NCBI GenBank assembly: GCA_026134085.1
Contig: JAOQIN010000015.1
Location: 1-38,708 of the forward strand
DNA length: 38,708 bases
Source of the DNA: Candidatus Methanoxibalbensis ujae
GTDB lineage: Archaea > Halobacteriota > Syntropharchaeia > Alkanophagales > Methanospirareceae
Direction: 5' to 3'
In this document: one piece after another, positions 1 to 38,708 of the stretch
How positions within the stretch are numbered: position 1 is the first letter of the stretch
Layout: each line of letters starts with the position of its first letter
The notes under the pieces: model-generated
What the model saw: the letters and a program-made list of their open reading frames with translations, nothing else
Databases searched by the model: none
What the model was told of the DNA's origin: nothing
Made by a program: the position numbers and the translations under genes

Positions 1-1
1 A

Positions 2-235
2 TGGGAAGGGATAAGAGTTAAGCTTGTTTCTCCTAGAAACACATCTAAGACATGCCATCTCTGCGCAAGGTTTGAGAACCGATGCAACTTTCTTTTGCGA
101 ACATTGCCAACACACCTACAACGCAGATTTCAATCTGCGAACATTGGCATTAGGGCGACGCTCCCTGATGCCAGAGGGTGCGTAAACCACCCCGTAGGTC
201 TTATGACCTATAACCCCGCGAAAGCTGGGAGTAGT
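2..235 (+). pseudogene. tnpB: TnpB (IS200/IS605-family) C-terminal remnant, cut by window edge
   Basis: The translation from base 2 reads into a typical TnpB zinc-ribbon region: RVKLVSPRNTSKTCHLC, then FCEHC, then YNADFN and finally SANIGIRATL. These pieces lie in frames 2, 3 and 2, so at least two compensating frameshifts break the gene between bases 60 and 136. TnpB is the RNA-guided nuclease of IS200/IS605 and IS1341-type elements, and the CxxC...CxxC ribbon followed by an Asn-rich end is its usual C-terminus. The 5' part lies outside the window. The coding remnant runs into the element's right end, as is normal for this family. I regard it as a dead transposon tail. Confidence 0.75.
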
Positions 236-238
236 TTA
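153..238 (+). mobile_element. Right end of IS200/IS605-type element, probable omega-RNA scaffold region
   Basis: This segment starts with GGGCGACGCTCC and ends with AGTTTA(C). It matches the right half of the 223-bp insertion at 8913-9135. Both copies contain a hairpin with loop CGTAAAC, closed here by GGGTG/CACCC and there by GGGCTG/CAGCCC. This compensatory change indicates selection on RNA or single-strand DNA structure. A second stem follows, CCC..GC-GAAA-GC..GGG. In TnpB elements this 3' end doubles as the guide-RNA scaffold and the TnpA-recognised end; that role is inferred from the family. Confidence 0.6.
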
Positions 239-316
239 CATGAATTACTTTGTTCATTCAATTCAACAGCAGCGACGCTCCTGTTGTGATGGAGAGCGCA
301 GTCCGCGGGCCGTTGG

Positions 317-2020
317 CTACCTCATCTGCCGCAGTCGCCTCAATATGCCGCGGACATACTCATCGTGTTCGAGGTCAACAGTGTCAAACTCCATCAGTTT
401 TGATATCACCTCATTTTCAACTTCACGAAGACCTTTCTCATCTACGGCTTCCATGCGCATGATTATGACGGGCGATGTGTTTGAGCGTCGTATTAAAGCC
501 CATCCATTTGCATGAAGAAACTCAATTTTAACGCCGTCTATGTCATTTCCAGCGTCATCCGTTCTTCGTCTGTATTTTTCCGGATGCTTCGCTGCGAGCT
601 CTCTGAAATATGATTCAACGATATCGCAAACGCGGTTCTTCTCAGCATCGTTCACAACGGGCACGCGAAGCTCGGGAGTGTTCACATATCTGAAGAAATC
701 GGAGAGGAGCTCATCAACGATTTCGTATCCGCCTCTCCATTCGGCATTCTCTCTTCTCCGCATTCGCCTCAGCTCACGTGACACAAGCAGCAACAGCTCG
801 GAAAATGCGAAAACAGCGTCGTCTGCGCGGTTGTTCTTTTTGAAATACACATGACCTGACATTTCACCGCCTGCAATCGCGTCCAATTCAGCCATCTTCG
901 CCTTTATGAAAGAGAAGCCAGTCTTCCACTCAACGGGCACGCCGCCGTTCTCCAGAATGATCTCACGGATGGCATCTGAACACTTCGTGTCAAACACTAT
1001 CTTTGCGTCGGGATGCTCGCTCAAGATGTGCTTGCAGAGCAACGCCAGTATCTGCTCACCGATAATCATCCTTCCGCTCGGCGAGACAGCACCCGCTCGG
1101 TCGCCGTCTGCATCTGAAGCGAGTCCTATATGGGCTCCTCTCCTCCTCACTTCAGCGCGCAGATCATCCAGAAATCGGGGGATTGTGGGGTCGGGGAGGT
1201 GATGTGGGAAATTTCCATCAGGTTCGCAGTAAAGACAGAAGACATCCGCACCCAAATCTCGAAATATTGGCGGTGCAATTATTCCAGTTGTGCCGTTTCC
1301 AGCATCGTAAACCACCTTCAACGCTGCGAGAGGCAGGCGCTCATCCTCAGGAAGACGCTCAACAATCTCATTCGCCGCTCCGATCGCATCGCTCAACGAT
1401 ATTTCGCCAGCAAGCGACTTCAAAGCGAGCTCCTCCCACTTTGAACGCAGCACGACATTCGCAACAATCATGTCGTGATATTTTTTGAAGACCTCATCCG
1501 AAACATCCGCCTTCTCACCCTCTCTCGCAGCACGAGGAAGCGCTCCTCTGCCCGTCCTCAAAAAGGATTCCTCAATACGCTTTGCGTGGCGAAACATCTC
1601 TTTAATGTGCGTTTCTGTTGTGCTCTCACTTCCGACGCACAGCTTGAAGCCGTTCCATTCCTTCTCAAGATGACTGCCTGTCACCTCAACACCGCCGTCT
1701 GCGTTGAAAAGCCAGGTCGCAAAATACATGAGAGGCGTTGAACTCACTTTATCTGATGGAGCAATGTCAACGACACGGACTCCTCGCTGAATCAAAGCAT
1801 TTTCAAACGCAGATTTTATGCGCGGCGAACTCAAACGAACATCCTTACCAACAACAATAACCATATCTTCAGGCTCTTTTCCCCGATATTTCCGCAACAT
1901 CTCAACAAAAGCATGCGCGGTGATCTCGCAAAATTCATCGCTAAGCTGAAAATCTGGATGATTTTCATCCGCAATACCACGAATGTCATTCGCTCTGTAT
2001 GTGCTTTCGTCTATTATCAT
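317..2020 (-). CDS. Phosphomannomutase/phosphoglucomutase (alpha-D-phosphohexomutase family)
   Basis: A 567-residue phosphohexomutase that interconverts hexose 1- and 6-phosphates for glycan and nucleotide-sugar synthesis in the cytoplasm. All four family motifs are visible: the phosphoserine loop TGSH (Ser about 116; the usual form is TASH), the Mg2+ loop DADGDR (303-308), the sugar-binding GEMSGH (385-390) and the phosphate-binding RRSNTSP (511-517). It is longer than the usual ~450 residues because of a roughly 80-residue helical insertion at about 145-230, before VYDAGNGT. The ATG at 2020 is chosen because GGTGGAGG lies 4 bases upstream; an in-frame TTG at 2068 would add 16 low-complexity residues. 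Whether mannose, glucose or glucosamine phosphate is preferred cannot be read from the sequence. Confidence 0.88.
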   Translation of the reverse strand: MIIDESTYRANDIRGIADENHPDFQLSDEFCEITAHAFVEMLRKYRGKEPEDMVIVVGKDVRLSSPRIKSAFENALIQRGVRVVDIAPSDKVSSTPLMYFATWLFNADGGVEVTGSHLEKEWNGFKLCVGSESTTETHIKEMFRHAKRIEESFLRTGRGALPRAAREGEKADVSDEVFKKYHDMIVANVVLRSKWEELALKSLAGEISLSDAIGAANEIVERLPEDERLPLAALKVVYDAGNGTTGIIAPPIFRDLGADVFCLYCEPDGNFPHHLPDPTIPRFLDDLRAEVRRRGAHIGLASDADGDRAGAVSPSGRMIIGEQILALLCKHILSEHPDAKIVFDTKCSDAIREIILENGGVPVEWKTGFSFIKAKMAELDAIAGGEMSGHVYFKKNNRADDAVFAFSELLLLVSRELRRMRRRENAEWRGGYEIVDELLSDFFRYVNTPELRVPVVNDAEKNRVCDIVESYFRELAAKHPEKYRRRTDDAGNDIDGVKIEFLHANGWALIRRSNTSPVIIMRMEAVDEKGLREVENEVISKLMEFDTVDLEHDEYVRGILRRLRQMR

Positions 2021-2218
2021 GGATCCTCCACCTTTTCCCTCCTTCTCATGGGCTCCCTCCTCGCTCAACAGGAACTCAACATATCATCAGCACGGTATTC
2101 CAAATTACTTTGCGTCGGCTAATTCCTTTCAGCAGGTTTCGGACGGGAACTTCCTGATGCACGAAGCAGAGGGGCTCAAAAACCTGATGCAATTGTCAGC
2201 ACAAGCAAGTTGCTCAGC

Positions 2219-3667
2219 TCAGAGACGGTCATGACTGGAGCGGTGGTTTTGATTTTGAACACCACCTACGAGTATTTTCACGCGTATATGAGGCGAATAT
2301 TCAGCCACAGTCACTTCCTGACCGTCTTTTCCGCAGAATCCTATTGATTTTCCCCTGTCATTTCCGATGGCATCTATATTTTTGAGAGTGTCAAGCGTCT
2401 TTCCCGAGAGTGAAACATTTCTCAAGCGCTTTGTGAGCTCTCCATTTTCTATGAGAAAAGCCTCTTCAGCGCTGAACTGAAACTCGCCTTTAACTGTGTC
2501 AACCTCGCCTCCACGCATTCCTTTCGCATATATTCCGAGCTTTATATCTTCAATCATCTCCTCAAACCTCCAGTCCCTCGGCTCCACGACTATGTTGCTC
2601 ATTCTGACAATGGGCATATCACCATAATCAGATGCGCGTGCGTTTCCTGTTGTGGATGTGTTCATTCTGAATGCTGTCTCACGGGAATGAAGGAAGCTGA
2701 CGAGCATTCCGTTGCGAATTATGTCATTTCTTCTCGCTCTGACACCTTCATCATCGTATCTGTAGAAGCCGAATGAGCGTTCTATCGTTGGATCGTCGGC
2801 GACTGTGAGCGATTCAACAGCTATCTGCTCGTTCAACTTTCCTCTCAATATTGATTCCCCGCGGAGCACATGATCCGCCTCGGCGGCATGTCCGAGAGCT
2901 TCATGCATGAATACGCCTGAGAGACGATTATCCATGATGACGGTCATGAACCCGGCAGGCGGCATCTCAGCATAAATCGCACGCACGGCTTTCTCAGCCG
3001 CTCTCACGGCGATGGCATCAGGATCTTCCTCATCTATCAACTCAAATCCAGCCACTGCGCCTGTGTTTTCGCGACCCTCATGCATGACGCCGCCCTTCAA
3101 CGCAAACGCACGCACACGAAAGAAAACGGAGGGCATCTCAGAAATTATGCAGCTACCCTCGGTGTTCGCATATATCTTGCGCTCGTATCCGTCCATATAC
3201 AGGACGGAGACGCTCTTTACAAGCGGAGAATGCTCCTTCGCAGTCTCATATGCCGATTTCACAATATCCTTCTTCTCGCTGACATCAACATCCTCAGGCT
3301 CCTTGCGTGGTTTCAAAATGAAATGTTCATTCACAATCTCCGCAGATGCAACTCCATCCGCAATCACATCATCCACACCACGCACACGCACACGCATGCA
3401 TCGGAGTGCATTGCATATGCTGAGTGCATCCCTCACACAATCTTTCAATCTTGAAATGTCATTTGATGTTGCAAATCCCCATACGCCCTCCCGCAATACA
3501 CGAACACTGAAACCCATGTCCATGCCGAACGATATTTCTCTGAATGTCCCGTCTCTGAAATCAATGACAGATGTGCAGCTCGCCTCAAATCGTATATCAG
3601 CAAAATCAACATCAGACAGCACAGTCAGTGCCCTCCTCATCTCGTCAATTATCGCGGACTCTTCCAT
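2219..3667 (-). CDS. tldD: TldD-family metalloprotease
   Basis: A 482-residue TldD/PmbA-family zinc metalloprotease. The signature HEALGH (an HExxxH-type metal site, about residues 255-260) sits in FMHEALGHAAEAD, and the C-terminal half has the family's beta-rich Gly pattern. In bacteria TldD works with TldE on peptide modification and antitoxin turnover; the archaeal role is less clear, and no tldE lies in this window. The longest reading frame starts at 3688, but a TATA box (TTTATAAA, 3693-3700) lies only about 26-30 bases upstream of the internal ATG at 3667. Transcription should therefore begin near 3670, giving a nearly leaderless start at 3667. The TATA palindrome may also serve the divergent tRNA-Phe. 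Confidence 0.9.
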   Translation of the reverse strand: MEESAIIDEMRRALTVLSDVDFADIRFEASCTSVIDFRDGTFREISFGMDMGFSVRVLREGVWGFATSNDISRLKDCVRDALSICNALRCMRVRVRGVDDVIADGVASAEIVNEHFILKPRKEPEDVDVSEKKDIVKSAYETAKEHSPLVKSVSVLYMDGYERKIYANTEGSCIISEMPSVFFRVRAFALKGGVMHEGRENTGAVAGFELIDEEDPDAIAVRAAEKAVRAIYAEMPPAGFMTVIMDNRLSGVFMHEALGHAAEADHVLRGESILRGKLNEQIAVESLTVADDPTIERSFGFYRYDDEGVRARRNDIIRNGMLVSFLHSRETAFRMNTSTTGNARASDYGDMPIVRMSNIVVEPRDWRFEEMIEDIKLGIYAKGMRGGEVDTVKGEFQFSAEEAFLIENGELTKRLRNVSLSGKTLDTLKNIDAIGNDRGKSIGFCGKDGQEVTVAEYSPHIRVKILVGGVQNQNHRSSHDRL

Positions 3668-3690
3668 CTCCTTCACATCATCCATCAATA

Positions 3691-3702
3691 TATTTATAAA
3701 GT
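3691..3702. promoter_or_regulatory. Palindromic TATA box between tldD and tRNA-Phe
   Basis: TTTATAAA at 3693-3700 is self-complementary. A TATA-to-start distance of about 26 bases predicts a start near 3670 on the minus strand (3 bases before the tldD ATG) and near 3722 on the plus strand (about 20 bases before tRNA-Phe). One site could drive both genes; the bidirectional use is inferred. Confidence 0.55.
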
Positions 3703-3741
3703 AAAAGAGAAGAGAAGGAAGTGATAAAAGAGCGCGAAGGA

Positions 3742-3815
3742 GGGGCCGTAGCTCAGACTGGGAGAGCGCTCGGCTGAAGACCGAGTTGTCCCGAGTTCAA
3801 ATCTCGGCGGCCCCA
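3742..3815 (+). tRNA. tRNA-Phe(GAA)
   Basis: A full 74-nt cloverleaf. The acceptor GGGGCCG pairs with CGGCCCC, followed by discriminator A at 3815. The anticodon stem CTCGG/CCGAG encloses loop CTGAAGA (anticodon GAA), and the T arm is CCGAG-TTCAAAT-CTCGG. No intron is present, and CCA is not encoded. A TATA box at 3693-3700 is correctly placed for transcription. Confidence 0.97.
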
Positions 3816-3955
3816 TGACATGTGAGAGCCGATGGCCGGATCTCATATTCTTTTGTTCTCCATTTCTTATTTGTTCAGTAATTGCTTTCTCGTTTTTGAT
3901 TTTTGTGTCCTCCACCTGCGTCCTCCACCTGCGTTTCGGCTGTGCGTTCAAAATG

Positions 3956-4273
3956 TCAAAATGTTACAATTCTGTCACACTCCTTTACCAGCTCATATAA
4001 ATCCCTCATTGTTGATAACGGACACATTTCCAGTTCAGATTGACGAATTTTCAAACAAGTGCCGCATGCAAGTATTTCGCCTCCACTGTCAACGAACTTC
4101 TGCATTTGTTCTGTTATCCTGAACCTATCTGTGTCCAGAGACTCGCACTCCACACCCCTGGCAAGTAAGAATATTTTCACCTCATCACCCTCGCTCAATG
4201 CAAAATTTCCAAACCGGAAGGCGTTCCATACCGTCTCCGAATCATCTGAATAGATAATGATGCCTATTTTCAT
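3956..4273 (-). CDS. DsrE/DsrF-like sulfur-relay family protein
   Basis: A 105-residue protein with the DsrE/YchN-type fold pattern: beta strand KIGIIIYSDD, the segment ETVWNAFRFGNFAL, a central FLLARGVECES strand, and a conserved ACGTC (CxxC) near residue 80 followed by LKIRQSE. Family members transfer sulfur or bind small ligands as oligomers; which applies here is unknown. The ATG at 4273 is preferred over 4309 because GAGAGGGGG precedes it at good spacing. A close relative occurs as a broken copy in the island at 16641-16943, sharing VWNAFRF, TEQMQ, CLKIRQSE and CPLSTM. It stands alone, downstream of tRNA-Phe on the other strand. Confidence 0.8.
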   Translation of the reverse strand: MKIGIIIYSDDSETVWNAFRFGNFALSEGDEVKIFLLARGVECESLDTDRFRITEQMQKFVDSGGEILACGTCLKIRQSELEMCPLSTMRDLYELVKECDRIVTF

Positions 4274-4424
4274 TTTACCCCCTCTCCAGCATCTTACTGC
4301 TTGGGTCAAGCTACCTTTTTTTTATTTTTTTATATTAAAAAAACTCCCTCCATGACTGAGAGCTTCATCGCTGAGATACCTGCTTCTGAAAAGACAGAAA
4401 TTGCAACGTGACCTCTTCCCATCA

Positions 4425-4489
4425 GCATCCTCAGGAGGTTCCCATTTCATCCACAGAGCTTACCTGAAGCCTTCCATAGGCTCAGAAGG
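4425..4489 (+). repeat. Structured dispersed repeat, copy 1
   Basis: This copy shares GCATCC(T/A)CAGGAGG and the adjoining TTCCCATTTCATC with 10664-10690 (26 of 27 bases). After it, both copies have GAGCTTAC and a hairpin closed by CCTTC/GAAGG (here 4470-4474 with 4485-4489), but loop length differs. It lies in the 316-base gap between the DsrE-like gene and the phosphoesterase gene. It could be a remnant of a small mobile element or a structured RNA. I see no gene in this gap. Confidence 0.55.
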
Positions 4490-4595
4490 TGGATCCCATC
4501 CCCCCTCAATAATAAGACCCGCCTCCTGCCGTGCCTTTAATTATCCTCCAGAGCCAAGGTGAAAAGAAGTTGTATTGAAGGCGCGGTGAGTGGTT

Positions 4596-5096
4596 ATGAA
4601 GATAGGAGTGATTTCGGACACACATGACCGTCTGGATGCGATTGAGAGGGCTGTTGAGGTTTTCAATAATGAGCGGGTGGATGTTGTGATCCATGCAGGC
4701 GATTTCGTATCCCCCTTCACCGAAAAACCGTTCAGAGCGCTGAATGCAAAATTTTACGGAATATTCGGCAACAATGACGGCGATAAACTGCTGCTGAAAG
4801 AAAAATACAGGAGAGTTGGCGTGATAGAGGAAGATCCCCTTGAACTTGAAATACAATCTGTGAGTATCGCGGTCACACACAGGCCTAAAATCGTGAATGC
4901 ACTCTCTCATATCTACGATATCGTGATATTCGGTCACACCCATATGCCAGAAATCAGGACAGGTGAGAGAAAAACAGGCTCAGGCGCAGAAACACTCGTG
5001 ATAAACCCGGGTGAGTGCTGCGGTTACCTGTCAGGTCGCCGGACAGTCGCAATAATTGACATTGATTCATTCTCCGCAGATATACTTGAAATCTGA
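4596..5096 (+). CDS. YfcE/MJ0936-type metallophosphoesterase
   Basis: A 166-residue calcineurin-like phosphoesterase of the small MJ0936/YfcE group. The metal ligands are all in place: SDTHD near the N-terminus, HAGDF, GNND, a conserved THRPK (usual THGH) and GHTHMPE, followed by INPGE. MJ0936-like enzymes hydrolyse phosphodiester model substrates with Mn2+ or Ni2+; the natural substrate is not known. The HGH site is altered to HRP, as in some archaeal members, which may affect metal binding. The ATG at 4596 has GGTGAG at a spacing of 5; a GTG at 4590 would add two residues. It is monocistronic. Confidence 0.88.
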   Translation: MKIGVISDTHDRLDAIERAVEVFNNERVDVVIHAGDFVSPFTEKPFRALNAKFYGIFGNNDGDKLLLKEKYRRVGVIEEDPLELEIQSVSIAVTHRPKIVNALSHIYDIVIFGHTHMPEIRTGERKTGSGAETLVINPGECCGYLSGRRTVAIIDIDSFSADILEI

Positions 5097-5278
5097 TTTT
5101 GGACTTGTGACGCCACACAGCAACAACAGCAGCATCCACAAATTTCAACTGAGGCTACTGATTCAACCCATCTCTCCACCTCTCCACATCCCATTGCATA
5201 GAGGGGCATGCGACAGGAAAAATGCGACAAATAAAGAAAATCATAAAGAAAAAAGAGAGAAAAATTAAAATTGGTTAA

Positions 5279-5752
5279 TCATAATGTTACTCTCTTCCCG
5301 CTCAATATCAACGAATTCGTCGGCAAATGCTTGAGATATACTTCGTAAGTATTGCCGGGAGCCAGAGCGGGACCACCAGCGGTAGTATTGATACTGAGGT
5401 CAGAACATGTTAGACCAGTCGTTGTTTCTGCATAAACATAAAAAGCATCTCCGACCTTGAAGGTAGCACTGACATTTGCGTATGTAGGATTTTTTCCAGC
5501 CTTGCACACAGCAATTTGCCACTCATCCTCCATGAGTGTGTCCCCGCTTGAGTGCACAAGTTTGAAGCAGGAGTTATTCACAACTTGAAAAGTTATCGAC
5601 ACAGAAGGTGGCGTGGCTGTTGGCGGCGTGAACCCTCCGAGCATAGCCATGACGACAGCTGCTATGACGATTGTAGCGGCGACCATGAGGATGACACCTA
5701 TGACAGGAGACACTCCCTTTTTACCTCTCTTCTGCATGTGTCTCTCTCTCAT
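5279..5752 (-). CDS. Archaeal type IV pilin-like protein (DUF1628 N-terminal domain)
   Basis: A 157-residue exported pilin-type protein. The N-terminus carries a class III prepilin signal, KKGVSPVIGVILMV, with predicted cleavage after Gly13, and a continuous hydrophobic assembly helix to about residue 40 (ATIVIAAVVMAMLGG). The exterior domain is Thr/Ser/Asn-rich with three Cys and several NxS/T sequons (for example NNS, NVS, NTT), consistent with glycosylation. A near-perfect Shine-Dalgarno, AAGGAGGTGATG, sits about 8 bases before the ATG. The divergent neighbour at 5966 is a prepilin peptidase, so substrate and processing enzyme are adjacent. The pilus ATPase and membrane platform are not in the window. 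Confidence 0.87.
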   Translation of the reverse strand: MRERHMQKRGKKGVSPVIGVILMVAATIVIAAVVMAMLGGFTPPTATPPSVSITFQVVNNSCFKLVHSSGDTLMEDEWQIAVCKAGKNPTYANVSATFKVGDAFYVYAETTTGLTCSDLSINTTAGGPALAPGNTYEVYLKHLPTNSLILSGKRVTL

Positions 5753-5965
5753 TTTCTTTTCACATCACCTCCTTTCATGAGGATTGAGAGAGTATGCCAA
5801 AAACAATTTCGTGCTGTTCAATTTATTTGAGCGATATTTGCAGGAAAAAATTAAATAATTCGAAATAAAAATTTTTTAAGATGGGAGGATAATGTAGATT
5901 TATGGAAAGATAATGTTGTAATATGTGAGTGATTGATGGAGGATGAGTTGAAATATGAATGAGTG

Positions 5966-6688
5966 ATGTGTGGGGGGATGATTGTGGGCATTGGATATGA
6001 AGTTGAGAGTCTGCTGCGTGTGTGTGTGGGAGGAGTTCTGCTTATTATTGCGGCGATAATGGATATGCGTGAGCGGGAGATATCAGATGTTGTGTGGCTG
6101 ATCATGGTGATTGCATCAGGTGTGTTTCTTCTTACTGACATAATTCTGAACGAGTTTTCGCCGCCGCACATGCTTCTCTCGCTTGGATTTGGTGTTGTAA
6201 TGGGTGCTGTGCTGTATTTTCTGAGATTTGGAGGTGCGGACATAAAGGCTTTGCTCGGGATTGCGCTGCTTTATCCGAGATATCCTGTTTTTGGAGAATT
6301 TCCGCTTTTTGGAGTTCCTCCGGTTGAGGTATTTGTGATGAGCGTTCTGACGAACACTGTCATATCAGGGCTATCTGCGCCTCTGTGGCTTTTTGTGAAG
6401 AATGCGCTGCGTCGTAACTTCTCACCTCTCATGTTCATGGGCATTAAAGTTCCTGCTGATTCTCTCCGTCATCATCGTCATTTCAGACTTATGCATTCTT
6501 TTGATGGCTCATATGTGTGCGGTGGAGTTGAAGTTACTGAGGATGATATCAGGAAAATAGAGAATCTTCATCGTGATGGTATTATTGAAGAAGTGTGGAT
6601 AACGCCCGAACTTCCATTCATCGTTTTCATCGCATTCGGATTCTTCACAGCATTCATCTTGGGCGATATAATTGTCATACTGTTTTGA
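5966..6688 (+). CDS. Archaeal prepilin/preflagellin peptidase (A24 family, FlaK/PibD/EppA-like)
   Basis: A roughly 240-residue membrane aspartic protease that removes class III signal peptides from pilins or archaellins. The first catalytic Asp lies in IMDMREREISD (D33) and the second in FGGADIKAL (D92, the GxGD-type motif with Ala at the third position, common in archaeal members). About six hydrophobic segments are visible, two of them flanking a soluble C-terminal insert of about 65 residues (HHRHF to ITPEL). The start is ambiguous between GTG 5963, ATG 5966 and ATG 5978; all lie after an in-frame stop at 5960-5962. The gene diverges from the pilin at 5279, which supports a shared pathway. 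Confidence 0.85.
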   Translation: MCGGMIVGIGYEVESLLRVCVGGVLLIIAAIMDMREREISDVVWLIMVIASGVFLLTDIILNEFSPPHMLLSLGFGVVMGAVLYFLRFGGADIKALLGIALLYPRYPVFGEFPLFGVPPVEVFVMSVLTNTVISGLSAPLWLFVKNALRRNFSPLMFMGIKVPADSLRHHRHFRLMHSFDGSYVCGGVEVTEDDIRKIENLHRDGIIEEVWITPELPFIVFIAFGFFTAFILGDIIVILF

Positions 6689-6876
6689 GCGAGGCATCAT
6701 CATTTTTTGCTATAATATAAAAATGAAATAAACAAAAAAACACAAAAAAACATAAAAAAAAGCAAAAGAAAAAGAGCAGAAACCGCATGCCACCGCGCAG
6801 CATGCAGCCACTCACAAGCTCACACAGCCACTCACAATGTTCAATGGAAACTGAAGCTTGAGGTGAGTGTGAGAGC
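6689..6876. other. Intergenic, A-rich low-complexity sequence
   Basis: This gap lies between two convergent genes. Bases 6717-6776 are runs of A broken by single C or G; the rest has short direct repeats (CAGCCACTCACAA-like, twice). No gene or RNA is recognised. Confidence 0.5.
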
Positions 6877-8127
6877 TCACTGCTCTGATGCTGATGCGAC
6901 CACTTCGCCTATCAGATATGTGCTTTTTGCCTCTTTCACACGGACATCGCAGAAAGATCCAAGAGGTATGTCATCCCTGAGAACAACTGTTCTGTAGGCG
7001 GGGTCTCGCGCAATCATTCCTCCTTTTCTTCCGGGTTCAGTGACAAGTGCCTCAAGGATTCTCCCCTCCAATGCCTTGTTCTGTTCATAAGCTATTTTGT
7101 GATACAGATCGGAGAACATGCGTGAGCGTCGCTTTTTCTCTCTCTCAAGCAGGTCATTCATACATGCCGCCTCAGTCCCGGGGCGAGGGGAGAATCGTGT
7201 GATATTCACTTTCTCAGCTCTAATGCGCCTGAGAAGGTCAACAGAACTCTCAAAATCCCTCTCAGTCTCAGTCGGATATCCTATGATAAAATCAGTGGAT
7301 ATCGTGCAATATTCAAATCTTGAACGAATAAAATCAACAATATGAATGAAATCACGAACTTTGTATCTTCTGTTCATATCTCTCAGAACTTTATCCGAGC
7401 CTGACTGGACAGGTATATGGAAGAATTTGAAAATTTTTTCTGATTCAAAGGAATCAATAATATCATCAAGATCATGAATCATCGTAAAAGGATTCATCAT
7501 TCCAACTCTTATCCTGAAATCTCCTTTTATTGAAGATAGCTTACGAAGAAGACCGTGCAATCTTTCTTCCAGACCATCCCATCCGTATGCACTGCAGTCC
7601 TGCGCTGTTATCCTTATTTCCTTTGCACCATCTCGCACCATCCTCTCAACAGTTCCGCATATTCTCTCAGGATCATAACTGTGAATTTCACCTCTCGCCC
7701 GCTTCACAATGCAGTATCTGCAGTTTCCAACGCAGCCCTGCGATATGGGGACTATCCCTATGACACCATCAAACGCAATTTCATAAACATCTCTGAGCAA
7801 ACGGGGCTCTATCATTATTGCGTTATCACCCAATACCTCTCTGACCCTCTCAGGCATCGCAGCCGGCATGCATCCCGCAACAATTATATCTCCAGAGCAC
7901 AATCCGCGAATGTATTTCAATCGTTTAATAACATTAAGCTCTGTTCTTTCAGTAACGATGCACGTGTTAATAATGAAAAAATCAGCATCTTTCTCATTTT
8001 TAACTATCTTGCATCCAATTTTTTCAACAATAGCTCTTATTTTCATACTGTCAGCTATGTTTGCAGTGCATCCAAATGTCTCAATATACACCTTCTTGTC
8101 CGGCTGTAATGACTCAATCCACTCCAT
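6877..8127 (-). CDS. Archaeal e-MtaB: tRNA-t6A37 methylthiotransferase (radical SAM)
   Basis: A 416-residue methylthiotransferase that converts t6A to ms2t6A at position 37 of ANN-decoding tRNAs. Domains in order: UPF0004 with cluster Cys at about 20, 56 and 86 (TFGCTAN, NTCIVTE, AGCMPA); radical SAM with GCVGNCRYC (Cys 132, 136, 139); and a C-terminal TRAM domain from about 350 (LEGRILEALV to LIGEVV). The IETFGCTAN N-terminus and total length fit the archaeal/eukaryotic CDKAL1-like branch rather than bacterial MiaB. A TATA element at 8151-8163 predicts transcription starting about 4 bases before the ATG at 8127, that is, an almost leaderless mRNA. Confidence 0.92.
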   Translation of the reverse strand: MEWIESLQPDKKVYIETFGCTANIADSMKIRAIVEKIGCKIVKNEKDADFFIINTCIVTERTELNVIKRLKYIRGLCSGDIIVAGCMPAAMPERVREVLGDNAIMIEPRLLRDVYEIAFDGVIGIVPISQGCVGNCRYCIVKRARGEIHSYDPERICGTVERMVRDGAKEIRITAQDCSAYGWDGLEERLHGLLRKLSSIKGDFRIRVGMMNPFTMIHDLDDIIDSFESEKIFKFFHIPVQSGSDKVLRDMNRRYKVRDFIHIVDFIRSRFEYCTISTDFIIGYPTETERDFESSVDLLRRIRAEKVNITRFSPRPGTEAACMNDLLEREKKRRSRMFSDLYHKIAYEQNKALEGRILEALVTEPGRKGGMIARDPAYRTVVLRDDIPLGSFCDVRVKEAKSTYLIGEVVASASEQ

Positions 8128-8250
8128 TCTCTGTAATTATTCTGTATATGCTTATTATAATAAAAAAAAGTTGGCATCGCTGTGACAGGCTGAGCAATGA
8201 GCATCTGATAGGGCTCCGGGATGAGTCCGACCCCTCTCATGAAGTGCAAC

Positions 8251-8292
8251 GCGCTCTAATCTCTGCGCTCTAATCTCTGCGCTCTAATCTCT
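8251..8292. repeat. Three tandem copies of a 14-bp unit
   Basis: GCGCTCTAATCTCT is repeated three times without change (8251-8264, 8265-8278, 8279-8292). The last copy includes the stop codon and final codons of the AIM24-family gene, so the array grew from the gene's 3' end. Confidence 0.9.
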
Positions 8293-9250
8293 GAAGAGAG
8301 TGCCGATGTTGAAGGAAGTGCCGGAAGTGCCTGAGGAACCACTGCCGCTGCCTGCGCCTGAAGGCATGAATGGTCTGAGAGCGGCTGCGAGGTTAGCAAG
8401 TGTCATTGACTGGAGAAGCACACGACCGGGGCCTCGCAAGGTTGTGAGGAATATGCCCTCTCCGCCGAAAAGCATGCTCTTCACATTTCCTGCGAGTGCG
8501 ATGTCATACCCAACGGATGCGTCAAAGCCGACAACACTGCCCGTGTCAACCTTCACGACCTCACCAGATGCGAGTTCCATCTCAATGAAATCGCCGCAGG
8601 CGTGAATGAATGCTGTGCCCGTGCCGCTCAATCGCTCAGGAATGAAGCCCTCTCCGCCGAAGATGCCTGCACGCAACTTCTTCGTGAAAGCGATATCCAG
8701 GTCAACGCCCTCTTGAGCGCAGAGGAATGCGTCCTTCTGTGCGATGAAATCCTCGCCTTTCAACTCTATCGCCTTTATTCTTCCGGGAGCATTCCCTGCA
8801 AAAGCGACAAAGCCCTCCCCGAAACGGGGCGTGAATTCCGTCAGGAAGAAAGTCTCTCCTGCGAGCTTACGCTTCAATCCTTTGAGAAAACCCCCTCTCG
8901 CCCTCGCATTTATCTTATCACCCCGCTGGAGACCCCTTTGAGGTCGGGGAGGAAAGTGGTAATTTTTAAATACTCAAAATTTCACCTACTTATAGCGTCC
9001 GGAGGTTCCGGGCGATGAAAGCGTGAAGCTGGCACGCATCGGGGCGACGCTCCGAGGTGTGGGGCTGCGTAAACCAGCCCTTGCCCGACGACCAGCAGGA
9101 TGAAGGCATAAAGCCCCGTGAGGAGGGGCAGTTTACTTCCATGTTCTCGCTCATGTAAACCATCGCTCCCGCCTCTCCATACACCATCTCGCCCGCTGAA
9201 AGACGCACTACCACCATCTGCAAGTTGTCTCCAACAATTTCATATCTCAT
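8284..9250 (-). pseudogene. AIM24-family (TIGR00266-like) protein gene interrupted by a 223-bp insertion
   Basis: The 5' part (9250 to 9136) encodes MRYEIVGDNLQM through MVYMSENMEV; the 3' part (8912 to 8284) encodes ARARGGFLKGLKRKLAGE to the end. Removing 8913-9135 joins them as MEVNARARGGF in one frame, giving a 247-residue protein typical of the AIM24/DUF124 family: a beta-rich domain with FAGNAPGRI, FGGEGFI, TGSVVGFD and FGGEGIF, then a Gly/Ser-rich tail. Function is poorly known. AGGAGGT precedes the ATG at 9250. With the insert, translation from 9250 continues about 50 codons into it and stops. A start within 8877-8906 could make a truncated product. Confidence 0.85.
8913..9135 (+). mobile_element. 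223-bp non-autonomous IS200/IS605-type element (PATE/MITE-like)
   Basis: The insertion is flanked by TTTA on both sides (8909-8912 and 9132-9135), and its excision exactly restores the AIM24 frame. Its left part (8913-9000) has a palindrome around CCCCGCTGGAGACCCC and an AT-rich stretch. Its right part contains a short tail of a tnpB-like frame (VKLARIGATL) and a structured end matching 153-238, including the covarying CGTAAAC hairpin and a GCCCC/GGGGC hairpin near the terminus. It encodes no transposase, so it must have been moved in trans by a TnpA. Orientation follows the tnpB remnant (plus), opposite to the host gene. Confidence 0.8.
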
Positions 9251-9611
9251 TCCCATACCTCCTCTTTCTCCTGTACCTCCCCTTCCACTCCTTTATCCAT
9301 TCCATGTGACCTCCTCCAATGTGGCATCGGTGAGGGGAGCGGCGATGGGAGGTTCCTCAGCCGCCTCATGACCTGACGCCATTGGATGTCCCATCTCCAC
9401 CCAACAGAAGAGTGAGCTCACACCGTCCACACCGTCTTTCTGCGACGGGTCGTCCGGCGATAAAACCAGCTCTCTCAGCCTTGCGGGTTGCGAAAGAACT
9501 CAAGTGCGAGCATCTGTTATTTCTCTAAAATATTATTCTTAATAAATTTTAATTTTTATTTTTCCAACCAGTCTTCCCTCTCGTCACGCTTTCGCATGTT
9601 GCGAAGGGAAC
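9251..9611. other. 361-bp intergenic region upstream of the radical SAM gene
   Basis: No gene is recognised. An AT-rich block at 9522-9568 (AAATATTATTCTTAATAAATTTT and following) probably holds the promoter of the plus-strand gene at 9612. Bases 9350-9365 contain GGAGGTTCCTC, resembling the start of the dispersed repeat at 4432 and 10671, but the similarity does not extend. Confidence 0.4.
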
Positions 9612-10661
9612 ATGGAATGCAAACTTGTCAGGCAGGGATTTGAACCGGGAAGCTGTCAGGTATTTGATTTCAGCACTGGCAGAAGCGGTAAGGCATGTGA
9701 GGTTACGCTGCGGTACAGAGCCGGAGTTCCATACCGGTTGATAGACTCAATTATCCTGTCAAGACCCGAGCATTACCTCTCCATCTACCAGTCGGGCTGC
9801 AACTTTGAGTGTAAGAAATGCCATTCGTGGCGCTTCACACAGAATGCCGTGGGTGAATGGATGTGCCCTGAGGATATAGCAGGAGCAGTGGAGAGGTACA
9901 TGAGCATGGAAATAACATTTGTGAGACGAGAACACGCCACTAGCTGGCATGCACACGAGCTCTGCAAATCGTGTGGCAGTTGCGTCCTGCGCGGTGTGAG
10001 GAGCGAGAACTGTCCCGGTGTGCTCAGTCGCGATAAGATCGTGCTGAGTGAACAGGGCTGGGGACCTGCCCGCAACATAGTCGCTTTCACTGGTGGCGAC
10101 CTGCTCTGTCAGCCCGACTTCTATGTGAGGTCAGCGGAATTGATTAAGGAGCGGAACGAGCGCGTATGGATTCTGATGGAAACCAACGGCTACGGGCTCA
10201 CGCCTGACAACCTTGATCTGTATCAGCAGGCGGGCATAGACTCCTTCTGGCTTGATATCAAAGCGTTTGATGATGAGGTGCACCGGAGGCTTACCGGCGT
10301 ATCAAACAGACGCATCTTGAAACTGCCGGCAGAGCTGAAGGACAGGGGATTCGTTCTTGAAGTCTCATCTTTATTTATTCCCGGATGGGTTGAGACCTCG
10401 CAGATAGCCAGTATCGCCCGCACCATCGCGTCCGTAGATGCTGATATCCCCTTCACCATACTCGCCTTCTTCCCTGAATACAGGATGCGAGATGTCCCGG
10501 TGCCAAATTTGAGGGAGATGATAGAGGCGTATAACGCGGCAAGAGATGCGGGACTGCGAAGAGTAAAGCTCGGGAATCTTCATCTCTTTGTGCATACACG
10601 TGCAGAATACGAGCTGTTGAGGGAACAAATAGGAGGGCATGTGACCTTCTCCCCTCACTGA
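9612..10661 (+). CDS. Radical SAM enzyme with a second ferredoxin-like Cys motif (activase-like)
   Basis: A 349-residue radical SAM protein. The SAM cluster motif is GCNFECKKC (Cys 63, 67, 70). An inserted segment carries CKSCGSC and a further Cys (118, 121, 124, 134: CX2CX2CX9C), which looks like a second [4Fe-4S] site, as in glycyl-radical-enzyme activases. FTGGDLL replaces the usual GGE, and METNG and LDIKA follow the activase/PFL-AE pattern. No glycyl radical enzyme is in the window, so the substrate is unknown. GAAGGG lies 3 bases before the ATG. The gene appears monocistronic; the dispersed structured repeat begins right after its stop. Confidence 0.82.
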   Translation: MECKLVRQGFEPGSCQVFDFSTGRSGKACEVTLRYRAGVPYRLIDSIILSRPEHYLSIYQSGCNFECKKCHSWRFTQNAVGEWMCPEDIAGAVERYMSMEITFVRREHATSWHAHELCKSCGSCVLRGVRSENCPGVLSRDKIVLSEQGWGPARNIVAFTGGDLLCQPDFYVRSAELIKERNERVWILMETNGYGLTPDNLDLYQQAGIDSFWLDIKAFDDEVHRRLTGVSNRRILKLPAELKDRGFVLEVSSLFIPGWVETSQIASIARTIASVDADIPFTILAFFPEYRMRDVPVPNLREMIEAYNAARDAGLRRVKLGNLHLFVHTRAEYELLREQIGGHVTFSPH

Positions 10662-10663
10662 AG

Positions 10664-10737
10664 GCATCCACAGGAGGTTCCCATTTCATCTGAGCTTACG
10701 CTCTTTCAACCTTCCGGGCATAGGCCCCGGTCGAAGG
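10664..10737 (+). repeat. Structured dispersed repeat, copy 2
   Basis: This copy begins with GCATCCACAGGAGG and TTCCCATTTCATC (10664-10690), nearly identical to 4425-4451. It continues with GAGCTTAC and a hairpin closed by CCTTC (10710-10714) and GAAGG (10733-10737), here with a longer, itself base-paired loop (CCGGG/CCCGG). Further stems follow up to about 10760. It starts 3 bases after the stop of the radical SAM gene. Confidence 0.55.
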
Positions 10738-10798
10738 CTTCACTTCGGGTCAGCCCCAGGAGGCAGAGCGAGCAATAACATCTCCGGAATCTATCGGC

Positions 10799-11275
10799 TT
10801 AAAGGCTCGCGCCAAGCATGCTTCTGAATCTCGCATACATGAAGACAAGTGCCTGCGCAAGTGACAAACCAACAATATCAGCAATCAGATCTGCATAACT
10901 CGGCGTGCGGAATGGCACAAATGCCTGATGTATCTCATCTGTGATGCCGTAAATTGTTCCGAAAATCACTGCAAGCACTGCTGCATATCTCGTCATCACG
11001 GGATTCCTCGCATTCTTCAGTGTGAAATGCAGAAGAAAACCGAAGACCATATACAAAATCAAATGTGCAAACTTATCGGGATATCTGTATGGTAAATACA
11101 GAGGACAGACAAGAAATTCAACCCCTATTTCTTCAAACAGCTTTATCAACTCTCGCAGAACACCTCTTAAAAACCCAACATCTGATGGACATGGTGGAGA
11201 AGAAAGTGACGACAGGTAGAAAATAAACAGAGCATACATGCATGTCGATATCAGAAACGCGTGAAATTTGCTCAT
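10799..11275 (-). CDS. VanZ-like family membrane protein
   Basis: A 158-residue membrane protein with four hydrophobic segments. The VanZ-family signature is clear: DKFAHLILYMVFGF in the middle and YGITDEIHQAFVPFR with SYADLIADIVG near the C-terminus. VanZ is linked to teicoplanin resistance in bacteria; the archaeal members have no defined role. The ATG at 11275 has GTGAGGGGA directly upstream. The frame stays open to a GTG at 11386, which would add 37 polar residues; I prefer the shorter form because it starts at the first membrane helix. It is monocistronic. Confidence 0.8.
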   Translation of the reverse strand: MSKFHAFLISTCMYALFIFYLSSLSSPPCPSDVGFLRGVLRELIKLFEEIGVEFLVCPLYLPYRYPDKFAHLILYMVFGFLLHFTLKNARNPVMTRYAAVLAVIFGTIYGITDEIHQAFVPFRTPSYADLIADIVGLSLAQALVFMYARFRSMLGASL

Positions 11276-11481
11276 TCCCCTCACTGATGAAAATATGAAA
11301 TTCGCAACTGATAAAATCCTCCTGTGACTGATGTAAGAGTCCTGCCCGTCATCCTTAAGAAATTTTATTTGCTTTATGCCGATCACCTCTTCACCGATTC
11401 CGGTGCTCGTAAACGCTATGGCAATAAAAACCTATGGAAATAAAAACAATAAAAAGGGAAATAAAAAATAAGTGGGAAATC

Positions 11482-12315
11482 CTATCCCTGCCGCTTTCTG
11501 CGATATATGAAGAAGAGACACAGTATCATGCCCGCCGGTATTGCGATTGTGTGGAATTCAGGAATCTCGCTGTATTCAAAATCCTCTATGGTGAGCACAT
11601 CGTTTGTGCAGCTCACTGTCGCCTGAATGTCTGCAGTGCCGTTTCCAGTCACTCCAAGTGCGCTTTTTGGCACTTTCATTTCTATCACATAGTTTGACCA
11701 TCCATTATCCCCGCTCCAGTCCTGATACAATTCGTACACAACATCAGCATGTCCTGTGCGTGTGCCGCTGACCATGTTGCTGAACTCCGCACAATTCTGG
11801 GCTACTTCCGGGTTGAGCCTCTCCCAGTCGGGCATGTAGAACACATCTCCTATTGTGCCGTTGACTGTTCGTGAGTCGTTTGTCAGTTTTATGCCATATT
11901 CATATCCGTATTCGCCTGAGCCGTCGTCATTGTCCATGTTCAGCGCGAGATCGCCAGCGATGAGATGATGCGAGCCGTCATAATTATAGTAATCATATCC
12001 ATCAGGAGGCATTGAGAGAATGACAGCGAAATAGAGATATGAATCGTTTATATCTGCCACATACAGCGCCTCAACATCGCATTGCTCTATGCCCGGGTTA
12101 TGAATGGATCCCGTGGATGTCGGACCGGAGGGCCAATTGTCATATACATAGTAGGCAGGCGGGTCTGCGATCCAGTCTCCGGATGAAGGATTGACACCCC
12201 AGTCATCAAGATCGCCATCAATTGTATATGCGGCTGCTGCTGCTGCAGACATTGCAATCATGATCAGAACAGCAAGCGACAGGGTGAAAGATTTTCTCCA
12301 GATCCTCTCATTCAT
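11482..12315 (-). CDS. PEF-CTERM surface protein with a CBM9/DOMON-like domain
   Basis: A 277-residue secreted protein. Residues 1-30 form a signal peptide (LSLAVLIMIAMSAAAAA). The mature part begins YTIDGDLDDWG, the start typical of CBM9/DOMON-like beta-sandwich domains, and continues with many acidic and aromatic residues (SYLYFAV, NMDNDDGSG). The C-terminus is a PEF-CTERM sorting signal: IPEFHTIAIPAG, a hydrophobic stretch, then basic YRRKRQG. Such tails are recognised by an archaeosortase (ArtC class) that anchors the protein to the cell surface; none is in this window. CAGGAGGTGA precedes the ATG, and a TATA (ATTTATAAAG, around 12362) predicts a leader of about 20 bases. Confidence 0.85.
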   Translation of the reverse strand: MNERIWRKSFTLSLAVLIMIAMSAAAAAAYTIDGDLDDWGVNPSSGDWIADPPAYYVYDNWPSGPTSTGSIHNPGIEQCDVEALYVADINDSYLYFAVILSMPPDGYDYYNYDGSHHLIAGDLALNMDNDDGSGEYGYEYGIKLTNDSRTVNGTIGDVFYMPDWERLNPEVAQNCAEFSNMVSGTRTGHADVVYELYQDWSGDNGWSNYVIEMKVPKSALGVTGNGTADIQATVSCTNDVLTIEDFEYSEIPEFHTIAIPAGMILCLFFIYRRKRQG

Positions 12316-12693
12316 GTCTGATTCTTCACCTCCTGATTTCTTATTCTCCCCGCACTTTATAAATTGATAAGTTTCTTAAACATATGTTTGAAACATATAC
12401 AGCATATTTCCAATCCGATTTTAATATTTAAACTCAAATAGCAGTTATTTTTACCCTTAGTAAGGAAAATTAATATGAATTTTTAGTATATATGAATGTC
12501 CGATAACTTCATAGAACAAAAACGATGAAAAATATTTGATGAACAGCGGGCGGCAGTGAGGCGTGCAGCAGGGGTATGAGAGAGGAAAAAGAAAAAGGGA
12601 AAAGGTGGGAAGAAGGGGAAAAGGCAAAGTGCGAAGCGAAGAAGTGAAAAAGAGAAAAAGAGAAAAAGCAAAAAAAAAAGGAGAGAGGAGAAC
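12316..12693. other. Intergenic region between two PEF-CTERM genes
   Basis: The promoter of the downstream gene lies at 12355-12366 (TATA on the minus strand). Bases 12584-12683 are G/A-rich low-complexity sequence on the plus strand just after the upstream gene's stop. No coding sequence is recognised. Confidence 0.5.
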
Positions 12694-13257
12694 TTATGCT
12701 TGACGCCTGCGGCGATTGAAGAAGAACAGCAGCCCGAGAATCGCAGCAGCTGGAATAGCGATTGTTGAAAACTCAGGTATGGCTGTCGCGTATACTGTGG
12801 AGCTAGCGCTATCCCATGTGCTACCATAAATATAGCCGTCCTCAACTTTGAACTGATATTTCGTGTCTGTTGAGGTGCCGACATGCTTCACACTGAGCGT
12901 GAGTGTGGCAGAGTTTGCGCCTCCATCCCACCAGTTCCATGTCTCGTTGTTATTCAACCATCCTGATGAGTTTGCTCCATGATAGAATTTGAACTGCAAA
13001 TCATTCAGCGTTCCACTACCATATACAATGCCTGAGACCCACGCTTTTATGGTGTGGTTGTTCGATGTGCCACTATTCTGTATATCCGTTATGGACACAG
13101 TATAATTGACAACTTCGCCAGGCGTCATGTTTTGATTGTCTGGCTGAACATTCATGTTCTCCGGATCGGGCTCTGCAGATGCTGTGCATATTATCATCAT
13201 CGTTATGATAGCCGCCACAAGCGCCGCAACTGTTTTCATCTTCTTCGCATTCATCAT
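12694..13257 (-). CDS. PEF-CTERM surface protein, paralogous anchor
   Basis: A 187-residue secreted protein: signal peptide (VAALVAAIITMMIICTASA), a beta-rich extracellular part with several NxS/T sequons (NYT, NHT, NSS, NET), and a PEF-CTERM tail IPEFSTIAIPAAAILGLL followed by NRRRRQA. The C-terminal tail resembles that of the gene at 11482, while the ectodomains differ, so the two share an anchor rather than a fold. A TATA box at 13281-13290 (minus strand) predicts transcription starting near 13259, so the ATG at 13257 (or 13254) is preferred over 13281. Same strand as the other PEF-CTERM gene, but with a separate promoter. Confidence 0.83.
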   Translation of the reverse strand: MMNAKKMKTVAALVAAIITMMIICTASAEPDPENMNVQPDNQNMTPGEVVNYTVSITDIQNSGTSNNHTIKAWVSGIVYGSGTLNDLQFKFYHGANSSGWLNNNETWNWWDGGANSATLTLSVKHVGTSTDTKYQFKVEDGYIYGSTWDSASSTVYATAIPEFSTIAIPAAAILGLLFFFNRRRRQA

Positions 13258-13447
13258 TGTACTACTTGATGCCATCTCCATATAAATAATTGCGTATCAC
13301 AAACATATGCCGGTAATAAAAATAACAAAATAATTATGATATATTCATAAAGAATGAGAGCGGAAACAGCGAGAGAGCAGTAAGCATTGCTGTTGCCAGA
13401 AGATGAATGTTGTGCTTGAGGCCGTGCTCGGCTGATGCCGCCTCCAT

Positions 13448-14638
13448 TCAGCTTTTATGACATGTTCTGGCACAGATTCCAGCTTGGAATGCGTGGTAGA
13501 ACGAAAAGCCCTCAGCCATTTTCTGCTCTGTTTTTGCATCAAATGAGACATCTTTTGTGAAGATCGCGTTTGGCGATTTTCTTCCCACCACAATTGCGTT
13601 GCCTTTATGAAGTTTCACGCGCACTGTGCCGCTCACTCTCTCCTGTGTTTTGTCTATGAAAGCGTTCAGCGCTTCATAAAGGGGCTCAATTGTGAGACCT
13701 TTGTATACGAGTTCGCTCCAAACGGCGTCAGCAATGCTCTTGAACTGGATCTCGGCTCTTGTAAGGACGAGCCTCTCAAGGTCTGCGTGTGCGTTCAGCA
13801 GGATTGTGGCTGCCGGATGCTCGTATATTTCCCGTGATTTGAACCCGAGAACCCTGTCCTCAACGATATCAGTGCGACCTATGCCGTGCTTTCCGCCTGT
13901 TTTGTTCAGACTGAGTATGAGGGATACGCCGTCCATGCGATTGCCGTCGAGCGATACGGGAATTCCCCGCTCAAAATGTATCTCAATGATCTCATCCTCA
14001 GGCGCCTCGGCAGGTGAGACAGTCCATTGAAATATCTCCTCGGGCGGTTGAAATGCGGGGTCTTCAAGCTCAGCACCCTCAATGCTCCTGCTCCATAGGT
14101 TCTCATCTATGCTCCAGCGATGCTCCTTCTCAACATGAATTCCGTGCTCCTCAGCATATTCACGCTCCTCCTCTCTTGTGAGGTTGAGCTCACGAATGGG
14201 CGCGACGATTTCAAAGCGAGATGTGCGGAACACCGCGTCAAATCTCAACTGATCGTTTCCCTTTCCCGTGCAACCGTGAGCAACAGCATCCGCACCCTCA
14301 TATGCGGCCACCTCAAGCACTTTCATCGCGATCACCGGTCTCGCAAGCGCAGTTCCCAGCACATAGCCCTCGTAGCTCGCATTCGCCTTAACTGCTCTGA
14401 ATATCATTTCAACGAATTCATCCTTGGCATCCACGACAACATGCCTGTCCGAGAGTGATGATGCCCGCTTTTTCGCACGCTCTATGTCAGCAGGAGGCTG
14501 ACCGACATCCACAGTGACAGCGATCACCTCTTCAAATCCATATTTCTCACGCAGCAGAGGAATGCAGACAGATGTGTCCAGTCCTCCCGAATACGCAAGA
14601 ACAACTTTCCTGCCACGCCTTTTCGTGTCAGCAGTCAT
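13448..14638 (-). CDS. argG: Argininosuccinate synthase
   Basis: A 396-residue argininosuccinate synthase, joining citrulline and aspartate with ATP in arginine synthesis. The P-loop AYSGGLDTS is at the N-terminus, followed by the family blocks AHGCTGKGNDQLRF, KTGGKHGIGRTD and EHPAATIL. Length matches the family (about 400). Two ATGs are possible: 14638 with a GTGATG-type site, or 14653 with GGGAGCGGGG. The flavin-reductase-like gene ends 19-34 bases upstream on the same strand, so the two are probably cotranscribed. No other arginine gene is in the window. Confidence 0.95.
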   Translation of the reverse strand: MTADTKRRGRKVVLAYSGGLDTSVCIPLLREKYGFEEVIAVTVDVGQPPADIERAKKRASSLSDRHVVVDAKDEFVEMIFRAVKANASYEGYVLGTALARPVIAMKVLEVAAYEGADAVAHGCTGKGNDQLRFDAVFRTSRFEIVAPIRELNLTREEEREYAEEHGIHVEKEHRWSIDENLWSRSIEGAELEDPAFQPPEEIFQWTVSPAEAPEDEIIEIHFERGIPVSLDGNRMDGVSLILSLNKTGGKHGIGRTDIVEDRVLGFKSREIYEHPAATILLNAHADLERLVLTRAEIQFKSIADAVWSELVYKGLTIEPLYEALNAFIDKTQERVSGTVRVKLHKGNAIVVGRKSPNAIFTKDVSFDAKTEQKMAEGFSFYHAFQAGICARTCHKS

Positions 14639-14672
14639 TTTCACATCACGCATCCCCGCTCCCGACAGACAT

Positions 14673-15218
14673 TCATCTCGCGCGCTTGTATTTCACAATT
14701 CTCATTCCCTCAGCGAAGAACTCACCGCTTATATGTGCGAGTATCTCAGCGCGCTCAACATTTAGCACGCCATCCCAGAGCTCATCCCTCACTTCAGCGT
14801 GGAGAACCCTCCCCACAATCCACACATGATCTCCCAGCTCCGTGCTTTTTTCCATTTTGCATTCTATCCACGCCTTCGCCTCTTTTATGCGAGGAGGCCT
14901 GACTGTTTTCGCAGCAACCTCTGTGAGAGAGGCATGCTTCAACTCGTTCTCCTCATATGGAAAATCATGTTCAAGTATGTGCATCTTTTCTCCCATGTCC
15001 CTGCCGACCACATTCGCGACGAACTCCCCATTTGCTTTGATGTTTCTCCATGTGTCATGCTCGGGACTGCATGAGAAGCCGAAAAGAGGAGGATCAAAGC
15101 TTATCGGTGAGGAGAAGCTGAAGGGTGCTGCATTCGGTATGCCTCGCTCTGACACTGTCGTTATGACCACCACAGGACGGACAAGAAACTTCGGAAACAT
15201 ATTCGCCTCTATTTCCAT
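14673..15218 (-). CDS. Flavin reductase-like (FMN-binding split barrel) protein
   Basis: A 181-residue protein of the flavin reductase-like family. RPVVVITTVSERGIPNAAPFS and FGFSCSPEHDTWRNI give the FMN-phosphate binding region, and VGRVLHAEV is the end of the barrel. Archaeal relatives bind FMN and act as ferric or flavin reductases; the partner here is unknown. A TATA element (15240-15250, minus strand) predicts a start at about 15218, where an ATG begins MEIEANMFPKF. In-frame ATGs at 15230 and 15200 are alternatives. It directly precedes argG, and the pair look like an operon. Confidence 0.85.
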   Translation of the reverse strand: MEIEANMFPKFLVRPVVVITTVSERGIPNAAPFSFSSPISFDPPLFGFSCSPEHDTWRNIKANGEFVANVVGRDMGEKMHILEHDFPYEENELKHASLTEVAAKTVRPPRIKEAKAWIECKMEKSTELGDHVWIVGRVLHAEVRDELWDGVLNVERAEILAHISGEFFAEGMRIVKYKRAR

Positions 15219-15389
15219 CTCATACCTCATACGATTCAGATATAAAAAAAGATGCGCATTGCTTCCTCGCACGGCTGACATAAAAAATCACAATCTGCTG
15301 TAAGAAGCTATAATTCCAGACTCCATGAATGACCGCAGCAAATGCAAAATTGAGATGCTGTCGGGAAGAGGGGCATGGGCAGAAAGCAG

Positions 15390-15464
15390 GGGCCCGTGGC
15401 TCAGCATGGACAGAGCACCGGCCTTCTAAGCCGGGGATCGCGGGTTCAAGTCCCGCCGGGTCCG
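15390..15464 (+). tRNA. tRNA-Arg(UCU), left copy
   Basis: A 75-nt cloverleaf. The acceptor GGGCCCG pairs with CGGGTCC, discriminator G. The anticodon arm CCGGC-CTTCTAA-GCCGG has anticodon TCT, and the T arm is GCGGG-TTCAAGT-CCCGC. It is identical over all 75 bases to the copy at 20516-20590. The nearest TATA-like sequence (TATAATT, about 15309) is about 80 bases upstream, further than usual. Confidence 0.97.
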
Positions 15465-15605
15465 CTCATTCTCAAGCAAGCGATGACCTTGCGCTTTGAC
15501 AGGCGACATGCCAGAGTATATGAACCGAAAATTTGATTAAAATAAATTAAAATAGATATAAATATTAGGTCAGCGGGGGCAATGTATGCGTTGACTGGAG
15601 ATGTA

Positions 15606-15863
15606 CTGTGGCTTTTTCCGTGTCAGAGGATAAGCATATTTCAACCAGAACAGTTCAGACAGTCTTTGAGCAAGCAATTAAAAAGGATGCAACGGTTCAT
15701 CTAAGGCATTCATTCGCAACCCATTTACTCAGAGGAGTTTATCTGAGATGCATTCAGGAGATGTCTGGACATAAGCATTTGGATGGAGATTTATACTCAT
15801 GTTGCGATGAAAGATTTGAGAAGGATAAGAAGTCCGCTAGATATACTTGGGGGTGATGTGTAA
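15606..15863 (+). pseudogene. Tyrosine recombinase/integrase, C-terminal fragment with frameshifts
   Basis: The catalytic half of a XerA/integron-integrase-like tyrosine recombinase. LWLFP is in frame 3, ISTRTVQTVFEQAIKK to GHKHLDG in frame 2, then IYTHVAMKDLRRIRSPLD in frame 3 to the stop at 15861. The box II Arg (HLRHSFATHLL), the His of SGHKH and the Tyr nucleophile of IYTHV all remain, but a residue is lost in H-x-LRHS and again before GVYL, and the N-terminal domains are missing. The SPLD ending is shared by XerA-type and integron-type enzymes, so class cannot be decided. It lies 140 bases inside the left tRNA-Arg, as expected for the element's integrase. Confidence 0.85.
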
Positions 15864-15873
15864 GAATGATTGG

Positions 15874-15970
15874 GAAGTTCGTGTATACTGCCAAAATTGG
15901 AGATAACACGAAGTTCGTATATCCTTCCAAAACCGGACAAAAGGCGAATTTCGTATATACTATATACGCC
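15874..15970 (+). repeat. Three degenerate 36-bp tandem repeats
   Basis: Units start at 15874, 15910 and 15946, exactly 36 bases apart, with GAAGTTCGTGTATAC, GAAGTTCGTATATCC and GAATTTCGTATATAC. The first two also share CCAAAA and GGA further in. The last unit ends in a GTATATA-C-TATATAC palindrome about 30 bases before the methyltransferase start. There are no spacers, so it is not a CRISPR; it may be a binding-site array or a short minisatellite. Confidence 0.7.
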
Positions 15971-16002
15971 ATTTCGGCTGTGCTTAATAAAGGTGAGGAA
16001 TT

Positions 16003-16638
16003 ATGAATAGCATTGAAATCTTTGAAAGGTATGCTCAAGAATATGATGAGTGGTTTGATGCAAATAGATTTGCCTATGAGTCCGAAGTTCAGGCTTTAAA
16101 GAAGTTCGTTCCAAAAAATAGTAAGGGTTTGGAGGTTGGAGTGGGTACAGGAAGATTTGCAGTTCCTCTTGGTATTGGGGTTGGGGTGGAGCCTGCAAAA
16201 GCAATGGCAGATATAGCACGGAAACGTGGAATAGAGGTTTATGAAGCAAAGGCAGAAAAACTTCCTTTTGATGATTCTTCTTTTGACTTTGTATTAATAG
16301 TTGTAACAATATGTTTTGTGCAAAACCCCATGCAAGCACTCAGGGAAGCAAAAAGAGTTCTTAAACCGGGAGGATATATCATTATAGGTATGATTGACAG
16401 GGAGAGTTTTCTTGGCAAACTGTATGAATCAAAGAAGAAAGAGAGTAAATTCTATAGGCATGCCAACTTTTATTCTACCAGACAGGTTTTGGATTGGCTT
16501 AAAAAATTGGAGTTTGAATATATCAAAACCTGTCAGACAATCTTCAAAGATCCCAAAAAAATAACGGGTATTGAACCTGTTAAAGAAGGTTATGGTGAAG
16601 GAGGTTTTGTTGTAATTTCCGCACAGAAGCAGGCATAA
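16003..16638 (+). CDS. Class I SAM-dependent methyltransferase (UbiE/Methyltransf_11 type)
   Basis: A 211-residue methyltransferase. Motif I is GLEVGVGTGRF (about 42-52), followed by the acidic loop GVGVEPAKAM, the post-I pair EKLPFDDSSFDFV, and REAKRVLKPGGYIIIG. The C-terminal part (about 130-211) is family-specific, and the substrate cannot be read from it. AAGGTGAGG lies 6 bases before the ATG. It is one of two intact genes of the island, and its codon use is AT-richer than that of genes outside (many AAA, ATA, TTA). The broken DsrE-like gene follows after 2 bases, suggesting they arrived as one unit. Confidence 0.88.
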   Translation: MNSIEIFERYAQEYDEWFDANRFAYESEVQALKKFVPKNSKGLEVGVGTGRFAVPLGIGVGVEPAKAMADIARKRGIEVYEAKAEKLPFDDSSFDFVLIVVTICFVQNPMQALREAKRVLKPGGYIIIGMIDRESFLGKLYESKKKESKFYRHANFYSTRQVLDWLKKLEFEYIKTCQTIFKDPKKITGIEPVKEGYGEGGFVVISAQKQA

Positions 16639-16640
16639 AC

Positions 16641-16943
16641 ATGAAAATGGGGATTGTAGTCTATTCAAACTACTCGGCAGTATGGAACGCATTTCGGTTT
16701 GCAAATTTTACATTGGAAGAGAGCGACAAAATAAAGGTAAAGGTGTAGAATGCGCTGGACATGGATAGATTTAAGGTGACAGAGCAGATGCAGACGTTGG
16801 TTGATAATGGAGGAGATATTTTTGCTTGCGGCAACTGTCTCAAAATCAGGCAATCCGAAGGTTCGGAAGTGTGCCCGTTGTCAACGATGAAAGATCTGTA
16901 TGAGATTGTGAAGGAGAGTGATAAAGTTATAAAGTTATTCTGA
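16641..16943 (+). pseudogene. DsrE-like protein, frameshifted with internal deletion
   Basis: The reading starts MKMGIVVYSNYS and keeps VWNAFRFANF, then hits a stop after IKVKV. It resumes in another frame at LDMDRFKVTEQMQ and keeps FACGNCLKIRQSE and CPLSTMKDLYEI to the stop at 16941. Compared with the intact relative at 3956-4273, the FLLARGV strand is lost and the frame shifts at KGVEC. It is a dead copy of the same subfamily, immediately behind the island methyltransferase. Confidence 0.85.
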
Positions 16944-16976
16944 CCGCACAGCCGAAACACGCTCACTTCGTTCGCT

Positions 16977-17059
16977 GCGTATAACAGCGGATAAAAGGTA
17001 AACCAAAGATTTCCCCAATTTGCTACATAAACTTCTTTTATCAGCAAACCGTTATATGC
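16977..17059 (+). repeat. attC-like inverted repeat, site A
   Basis: GCGTATAAC (16977-16985) pairs with GTTATATGC (17051-17059, 8 of 9). Inside these, GATAAAAG (16990-16997) pairs with CTTTTATC (17035-17042). The unpaired part between the two stems is longer on the 3' side (AGCAAACC) than on the 5' side. A length of 83 bp, a two-stem architecture and outer boxes near RYYYAAC/GTTRRRY are as expected for an integron cassette recombination site. The next gene starts 33 bases later. Confidence 0.5.
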
Positions 17060-17092
17060 AATTGTGGGATATACCAGCAGGAGGCTTAACGC

Positions 17093-17980
17093 ATGAGATG
17101 CATCTTAAACGTGAATGGACTGGAGCATGCTTTTCTAAGAGAGTTTGGATGCAATTGCAATGCAGTAAACCAAGAAAAGTAGCGAACACCTCCATTTGGT
17201 AGTATTGGATGAAGACTATCCCTTTCATATCTTGTTTGATGTGGGAATGCACGTCGTAGATAGCCTTTGCGATATCCCATACTTCAAATCACATGCTAGG
17301 TATAAATGTGTAAAACCTGGAAAAGGTATTTGGACCGAAACAACAAGCCTTGGGAACCTATTAAGACGTGGTGCCGGAGTGGAACAGCAGAGTGGCTTCA
17401 AATAAACCATTATGAGTGGAATAAGTTTTTAAAACCTCACATTTCAAGTGAATTCAAGCCGCCGGGTAGCTTGTTCCATTAATATTGAATTCTTAATATA
17501 GAATTCTCAGATGTTGAAGTTGTACCGGTCGCAGTGTCTCATTACAGTGCAGATATCAAACCAAGAAATCCTAAAGAATATTTACCATGTTCGGCCTCAT
17601 TCATAATCAAAAGAATAAGAAAGCTGTGCCGGGATATTGATAACAGCTATGGGATATTGATAACAGAAATGACTGGATTGTAAAACCCAAAGACGAGCAA
17701 AAAGAAGCAGTTGATTTGATGTCTAATGCGGATTACCTATTTATTGAATGTAATACATGGCGAGTTGAAGGAGTAGGTCACACCACTTTCTTAAAAGCTG
17801 AGGAGTATATTAAGGCGCTTAGACCAAAGCAGACATTTTTAGTTCATCTGAGTGGCCATGAGGATAGACCACAGGTTATGACAGGGATGATAAAACATGG
17901 GAAAAAGAAGCAGAAAAGGTTCTTAAAAGAGAGAAATTTATATACCGGTTCAAGTGCCAGAAAGTGCCAGAAACAACAGC
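17093..17980 (+). pseudogene. Metallo-beta-lactamase-fold hydrolase, multiply frameshifted
   Basis: Pieces in different frames assemble into one protein: MRCILNVNGLEHAFLREFGC, RKVANTSI, LVVLDEDYPFHILFDVGMH, CKTWKRYLDRNNKPWEP to HYEWNKFLKP, DVEVVPVAVSHYSADIKPRN, then WIVKPKDEQKEAVDLMSNAD and FLVHLSGHEDRP. This matches the metallo-beta-lactamase fold, but the central HxHxDH site falls at a deletion around 17295. There are at least four lesions including internal stops, so it is clearly dead. GCAGGAGG precedes the original ATG at 17093. It fills the interval between attC-like sites A and B. Confidence 0.8.
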
Positions 17981-18061
17981 AGATAACAGAGCGTATCTGG
18001 CTTCTGCTACCGCCTCCGCCCAAATTCCCCCTTCGGGGCAGATACGCTCAGAACATTAGGC
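17981..18061 (+). repeat. attC-like inverted repeat, site B
   Basis: GAGCGTATCTG (17989-17999) is perfectly complementary to CAGATACGCTC (18039-18049). Outside are AGATAAC on the left and AGAAC with ATTAGGC on the right; ATTAGGC is one base from the common integron core GTTAGGC. An 81-bp palindrome between two gene units; the next ATG (18093) follows 31 bases later, nearly the same distance as after site A. Confidence 0.5.
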
Positions 18062-18092
18062 GAAATTACAGCCGTAAGAGGAGGATGGGAAT

Positions 18093-18668
18093 ATGAGAAT
18101 AACAGCTATCAACGGAAGTCCCCGAAAAGATGGGAGAATAAGCAAAATAGTTGATGAGATTATCAAAGGAGCGGAGGAGAACGGCCACGAATGTGAGATG
18201 ATTTATTTGGTGGATTTAAACATTGAGGATTGCACAGGCTGTATGTCGTGCCAGGAGAAAGGAGCATGTGTGTTTCGGGATGATATTGAGAAGATAGAGG
18301 AAGCGATCAAAAGATCTGATTTGATTATATGGGCAAGTCCAACACACTGGGCAAATGTATCGGGTTTGATGTTAAGGGTATTTGAGCGATTGTTTGGTTT
18401 TCTTATCAAAGAGCAACCGAAAGGGACTCCACTCAAGCGGAATGCAAAAGACAAGAAAGCAATTCTTGTAACTGCCTGCAGCACGGCAGGACCGTTCAAC
18501 TGGATTTATAATCAATCCCGCTCCTGTATTAGCCGAATGCGTGAGATGTGCAAATGGAGCGGACAGGAAATAGTTGGCACATTTGTATTGCCCGGCACAT
18601 TAACGATGAAAGATATACCAGAAAAATATCTCAAAAAAGCAAGAGAGATTGGGAGGAGAATTAAATAA
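18093..18668 (+). CDS. Iron-sulfur flavoprotein (Isf-like, flavodoxin fold)
   Basis: A 191-residue NADPH-dependent-FMN-reductase-type protein. The N-terminal FMN phosphate loop is NGSPRKDGRISK, and a compact Cys cluster C-TGC-MSC-QEKGAC (Cys 47, 50, 53, 59; CX2CX2CX5C) matches the [4Fe-4S] motif of methanogen iron-sulfur flavoprotein. ASPTHWANVSG is the flavin-contacting loop. Isf transfers electrons from ferredoxin and reduces O2 or H2O2 in Methanosarcina; the same role is plausible here. GAGGAGG lies about 8 bases before the ATG. It is the second intact gene of the island and sits between attC-like sites B and C, like a single-gene cassette. Confidence 0.9.
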   Translation: MRITAINGSPRKDGRISKIVDEIIKGAEENGHECEMIYLVDLNIEDCTGCMSCQEKGACVFRDDIEKIEEAIKRSDLIIWASPTHWANVSGLMLRVFERLFGFLIKEQPKGTPLKRNAKDKKAILVTACSTAGPFNWIYNQSRSCISRMREMCKWSGQEIVGTFVLPGTLTMKDIPEKYLKKAREIGRRIK

Positions 18669-18674
18669 AGAATC

Positions 18675-18786
18675 GCCCAACAGAGCCGGCTCCGTGCCTT
18701 CGGCACCATGCTCAAATCCTGCTTCGCAGGACTTCAGATGCCCGCCAGCCGCGAAAATATTGATGGAGCATGGGCGTCAGTTGGGG
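18675..18786 (+). repeat. attC-like inverted repeat, site C
   Basis: GCCCAAC (18675-18681, a perfect RYYYAAC) pairs with GTTGGGG (18780-18786, one base from GTTRRRY). Inner complementary pairs include CCATGCTC with GAGCATGG, and small hairpins GTGCC-TTCG-GGCAC and TCCTGC-TTC-GCAGGA lie between. All three sites share the left core YAACAG(AG)C. It starts 6 bases after the iron-sulfur flavoprotein stop. Confidence 0.5.
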
Positions 18787-18839
18787 TATCTCTCATTTTT
18801 ATGACAAACGATAAGAATCGTCCTCTTCCTCTGCATCGG

Positions 18840-19103
18840 TTATGAGGTGCCAAACTTTTTCTTACATTCTGAAACAATATCCTTCATCCTTTTTAGGCAT
18901 TCTTCACAAATAGTTATCACATCAACATCCGGAAAATCATCAAAATACCAACGTTGGACATTCACATCAGATTTTGCTGGTGTTTGTGGGCGCTCTTTTT
19001 CTTCTTCCATCAAACTATATCGCTCCTCAGTTCCATTTGCATGAGCATGATGTATTATTATATTAGGAACTACACCTATTGATGAAGTAGCGTTTACATT
19101 CAC
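18840..19103 (-). CDS. Small hypothetical protein with a C-terminal CxxC
   Basis: An open frame of 87 residues in the island, from a GTG at 19103. The C-terminal half is compact and acidic/basic (WYFDDFPDVDVITICEEC, then KRMKDIVSECKKKF), with CEEC and a third Cys that could bind metal. The N-terminal half is low in secondary-structure signal and may not be coding; an ATG at residue 32 (18990-19010 region) is an alternative. No convincing ribosome binding site is seen. It follows attC-like site C but is on the opposite strand. Family not recognised. Confidence 0.4.
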   Translation of the reverse strand: MNVNATSSIGVVPNIIIHHAHANGTEERYSLMEEEKERPQTPAKSDVNVQRWYFDDFPDVDVITICEECLKRMKDIVSECKKKFGTS

Positions 19104-19356
19104 ATGTAGATAAATAAGTTTTTGATGAACAGTTATATTTCGTTTCTCTTTTAGGAGTTTTCATTTTTCATATTTTTTTATTTCAATTTGTTTCTCGCAA
19201 TACCCTCCCCAAATCCTGAAATCTCATTATTCTTTTCGCATAATGAAGGTCACACTTCGGAACGCAGTCAGAAATGCGCTGAGATTATATCTAAAAGCCT
19301 CTCTATCCATTACATGCTCGGAGCGTTCAGGGAAATACCTACCGATATAGTATTAT

Positions 19357-19630
19357 TCATCGCAGTTGTTGTTCTACTTCCTCAATTTTCTGCTCTGCTT
19401 CATCTAAAATCTCGTTGAGAGCCGAGATGGAACCCTTCACATTTTAGTCTTCCCCTCAAATCCCTCATAATGATGGAGTTCATCCACACTGCATAATTCT
19501 TCTGCCCTCTGTAAATCTATATCGTCATTACATATCGCCTGATATGCATCTTCACGCCCTTTTGAAAGGGCTCCTCCATCTGCTTATGTATTTTCTTTAT
19601 AGCTTCCACTCGCAGCTCCTCTATCGCCAT
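19357..19630 (-). pseudogene. Small coiled-coil protein of about 90 residues, frameshifted
   Basis: On the minus strand, MAIEELRVEAIKKIHKQMEE runs from 19630, then shifts frame to ALSKGREDAYQAICNDDI and ELCSVDELHHYEGFEGK, then shifts again to SALNEILDEAEQKIEEVEQ before a stop at 19357. The three pieces are contiguous and have consistent helical, charged composition, so this looks like one gene with two frameshifts. The family is not recognised. Confidence 0.5.
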
Positions 19631-19752
19631 TTTTTTTAAAATGTGAAAAAAGTAATAAAGATTATTTTTAATTAAAATATTAAAATTGAAATTGGAAAAT
19701 ACTTTTGAATTATCAGTCGGTTGTTAATATCATTTGATAAGATGATGAGATG

Positions 19753-20355
19753 ATGAACGGGAAAGTAAGAAAGACAAGACCTACTATGTTTGCTATCTTT
19801 ATAATCGGCTTGATAGTATCCACAATTGCATGGACGCCAACTGGGGAGGATTTAAATTTCCCTTTACAGATGAGAGAATATATGGAATGGCTGTTGAGAG
19901 TGGGTGAGCATATAGTCTCCGCTTTGGAGGATGCTATGAAGAGATGGCTGGGCGGATATTGAATATGATTATGTTTCGGAGACGCTTGATAAAATAAACC
20001 AGTATGAAGTATCACCAGAATTACAGCTGCTCAAGGAGATCAGCTCTCCTCCCAGCAAAAAATACAAGTTCCATAAGAAAGGGGCAGAATATGGGAGAAA
20101 GGCATATACTATCTTGAAATTGGAGAAAGGGATAAATCAATAGTCTACCTCAATTTAGCAACTGGTTATCTCAATCAGTTGGCCTATTATATCAATGATT
20201 CCACTGAACATATGCAAAATCGCATGGATATGCCTGTCCCAACACCTGCTCCCATATCCACATCAGAGTCGGCGCCTGCCCCTACACAAATGACAACTCC
20301 AAGTCTTCTGGGAAGTCGTCAACTTCATCAATTGGTTTTTAAGCAGTGTTTGTAA
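19753..20355 (+). pseudogene. Secreted protein with Pro/Thr-rich C-terminus, frameshifted
   Basis: Starts MNGKVRKTRPTMFAIFIIGL, a signal peptide or membrane anchor, continues through MEWLLRVGEHIVSALEDAM, shifts to DYVSETLDKINQYEVSPELQ and EYGRKAYTILKLEKG, then shifts to SIVYLNLATGYLNQLAYYI and a tail VPTPAPISTSESAPAPTQ. Two frameshifts (about 19955 and 20110) break an otherwise continuous protein of about 200 residues. It is the last unit of the island before the right tRNA-Arg. The family is not recognised. Confidence 0.6.
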
Positions 20356-20515
20356 TATGTATTTTGCTTGTGATCGCTCACTTCATAGAACGGGAGATTG
20401 ATGAACAGGAGATACCAACTGCCTTATTTCTTCTCACCTTCTTCTGCTGAATCTTCAGCCATACCTTATTTGTAGAAGTTCCTTTATCTTAAAGGGGGAT
20501 GAAAAGAAACAGAAA

Positions 20516-20590
20516 GGGCCCGTGGCTCAGCATGGACAGAGCACCGGCCTTCTAAGCCGGGGATCGCGGGTTCAAGTCCCGCCGGGTCCG
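20516..20590 (+). tRNA. tRNA-Arg(UCU), right copy
   Basis: Identical over 75 bases to 15390-15464. Unlike the left copy it has a TATA-like element (TTTATCTTAAA, about 20483-20493) at the correct distance, predicting transcription from about 3 bases before the tRNA. The flanking sequences on either side differ from those of the left copy. Confidence 0.97.
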
Positions 20591-20631
20591 TAAGTCATCC
20601 ATAATTGTTTATGATAGTCAATGCATAAACA

Positions 20632-21120
20632 ATGATCATGCATGAACTTGCGAGGAAGCATTTTGAGAAGATATTGTCAGAACTGAGATGCGTAGGAGCG
20701 TGGGAGGAATGCGCATATTATCCGTGTCATCAGGAGCACCAGGACTGCACATGGTGTTTCTGCCCTTTTTATCCGTGTGAGGATGAATGTACAGGCGGAA
20801 AATGGAAAACAACATCACAGGGCACACGCATATGGGATTGTTCGCATTGCATATGGATACATCGCAGTGATGTTGCAGCAAAATTGATGGAACTCCTCAT
20901 AAGATTCGGCATCACCAGCGTTGATGACCTTGAGCGAGAATTGCAGAAGAGAGATGAAATGCGAGCAGCAATGAGCGATGAAGAAAGCATGACAGAAGAA
21001 AAAAATAAAAATGAAAATAAAAAGGAAAATAAAAATAAGAAGAAAGAAGGAGAGAACAAATGCAATCTTCTTCTCATATTTGAAATTCTGAAAGAGGAGA
21101 TGCCGCCCAACACAGATTAA
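20632..21120 (+). CDS. Cysteine-rich small domain protein (PF04071-like)
   Basis: A 162-residue protein. Residues about 20-85 carry the cysteine-rich small domain: ECAYYPCH, DCTWCFCPFYPCEDEC, GGKW, then WDCSHCIWIHR. The spacing suggests two metal sites. A helix (VAAKLMELLIRFGITSV) follows, and a very Lys/Asn/Glu-rich low-complexity tail (about 120-145) ends in a short hydrophobic helix. The domain occurs in archaea and anaerobic bacteria, sometimes near cobamide genes, without known function. The start may be ATG 20632 or 20638. It lies 41 bases after the right tRNA-Arg, outside the island. Confidence 0.75.
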   Translation: MIMHELARKHFEKILSELRCVGAWEECAYYPCHQEHQDCTWCFCPFYPCEDECTGGKWKTTSQGTRIWDCSHCIWIHRSDVAAKLMELLIRFGITSVDDLERELQKRDEMRAAMSDEESMTEEKNKNENKKENKNKKKEGENKCNLLLIFEILKEEMPPNTD

Positions 21121-22567
21121 CAGAGTCTCTAACTCCATCGGCGCTAACTCCATCGGCGGGAAGTTCCAATGAGAGCCATAGATGTTTCTTCTTTTCATAT
21201 CCCCGGCTAAAAGAGCATTCGGGAAATGGTATGCCCTACAAAGTGCCCGGTTATCGGGATGGATGAAAAACCAAAACCAAAACAATTAATACAAATACAA
21301 AGCGGTAAAGCCAATATCTGTTCAGAGGCTGGGAAAAGAGTGGTGGAGGTAACGGAAAGGAAAAAGAGGATTTTTCACATTAGGAGATCTGGTAGACCTG
21401 GAATATTGAAATGTTGAGGATTGTCCTGGACCTCAAGAAATCACTTTACTGAACTTAAAGAGGCTGAAAAAGTTCTCAAATCTATACTCAAAGCTGGCTC
21501 AATGTCGCTGAAATCGAAATTAATATCATGGACTCTGCACTGGAAGAAGAATGAAAAATATGGAATATAAAACAAAATGCTGAGGAAAAGTTATTAGGTA
21601 TTAATATTAAGTATTGTTAACTCAATCAAACCGACATAACACTAGCGGTGGCGGCAGGCTCTTCCGATAGGGATAGTTCATATCACATTATCCTCAGATC
21701 TTGGACTCCAAACACCCTTGCCAATTTCACTTTCTTCAGCTTTTTTCTCTTTTCTCCACTCCTCCTCTCTCAAACTGCTCAAACTGGAACTGCACGACCT
21801 CTTAAGGCATGAGTGTGAGCTGACAGTCTCCTGTCTGATGACTTCTTTTCTTTGAGCCTCGCTGTTTCCTCTCCCTCTACGCCTCTCATCGGAGATGGAT
21901 GATAAGATGCTATTTCTTACTTGTTTGTATAGTTTATACCGATTTCAGCTGTTGAGAGGTAGATAGTGACCTGACCACAACAGTTGGATATGGCCGCCTC
22001 ATCTCGCGAACAATTTTCAATCTATATTGGCCTTTTGTGATGGCGCCATCCATCCCTCCCCGCGCCTGCGATTGTCGAATTGGTTTTCTCATGCACTCAC
22101 CATGCTCTTCTCTGTCTTCACCGCCACTTCATTTTCTTTGCTATTCCCTTTGGAAGCTCAAGCATTACTGCGATTGAGGATACAACCGCCACGCCATCGA
22201 ACTTTGAGCCCTGATCCGAACCCAGCACCATCCTGTGTTGCATTCCCCGCACGGTCGACCACCACGATATCGCCTTTCCCCAATCCACATTCTTGCCTTT
22301 CGGCATCCTCGGCCTTCCATCAACACGGGAACTCTCGGGCATTAAAGGTGCCCCTCGCCCAGAGCTCAGTCCTGGAGATAAAGTCATGCGCCAGCCCGGA
22401 CATGGTGCTTGTAGCCTCAAGGCGTAGTCCGCACGCACACGCACGCATCGTGCTGGTCAGCCTGACGTGGCCGTCCTGGCATTCAGTCAGGCTCCTCATC
22501 AGTCAGGCTCCTCATCAGTCAGACTTCTCAATTCATCAATTCATCTCTTCATCGAGAAGCTGACCTT
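21121..22567. other. 1.45-kb region without an intact gene; decayed coding traces
   Basis: No intact gene is recognised. Short coding-like pieces occur in changing frames. On the plus strand, 21235-21415 (ending IFHIRRSGRPGILKC) and 21440-21540 (EAEKVLKSILKAGS) look like remnants. On the minus strand, 22118-22444 has a 108-residue frame (LSPGLSSGRGAPLMPESS) without a recognisable family, and neighbouring frames also read plausibly (GKGDIVVVDRAGNA), suggesting one frameshifted gene. A 16-bp tandem repeat lies at 22479-22526. Confidence 0.5.
22479..22526. repeat. 16-bp tandem repeat, about three copies
   Basis: The unit CATCAGTCAGGCTCCT appears with small changes at 22479, 22495 and 22511 (first copy CATTCAGTC..., last copy ...CAGACTTCT). 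It lies just downstream of the MoaD-like gene's stop, in decayed sequence. Confidence 0.8.
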
Positions 22568-22834
22568 TCATCCGCCGAAAACCTGAGGAAACACAGATAT
22601 CTCATCACCGTCCTCCAACTTTGTGAGCAGCCCATCATGCTTCCCGTTTTTCAGCACAATAACATAATCCCGCAATTTCGTTGCGTCCTCAAATATTTTG
22701 AGGCGGGCATCTTCAGATTGAAAGAGCATAAGCAATACCTCTCTCAATGTCGCATCCTCCCTGACATCAAGCTCAACTGCGGACTTCCCCACAATATCCC
22801 TGAAAGAGGCGAACAGTTTCACTTTCACTTTCAT
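22568..22834 (-). CDS. MoaD/ThiS-family small sulfur-carrier protein
   Basis: An 88-residue ubiquitin-fold protein. VKLFASFRDIVGK is the MoaD-type first hairpin, and LEDGDEISVFPQVFGG ends in the di-glycine that is adenylated and thiocarboxylated by an E1-like enzyme. It may serve molybdopterin or tungstopterin synthesis or act as a SAMP-type protein modifier; the sequence alone does not decide. It is the last gene of a run zinc ribbon, eS8, MoaD on the minus strand, 66 bases after eS8. No clear ribosome binding site. Confidence 0.88.
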   Translation of the reverse strand: MKVKVKLFASFRDIVGKSAVELDVREDATLREVLLMLFQSEDARLKIFEDATKLRDYVIVLKNGKHDGLLTKLEDGDEISVFPQVFGG

Positions 22835-22900
22835 CGCATTCGCTCGCTTTTTATTTCGCCAACTTCCGCTGCCAGCAGCACAGCCGGAGAGAGCCGCATG

Positions 22901-23281
22901 TCACTCCAGCAGTTTTGCGTTTACCACGCCATCCTGTCCCGGTTTGCTTGTCACGATCGCATTTCCGATTTCCGTCTCAATTATAGCACCTTTCGTGACG
23001 ATGTTTCTGCGCTTGAAGAAAGGATTTGCTGCATTATCCAGAACACTTAATATCCTCACCCTGCGTGTGATTCCACTTCTCGGGTCGGACACATTTGCGA
23101 AATTGCATTCTAACAGCTTTACTTTCGTGTTTCCTCCCCTGCATCTCACAATTTTTTGCTTTATCTGATCGCCGATCATGGTATTGGCGGGCTCTCTCCC
23201 CATCTCAAACTTCCGTTTCTTGCGATATCTGTGATATCTCCCACCAGAGGGCTTCCTTCTTGAGCGACCCTGCCATCGCAT
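22901..23281 (-). CDS. rps8e: Ribosomal protein eS8
   Basis: A 126-residue small-subunit protein of the archaeal/eukaryotic eS8 family. [15 protein letters not shown] and [12 protein letters not shown] form the basic N-terminus, and [18 protein letters not shown] and [21 protein letters not shown] the RNA-binding beta barrel. Full length for archaea. AGGTGATTGAGGG precedes the ATG at 23281. It follows the zinc-ribbon gene by 14 bases on the same strand, so they are likely cotranscribed. Confidence 0.95.
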
Positions 23282-23295
23282 CCCTCAATCACCTC

Positions 23296-23523
23296 TCAGG
23301 GACCTTCAAAACCGCATTTATCACACCTATACACATTTCCGAGCCTTCTGCACTTCACACAGCGCGCAATCTCATTCTCAAGGCAGTTGGGACACGGAAA
23401 CACAGTGAAACCCGTGCCCAACAACCTCGCACCGCATGATGTGCAGTATTCCACGGTTCTCAACACTTGCGCAGCCGGCGGCGCAGCTTTCTCCTCAGCG
23501 GTCATGTCCTCCTCAGCCATCAT
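23296..23523 (-). CDS. Small archaeal zinc-finger protein (HVO_2753-like)
   Basis: A 75-residue protein with four CxxC/CPxC pairs: [27 protein letters not shown] and [11 protein letters not shown]. This is the conserved archaeal two-zinc-finger protein often encoded beside EF-1beta; the family is implicated in nucleic-acid or protein interaction, without a defined reaction. The ATG at 23523 is chosen because GGGAGGTGG lies 3 bases upstream; an ATG at 23538 would add five residues. It heads the eS8/MoaD operon. Confidence 0.88.
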
Positions 23524-24090
23524 GTTCCACCTCCCCACTCATCTCTTATTTTTCCCCCTGATCACAGCCACACAGAAGCGTTGCTCATCTCGCATTCTGC
23601 CTTTAACTCTTCTCTTCGTTTTATTTTTTTATCTTCCTGTCGCCTGCAAAACCCTTCCTGTGTGGAGGAGTAGGAGGAGCAGGGGAAGGTGGGGAATAGT
23701 CGACAATTGAAGAAAATCTTCAAACCTACTTGGCTTCTCCTCAATTACTGCAAGATTGCATATCCTCCGGTTTATGGGCAGTAAAATCAGGTTGGGCCTC
23801 CTGATAAAAATCTTTATCAGCTTTTCCTAATTATGAAAAATTGTTTAACATAGGTTATAAAGCTTACGGTTTTCCAAGCTTACGATTTTAAGCCTTCTGT
23901 GAAGTCCACAGGCAGGTTGCCCGGGCTTTTTTGCAGTCTCACGCCCCTCTTCACAATCTCAGGGAGACATCGCTGCATGCGACCTCAGATGCGAGCGGGA
24001 GAGAGTGGATTGATGAATTTGACGGTGAAAGCATAAGATGAGACAGACAGGGAGGCATAAAACGGAAAAAAGCGAAAAAGGGGAGGAATT
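23524..24090. other. 567-bp intergenic region
   Basis: Contains the upstream region of the zinc-finger operon (minus strand) and a plus-strand TATA at 23855-23861 followed by a structured, T-run-terminated stretch listed separately. No protein-coding gene is recognised. Confidence 0.5.
23883..23932 (+). ncRNA. Candidate small structured RNA
   Basis: A TATA element (GGTTATAAAG) centred near 23857 predicts transcription from about 23883. The following 50 bases fold as an outer AAGCC/GGCTT stem with an inner CTGTG-AAGTC-CACAG hairpin, and end in six T residues (23927-23932), a typical archaeal terminator. No open frame is present. The family is not recognised, and the call rests on promoter, fold and terminator spacing only. 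Confidence 0.3.
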
Positions 24091-25554
24091 TTATTGCTTG
24101 CCGATATACAGCCACGGAGCCACATCCTCACATATAATGCCCTCATGCTCGGGATTGAGCAATGAGACATACCATGAAGCCGAAGCATTTATTGTGTTCG
24201 CTGACGGGACTGACGGGACCTTCCATGTGAATGAGAATGTTTTATCGTAAAGAGGTGGCAGGGTTATATCCCTCTCCCTATAAAAGAATTTGCCGATATC
24301 TGTCTCAAGACATCTTGTGAAAACGCATTTCCATGTGCAGTTGGTCGGATTCACAAGTGTGAGGTTTATGAGCATCTCATCGCCCGCTGCATATACATAT
24401 TTGTCAACGGAGACAGCAACCGCAGGTTTATATCCGACGCCATAGATGAATGCGGATGAATTGTCATACACCGGTGATGCGACTGTGTCCCAGAGGAGAG
24501 TGCCATTCATCTCCACATAATTTGTGTCCTCGCCCGCTCTGAAAACATGAGCATCATATTCTATCATCAGCTCATCCCTCGGGGACAGTGAGATGTTCTT
24601 CAGATCCCACAGGTATTTGTTCGTGCCAATTTTGACAGGCTCCCAGCGCCATTTTTTCACTTTTCCTATCGATATTATTGAGACAGTGGCATTGTTGTTG
24701 TAATCCAGGCCGTCAGACAGAACATCCACCACAGATATATTGCGTAGAACACCGATGTCGTTGTTGCGTATGACAGTTCTGAACTTCATGTTTGTGCATA
24801 TTGGCACTTTAACACGCGGCACCCATTCTCCAGTCTCAGGGTCCTTCACATATTTCTCTATTTCAACATTGTGCCTGGGCGATACCACGATGTCCGTTTT
24901 CACCTCTTTCACATAGTAATTAACACTGATGCCATTCGCGCTGCTCAGTGAAATGAAGTCGCCAGCGCTGAGATAGCCATCTCCATTGTCTTTCCAATCT
25001 CTCAGATGATATGAGACGCAGAAATTTGGATATACTTCATGCCAGTATGTGCAAACAGGCTTCTTCAACGCCTCATCTATCTCGTCATAACCGCCGGTGA
25101 ACTCAATATACATTGATCTCATAACTGCTGTCAGAGCTGTTGTATCTGTTGATGATACCTTTGATATCGGAATCAGCGTTGGTATCGGAATTGGCGTTGG
25201 TATCAGAGTTGGTGCCGGTATTCTGATGGCAAGTAATGTGATTGTGACATTGTCAACATGATACCATCTCGGCCTCTCCTCGTTCTTGATATTTTCAAGC
25301 TTTATGCAGTCGCATGGACTGAGAACTTCATCTCCATTGTCCCTCCAATCAACCACATGATACTTATTACAGTAGTCGGGATATAACTCGTGCCAGTATG
25401 TGCTCACAGGTTTCAAGTATATCTCGGAAGAGTTAAGCAGATGCAGATACTTCTGCTCGTGCTGCGCGCAGGCACCATCACCCGCTGCCGCCGCGGATGC
25501 GAGCGGAGCGATCACAACTGCAACGAGAAATGCTGCCATAACGGCTCCTCTCAT
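24091..25554 (-). CDS. Secreted protein with two EF-hand/dockerin-like modules and a beta-sandwich stalk
   Basis: A 487-residue exported protein. Residues 1-25 are a signal peptide ending ASAAAAG. A module of about 33 residues occurs twice, near 52-84 and 169-202: TYWHE(L/V)YP, YH, DW(R/K)DNGD and L, with D and I after it. The DNGDG...D spacing resembles an EF-hand or dockerin calcium loop; the first copy is weaker (DEVLSPCD). Between them lies a Pro/Ile/Thr linker (112-131) encoded by GGTATC/GGAATTGG-type repeats. The rest (about 225-487) has DUF11/CARDB-like beta-strand patterns and many N-glycosylation sequons. No sorting tail or anchor helix is seen at the C-terminus. GGGGGAGGTGAT precedes the ATG at 25554. 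Confidence 0.75.
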   Translation of the reverse strand: MRGAVMAAFLVAVVIAPLASAAAAGDGACAQHEQKYLHLLNSSEIYLKPVSTYWHELYPDYCNKYHVVDWRDNGDEVLSPCDCIKLENIKNEERPRWYHVDNVTITLLAIRIPAPTLIPTPIPIPTLIPISKVSSTDTTALTAVMRSMYIEFTGGYDEIDEALKKPVCTYWHEVYPNFCVSYHLRDWKDNGDGYLSAGDFISLSSANGISVNYYVKEVKTDIVVSPRHNVEIEKYVKDPETGEWVPRVKVPICTNMKFRTVIRNNDIGVLRNISVVDVLSDGLDYNNNATVSIISIGKVKKWRWEPVKIGTNKYLWDLKNISLSPRDELMIEYDAHVFRAGEDTNYVEMNGTLLWDTVASPVYDNSSAFIYGVGYKPAVAVSVDKYVYAAGDEMLINLTLVNPTNCTWKCVFTRCLETDIGKFFYRERDITLPPLYDKTFSFTWKVPSVPSANTINASASWYVSLLNPEHEGIICEDVAPWLYIGKQ

Positions 25555-26059
25555 TTTATCACCTCCCCCCACACCTTTCACACATTTCTCTCTTTCCCCT
25601 CATTTTTCTCACACCTCTCCGCTCGTGACTGCGTCCTCAAAATATAAAAATATTTTGTTCAGTTTTATTCATCTTTCATCCGACCTCATCCACTCCCATA
25701 ATGCGCTTTTTCATCACTTCAGAATTTATTGCGAAACATGTAACAGCCTGTGCGGTGATGGGCATGGGCGAGGCTGCTCCGCAACTTACCGCCAGTTTTC
25801 CTCCGCTTTCTCTTCAGATGGAGCATGTCAGTGGAGATCCCGGCAGACACTGAGCCAGCCGCGTCGCTGCGGGCTCGCATTATGATGAGAGCGTCTGCGA
25901 GGCAGCGGAAGCTTTTATTTATGTTTCAATAATAAGGATGGAAAGCTCTCTAAGTGCTGCCTGCTTGAGAGCGAATGAATAAGGCGGGTGGACACGGCGA
26001 ATGATATATCAGGGAAAAGGATATATGGAAGGGATGTATCAGAGGAAGAGGTGAGATAG
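25555..26059. other. 505-bp intergenic region upstream of EF-1alpha
   Basis: A divergent promoter region. TATA-like CTTTTATTTAT (25911-25922) predicts EF-1alpha transcription from about 25943, giving a leader of about 117 bases; a second TATA-like element (GATATATC, about 26002-26009) would give a leader near 28 bases. The GC-richer stretch 25745-25910 has no recognised gene. Confidence 0.5.
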
Positions 26060-27331
26060 ATGGCGGAGAAAGAGCATATGAATCTGGCAATAATAGGGCA
26101 TATAGATCATGGAAAGTCCACGCTGATAGGCAGGTTACTTGTTGAGACCGGTGCAATAGACCCCCACATCATTGAGGAATATCGCAAGAAAGCGGAGGAG
26201 CTTGGAAAAGTGACATTTGAGTATGCGTGGGTCATGGACACACTGAGGGATGAGAGGGAGAGAGGTATAACGATAGATGTTGCGCATCGGAAGTTTGAGA
26301 CGGATAAGTATTACTACACGATAGTGGACTGTCCGGGTCACAGAGATTTCGTGAAGAACATGATCACAGGCACATCGCAGGCAGACGCTGCTGTTCTTGT
26401 GGTTGATGCGAAGGACGGCATAATGGAGCAGACGAGGGAGCATGTGGCACTCGCGAAGACACTCGGTGTGAATCAGCTCATAGTTGCCATAAACAAGATG
26501 GACCGCGTCGGATATGACCAGAAGCGCTACGAAGAGCTTAAGGCTGAGTTATTGAAGATGTTGAAGACATTCGGATACAGGGAGGAGAATCTCATTTTTA
26601 TACCAGTTTCAGCGTATGAGGGGGATAATGTGACCAAGAAATCGGAGAAGATGCCATGGTACGATGGTCCAACATTCTACGAGGCGCTTGACATGATGAA
26701 AGTGCCTGAGAAGCCTGTTGATCTTCCTCTCAGAATACCTGTGCAGGATGTGTATTCAATAACAGGCGTCGGAACAGTTCCTGTTGGAAGAGTTGAGACC
26801 GGTGTGCTGAAGAAGGGGGACAAGGTCATATTCAATCCTCCGCAGAAGGTCGGAGAGGTGAAGTCCATTGAAATGCATCATGAGGAAATACCTCAGGCCA
26901 TACCGGGCGATAACATCGGCTGGAATGTCAGAGGAATATCAAAGAAGGAGATTCGTAGAGGAGATGTCTGCGGACATCTTGACAATCCGCCCACAATTGC
27001 GGAGGAATTCACAGCGCAGATAGTTGTGCTTCAGCATCCGACCGCGATAACCGTCGGATACACGCCCGTGTTCCACTGTCACACCGCTCAGGTGGCATGC
27101 AGGTTTGAGGAGATTCTCAAGAAAATAAATCCGAGAACGGGAGAGGTGATTGAGGAGAATCCAGATTATATAAAGACGGGAGATTCCGCAATCATAAGGG
27201 TGAAACCCACAAGACCGATGGTGATTGAGCGTGTGAAAGACTTCCCGCCACTGGGAAGGTTCGCAATACGGGACATGGGCACTACAATTGCCGCGGGTGT
27301 TGTCATGGAGGTGAAGGCGAAAGCCGCATGA
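26060..27331 (+). CDS. tuf: Translation elongation factor 1-alpha
   Basis: A 423-residue archaeal EF-1alpha that delivers aminoacyl-tRNA to the ribosome. GTPase motifs: GHIDHGKST (13-21), the switch [14 protein letters not shown] (90-94) and NKMD (145-148). The two beta-barrel domains follow ([21 protein letters not shown] and the end [13 protein letters not shown]). Length and motifs are complete. GAAGAGGTGAG lies a few bases before the ATG. uS10 follows after 85 bases on the same strand, the order found in many archaea. Confidence 0.98.
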
Positions 27332-27416
27332 TTGCAGCTGCGAGGAATGAGCAGCTATGAAGAATGAAACAGGCATCATCGGCATCGGGAGGGAGGGGAG
27401 GAGGTGATCATGAGAA

Positions 27417-27728
27417 ATGACTCAAAAAGCGCGCATAAGGTTGGTGAGCACAAATCACAAGAAGCTTGATGAGCTCTGCGCACACATCAGGAAAATAGCT
27501 GAGACGACCGGAGTGAGGATGTCGGGGCCCATTCCCCTCCCCACGAAGAGACTTGTTGTGCCGTGCCGGAAGAGTCCCGACGGAGAGGGGTCTGAGACAT
27601 GGGACCACTGGGAAATGCGCATACATAAAAGACTCATAGACATGGATGCAGATGAGCGCGCACTGCGACAGATAATGCGCATACCAATACCCAAAGAAGT
27701 GCACATTGAGATCGTGCTTAAAGGATAA
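27417..27728 (+). CDS. rps10: Ribosomal protein uS10
   Basis: A 103-residue uS10. [16 protein letters not shown] is the family start, [20 protein letters not shown] the tRNA-facing loop, and [19 protein letters not shown] and the [11 protein letters not shown] end complete it. GGAGGTGATC lies about 8 bases upstream of the ATG. It follows EF-1alpha and is likely cotranscribed. Confidence 0.97.
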
Positions 27729-27764
27729 AATATAAATAAATGCTGCGAGAGAGGAGGATTGGAG

Positions 27765-27974
27765 ATGAAGGCAATAGACGCTGTGATTGAGGAAAAGAAG
27801 AAGGAGATCGCATCTCTCATAAAGGAAATAGACAGCATGGTCATTGAGCTGCGTAACACAAATGATGAGGACAGGAGGAAGGAGCTGCTTGAGCGGATAC
27901 ATGAGAGGGAGATGAAACTGCGCTCAGTTAGGCAAGCCGTAGGAAAACTGCTCGCCCTCACTCATACGCTGTGA
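27765..27974 (+). CDS. Small helical (coiled-coil) protein of unknown function
   Basis: A 69-residue, highly charged helical protein (IEEKKKEIASLIKEI, then EDRRKELLERIHEREMKLR) with heptad-like hydrophobic spacing. It has its own TATA (AATATAAATAA, 27727-27739), predicting transcription about 5 bases before the ATG at 27765, and GGAGG lies 7 bases upstream of the ATG. The two signals together make it a likely real gene separate from uS10. The family is not recognised. Confidence 0.65.
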   Translation: MKAIDAVIEEKKKEIASLIKEIDSMVIELRNTNDEDRRKELLERIHEREMKLRSVRQAVGKLLALTHTL

Positions 27975-28506
27975 GAGATGCCCTGCTCATTTTTTCATTT
28001 TATTTGCCAACCAATGACGCTCGCCTGACTGCTGTAGATCATGCTGCTGTTGATCATGCAAACCAGAAGAAAGTGCGTGTTTGACACACGCATGCGTCAT
28101 GTTTTCTAAAACCTCAGCAGATTGAAGTTGATTTTGTAATTTGTATGATGTTATAATTTGTGATTGATTTTTATCATAATTAAACAATCATGGGTTCCCC
28201 TATTATAATCGGCGCCCACCAATGTATAAAGGAGGATTTTCCATTAAAAATGATTAAAAATATGAATTTGAGAGCATAAGACCATGTCACAGACAGATTG
28301 AACAGTGATAATAACCTCCATTTTTTTGCTATGGGAGCACGGGGAGCACGAGGGGGAGGAGATCCAATCCCTGTCTAAAAAGGAAAAATAAGTGGCAGTT
28401 TGAGGGAGTATATATTATAGCAAATGGCAGCGGGCATACGCTTCGGGAAGAAGTATGCCACCATGGCCTGCGATAGGGGATGATTGGGATGGGATGCAGT
28501 AGCGAT
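27975..28506. other. 530-bp intergenic region
   Basis: No gene is recognised. A TATA (GTATATATTATAG, 28408-28420) predicts transcription of the next gene from about 28439. Bases 28190-28240 (CCTATTATAATCGG followed by AAAGGAGG) also look promoter-like, but no frame follows. Confidence 0.45.
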
Positions 28507-30030
28507 ATGGAAGTGAACAGGAGTATTGATGAGATAAACGAGAAGATAAGGGATGGTGATGTTCATGTTGTCACTGCGGACAGGATGAGCGAGATTGTGA
28601 AGGAGGTTGGTGCGGTGAAAGCTGCCCGTGAGGTTGATGTTGTCACGACTGGCACATTTGGTGCGATGTGCTCATCAGGCGTGTTTCTGAACTTCGGTCA
28701 TTCGGATCCTCCCATAAAGATGCATCGTGTGTGGCTGAACGGTGTTGAAGCATACACTGGTCTTGCTGCGGTTGACGCATACATAGGCGCTGCGCAGCCA
28801 TCTGAGGATCGCGGCATTGAATACGGTGGAGGGCATGTGATAGAGGACCTTGTCTCCGGCAAGACTGTTGAGCTGCGTGCTGTTGGATTCGGAACTGACT
28901 GTTATCCGAGGAACGAAATAGAGACAATGATATCGCTTGAGGACCTGAACACAGCGAAAATGGTCAATCCCCGCAACGCATATCAGCGATACAACGCAGC
29001 CACGAATTCCTCTGACAGAACGCTGTACACATACATGGGAACTCTCCTCCCGGAGATGCGAAACGCAACATTCTGCGGTTCAGGCGCACTCTCCCCCCTT
29101 TTCAACGATCCTGATTTTGAGACAATAGGCATAGGCACGCGCATATTTCTGTGTGGTGCAACAGGCTATATCATAGGGGAGGGCACACAGCATCTCCCCT
29201 CCGAAAACATGGCGACACTGATGGTGTGCGGAGACCTGAAAGATATGCAGTGCAAATTCATGCGTGCAGCCTCATTCTATAACTACGGATGCACACTTTA
29301 CATAGGCATAGGCATACCCATACCGATTCTCAATGAGAGAATGGCTGCAAAAACAGGAATTTCTGATGAGGATATCATGACATATGTCGTTGATTACGGC
29401 GTCCCACGCAGGGACAGACCACTTGTTGCAAGGGTTTCATATGCTGAATTGAAATCAGGCAGCATTGAGATAGGGGGAAAAGATGTGAGAACTTCCCCCC
29501 TGTCAAGCTTCTACATGGCAAAAAAAGTGGCTGAGGAGTTAAAAAAGAGGATAGAAGGAGGAGAGTTCTTCCTGACTGCTCCTGTTGAGAATCTGCGCAG
29601 AGATTCTGTGGTGAAGCCAATGAGGCAGCCAGCTGAATATCCGCTCGTCAAAGATATCATGCGCAGAAAATTCGCAACAATAGGCGCAGATGCCTCAATT
29701 GAGGATGCCGCAGAACTCATAATGAAAACGCAGACAACACACATACCTGTCGTGAGCGCTGACGGAAAACTGCGCGGCATAGTGACAGCATGGGACATCG
29801 CAAAAGCAGTCGCAATGAAACATCATAAACTCTCAGATATAATGACAAAAAAGGTCATAACAGCAGCAGTGGAAGAGCCTGTTGATGTTGTTGTGAGGAA
29901 AATTGAGCACTTTAACATCTCAGCACTCCCTGTTGTTGATTCCGCGAACAAAGTTGTTGGTGTTATAACGAGTGATGATATAAGCAAACTTTTGAAGAAT
30001 GGTTGGAAATGGCGCATAAAAAGGATATAA
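28507..30030 (+). CDS. L-aspartate-semialdehyde sulfurtransferase-like (DUF39 + CBS pair), homocysteine synthesis
   Basis: A 507-residue protein of the MA1821 family. The DUF39 domain covers about 1-365 and two CBS domains 375-500 (MRRKFATIGADASIEDAA and MTKKVITAAVEEPVDVV). In methanogens this family makes homocysteine from aspartate semialdehyde with sulfide or a persulfide donor. A conserved Cys at about 55 (FGAMCSSGVF) is at the position reported to carry the persulfide in the Methanosarcina protein. The ferredoxin-like partner (NIL/4Fe-4S protein) is not adjacent here. The ATG at 28507 matches the family's N-terminus (SIDEINEKIR); an ATG at 28480 would add nine residues. The next gene overlaps by 22 bases. 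Confidence 0.87.
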   Translation: MEVNRSIDEINEKIRDGDVHVVTADRMSEIVKEVGAVKAAREVDVVTTGTFGAMCSSGVFLNFGHSDPPIKMHRVWLNGVEAYTGLAAVDAYIGAAQPSEDRGIEYGGGHVIEDLVSGKTVELRAVGFGTDCYPRNEIETMISLEDLNTAKMVNPRNAYQRYNAATNSSDRTLYTYMGTLLPEMRNATFCGSGALSPLFNDPDFETIGIGTRIFLCGATGYIIGEGTQHLPSENMATLMVCGDLKDMQCKFMRAASFYNYGCTLYIGIGIPIPILNERMAAKTGISDEDIMTYVVDYGVPRRDRPLVARVSYAELKSGSIEIGGKDVRTSPLSSFYMAKKVAEELKKRIEGGEFFLTAPVENLRRDSVVKPMRQPAEYPLVKDIMRRKFATIGADASIEDAAELIMKTQTTHIPVVSADGKLRGIVTAWDIAKAVAMKHHKLSDIMTKKVITAAVEEPVDVVVRKIEHFNISALPVVDSANKVVGVITSDDISKLLKNGWKWRIKRI

Positions 30031-31091
30031 GGGAGCTCAAAGTTGAACTGCTTTGCAGAGGTGCTAGGATAGCAAAAAACAATGTAAATGCACCTCGCAG
30101 AAAAGCGGGAGCGGGTCCAGCTGCCGGTGGTGCGTTCATATTCGGTGGCACTGTTGCGAATGTTCCCACGATGAGCTGGTTTGTCAGCCGTTCACCTTTT
30201 ATTGTTGAGGAGGCATGTGGAAAATACTTCCTCACAACCTCATCCGGGCACAGTATAGAGGTGAAGTTTCCAGATCCGAAATTTTATGATATGCGGACGG
30301 CTGATGGCATCCCCTACAAAAAGATCGCTCTGCTTCATGGCGTGAACTGCCTCGCGACAACCACAATACAGACATGCGTCTATTGGCACACACACAAGAG
30401 ATGCAAATTTTGTGCAATTGAGATCTCGCTTCAAGAAAACACGACGATAGCCAAGAAAAAGCCAGAAGATGTGGCTGAAGTGGCTATTGCTGCAATGAAA
30501 TTGAATGGTGTGAGGCATGTCACACTGACAACAGGAACTACAGCTACATCTGATAAGGGCATTTATCATCTGTCAGCCGTTGCAAATGCTATAAAAAACG
30601 CCACCAATCTACCTATTCATGCTCAATTTGAGCCACCAAAGGATCTGAATATAATAGGGAAGCTCTATGATGCTGTTGACACGGTCGGAATACATGTTGA
30701 GAGCTTTGATCGTGATGTGCTCAGCGATGTTGCTCCATGCAAGGCTGAGATGTTTGAGCATATTATTGATGCGTGGAGGTATTCAGTTGATATGTTTGGA
30801 GAGAATCAGGTGAGCAGTTATGTGATCGTAGGGCTGGGTGAGAGCGACAAATCAGTCATAGAAGGAAGCAAATTCCTCGCTGAAATGGGTGTTTATCCTT
30901 ATGTTGTTCCTCTTCGTCCCATTCCCGGATCTCAGATGGAACATGAAATGCCTCCAAATCCTGAAAGAATGAAGCGATTATATGCTGAAATCGCTGAAAT
31001 ACTGCATGAAACCGGGATGAGCTGGCGTAAGTGCAGGGCTGGCTGCGTTAAATGCAGGGCATGCTCCGCTCTTCCTGATTTCGAGCGCTGA
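30009..31091 (+). CDS. Radical SAM protein, MSMEG_0568/TIGR04043-like, CX8CX2C
   Basis: A 360-residue radical SAM protein. The likely cluster segment is TCVYWHTHKRCKFCAIE (Cys 123, 132, 135), a CX8CX2C spacing rather than CX3CX2C, as I recall for the MSMEG_0568-type group. Downstream strands include TLTTGTTA, IHAQFEPP and VGIHVESFD. The C-terminus is rich in Cys (RKCRAGCVKCRAC), possibly a second cluster. It starts 22 bases inside the DUF39 gene, so translation is coupled, and a role in the same sulfur or cofactor pathway is a reasonable inference. Substrate unknown. A TTG at 30003 is an alternative start. Confidence 0.82.
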   Translation: MAHKKDIRELKVELLCRGARIAKNNVNAPRRKAGAGPAAGGAFIFGGTVANVPTMSWFVSRSPFIVEEACGKYFLTTSSGHSIEVKFPDPKFYDMRTADGIPYKKIALLHGVNCLATTTIQTCVYWHTHKRCKFCAIEISLQENTTIAKKKPEDVAEVAIAAMKLNGVRHVTLTTGTTATSDKGIYHLSAVANAIKNATNLPIHAQFEPPKDLNIIGKLYDAVDTVGIHVESFDRDVLSDVAPCKAEMFEHIIDAWRYSVDMFGENQVSSYVIVGLGESDKSVIEGSKFLAEMGVYPYVVPLRPIPGSQMEHEMPPNPERMKRLYAEIAEILHETGMSWRKCRAGCVKCRACSALPDFER

Positions 31092-31133
31092 TCACAGATG
31101 CACTCACACATTACATATTTCAATTTCATATTT

Positions 31134-31171
31134 CAGAATGTCTCCGCAGTGCCAGAATGTCTCCGCAGTGC
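31134..31171. repeat. Two tandem copies of a 19-bp unit
   Basis: CAGAATGTCTCCGCAGTGC occurs at 31134-31152 and again, without change, at 31153-31171, in the 165-base gap between convergent genes. Confidence 0.9.
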
Positions 31172-31256
31172 ACCACATGCTCCCGTCAGGTGGTGGCTGA
31201 CGGCTGAGAGCAGGCTGCTGAACCTGGCACTTATGAGAAACAGCAAAGCCTCAAGA

Positions 31257-32000
31257 TCAGAGGGTAAGCAGATAATAAACTTCCTTTTTTGCGTTGCTCC
31301 GCAATCTCGAAATAACTTTCAGGCCCGCAATCTCAAATTCGCTCATAACTCTCTTTTCCGCACTTGCAATTCCTTTGTGGACAAATAGAACTTTACCTTT
31401 GTGCTTCAATTTTGGCAGGAATCTGCGAAGTGCGGTGATTGATGATGCGAAATCAAGTGTCAAATCATTTAGGATAACATCTACTGCATCTTCCTCTATT
31501 TTCCTCAGGTCAAACTTGAAAACATCATCAATAAACACCCTTACATTGTTCCTCTCAGCCTCAATTCTCCTCAGAATTCTCTCAAACTCGCGACTGTATT
31601 CAATCCCATAAACTTTTCTCGCCTTTTCACTTGCATAAATCAGGAATCCTCCGGCGCTGCTTCCCAGATCCACGACAATATCTCTTTTTATCAGATCAAA
31701 ACGCTCATCTATCTCCTTCAACTTCCAATATCCCCTGGGAACATCAACAGGCAGACACTCGCTCATTTCGTTTGCAGCGGGAAACTCATGATGCAACTCA
31801 CAACCCGACTCATAATGAAACTGATCATATGAAATCTCTATTTTCGCATTCAAAGGCACTTTTTTCGCAGGTTTCACACATTTTTCTCCACATACAGTGA
31901 CAAATCCCCTTTTTATAGCTTCTTTCGCCCGCTGTCTTGACGAAAACAATCTTTTTTTCACGAGAAGAACATCCAAGCGCTCTTTATTGTCCGATTTCAT
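31257..32000 (-). CDS. TlyA-like S4-domain RNA methyltransferase
   Basis: A 247-residue protein: an S4 RNA-binding domain at about 1-60 (RLDVLLVKKRLFSSRQRAKE) and a Rossmann methyltransferase from about 95 with motif I DLGSSAGGFLIYA, acidic GIEYSREFE, and LNDLTLDFA as the NDL-type motif. This arrangement is that of TlyA/hemolysin-A family 2'-O-methyltransferases acting on rRNA; the archaeal target is not known. The ATG at 32000 is preceded by a long A-rich leader. A TATA on the minus strand (TTTAAATAAAAC, about 32056-32067) predicts a leader near 35 bases. Confidence 0.87.
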   Translation of the reverse strand: MKSDNKERLDVLLVKKRLFSSRQRAKEAIKRGFVTVCGEKCVKPAKKVPLNAKIEISYDQFHYESGCELHHEFPAANEMSECLPVDVPRGYWKLKEIDERFDLIKRDIVVDLGSSAGGFLIYASEKARKVYGIEYSREFERILRRIEAERNNVRVFIDDVFKFDLRKIEEDAVDVILNDLTLDFASSITALRRFLPKLKHKGKVLFVHKGIASAEKRVMSEFEIAGLKVISRLRSNAKKEVYYLLTL

Positions 32001-32075
32001 TTTTTTCTTTTTTATTTTTTGTTTTTTTTTTGTTTTTGTTTTGTTTTATGTTTTGTTTTATTTAAAGACGGAAAA
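31998..32075. other. T-rich homopolymer-like stretch
   Basis: About 75 bases of T runs interrupted by single G, C or A on the plus strand. On the minus strand it is the A-rich leader of the TlyA-like gene. It could also act as a terminator for plus-strand transcription. Confidence 0.6.
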
Positions 32076-32152
32076 GAGCTTTTATTAGTATCTCATATTA
32101 CTTTATATTTTTTATTTATTATGTATTTTATCTTTTCAGCTCTTTTCAGCCG

Positions 32153-33298
32153 TCAAATTTCAACGCCGAGAAAAAGCCCATCTTTTGTTCTTTTCACTTC
32201 AAAATTCACGAAATCGCCTGTTTTCTTTTCTGTTATCACTGAGACGACACGATTTCTCACCACACACAGCATTTCATTTTGCGTGCGTCCTTCCGCTATG
32301 ATTCTCGCCTTTAATCTCTCACCCTTTTTGATGGGAGAGGGTATTCTCGGACGACGCTCAATGCCGAAATCCTCGCGATGCAGCACCAGTTTCACACCGT
32401 ATTCCTTCTCAAGCGCCTGCAATCGTCTGTAAAAATCGTCAAATGTCTGATATCGCTTTATTTTCGGTTTTCTTCCTGTCTTGTATTTTATGAACTTCTG
32501 AATGCCGAGCGGTGGAAATCTCTTTCCGGCGCCTATGTCAAGTGCAAAATCTATGATGCGGGGGATGTCTTCGTCATTTATTCCGGGAAGCCATACAGGT
32601 GCGATGAGCAGGTCAATCGTGGTGTTTTTCGCTATCATCTCAGCAACACGCAGCACATGCTTCAGCGGATATCTGGCACCGTGAATGAAATCAGCACGCC
32701 GCTCGTCAAGTGTGTTCAGAGATAGATTTATCCTCGTCACATATTTTTCAAGGATCTCAAGCTTTCGCTCGTTTATAAATATGCCGTTTGTCTGTATTGA
32801 AACAACAGAAGCACTGTTCTTTATTCTCTCAAGCAGTTCTTCCATATACGGATATATCAGCGGCTCTCCCTGACAGTCTATGTGCGCCTCAACACCTTCT
32901 CCTTTAAAGGAACTCACATGATCAAATACCTCAGCGAGATATTCGGGCTCAACGATGTAATCCGTTCGCCGAGTTCTGCTCGCTCTCCCCTCATCAACGC
33001 TGCAGAATATGCAGTTCAGATTGCAGCCCGTCACCGGGCGCACCTGAATCAAGTTCGTGCCTCTGTCAATTACGCCAAATGCCGGATGTCCAAGAAGCGG
33101 TATTCCGCTCTCCTTTGTTATGAATATAAGAGGACGTTGTGTGAAATGATTGAGTGTTTTATCTGATTTGAATGATATTATATGCTCTTTTGTGTATTTT
33201 TTAGCAAGTTTTTCATATCTCTTTTTTGATATTCTGACCTCTATGAAGTTTCTCAGCAGAAATACTTTGTCCTGCTCGTCCTCGTATTCGGAGATCAT
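32153..33298 (-). CDS. COG2100-type radical SAM protein with TRAM domain
   Basis: A 381-residue archaeal radical SAM protein. An N-terminal region of about 85 residues precedes VRPVTGCNLNCIFCS (Cys 92, 96, 99), then DCQGEPL (GGEP-type), SIQTNG, INLSLNT and PVWLPGINDED, and a C-terminal TRAM-type beta barrel (about 320-381: RLKARIIAEGRTQNEM, DFVNFEV). TRAM suggests binding of tRNA or rRNA. It starts 42 bases after the 5S rRNA on the same strand with no obvious TATA of its own, so it may be read from the 5S promoter. Confidence 0.85.
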   Translation of the reverse strand: MISEYEDEQDKVFLLRNFIEVRISKKRYEKLAKKYTKEHIISFKSDKTLNHFTQRPLIFITKESGIPLLGHPAFGVIDRGTNLIQVRPVTGCNLNCIFCSVDEGRASRTRRTDYIVEPEYLAEVFDHVSSFKGEGVEAHIDCQGEPLIYPYMEELLERIKNSASVVSIQTNGIFINERKLEILEKYVTRINLSLNTLDERRADFIHGARYPLKHVLRVAEMIAKNTTIDLLIAPVWLPGINDEDIPRIIDFALDIGAGKRFPPLGIQKFIKYKTGRKPKIKRYQTFDDFYRRLQALEKEYGVKLVLHREDFGIERRPRIPSPIKKGERLKARIIAEGRTQNEMLCVVRNRVVSVITEKKTGDFVNFEVKRTKDGLFLGVEI

Positions 33299-33340
33299 TT
33301 ATCAGAGCAGAGAACTGATGGGACAACGACAGGAAGGAGG

Positions 33341-33469
33341 AGGGCATAGCAGCGATCCCTGCTTCCCGAGCGCTCCCGCAGCTCAGTACAACAGGGAACG
33401 CGGGCGGGCTTAACTTCCGGGTTCGGGATGGGTCCGGGTGTTTCCCCGCCGCTATGGCCGCTATGCCCT
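33341..33469 (-). rRNA. 5S ribosomal RNA
   Basis: On the minus strand, AGGGCATAGCGGCC pairs with the 3' end GCTGCTATGCCCT. Between them are the conserved archaeal 5S elements CCCGGACCCATCCCGAACCCG (loops B/C region) and GGAAGTTAAGCCC, then TGTACTGAGCTGCGGGAGCG. The length is about 129 nt including an extended terminal helix. A strong TATA (33490-33502) lies 26-27 bases upstream of the 5' end. No 16S or 23S gene is nearby, so it is a solitary 5S. Confidence 0.95.
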
Positions 33470-33489
33470 CTGTTGTTCCTTTCGCTCTC

Positions 33490-33502
33490 TTTATATATAA
33501 AA
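33490..33502 (-). promoter_or_regulatory. TATA box of the 5S rRNA
   Basis: TTTATATATAAA is centred at about 33496; with a spacing of 26 bases transcription begins at 33469-33470, exactly the 5' end of the 5S rRNA. Confidence 0.75.
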
Positions 33503-33533
33503 TGAGATGAGAAGAATGAGAAGAATGAGTGTG

Positions 33534-34703
33534 TCACTGAGGAGTTCCGGACAACATGTTGCGTATGAGCTCAATCGTGTTCTCACGGTTCACCTCTCTC
33601 GGATTTCTCGCCAGATATCCTTTCTCAGCGAGCACTGCATCTGCTATCTCAGGTATATCATCCTCAGACACTCCTATTGAGCCCAGGTTTTCGGGCAGTT
33701 CAAGTCTCTCAATCATCTGCTGCACATGTGCTATCGCTTTCTTCGCAGCATCTTCATCTGAGAGCGATGAGACATCCTCCCCCATCTCCATAGCAGCCCT
33801 CTTCATCTTCGCCGCCACATCCGGCACTGAAATATTGAATGCAATCACATACGGTATTGTCAGAGCTGCTGAGATGCCATGTGGCTGTGAATATCGTGTG
33901 CCGATTGTGTGAGCGATCGCATGACCTATGACAACGCCTGCATTACCGAATGCAGCACCTGCCAGAAACGCAGCAATTGACATTTCCAGGCGAGCATCAA
34001 TGTTTTCTCCGTGAGCAAACACCTCCTCTATGTTTGCTGCAATTTTTTGAATGGCTTCATAGGCAAACGCATCAGTAAGCGCATTCGCTCCTTTTGACAT
34101 CAACGCCTCAATCGCATGGCTCAGCGCATCCATTCCCGTGGATGCTGTGACACGAGGCGGCATTGTCGCCGTGAGAGTTGGGTCGAGAATGGCGATATCC
34201 GCGATGTTGAAAGGGGATGCGATGGCTTTCTTCTTTCCGGCTGCCACAATGAGCGCAAACGGCGTGGCCTCCGCACCCGTCCCGGCAGTCGTTGGCACAA
34301 GAATTTTCTTTGCGGATGGATTCGCTATTTTGTTCGCACCCAAGAAATCGCTCGCTCTCTGATCGGGGTTCGTCGTCGCCGCCGCCGCCACCTTCGCCAT
34401 GTCAAGCACGCTCCCACCTCCCAAACCCACAACGACATCACATCGCTCCTCACGAGCAAACGCAGCAACATCCTCAGCAAGCTCCAGAGTCGGCTCGGGC
34501 GATACTCCGTCAAACACACGCATCTCAATCCCAGCAGATCTGAGCGCATCTTCGGCAATCTCAAGAAAACCCTGCCTGACAATCGTGTCATCTGTCACAA
34601 TTAGCACACTCCGAGCACCAAACGCACTCGCTTCCTCTCCCAACCTCTCACGCATGACATCCTTCCCAAATATGACACGCACAGGCACCTGAACCGCAGG
34701 CAT
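33534..34703 (-). CDS. Iron-containing (group III) alcohol dehydrogenase
   Basis: A 389-residue iron-type dehydrogenase. The NAD(P) binding GGGSVLDMAK is at 95-104, and the metal ligands are visible as MDALSHAIEA (Asp192, His196), GHAIAHTIG (His261) and QPHG (His275). PTTAGTGAEAT is the family block. It oxidises alcohols or reduces aldehydes; the substrate is not evident. GTGATG sits about 5 bases before the ATG. It lies 148 bases downstream of the LeuA/CimA gene on the same strand. Confidence 0.92.
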   Translation of the reverse strand: MPAVQVPVRVIFGKDVMRERLGEEASAFGARSVLIVTDDTIVRQGFLEIAEDALRSAGIEMRVFDGVSPEPTLELAEDVAAFAREERCDVVVGLGGGSVLDMAKVAAAATTNPDQRASDFLGANKIANPSAKKILVPTTAGTGAEATPFALIVAAGKKKAIASPFNIADIAILDPTLTATMPPRVTASTGMDALSHAIEALMSKGANALTDAFAYEAIQKIAANIEEVFAHGENIDARLEMSIAAFLAGAAFGNAGVVIGHAIAHTIGTRYSQPHGISAALTIPYVIAFNISVPDVAAKMKRAAMEMGEDVSSLSDEDAAKKAIAHVQQMIERLELPENLGSIGVSEDDIPEIADAVLAEKGYLARNPREVNRENTIELIRNMLSGTPQ

Positions 34704-34851
34704 TTTGCATCACATGATGATTGCACCCGCTGCTATTTCTTTGTTCATATTCAAGCTCACACTCTCATGCGCTCTCAAGCTCACACTCTCTCATTGCCCG
34801 GATCCCTCAGTGGCAGATGCCGCGTCCGAATGTGCAATGTGCGGTGCACTA

Positions 34852-36414
34852 TCATGATCGGTGCTCTGCACTGTGCTGCATGAGCAGCAGGCGATTCACA
34901 GCATTTATGAACGCCTCAACAGATGCGAGGACGATATCCTCCCTCACCCCTCTCGCGGTGACGATTTTTCCCGCGTGCTCAACGCCCACGATTACCTCCG
35001 CGAGTGCGTCTGAGCCACCTGTTATGGCTTCTATCCTGAAGTCCTTCAATCGCACATCTCCACCGAGCTCATCGCTTATTGCATCCTGTATGGCTTTTAT
35101 CGCTGCATCAACAGGACCCACACCTATGCGTGAGAGTTTTTTGTCTTTACCGCGCACCTCAACACGAAGCGATGCGGTTGGTAGCGTGTTGTTGCCAGTC
35201 ATCACAGCGAGCTCTTTCAGCTTCACCGCCTGTTCCCCGCCTGAGATTTCTGTTAAAATCTCCGCGATTGAGAAGAGATCATCATCTGTGACGAGTTTCC
35301 CGCTTGCACCGAGCTTCTTAACGCGACTTAGAATCTCCTCAAGCTGCTCCTTCGTCGGATGAATGCCGAATTCAGTGAGCTTCTGCTCTATTGAGTGACG
35401 ACCCGTGTGCTTTCCGAGCACGATCCTCCTGCGATGACCGACCATTTCGGGAGTCATTATGCCCGGTTCAAATGTGTCACTCCTCTCCAATACGCCGTGT
35501 GCGTGTATTCCACTCTCATGTGAGAACGCGTTCTCGCCGACTATTGGCTTGTTGGCCGGAATATGTATGCCTGTGAAGCGCTCAACGAGCTTTGCAGTCT
35601 CAAACAGCAGTTCTGTCTTTATGCCCGTCCTGAACCTGTAAATTGATACGAGACTCATGACAGTTTCTGAGAGATCCGCATTTCCAGCACGCTCGCCTAT
35701 TCCGTTCACAGTCACCTGAACCTGCGATACACCCGCTTTCACCGCAGCGAGTGAGTTGGCAACAGCCAAGCCAAAATCATTGTGACAGTGGACGCTCAGA
35801 GGGACCTTCACAGAATCGTGAACCGCAGATACAAGTTTGAACATTGAGAAAGGCTCTGAGATTCCCACAGTGTCTGGAATGTTCAGTATATCAGCACCGG
35901 CTTCCTCAGCAACACGAAAAACATCAATCAAAAATTCAAGTTCAGTGCGTGTCGCATCCATTGCGGAGAACATGCACTGGCATCCGTGCTCTTTGACATA
36001 TCGCACCATCTCATATGTCACATCCTTTACCTGCTCATCGCTCATCTTTGTTGTGTATTTACGCTGAATTTCTGAGGTTGATACAAATATATGAACAATA
36101 TCAACACCACATTCAATGCATGCATCTATGTCATCCGTCAGAACTCGCGCAAGACCGCATACCTTTGCGTTCAACCCGGATTTGCATATGTTCCTCACAA
36201 TATCCTTCTCCTCAGGTGCGCTTACAGGAAATCCCGCCTCTATGACATCCACGCCGAGCCTGTCAAGCTGCAGTGCTATCCGCATTTTCTGCTCATTCGT
36301 GAACGATATTCCGGGTGTCTGCTCACCGTCCCTCAGCGTCGTGTCAAATATCTCTATGTATCTGCTCCCCCCGGCGGCATCCGACGCTGTTTGAGCGTAA
36401 GTGTTGAATGACAT
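34852..36414 (-). CDS. 2-isopropylmalate synthase or (R)-citramalate synthase
   Basis: A 520-residue member of the LeuA/CimA/AksA family, condensing acetyl-CoA with a 2-oxo acid. FDTTLRDGEQTPG (23-35) and HCHNDFGLA (about 209-217) give the catalytic Arg and metal ligands, GIGERAGNAD and HESGIHAHG complete the barrel, and the C-terminal regulatory LeuA dimer domain (about 390-520) is present, so feedback inhibition by leucine or isoleucine is expected. The presence of the regulatory domain argues against homocitrate synthase; CimA versus LeuA is not resolved by reading. A TATA (about 36433-36444) predicts a start at 36412-36414, so the mRNA is probably leaderless. Confidence 0.9.
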   Translation of the reverse strand: MSFNTYAQTASDAAGGSRYIEIFDTTLRDGEQTPGISFTNEQKMRIALQLDRLGVDVIEAGFPVSAPEEKDIVRNICKSGLNAKVCGLARVLTDDIDACIECGVDIVHIFVSTSEIQRKYTTKMSDEQVKDVTYEMVRYVKEHGCQCMFSAMDATRTELEFLIDVFRVAEEAGADILNIPDTVGISEPFSMFKLVSAVHDSVKVPLSVHCHNDFGLAVANSLAAVKAGVSQVQVTVNGIGERAGNADLSETVMSLVSIYRFRTGIKTELLFETAKLVERFTGIHIPANKPIVGENAFSHESGIHAHGVLERSDTFEPGIMTPEMVGHRRRIVLGKHTGRHSIEQKLTEFGIHPTKEQLEEILSRVKKLGASGKLVTDDDLFSIAEILTEISGGEQAVKLKELAVMTGNNTLPTASLRVEVRGKDKKLSRIGVGPVDAAIKAIQDAISDELGGDVRLKDFRIEAITGGSDALAEVIVGVEHAGKIVTARGVREDIVLASVEAFINAVNRLLLMQHSAEHRS

Positions 36415-36581
36415 CCTGATGCATATAATTTCTATTTATTTAAAACCACATGCGTAAGGCATGGTATCCTCAATGCAGATGTCAGAGATTTCCCGGCACT
36501 ATGACGGGCGTGATGGTTGAGAGGTGAGCGTTTTTGAGGTTTCCATATTATTCACCTATCTCTCCATTCAGGGCAAATGCC

Positions 36582-36601
36582 ATGCTATGCTATGCTATGC
36601 T
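36582..36601. repeat. (ATGCT)4 microsatellite
   Basis: Four perfect copies of ATGCT lie in the 280-base gap between the divergent LeuA/CimA and AcnX genes. No gene is seen in this gap. Confidence 0.9.
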
Positions 36602-36694
36602 CAGCGATTGCTTCACTTTTCCTCAGAATGGAACAAATCCGGAACCCCTTTCAAAGAAGTGATTTCAAAGATGGAAATGGATCTGTAAGCGGAA

Positions 36695-37969
36695 ATGTAT
36701 CTGACGAAGGATGAGGAGCGTGCATATGACGGTGAATACGGCTGGACATTGCAGAAAGCGATGCAGATACTGGTTACAATAGGCGATCTGAACAATGCTG
36801 AAAGGCTGATAGAAATAGAGAGTGCGCATGTATCAGGCGCATCCTACAAGACAATAGGCGACGCATACGAATTCATCGCCCGTCTTGATGGCAGGGTTGC
36901 CGTGCGAACGACATTGAACCCCATAGGCATGGACACTGAACGATGGCGGGAGATGGGCATTTCAGAGGATTTTGCACGCAAACAGCTCTCTGTTCTCGCC
37001 GCATATAAGAGTCTCGGCATATCTGCCGAGTGCACATGCATTCCATATGAATTATCACAGCCCAAGGGGCACATCGCATGGTCGGAGAGCTCAGCCGTCA
37101 TTTTCGCAAATTCTGTCATAGGCGCAAGAACAAATATGGAGGGCGCACCATCAGCACTTGCAGCTGCGCTTGTCGGAAAGACGCCGTTATACGGGTTGCA
37201 CATCTCGGAAAACAGAGCAGCAACTGTGAAATTTCGTGTTAACGCGGAAATCTCAGATGCTGATTTCGGAGCTTTTGGAATGTTGATCGGTGAGATAACA
37301 CGCGACAGAATCCCTCTCATCGAACTCAGATCACAACCGAGCGTTTCTGAGCTTAAGCAGCTCTCCGCTGGAATTGGCGCGACAGGTGCTGTCGGCATGT
37401 TTCATGTGAAGGGTATCACGCCTGAAGCAGAACTGAACAAAGACATTGAGGAGGTTATAGACATTGAAAGCAGCGATATCATGTGTTATGATGCATGCTG
37501 TGAGCCTGATGTCATCGCAATAGGCTGCCCTCACTGCGGCATATCCGAACTCAAACAACTGTACGAAATGCTTCGCCGCGAACAGGCTCATGCTCATCGT
37601 GATAGAGTGAGATGTGATTTCTTCGTGTTCACAGCAAGGTCGCTTATCAGGAGCAGCTCAGATCCAGCAACTCCTCACAGAAACACATCCTCACAGATGA
37701 CAGGCAGTAATGGAGGAATAAACAATGAAACAGAGAGAATTGTTGAGAAAATTGAAAGATTCGGAGTGAAAGTGTTCTGTGATACATGTTTTGTTGTCTC
37801 GCCTGCATTTGAAAGATTTTCATGCGTCATGACAAATTCGGGAAAATTGCTGAGATATGCTCCTCTGATGCGTGATCGCAATGGAAAAGATCGCAATAGA
37901 AAAGGGGCTGAAGTTATTCTAAAAAGCACTGAAGAATGTGTGAGATATGCATTTCACTCGCATCTGTGA
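36695..37969 (+). CDS. Aconitase X large subunit (archaeal phosphomevalonate dehydratase type)
   Basis: A 424-residue AcnX catalytic subunit. MYLTKDEERAYDGEYG and ARTNMEGAPSALAAAL are family blocks, AECTCIPYEL and IGCPHCGISELKQL carry the likely [Fe-S] ligands (Cys about 114, 278, 281), and VFCDTCFVVSP lies near the end. In archaea this family, with a small DUF126 subunit, dehydrates 5-phosphomevalonate in the modified mevalonate pathway. The small subunit is not in the window. A Ser/Thr/Asn-rich insertion (about 305-345) separates the two parts of the C-terminal domain. The ATG at 36695 has only weak GCGGAA upstream. Confidence 0.88.
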   Translation: MYLTKDEERAYDGEYGWTLQKAMQILVTIGDLNNAERLIEIESAHVSGASYKTIGDAYEFIARLDGRVAVRTTLNPIGMDTERWREMGISEDFARKQLSVLAAYKSLGISAECTCIPYELSQPKGHIAWSESSAVIFANSVIGARTNMEGAPSALAAALVGKTPLYGLHISENRAATVKFRVNAEISDADFGAFGMLIGEITRDRIPLIELRSQPSVSELKQLSAGIGATGAVGMFHVKGITPEAELNKDIEEVIDIESSDIMCYDACCEPDVIAIGCPHCGISELKQLYEMLRREQAHAHRDRVRCDFFVFTARSLIRSSSDPATPHRNTSSQMTGSNGGINNETERIVEKIERFGVKVFCDTCFVVSPAFERFSCVMTNSGKLLRYAPLMRDRNGKDRNRKGAEVILKSTEECVRYAFHSHL

Positions 37970-38282
37970 ATGTTGCTGCGACTTTCTGCTCAGCGCCCGG
38001 CATAGCGCCCAGCAATCGCAACAAATACGCTGTGGACATCGCAATGGTGGCAGCTTCCGATGGGGAGGAGTCAATCAGAGGGAGATTGAGAAAAGCCTGA
38101 AGAAAGGGTTTTAGAAGCTGCTGGATACTCATCTGTGCCCACATGAATCTGTGCTCACCGTGACAAACAGATTGCAGGAAAAAGATCATGCACAGGAATT
38201 GGTGGTTTTGAAGGCGAGAATATCGTAAGCGCTGATATGCAAAAATATTATTATATATAATCAATCGCTAAGAAGTGTGAAA
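37970..38282. other. 313-bp gap, possible decayed sequence, with promoter
   Basis: A plus-strand stretch reads PSNRNKYAVDIAMVAAS (about 38010-38060) but is soon interrupted; no family is recognised. A strong TATA (TTATTATATATAATC, 38247-38261) predicts transcription from about 38281, just before the next ATG. Confidence 0.45.
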
Positions 38283-38510
38283 ATGAAAATATTTGAGAAG
38301 TTGTCCGGAAAAGGGGAAGAATCTCGAGAAGATGGGACAAAAGTTGGAAAAGAAAGCCAAGATGAAGAACGAGCGTCTATCTCTCAGAGCGCCTATTTCT
38401 CACTGAGAAAGACAATATGGGAACAAGACAAGATGCTGAGGACAAGGCACTTGTTGGGTGTCAAGAAACAAAACATGGGCCGCAAGAATGATCAGGAACC
38501 AGAAAAATGA
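38283..38510 (+). CDS. Small charged hypothetical protein
   Basis: A 75-residue open frame (MKIFEKLSGKGEESRE to KNDQEPEK), strongly charged and probably disordered, with a helix-like middle (FSLRKTIWEQDKMLR). A well-formed TATA at 38247-38261 places transcription 2 bases upstream of the ATG, which is the main support. The family is not recognised; it could be a truncated remnant that kept its promoter. Confidence 0.45.
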   Translation: MKIFEKLSGKGEESREDGTKVGKESQDEERASISQSAYFSLRKTIWEQDKMLRTRHLLGVKKQNMGRKNDQEPEK

Positions 38511-38536
38511 ACGGTTTCCAAATGTGACCTCCTCCC

Positions 38537-38665
38537 ACCATTAAAATGGAGGGCATCAGACGGATTGGGTTGGGGAGTGTGCGTTGCGCTCCCTTTTGGG
38601 ACACAACAGCCACTGCCATGAGCAATGGCTCGTTTGTTCTCGGCTCCGTTCTCATCTTAATGGTA
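38537..38665. repeat. Inverted repeat at window end
   Basis: ACCATTAA (38537-38544) is repeated inverted as TTAATGGT (38658-38665), enclosing about 113 bases with several small hairpins (for example GCCATTGC-type around 38615-38630). It may be a terminator or a fragment of a small mobile element. The 195 bases after the last gene contain no recognised coding sequence. Confidence 0.35.
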
Positions 38666-38708
38666 GTCACAATTCTTGAGATGAGGACTCCCTGAGAATG
38701 CAGTTTTC

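Follow-up and report, generated by a model that had tools for sequence, protein, structure and literature searches.

A probable decayed integron-like cassette array in an archaeal genome, with relatives across Archaea and Bacteria

Introduction

Integrons with an IntI integrase, both class 1 and chromosomal, combine an integrase gene, an attI site and an array of cassettes, each made up of a gene and an attC site. The cores of these sites are AAC and GTT, crossover occurs at GTT, and the two ends of one cassette are complementary. In archaea, integrons and CALINs have been described by Ghaly et al. (2022; PMC9668308): cassette arrays, many of them without IntI, with links across domains, and integrases reported to carry the IntI-specific domain. 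That article cites Messier and Roy (2001) for the description of this domain as necessary for integron recombination. In Bacteroidota, very few integrons are found by IntegronFinder 2.0 (PMC9024848).

The system described here shares these features of IntI integrons and, apart from the integrase domain, those of the archaeal arrays. It differs from IntI integrons in that its integrases lack the IntI-specific domain, carry a HARP-like N-terminal domain and are encoded codirectionally with the cassettes. Its attC-like sites have spacers of 1 nt on the left and 5 nt on the right, a mostly uninterrupted inner stem, and a looser core, often GTTAT. The integrases resemble XerA-type archaeal recombinases (NF040815; PDB IDs: 4a8e, 5hxy) in the catalytic domain and in annotation, but they have an extra N-terminal domain and adjacent attI sites and arrays. 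This domain gives a weak, profile-only match to the HARP domain (PF07443, SMARCAL1/HepA-related). Unlike in HARP domain proteins, it is fused to a recombinase.

Results and Discussion

The window, which is the whole stretch of 38,708 nucleotides that was analyzed, is one complete contig (38.7 kb) of a 1.99-Mb archaeal MAG with 89% completeness. The McrA of this genome scores 980 bits against PDB 3sqg, which we take to be the ANME-1 enzyme, and 740 bits against the next solved McrA. Because it is so much closer to 3sqg than to the other solved structures, the host is probably a methane-oxidising ANME-1 archaeon.

The segment at 15608–18752 is a decayed integron, with an integrase remnant, an attI remnant, three cassettes and three attC-like sites. 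Two tRNA-Arg(TCT) genes of identical sequence enclose the entire segment as a direct repeat (15390–15465 and 20516–20590, both on the plus strand and found by ARAGORN; the left copy scores 67 bits with the Rfam tRNA model). The original prediction, made from the sequence alone, had missed them. Between the two copies, all on one strand, lie the integrase remnant, an attI-like region and three gene units, each with a palindromic site after it. The signs of decay are a frameshifted integrase remnant, an attI core that lacks GTT, broken DsrE-like and hydrolase-like genes, and a third site that runs into mutS. An Rfam search of the window gave tRNAs only and no attC-type family. The DNA of the segment had no match among plasmids. 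Insertion at a tRNA gene was rejected as a general entry route, as no tRNA-Arg lies at the other integron loci checked, that of relative G009 excepted.

The integrase remnant (15608–15863, plus strand; HISTRTVQ...HLRHSFATHLL...IYTHVAMKDLRRIRSPLDIL) is a frameshifted C terminus that matches PF00589 with 31 bits. It covers positions 270–328 and 333–353 of a 359-position model of the intact integrases. No other catalytic integrase remnant was found in the 89%-complete genome. The intact relatives have a SAM4 domain, a catalytic domain and the HARP-like N-terminal domain. For the latter, PF07443 gives E values of 0.005–0.026 in three of four proteins, with a best score of 16.8 bits, below the Pfam cut-off of 25. 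In the AlphaFold2 model of an intact integrase, the mean pLDDT is 86 (above 90 in the HARP-like domain) and the pTM is 0.57. In the relatives, matches to TIGR02249 have a gap between about positions 182 and 232, and the score is 226 bits against a cut-off of 265; the IntI1 control scores 507. The alignment runs WLFPGxx..HITTRTVQ without an insert. The IntI-specific additional domain (patch III region) is therefore absent, and this holds for 30 of 30 aligned integrases, unlike the archaeal integrases of PMC9668308.

XerA_Arch (NF040815) gives 255, 237 and 227 bits, above its curated cut-off of 220. With Foldseek, the best PDB match is IntI (2a3v), followed by XerA. A tree of 74 proteins, which included IntI and sampled Xer proteins, joins the new integrases to IntI with a support of 100/99. 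IntI itself is monophyletic. The new integrases form one clade with moderate support (94/81), in which archaeal and bacterial copies intermingle. The tree and alignments place this integrase family as a sister to IntI, without the IntI-specific domain and with a HARP-like N terminus. Of the IntI/XerA-like recombinase remnant reported upstream of the array, the remnant stands, but its assignment to the IntI type does not, as the intact relatives lack the IntI-specific domain. The upstream position and common orientation of the integrase had been held against the original prediction; in this system, such an arrangement is the norm. A separate XerA-like gene in Flagellimonas, which matched without the N-terminal domain, lies in an erm(F)/Tn3 setting. 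It was set aside.

Between the integrase remnant and the first gene lies an attI-like region, also missed earlier (15868–15970, plus strand; repeats AAGTTCGTGTATAC, AAGTTCGTATATCC and AATTTCGTATATAC). Its position and sequence match the region behind intact integrases, and it is closest to those of loci L218, L041, L021 and L024. The core (15961–15970) is degraded and reads TATATACGCC, without GTT, where relatives have (A)AGTTAxxxG. In intact relatives, conserved inverted-repeat units (for example GATATACGACATTAATGTCGGATATACC) follow directly past the integrase stop codon. The region ends in (A)AGTT and the first cassette comes next. A natural crossover was seen in two Chryseobacterium plasmids with a common backbone. 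They are 89.7% identical over the locus at 4966–8151, which holds the integrase and attI. In either plasmid, the alignment stops with the final T of AAGTT, and the genes beyond are different. As in integrons, attI adjoins the integrase and cassettes are inserted at GTT.

Site A (A-type; 16977–17059, plus strand) has the left core GTATAAC (16979–16985) and the right core GTTATAT (17051–17057). Site B (B-type; 17980–18061, plus strand) has the left core AGATAAC (17981–17987) and the right core ATTAGGC (18055–18061), in which GTT is mutated to ATT. Covariance models R1 and R2 were built from aligned B-type and A-type sites, respectively. Site A scores 86.9 bits with R2 and site B 66.1 bits with R1, each being a member of the corresponding training set. 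Both fold as DNA beyond chance (z=−2.3 each). Site C (18675–18752, plus strand) is a degenerate B-type site with a truncated right end. It lies outside the training set, and its left half gives 37.2 bits with the calibrated R1 over 18663–18761. It is 89% identical to a relative over 64 nt. A fragment of the mutS 5′ end (18751–18790, minus strand) abuts the truncation. Positions 18751–18782 are 97% identical over 32 nt to the mutS 5′ end upstream of a tRNA-Arg in relative G009 (G009:C7); mutS was identified by reading the translation, without a search. Three two-stem inverted repeats had been proposed. A and B are confirmed at their coordinates, and so is the left half of C. The proposed right arm of C (about 18770–18786) is spurious; it belongs to the mutS fragment and not to any site.

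By BLAST, A was found in 58 of 149 genomes and B in 63 of 149, in matches of about 70–90% identity that span only the site itself and lie beside other genes. Relatives of site C, mostly of its left part, occur in 36 of 99. The same palindromes thus adjoin other genes in related archaeal genomes. R1 finds 22 sites in the host genome and sites in 75 of the 149 genomes searched. In the same scan, many archaeal families have none, and these serve as negative controls. A strict IUPAC core pattern found no match in the host genome. A home-made scan for RYYYAAC/GTTRRRY with a stem score was dropped, as it performed barely above shuffled sequence.

Alignments of 55 A-type and 71 B-type sites are good. 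The structure was set by hand as a core stem, an inner stem and two apical hairpins, and the hand-set pairs were counted because RNAalifold captured the structure incompletely in its consensus. Double changes occur in 16 of 28 and 17 of 32 pairs of the hand-set structures. For both site types, covariation is above that of all, or almost all, shuffles and far above that of slid registers. The sites are nested imperfect palindromes with covarying stems, as are attC sites. Among 137 sites, the left core agrees with RYYYAAC in at least six of seven positions in 92 and the right core with GTTRRRY in 88 (seven of seven in 39), AAC and GTT being required by the extraction. The inner stem is mostly 8–13 bp long and uninterrupted. 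It begins 1 nt past AAC and stops 5 nt before GTT, a conserved asymmetry present in 62 sites.

Site length ranges from 70 to 156 nt, and the two-hairpin structure, conserved sequence and fixed AAC/GTT frame persist across many phyla. These properties bear on two other readings. Ordinary transcription terminators with a chance likeness to attC would put hairpins at gene ends, but they would not account for such sites, and the dispersal of A and B and the complementarity of cassette ends (see below) contradict them. Xer/dif gene modules (pdif-like), moved by chromosomal XerCD or XerA at short inverted dif sites, would fit the XerA-like annotation of the integrase (NF040815). The sites are, however, direct rather than inverted, 70–156 bp long with inner stems, and end in AAC/GTT. 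The recombinase is a dedicated neighbor with its own attI, and the tree groups it with IntI and away from the sampled Xer proteins. We give both of these readings a negligible probability.

The planned negative control, in which 52 distant integrase loci were scanned with R1 and R2, came out positive. All matches lie on the integrase strand (19 of 19 for R1 and 16 of 16 for R2). For this reason, true-IntI loci and the R1-negative archaeal families were used as controls. R1 and R2 have no match in four true IntI loci, yet they match arrays of the new integrase in the same genomes. No IntI above the cut-off was found in the host genome or its relatives (99 genomes in all), nor in 11 of 14 other hosts; the remaining three also carry a true IntI. 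These three are compatible with a classical CALIN, in which ordinary attC sites are moved by a true IntI elsewhere and the nearby recombinase is a bystander. This is also the commonest archaeal form reported (PMC9668308). We consider it improbable here, since no IntI above the cut-off was found in relatives or most hosts, R1 and R2 pass over true-IntI loci, attI lies directly behind the new integrase and shares its core with the cassettes, and the plasmids diverge exactly at that attI.

Cassette 1 (15962–17051, plus strand, as are all three) holds a SAM methyltransferase gene (16003–16638; PF08241, 78.9 bits) and a broken DsrE-like gene (about 16643–16943; PF02635, 27.5 bits). Cassette 2 (17052–18055) lies between the right cores of A and B and holds a degenerate, broken hydrolase-like gene without a family match. 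Cassette 3 (18056–18750) encodes an FMN-reductase/flavodoxin-like protein (18093–18668; PF03358, 75.8 bits). The cassettes are codirectional and each has an attC-like site. The unrelated same-strand gene units of the original prediction are thus borne out, with the DsrE-like and hydrolase-like genes broken and the latter matching no family. Cassette 1 also occurs in relative G023 with 83% identity, there behind a B-type site rather than behind attI. Homology begins at 15965, three bases inside the cassette.

In an integron, the part of the right core past GTT is part of the next cassette. The left core at the end of a cassette should therefore be the complement of that cassette's start. Out of 7 variable positions, 5.41 agree between cassette ends over 64 consecutive pairs of sites, as against 3.98 between the left and right core of a single site (n=137) and 3.55 in random pairs (P=1.4×10−10). 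Many archaeal site pairs match imperfectly, partly because intermediate sites were missed. Bacteroidota sites have low scores with the archaeal model R1 (18–32 bits), and an R1 scan of whole Bacteroidota genomes was set aside as too weak. Because of these low scores, the link to Bacteroidota rests on a structure-only detector (AACA, a helix with 1/5-nt spacers, and GTT, with no sequence model) applied to 54 Bacteroidota-type loci. On the integrase strand it finds 27 sites, against 2 on the opposite strand and 1 in shuffled sequence. Agreement is 6.50 of 7 within cassettes (n=10) and 2.96 of 7 within sites (n=27). In Flavobacterium terrisoli (L228), each pair agrees at 6 or 7 of 7. The end matches of cassettes 1–3 in the window, read from the sequence, are 6/7, 5/7 and 5/7; such values are fairly common among random pairs. 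Across the loci compared, a core goes with its cassette and not with its site.

This result contradicts dispersed palindromic elements (MITE/REP-like) that landed between genes by chance. The many copies per genome and the palindromic, intergenic nature of the sites would suit such elements. The sites nevertheless keep to one strand relative to the integrase and to a constant placement behind integrase and attI, and we judge this reading highly improbable.

A genome-wide scan found integrase relatives, the closest at about 60–70% identity, in Altarchaeota, Micrarchaeota, Nitrospirota, Nitrospinota, Aminicenantota, Atribacteria, Spirochaetota, Dehalococcoidia and others. Many of these loci have codirectional R1 or R2 sites downstream. 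In archaea and bacteria together, the integrase with codirectional sites behind it is present at about 30 loci. Site A has a counterpart in Dehalococcoidia, with 86% identity over about 86 nt. The archaeal hosts are mostly draft MAGs; in archaeon GB37 (LR991653.1), whose chromosome is closed, the integrase frame is open and R1 finds 34 sites.

The original prediction of a decaying integron-like cassette array is upheld by the sites beside other genes elsewhere, the cassette-bound cores, cassette 1 in G023, and the intact sets of integrase, attI and array. From these sequence comparisons, it is very likely that the segment is a decayed member of an integron-like cassette-capture system. An intact member consists of a tyrosine recombinase gene and, directly behind it, a double-stranded attI with at least two inverted-repeat units and then (A)GTT; an array of codirectional cassettes comes next, and each of these has a gene and one attC-like site. 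Recombination would link an incoming cassette, at its GTT, to the corresponding GTT in attI or in an attC, a step that is seen indirectly from sequence. The sequence past GTT would therefore always be that of the next cassette. The active form of the attC-like site is probably a folded single strand; we infer this from the covariation and from the complementarity of the cassette ends, which has to be restored when the cassette is circular. Polarity probably comes from the 1-nt/5-nt asymmetry of the inner stem. The HARP-like domain may help to bind forked or hairpin DNA. With an integrase remnant, an attI core without GTT and a truncated site C, the copy in the window would be unable to act alone. 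An integrase provided in trans might nevertheless mobilize the cassettes of this copy.

Conclusion

The recombinase of the intact relatives, in archaea, Flavobacterium and other bacteria, is not a classical integron integrase, and the system would therefore represent a second branch of gene-cassette capture. No earlier description of such a branch was found in the open-access PMC literature, preprints being outside the scope of the search. We think it likely, with some reserve, that this is a second integron lineage across Archaea and Bacteria, with HARP-type integrases that lack the IntI-specific domain, attC sites with 1/5-nt spacers and cassette exchange between the domains. Many archaeal CALINs would receive from it the integrase that they lack, and it would be a main integron system of Bacteroidota, in which the classical one is nearly absent.

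If this is true, a working relative without the IntI-specific domain would reveal the true requirements for recombining folded single-stranded DNA, and the way in which integrons arose from Xer-like ancestors. Archaea such as ANME-1, together with Bacteroidota, would have a dedicated system for gene capture, possibly overlooked by current detectors, and there would be a concrete route of gene exchange between the domains.

Flanks of the decayed integron and a possible second integrase trace

The decayed integron is flanked by two complete tRNA-Arg(TCT) genes (window 15390-15465 on the left, 20516-20590 on the right), which have the same sequence and lie 5.1 kb apart. No comparable tRNA flanks were found at the other integron loci checked, except for a single tRNA-Arg in the related genome G009. 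This gene is close to a mutS/site-C-like sequence and has mutS directly upstream. In the window, a 5'-end fragment of mutS (18751-18790, antisense) is joined to the truncated site C, the last of the three attC-like sites. Elsewhere in the window's own genome, a weak match to the integrase N-terminal domain (G000:C42:13747-13866; 18.7 bits, one stop) is perhaps a second integrase remnant.

Integrase loci and recombinases in other genomes

The plasmid array of Chryseobacterium sp. SNU WT5 (NZ_CP041688.1, locus L260) contains a cassette-like unit without a gene, beginning GTTGGGAAAAATCGCCC, in three copies (about 8148-8299, 10280-10420, and 12680-12820). Dehalococcoidia AH-958-J08 (loci L196/L270) has a pair of arrays, one on each strand and oriented towards one another, beside a single integrase frame that is interrupted by a TAG stop. 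A recombinase resembling the Flavobacterium integrase, a bacterial relative of the window's remnant, was observed in plasmid matches H66-H75 (many Acinetobacter plasmids, and others). The two are 57.5% identical across the C-terminal 219 amino acids, a match that excludes the N-terminal domain; one record names the recombinase TnpF.
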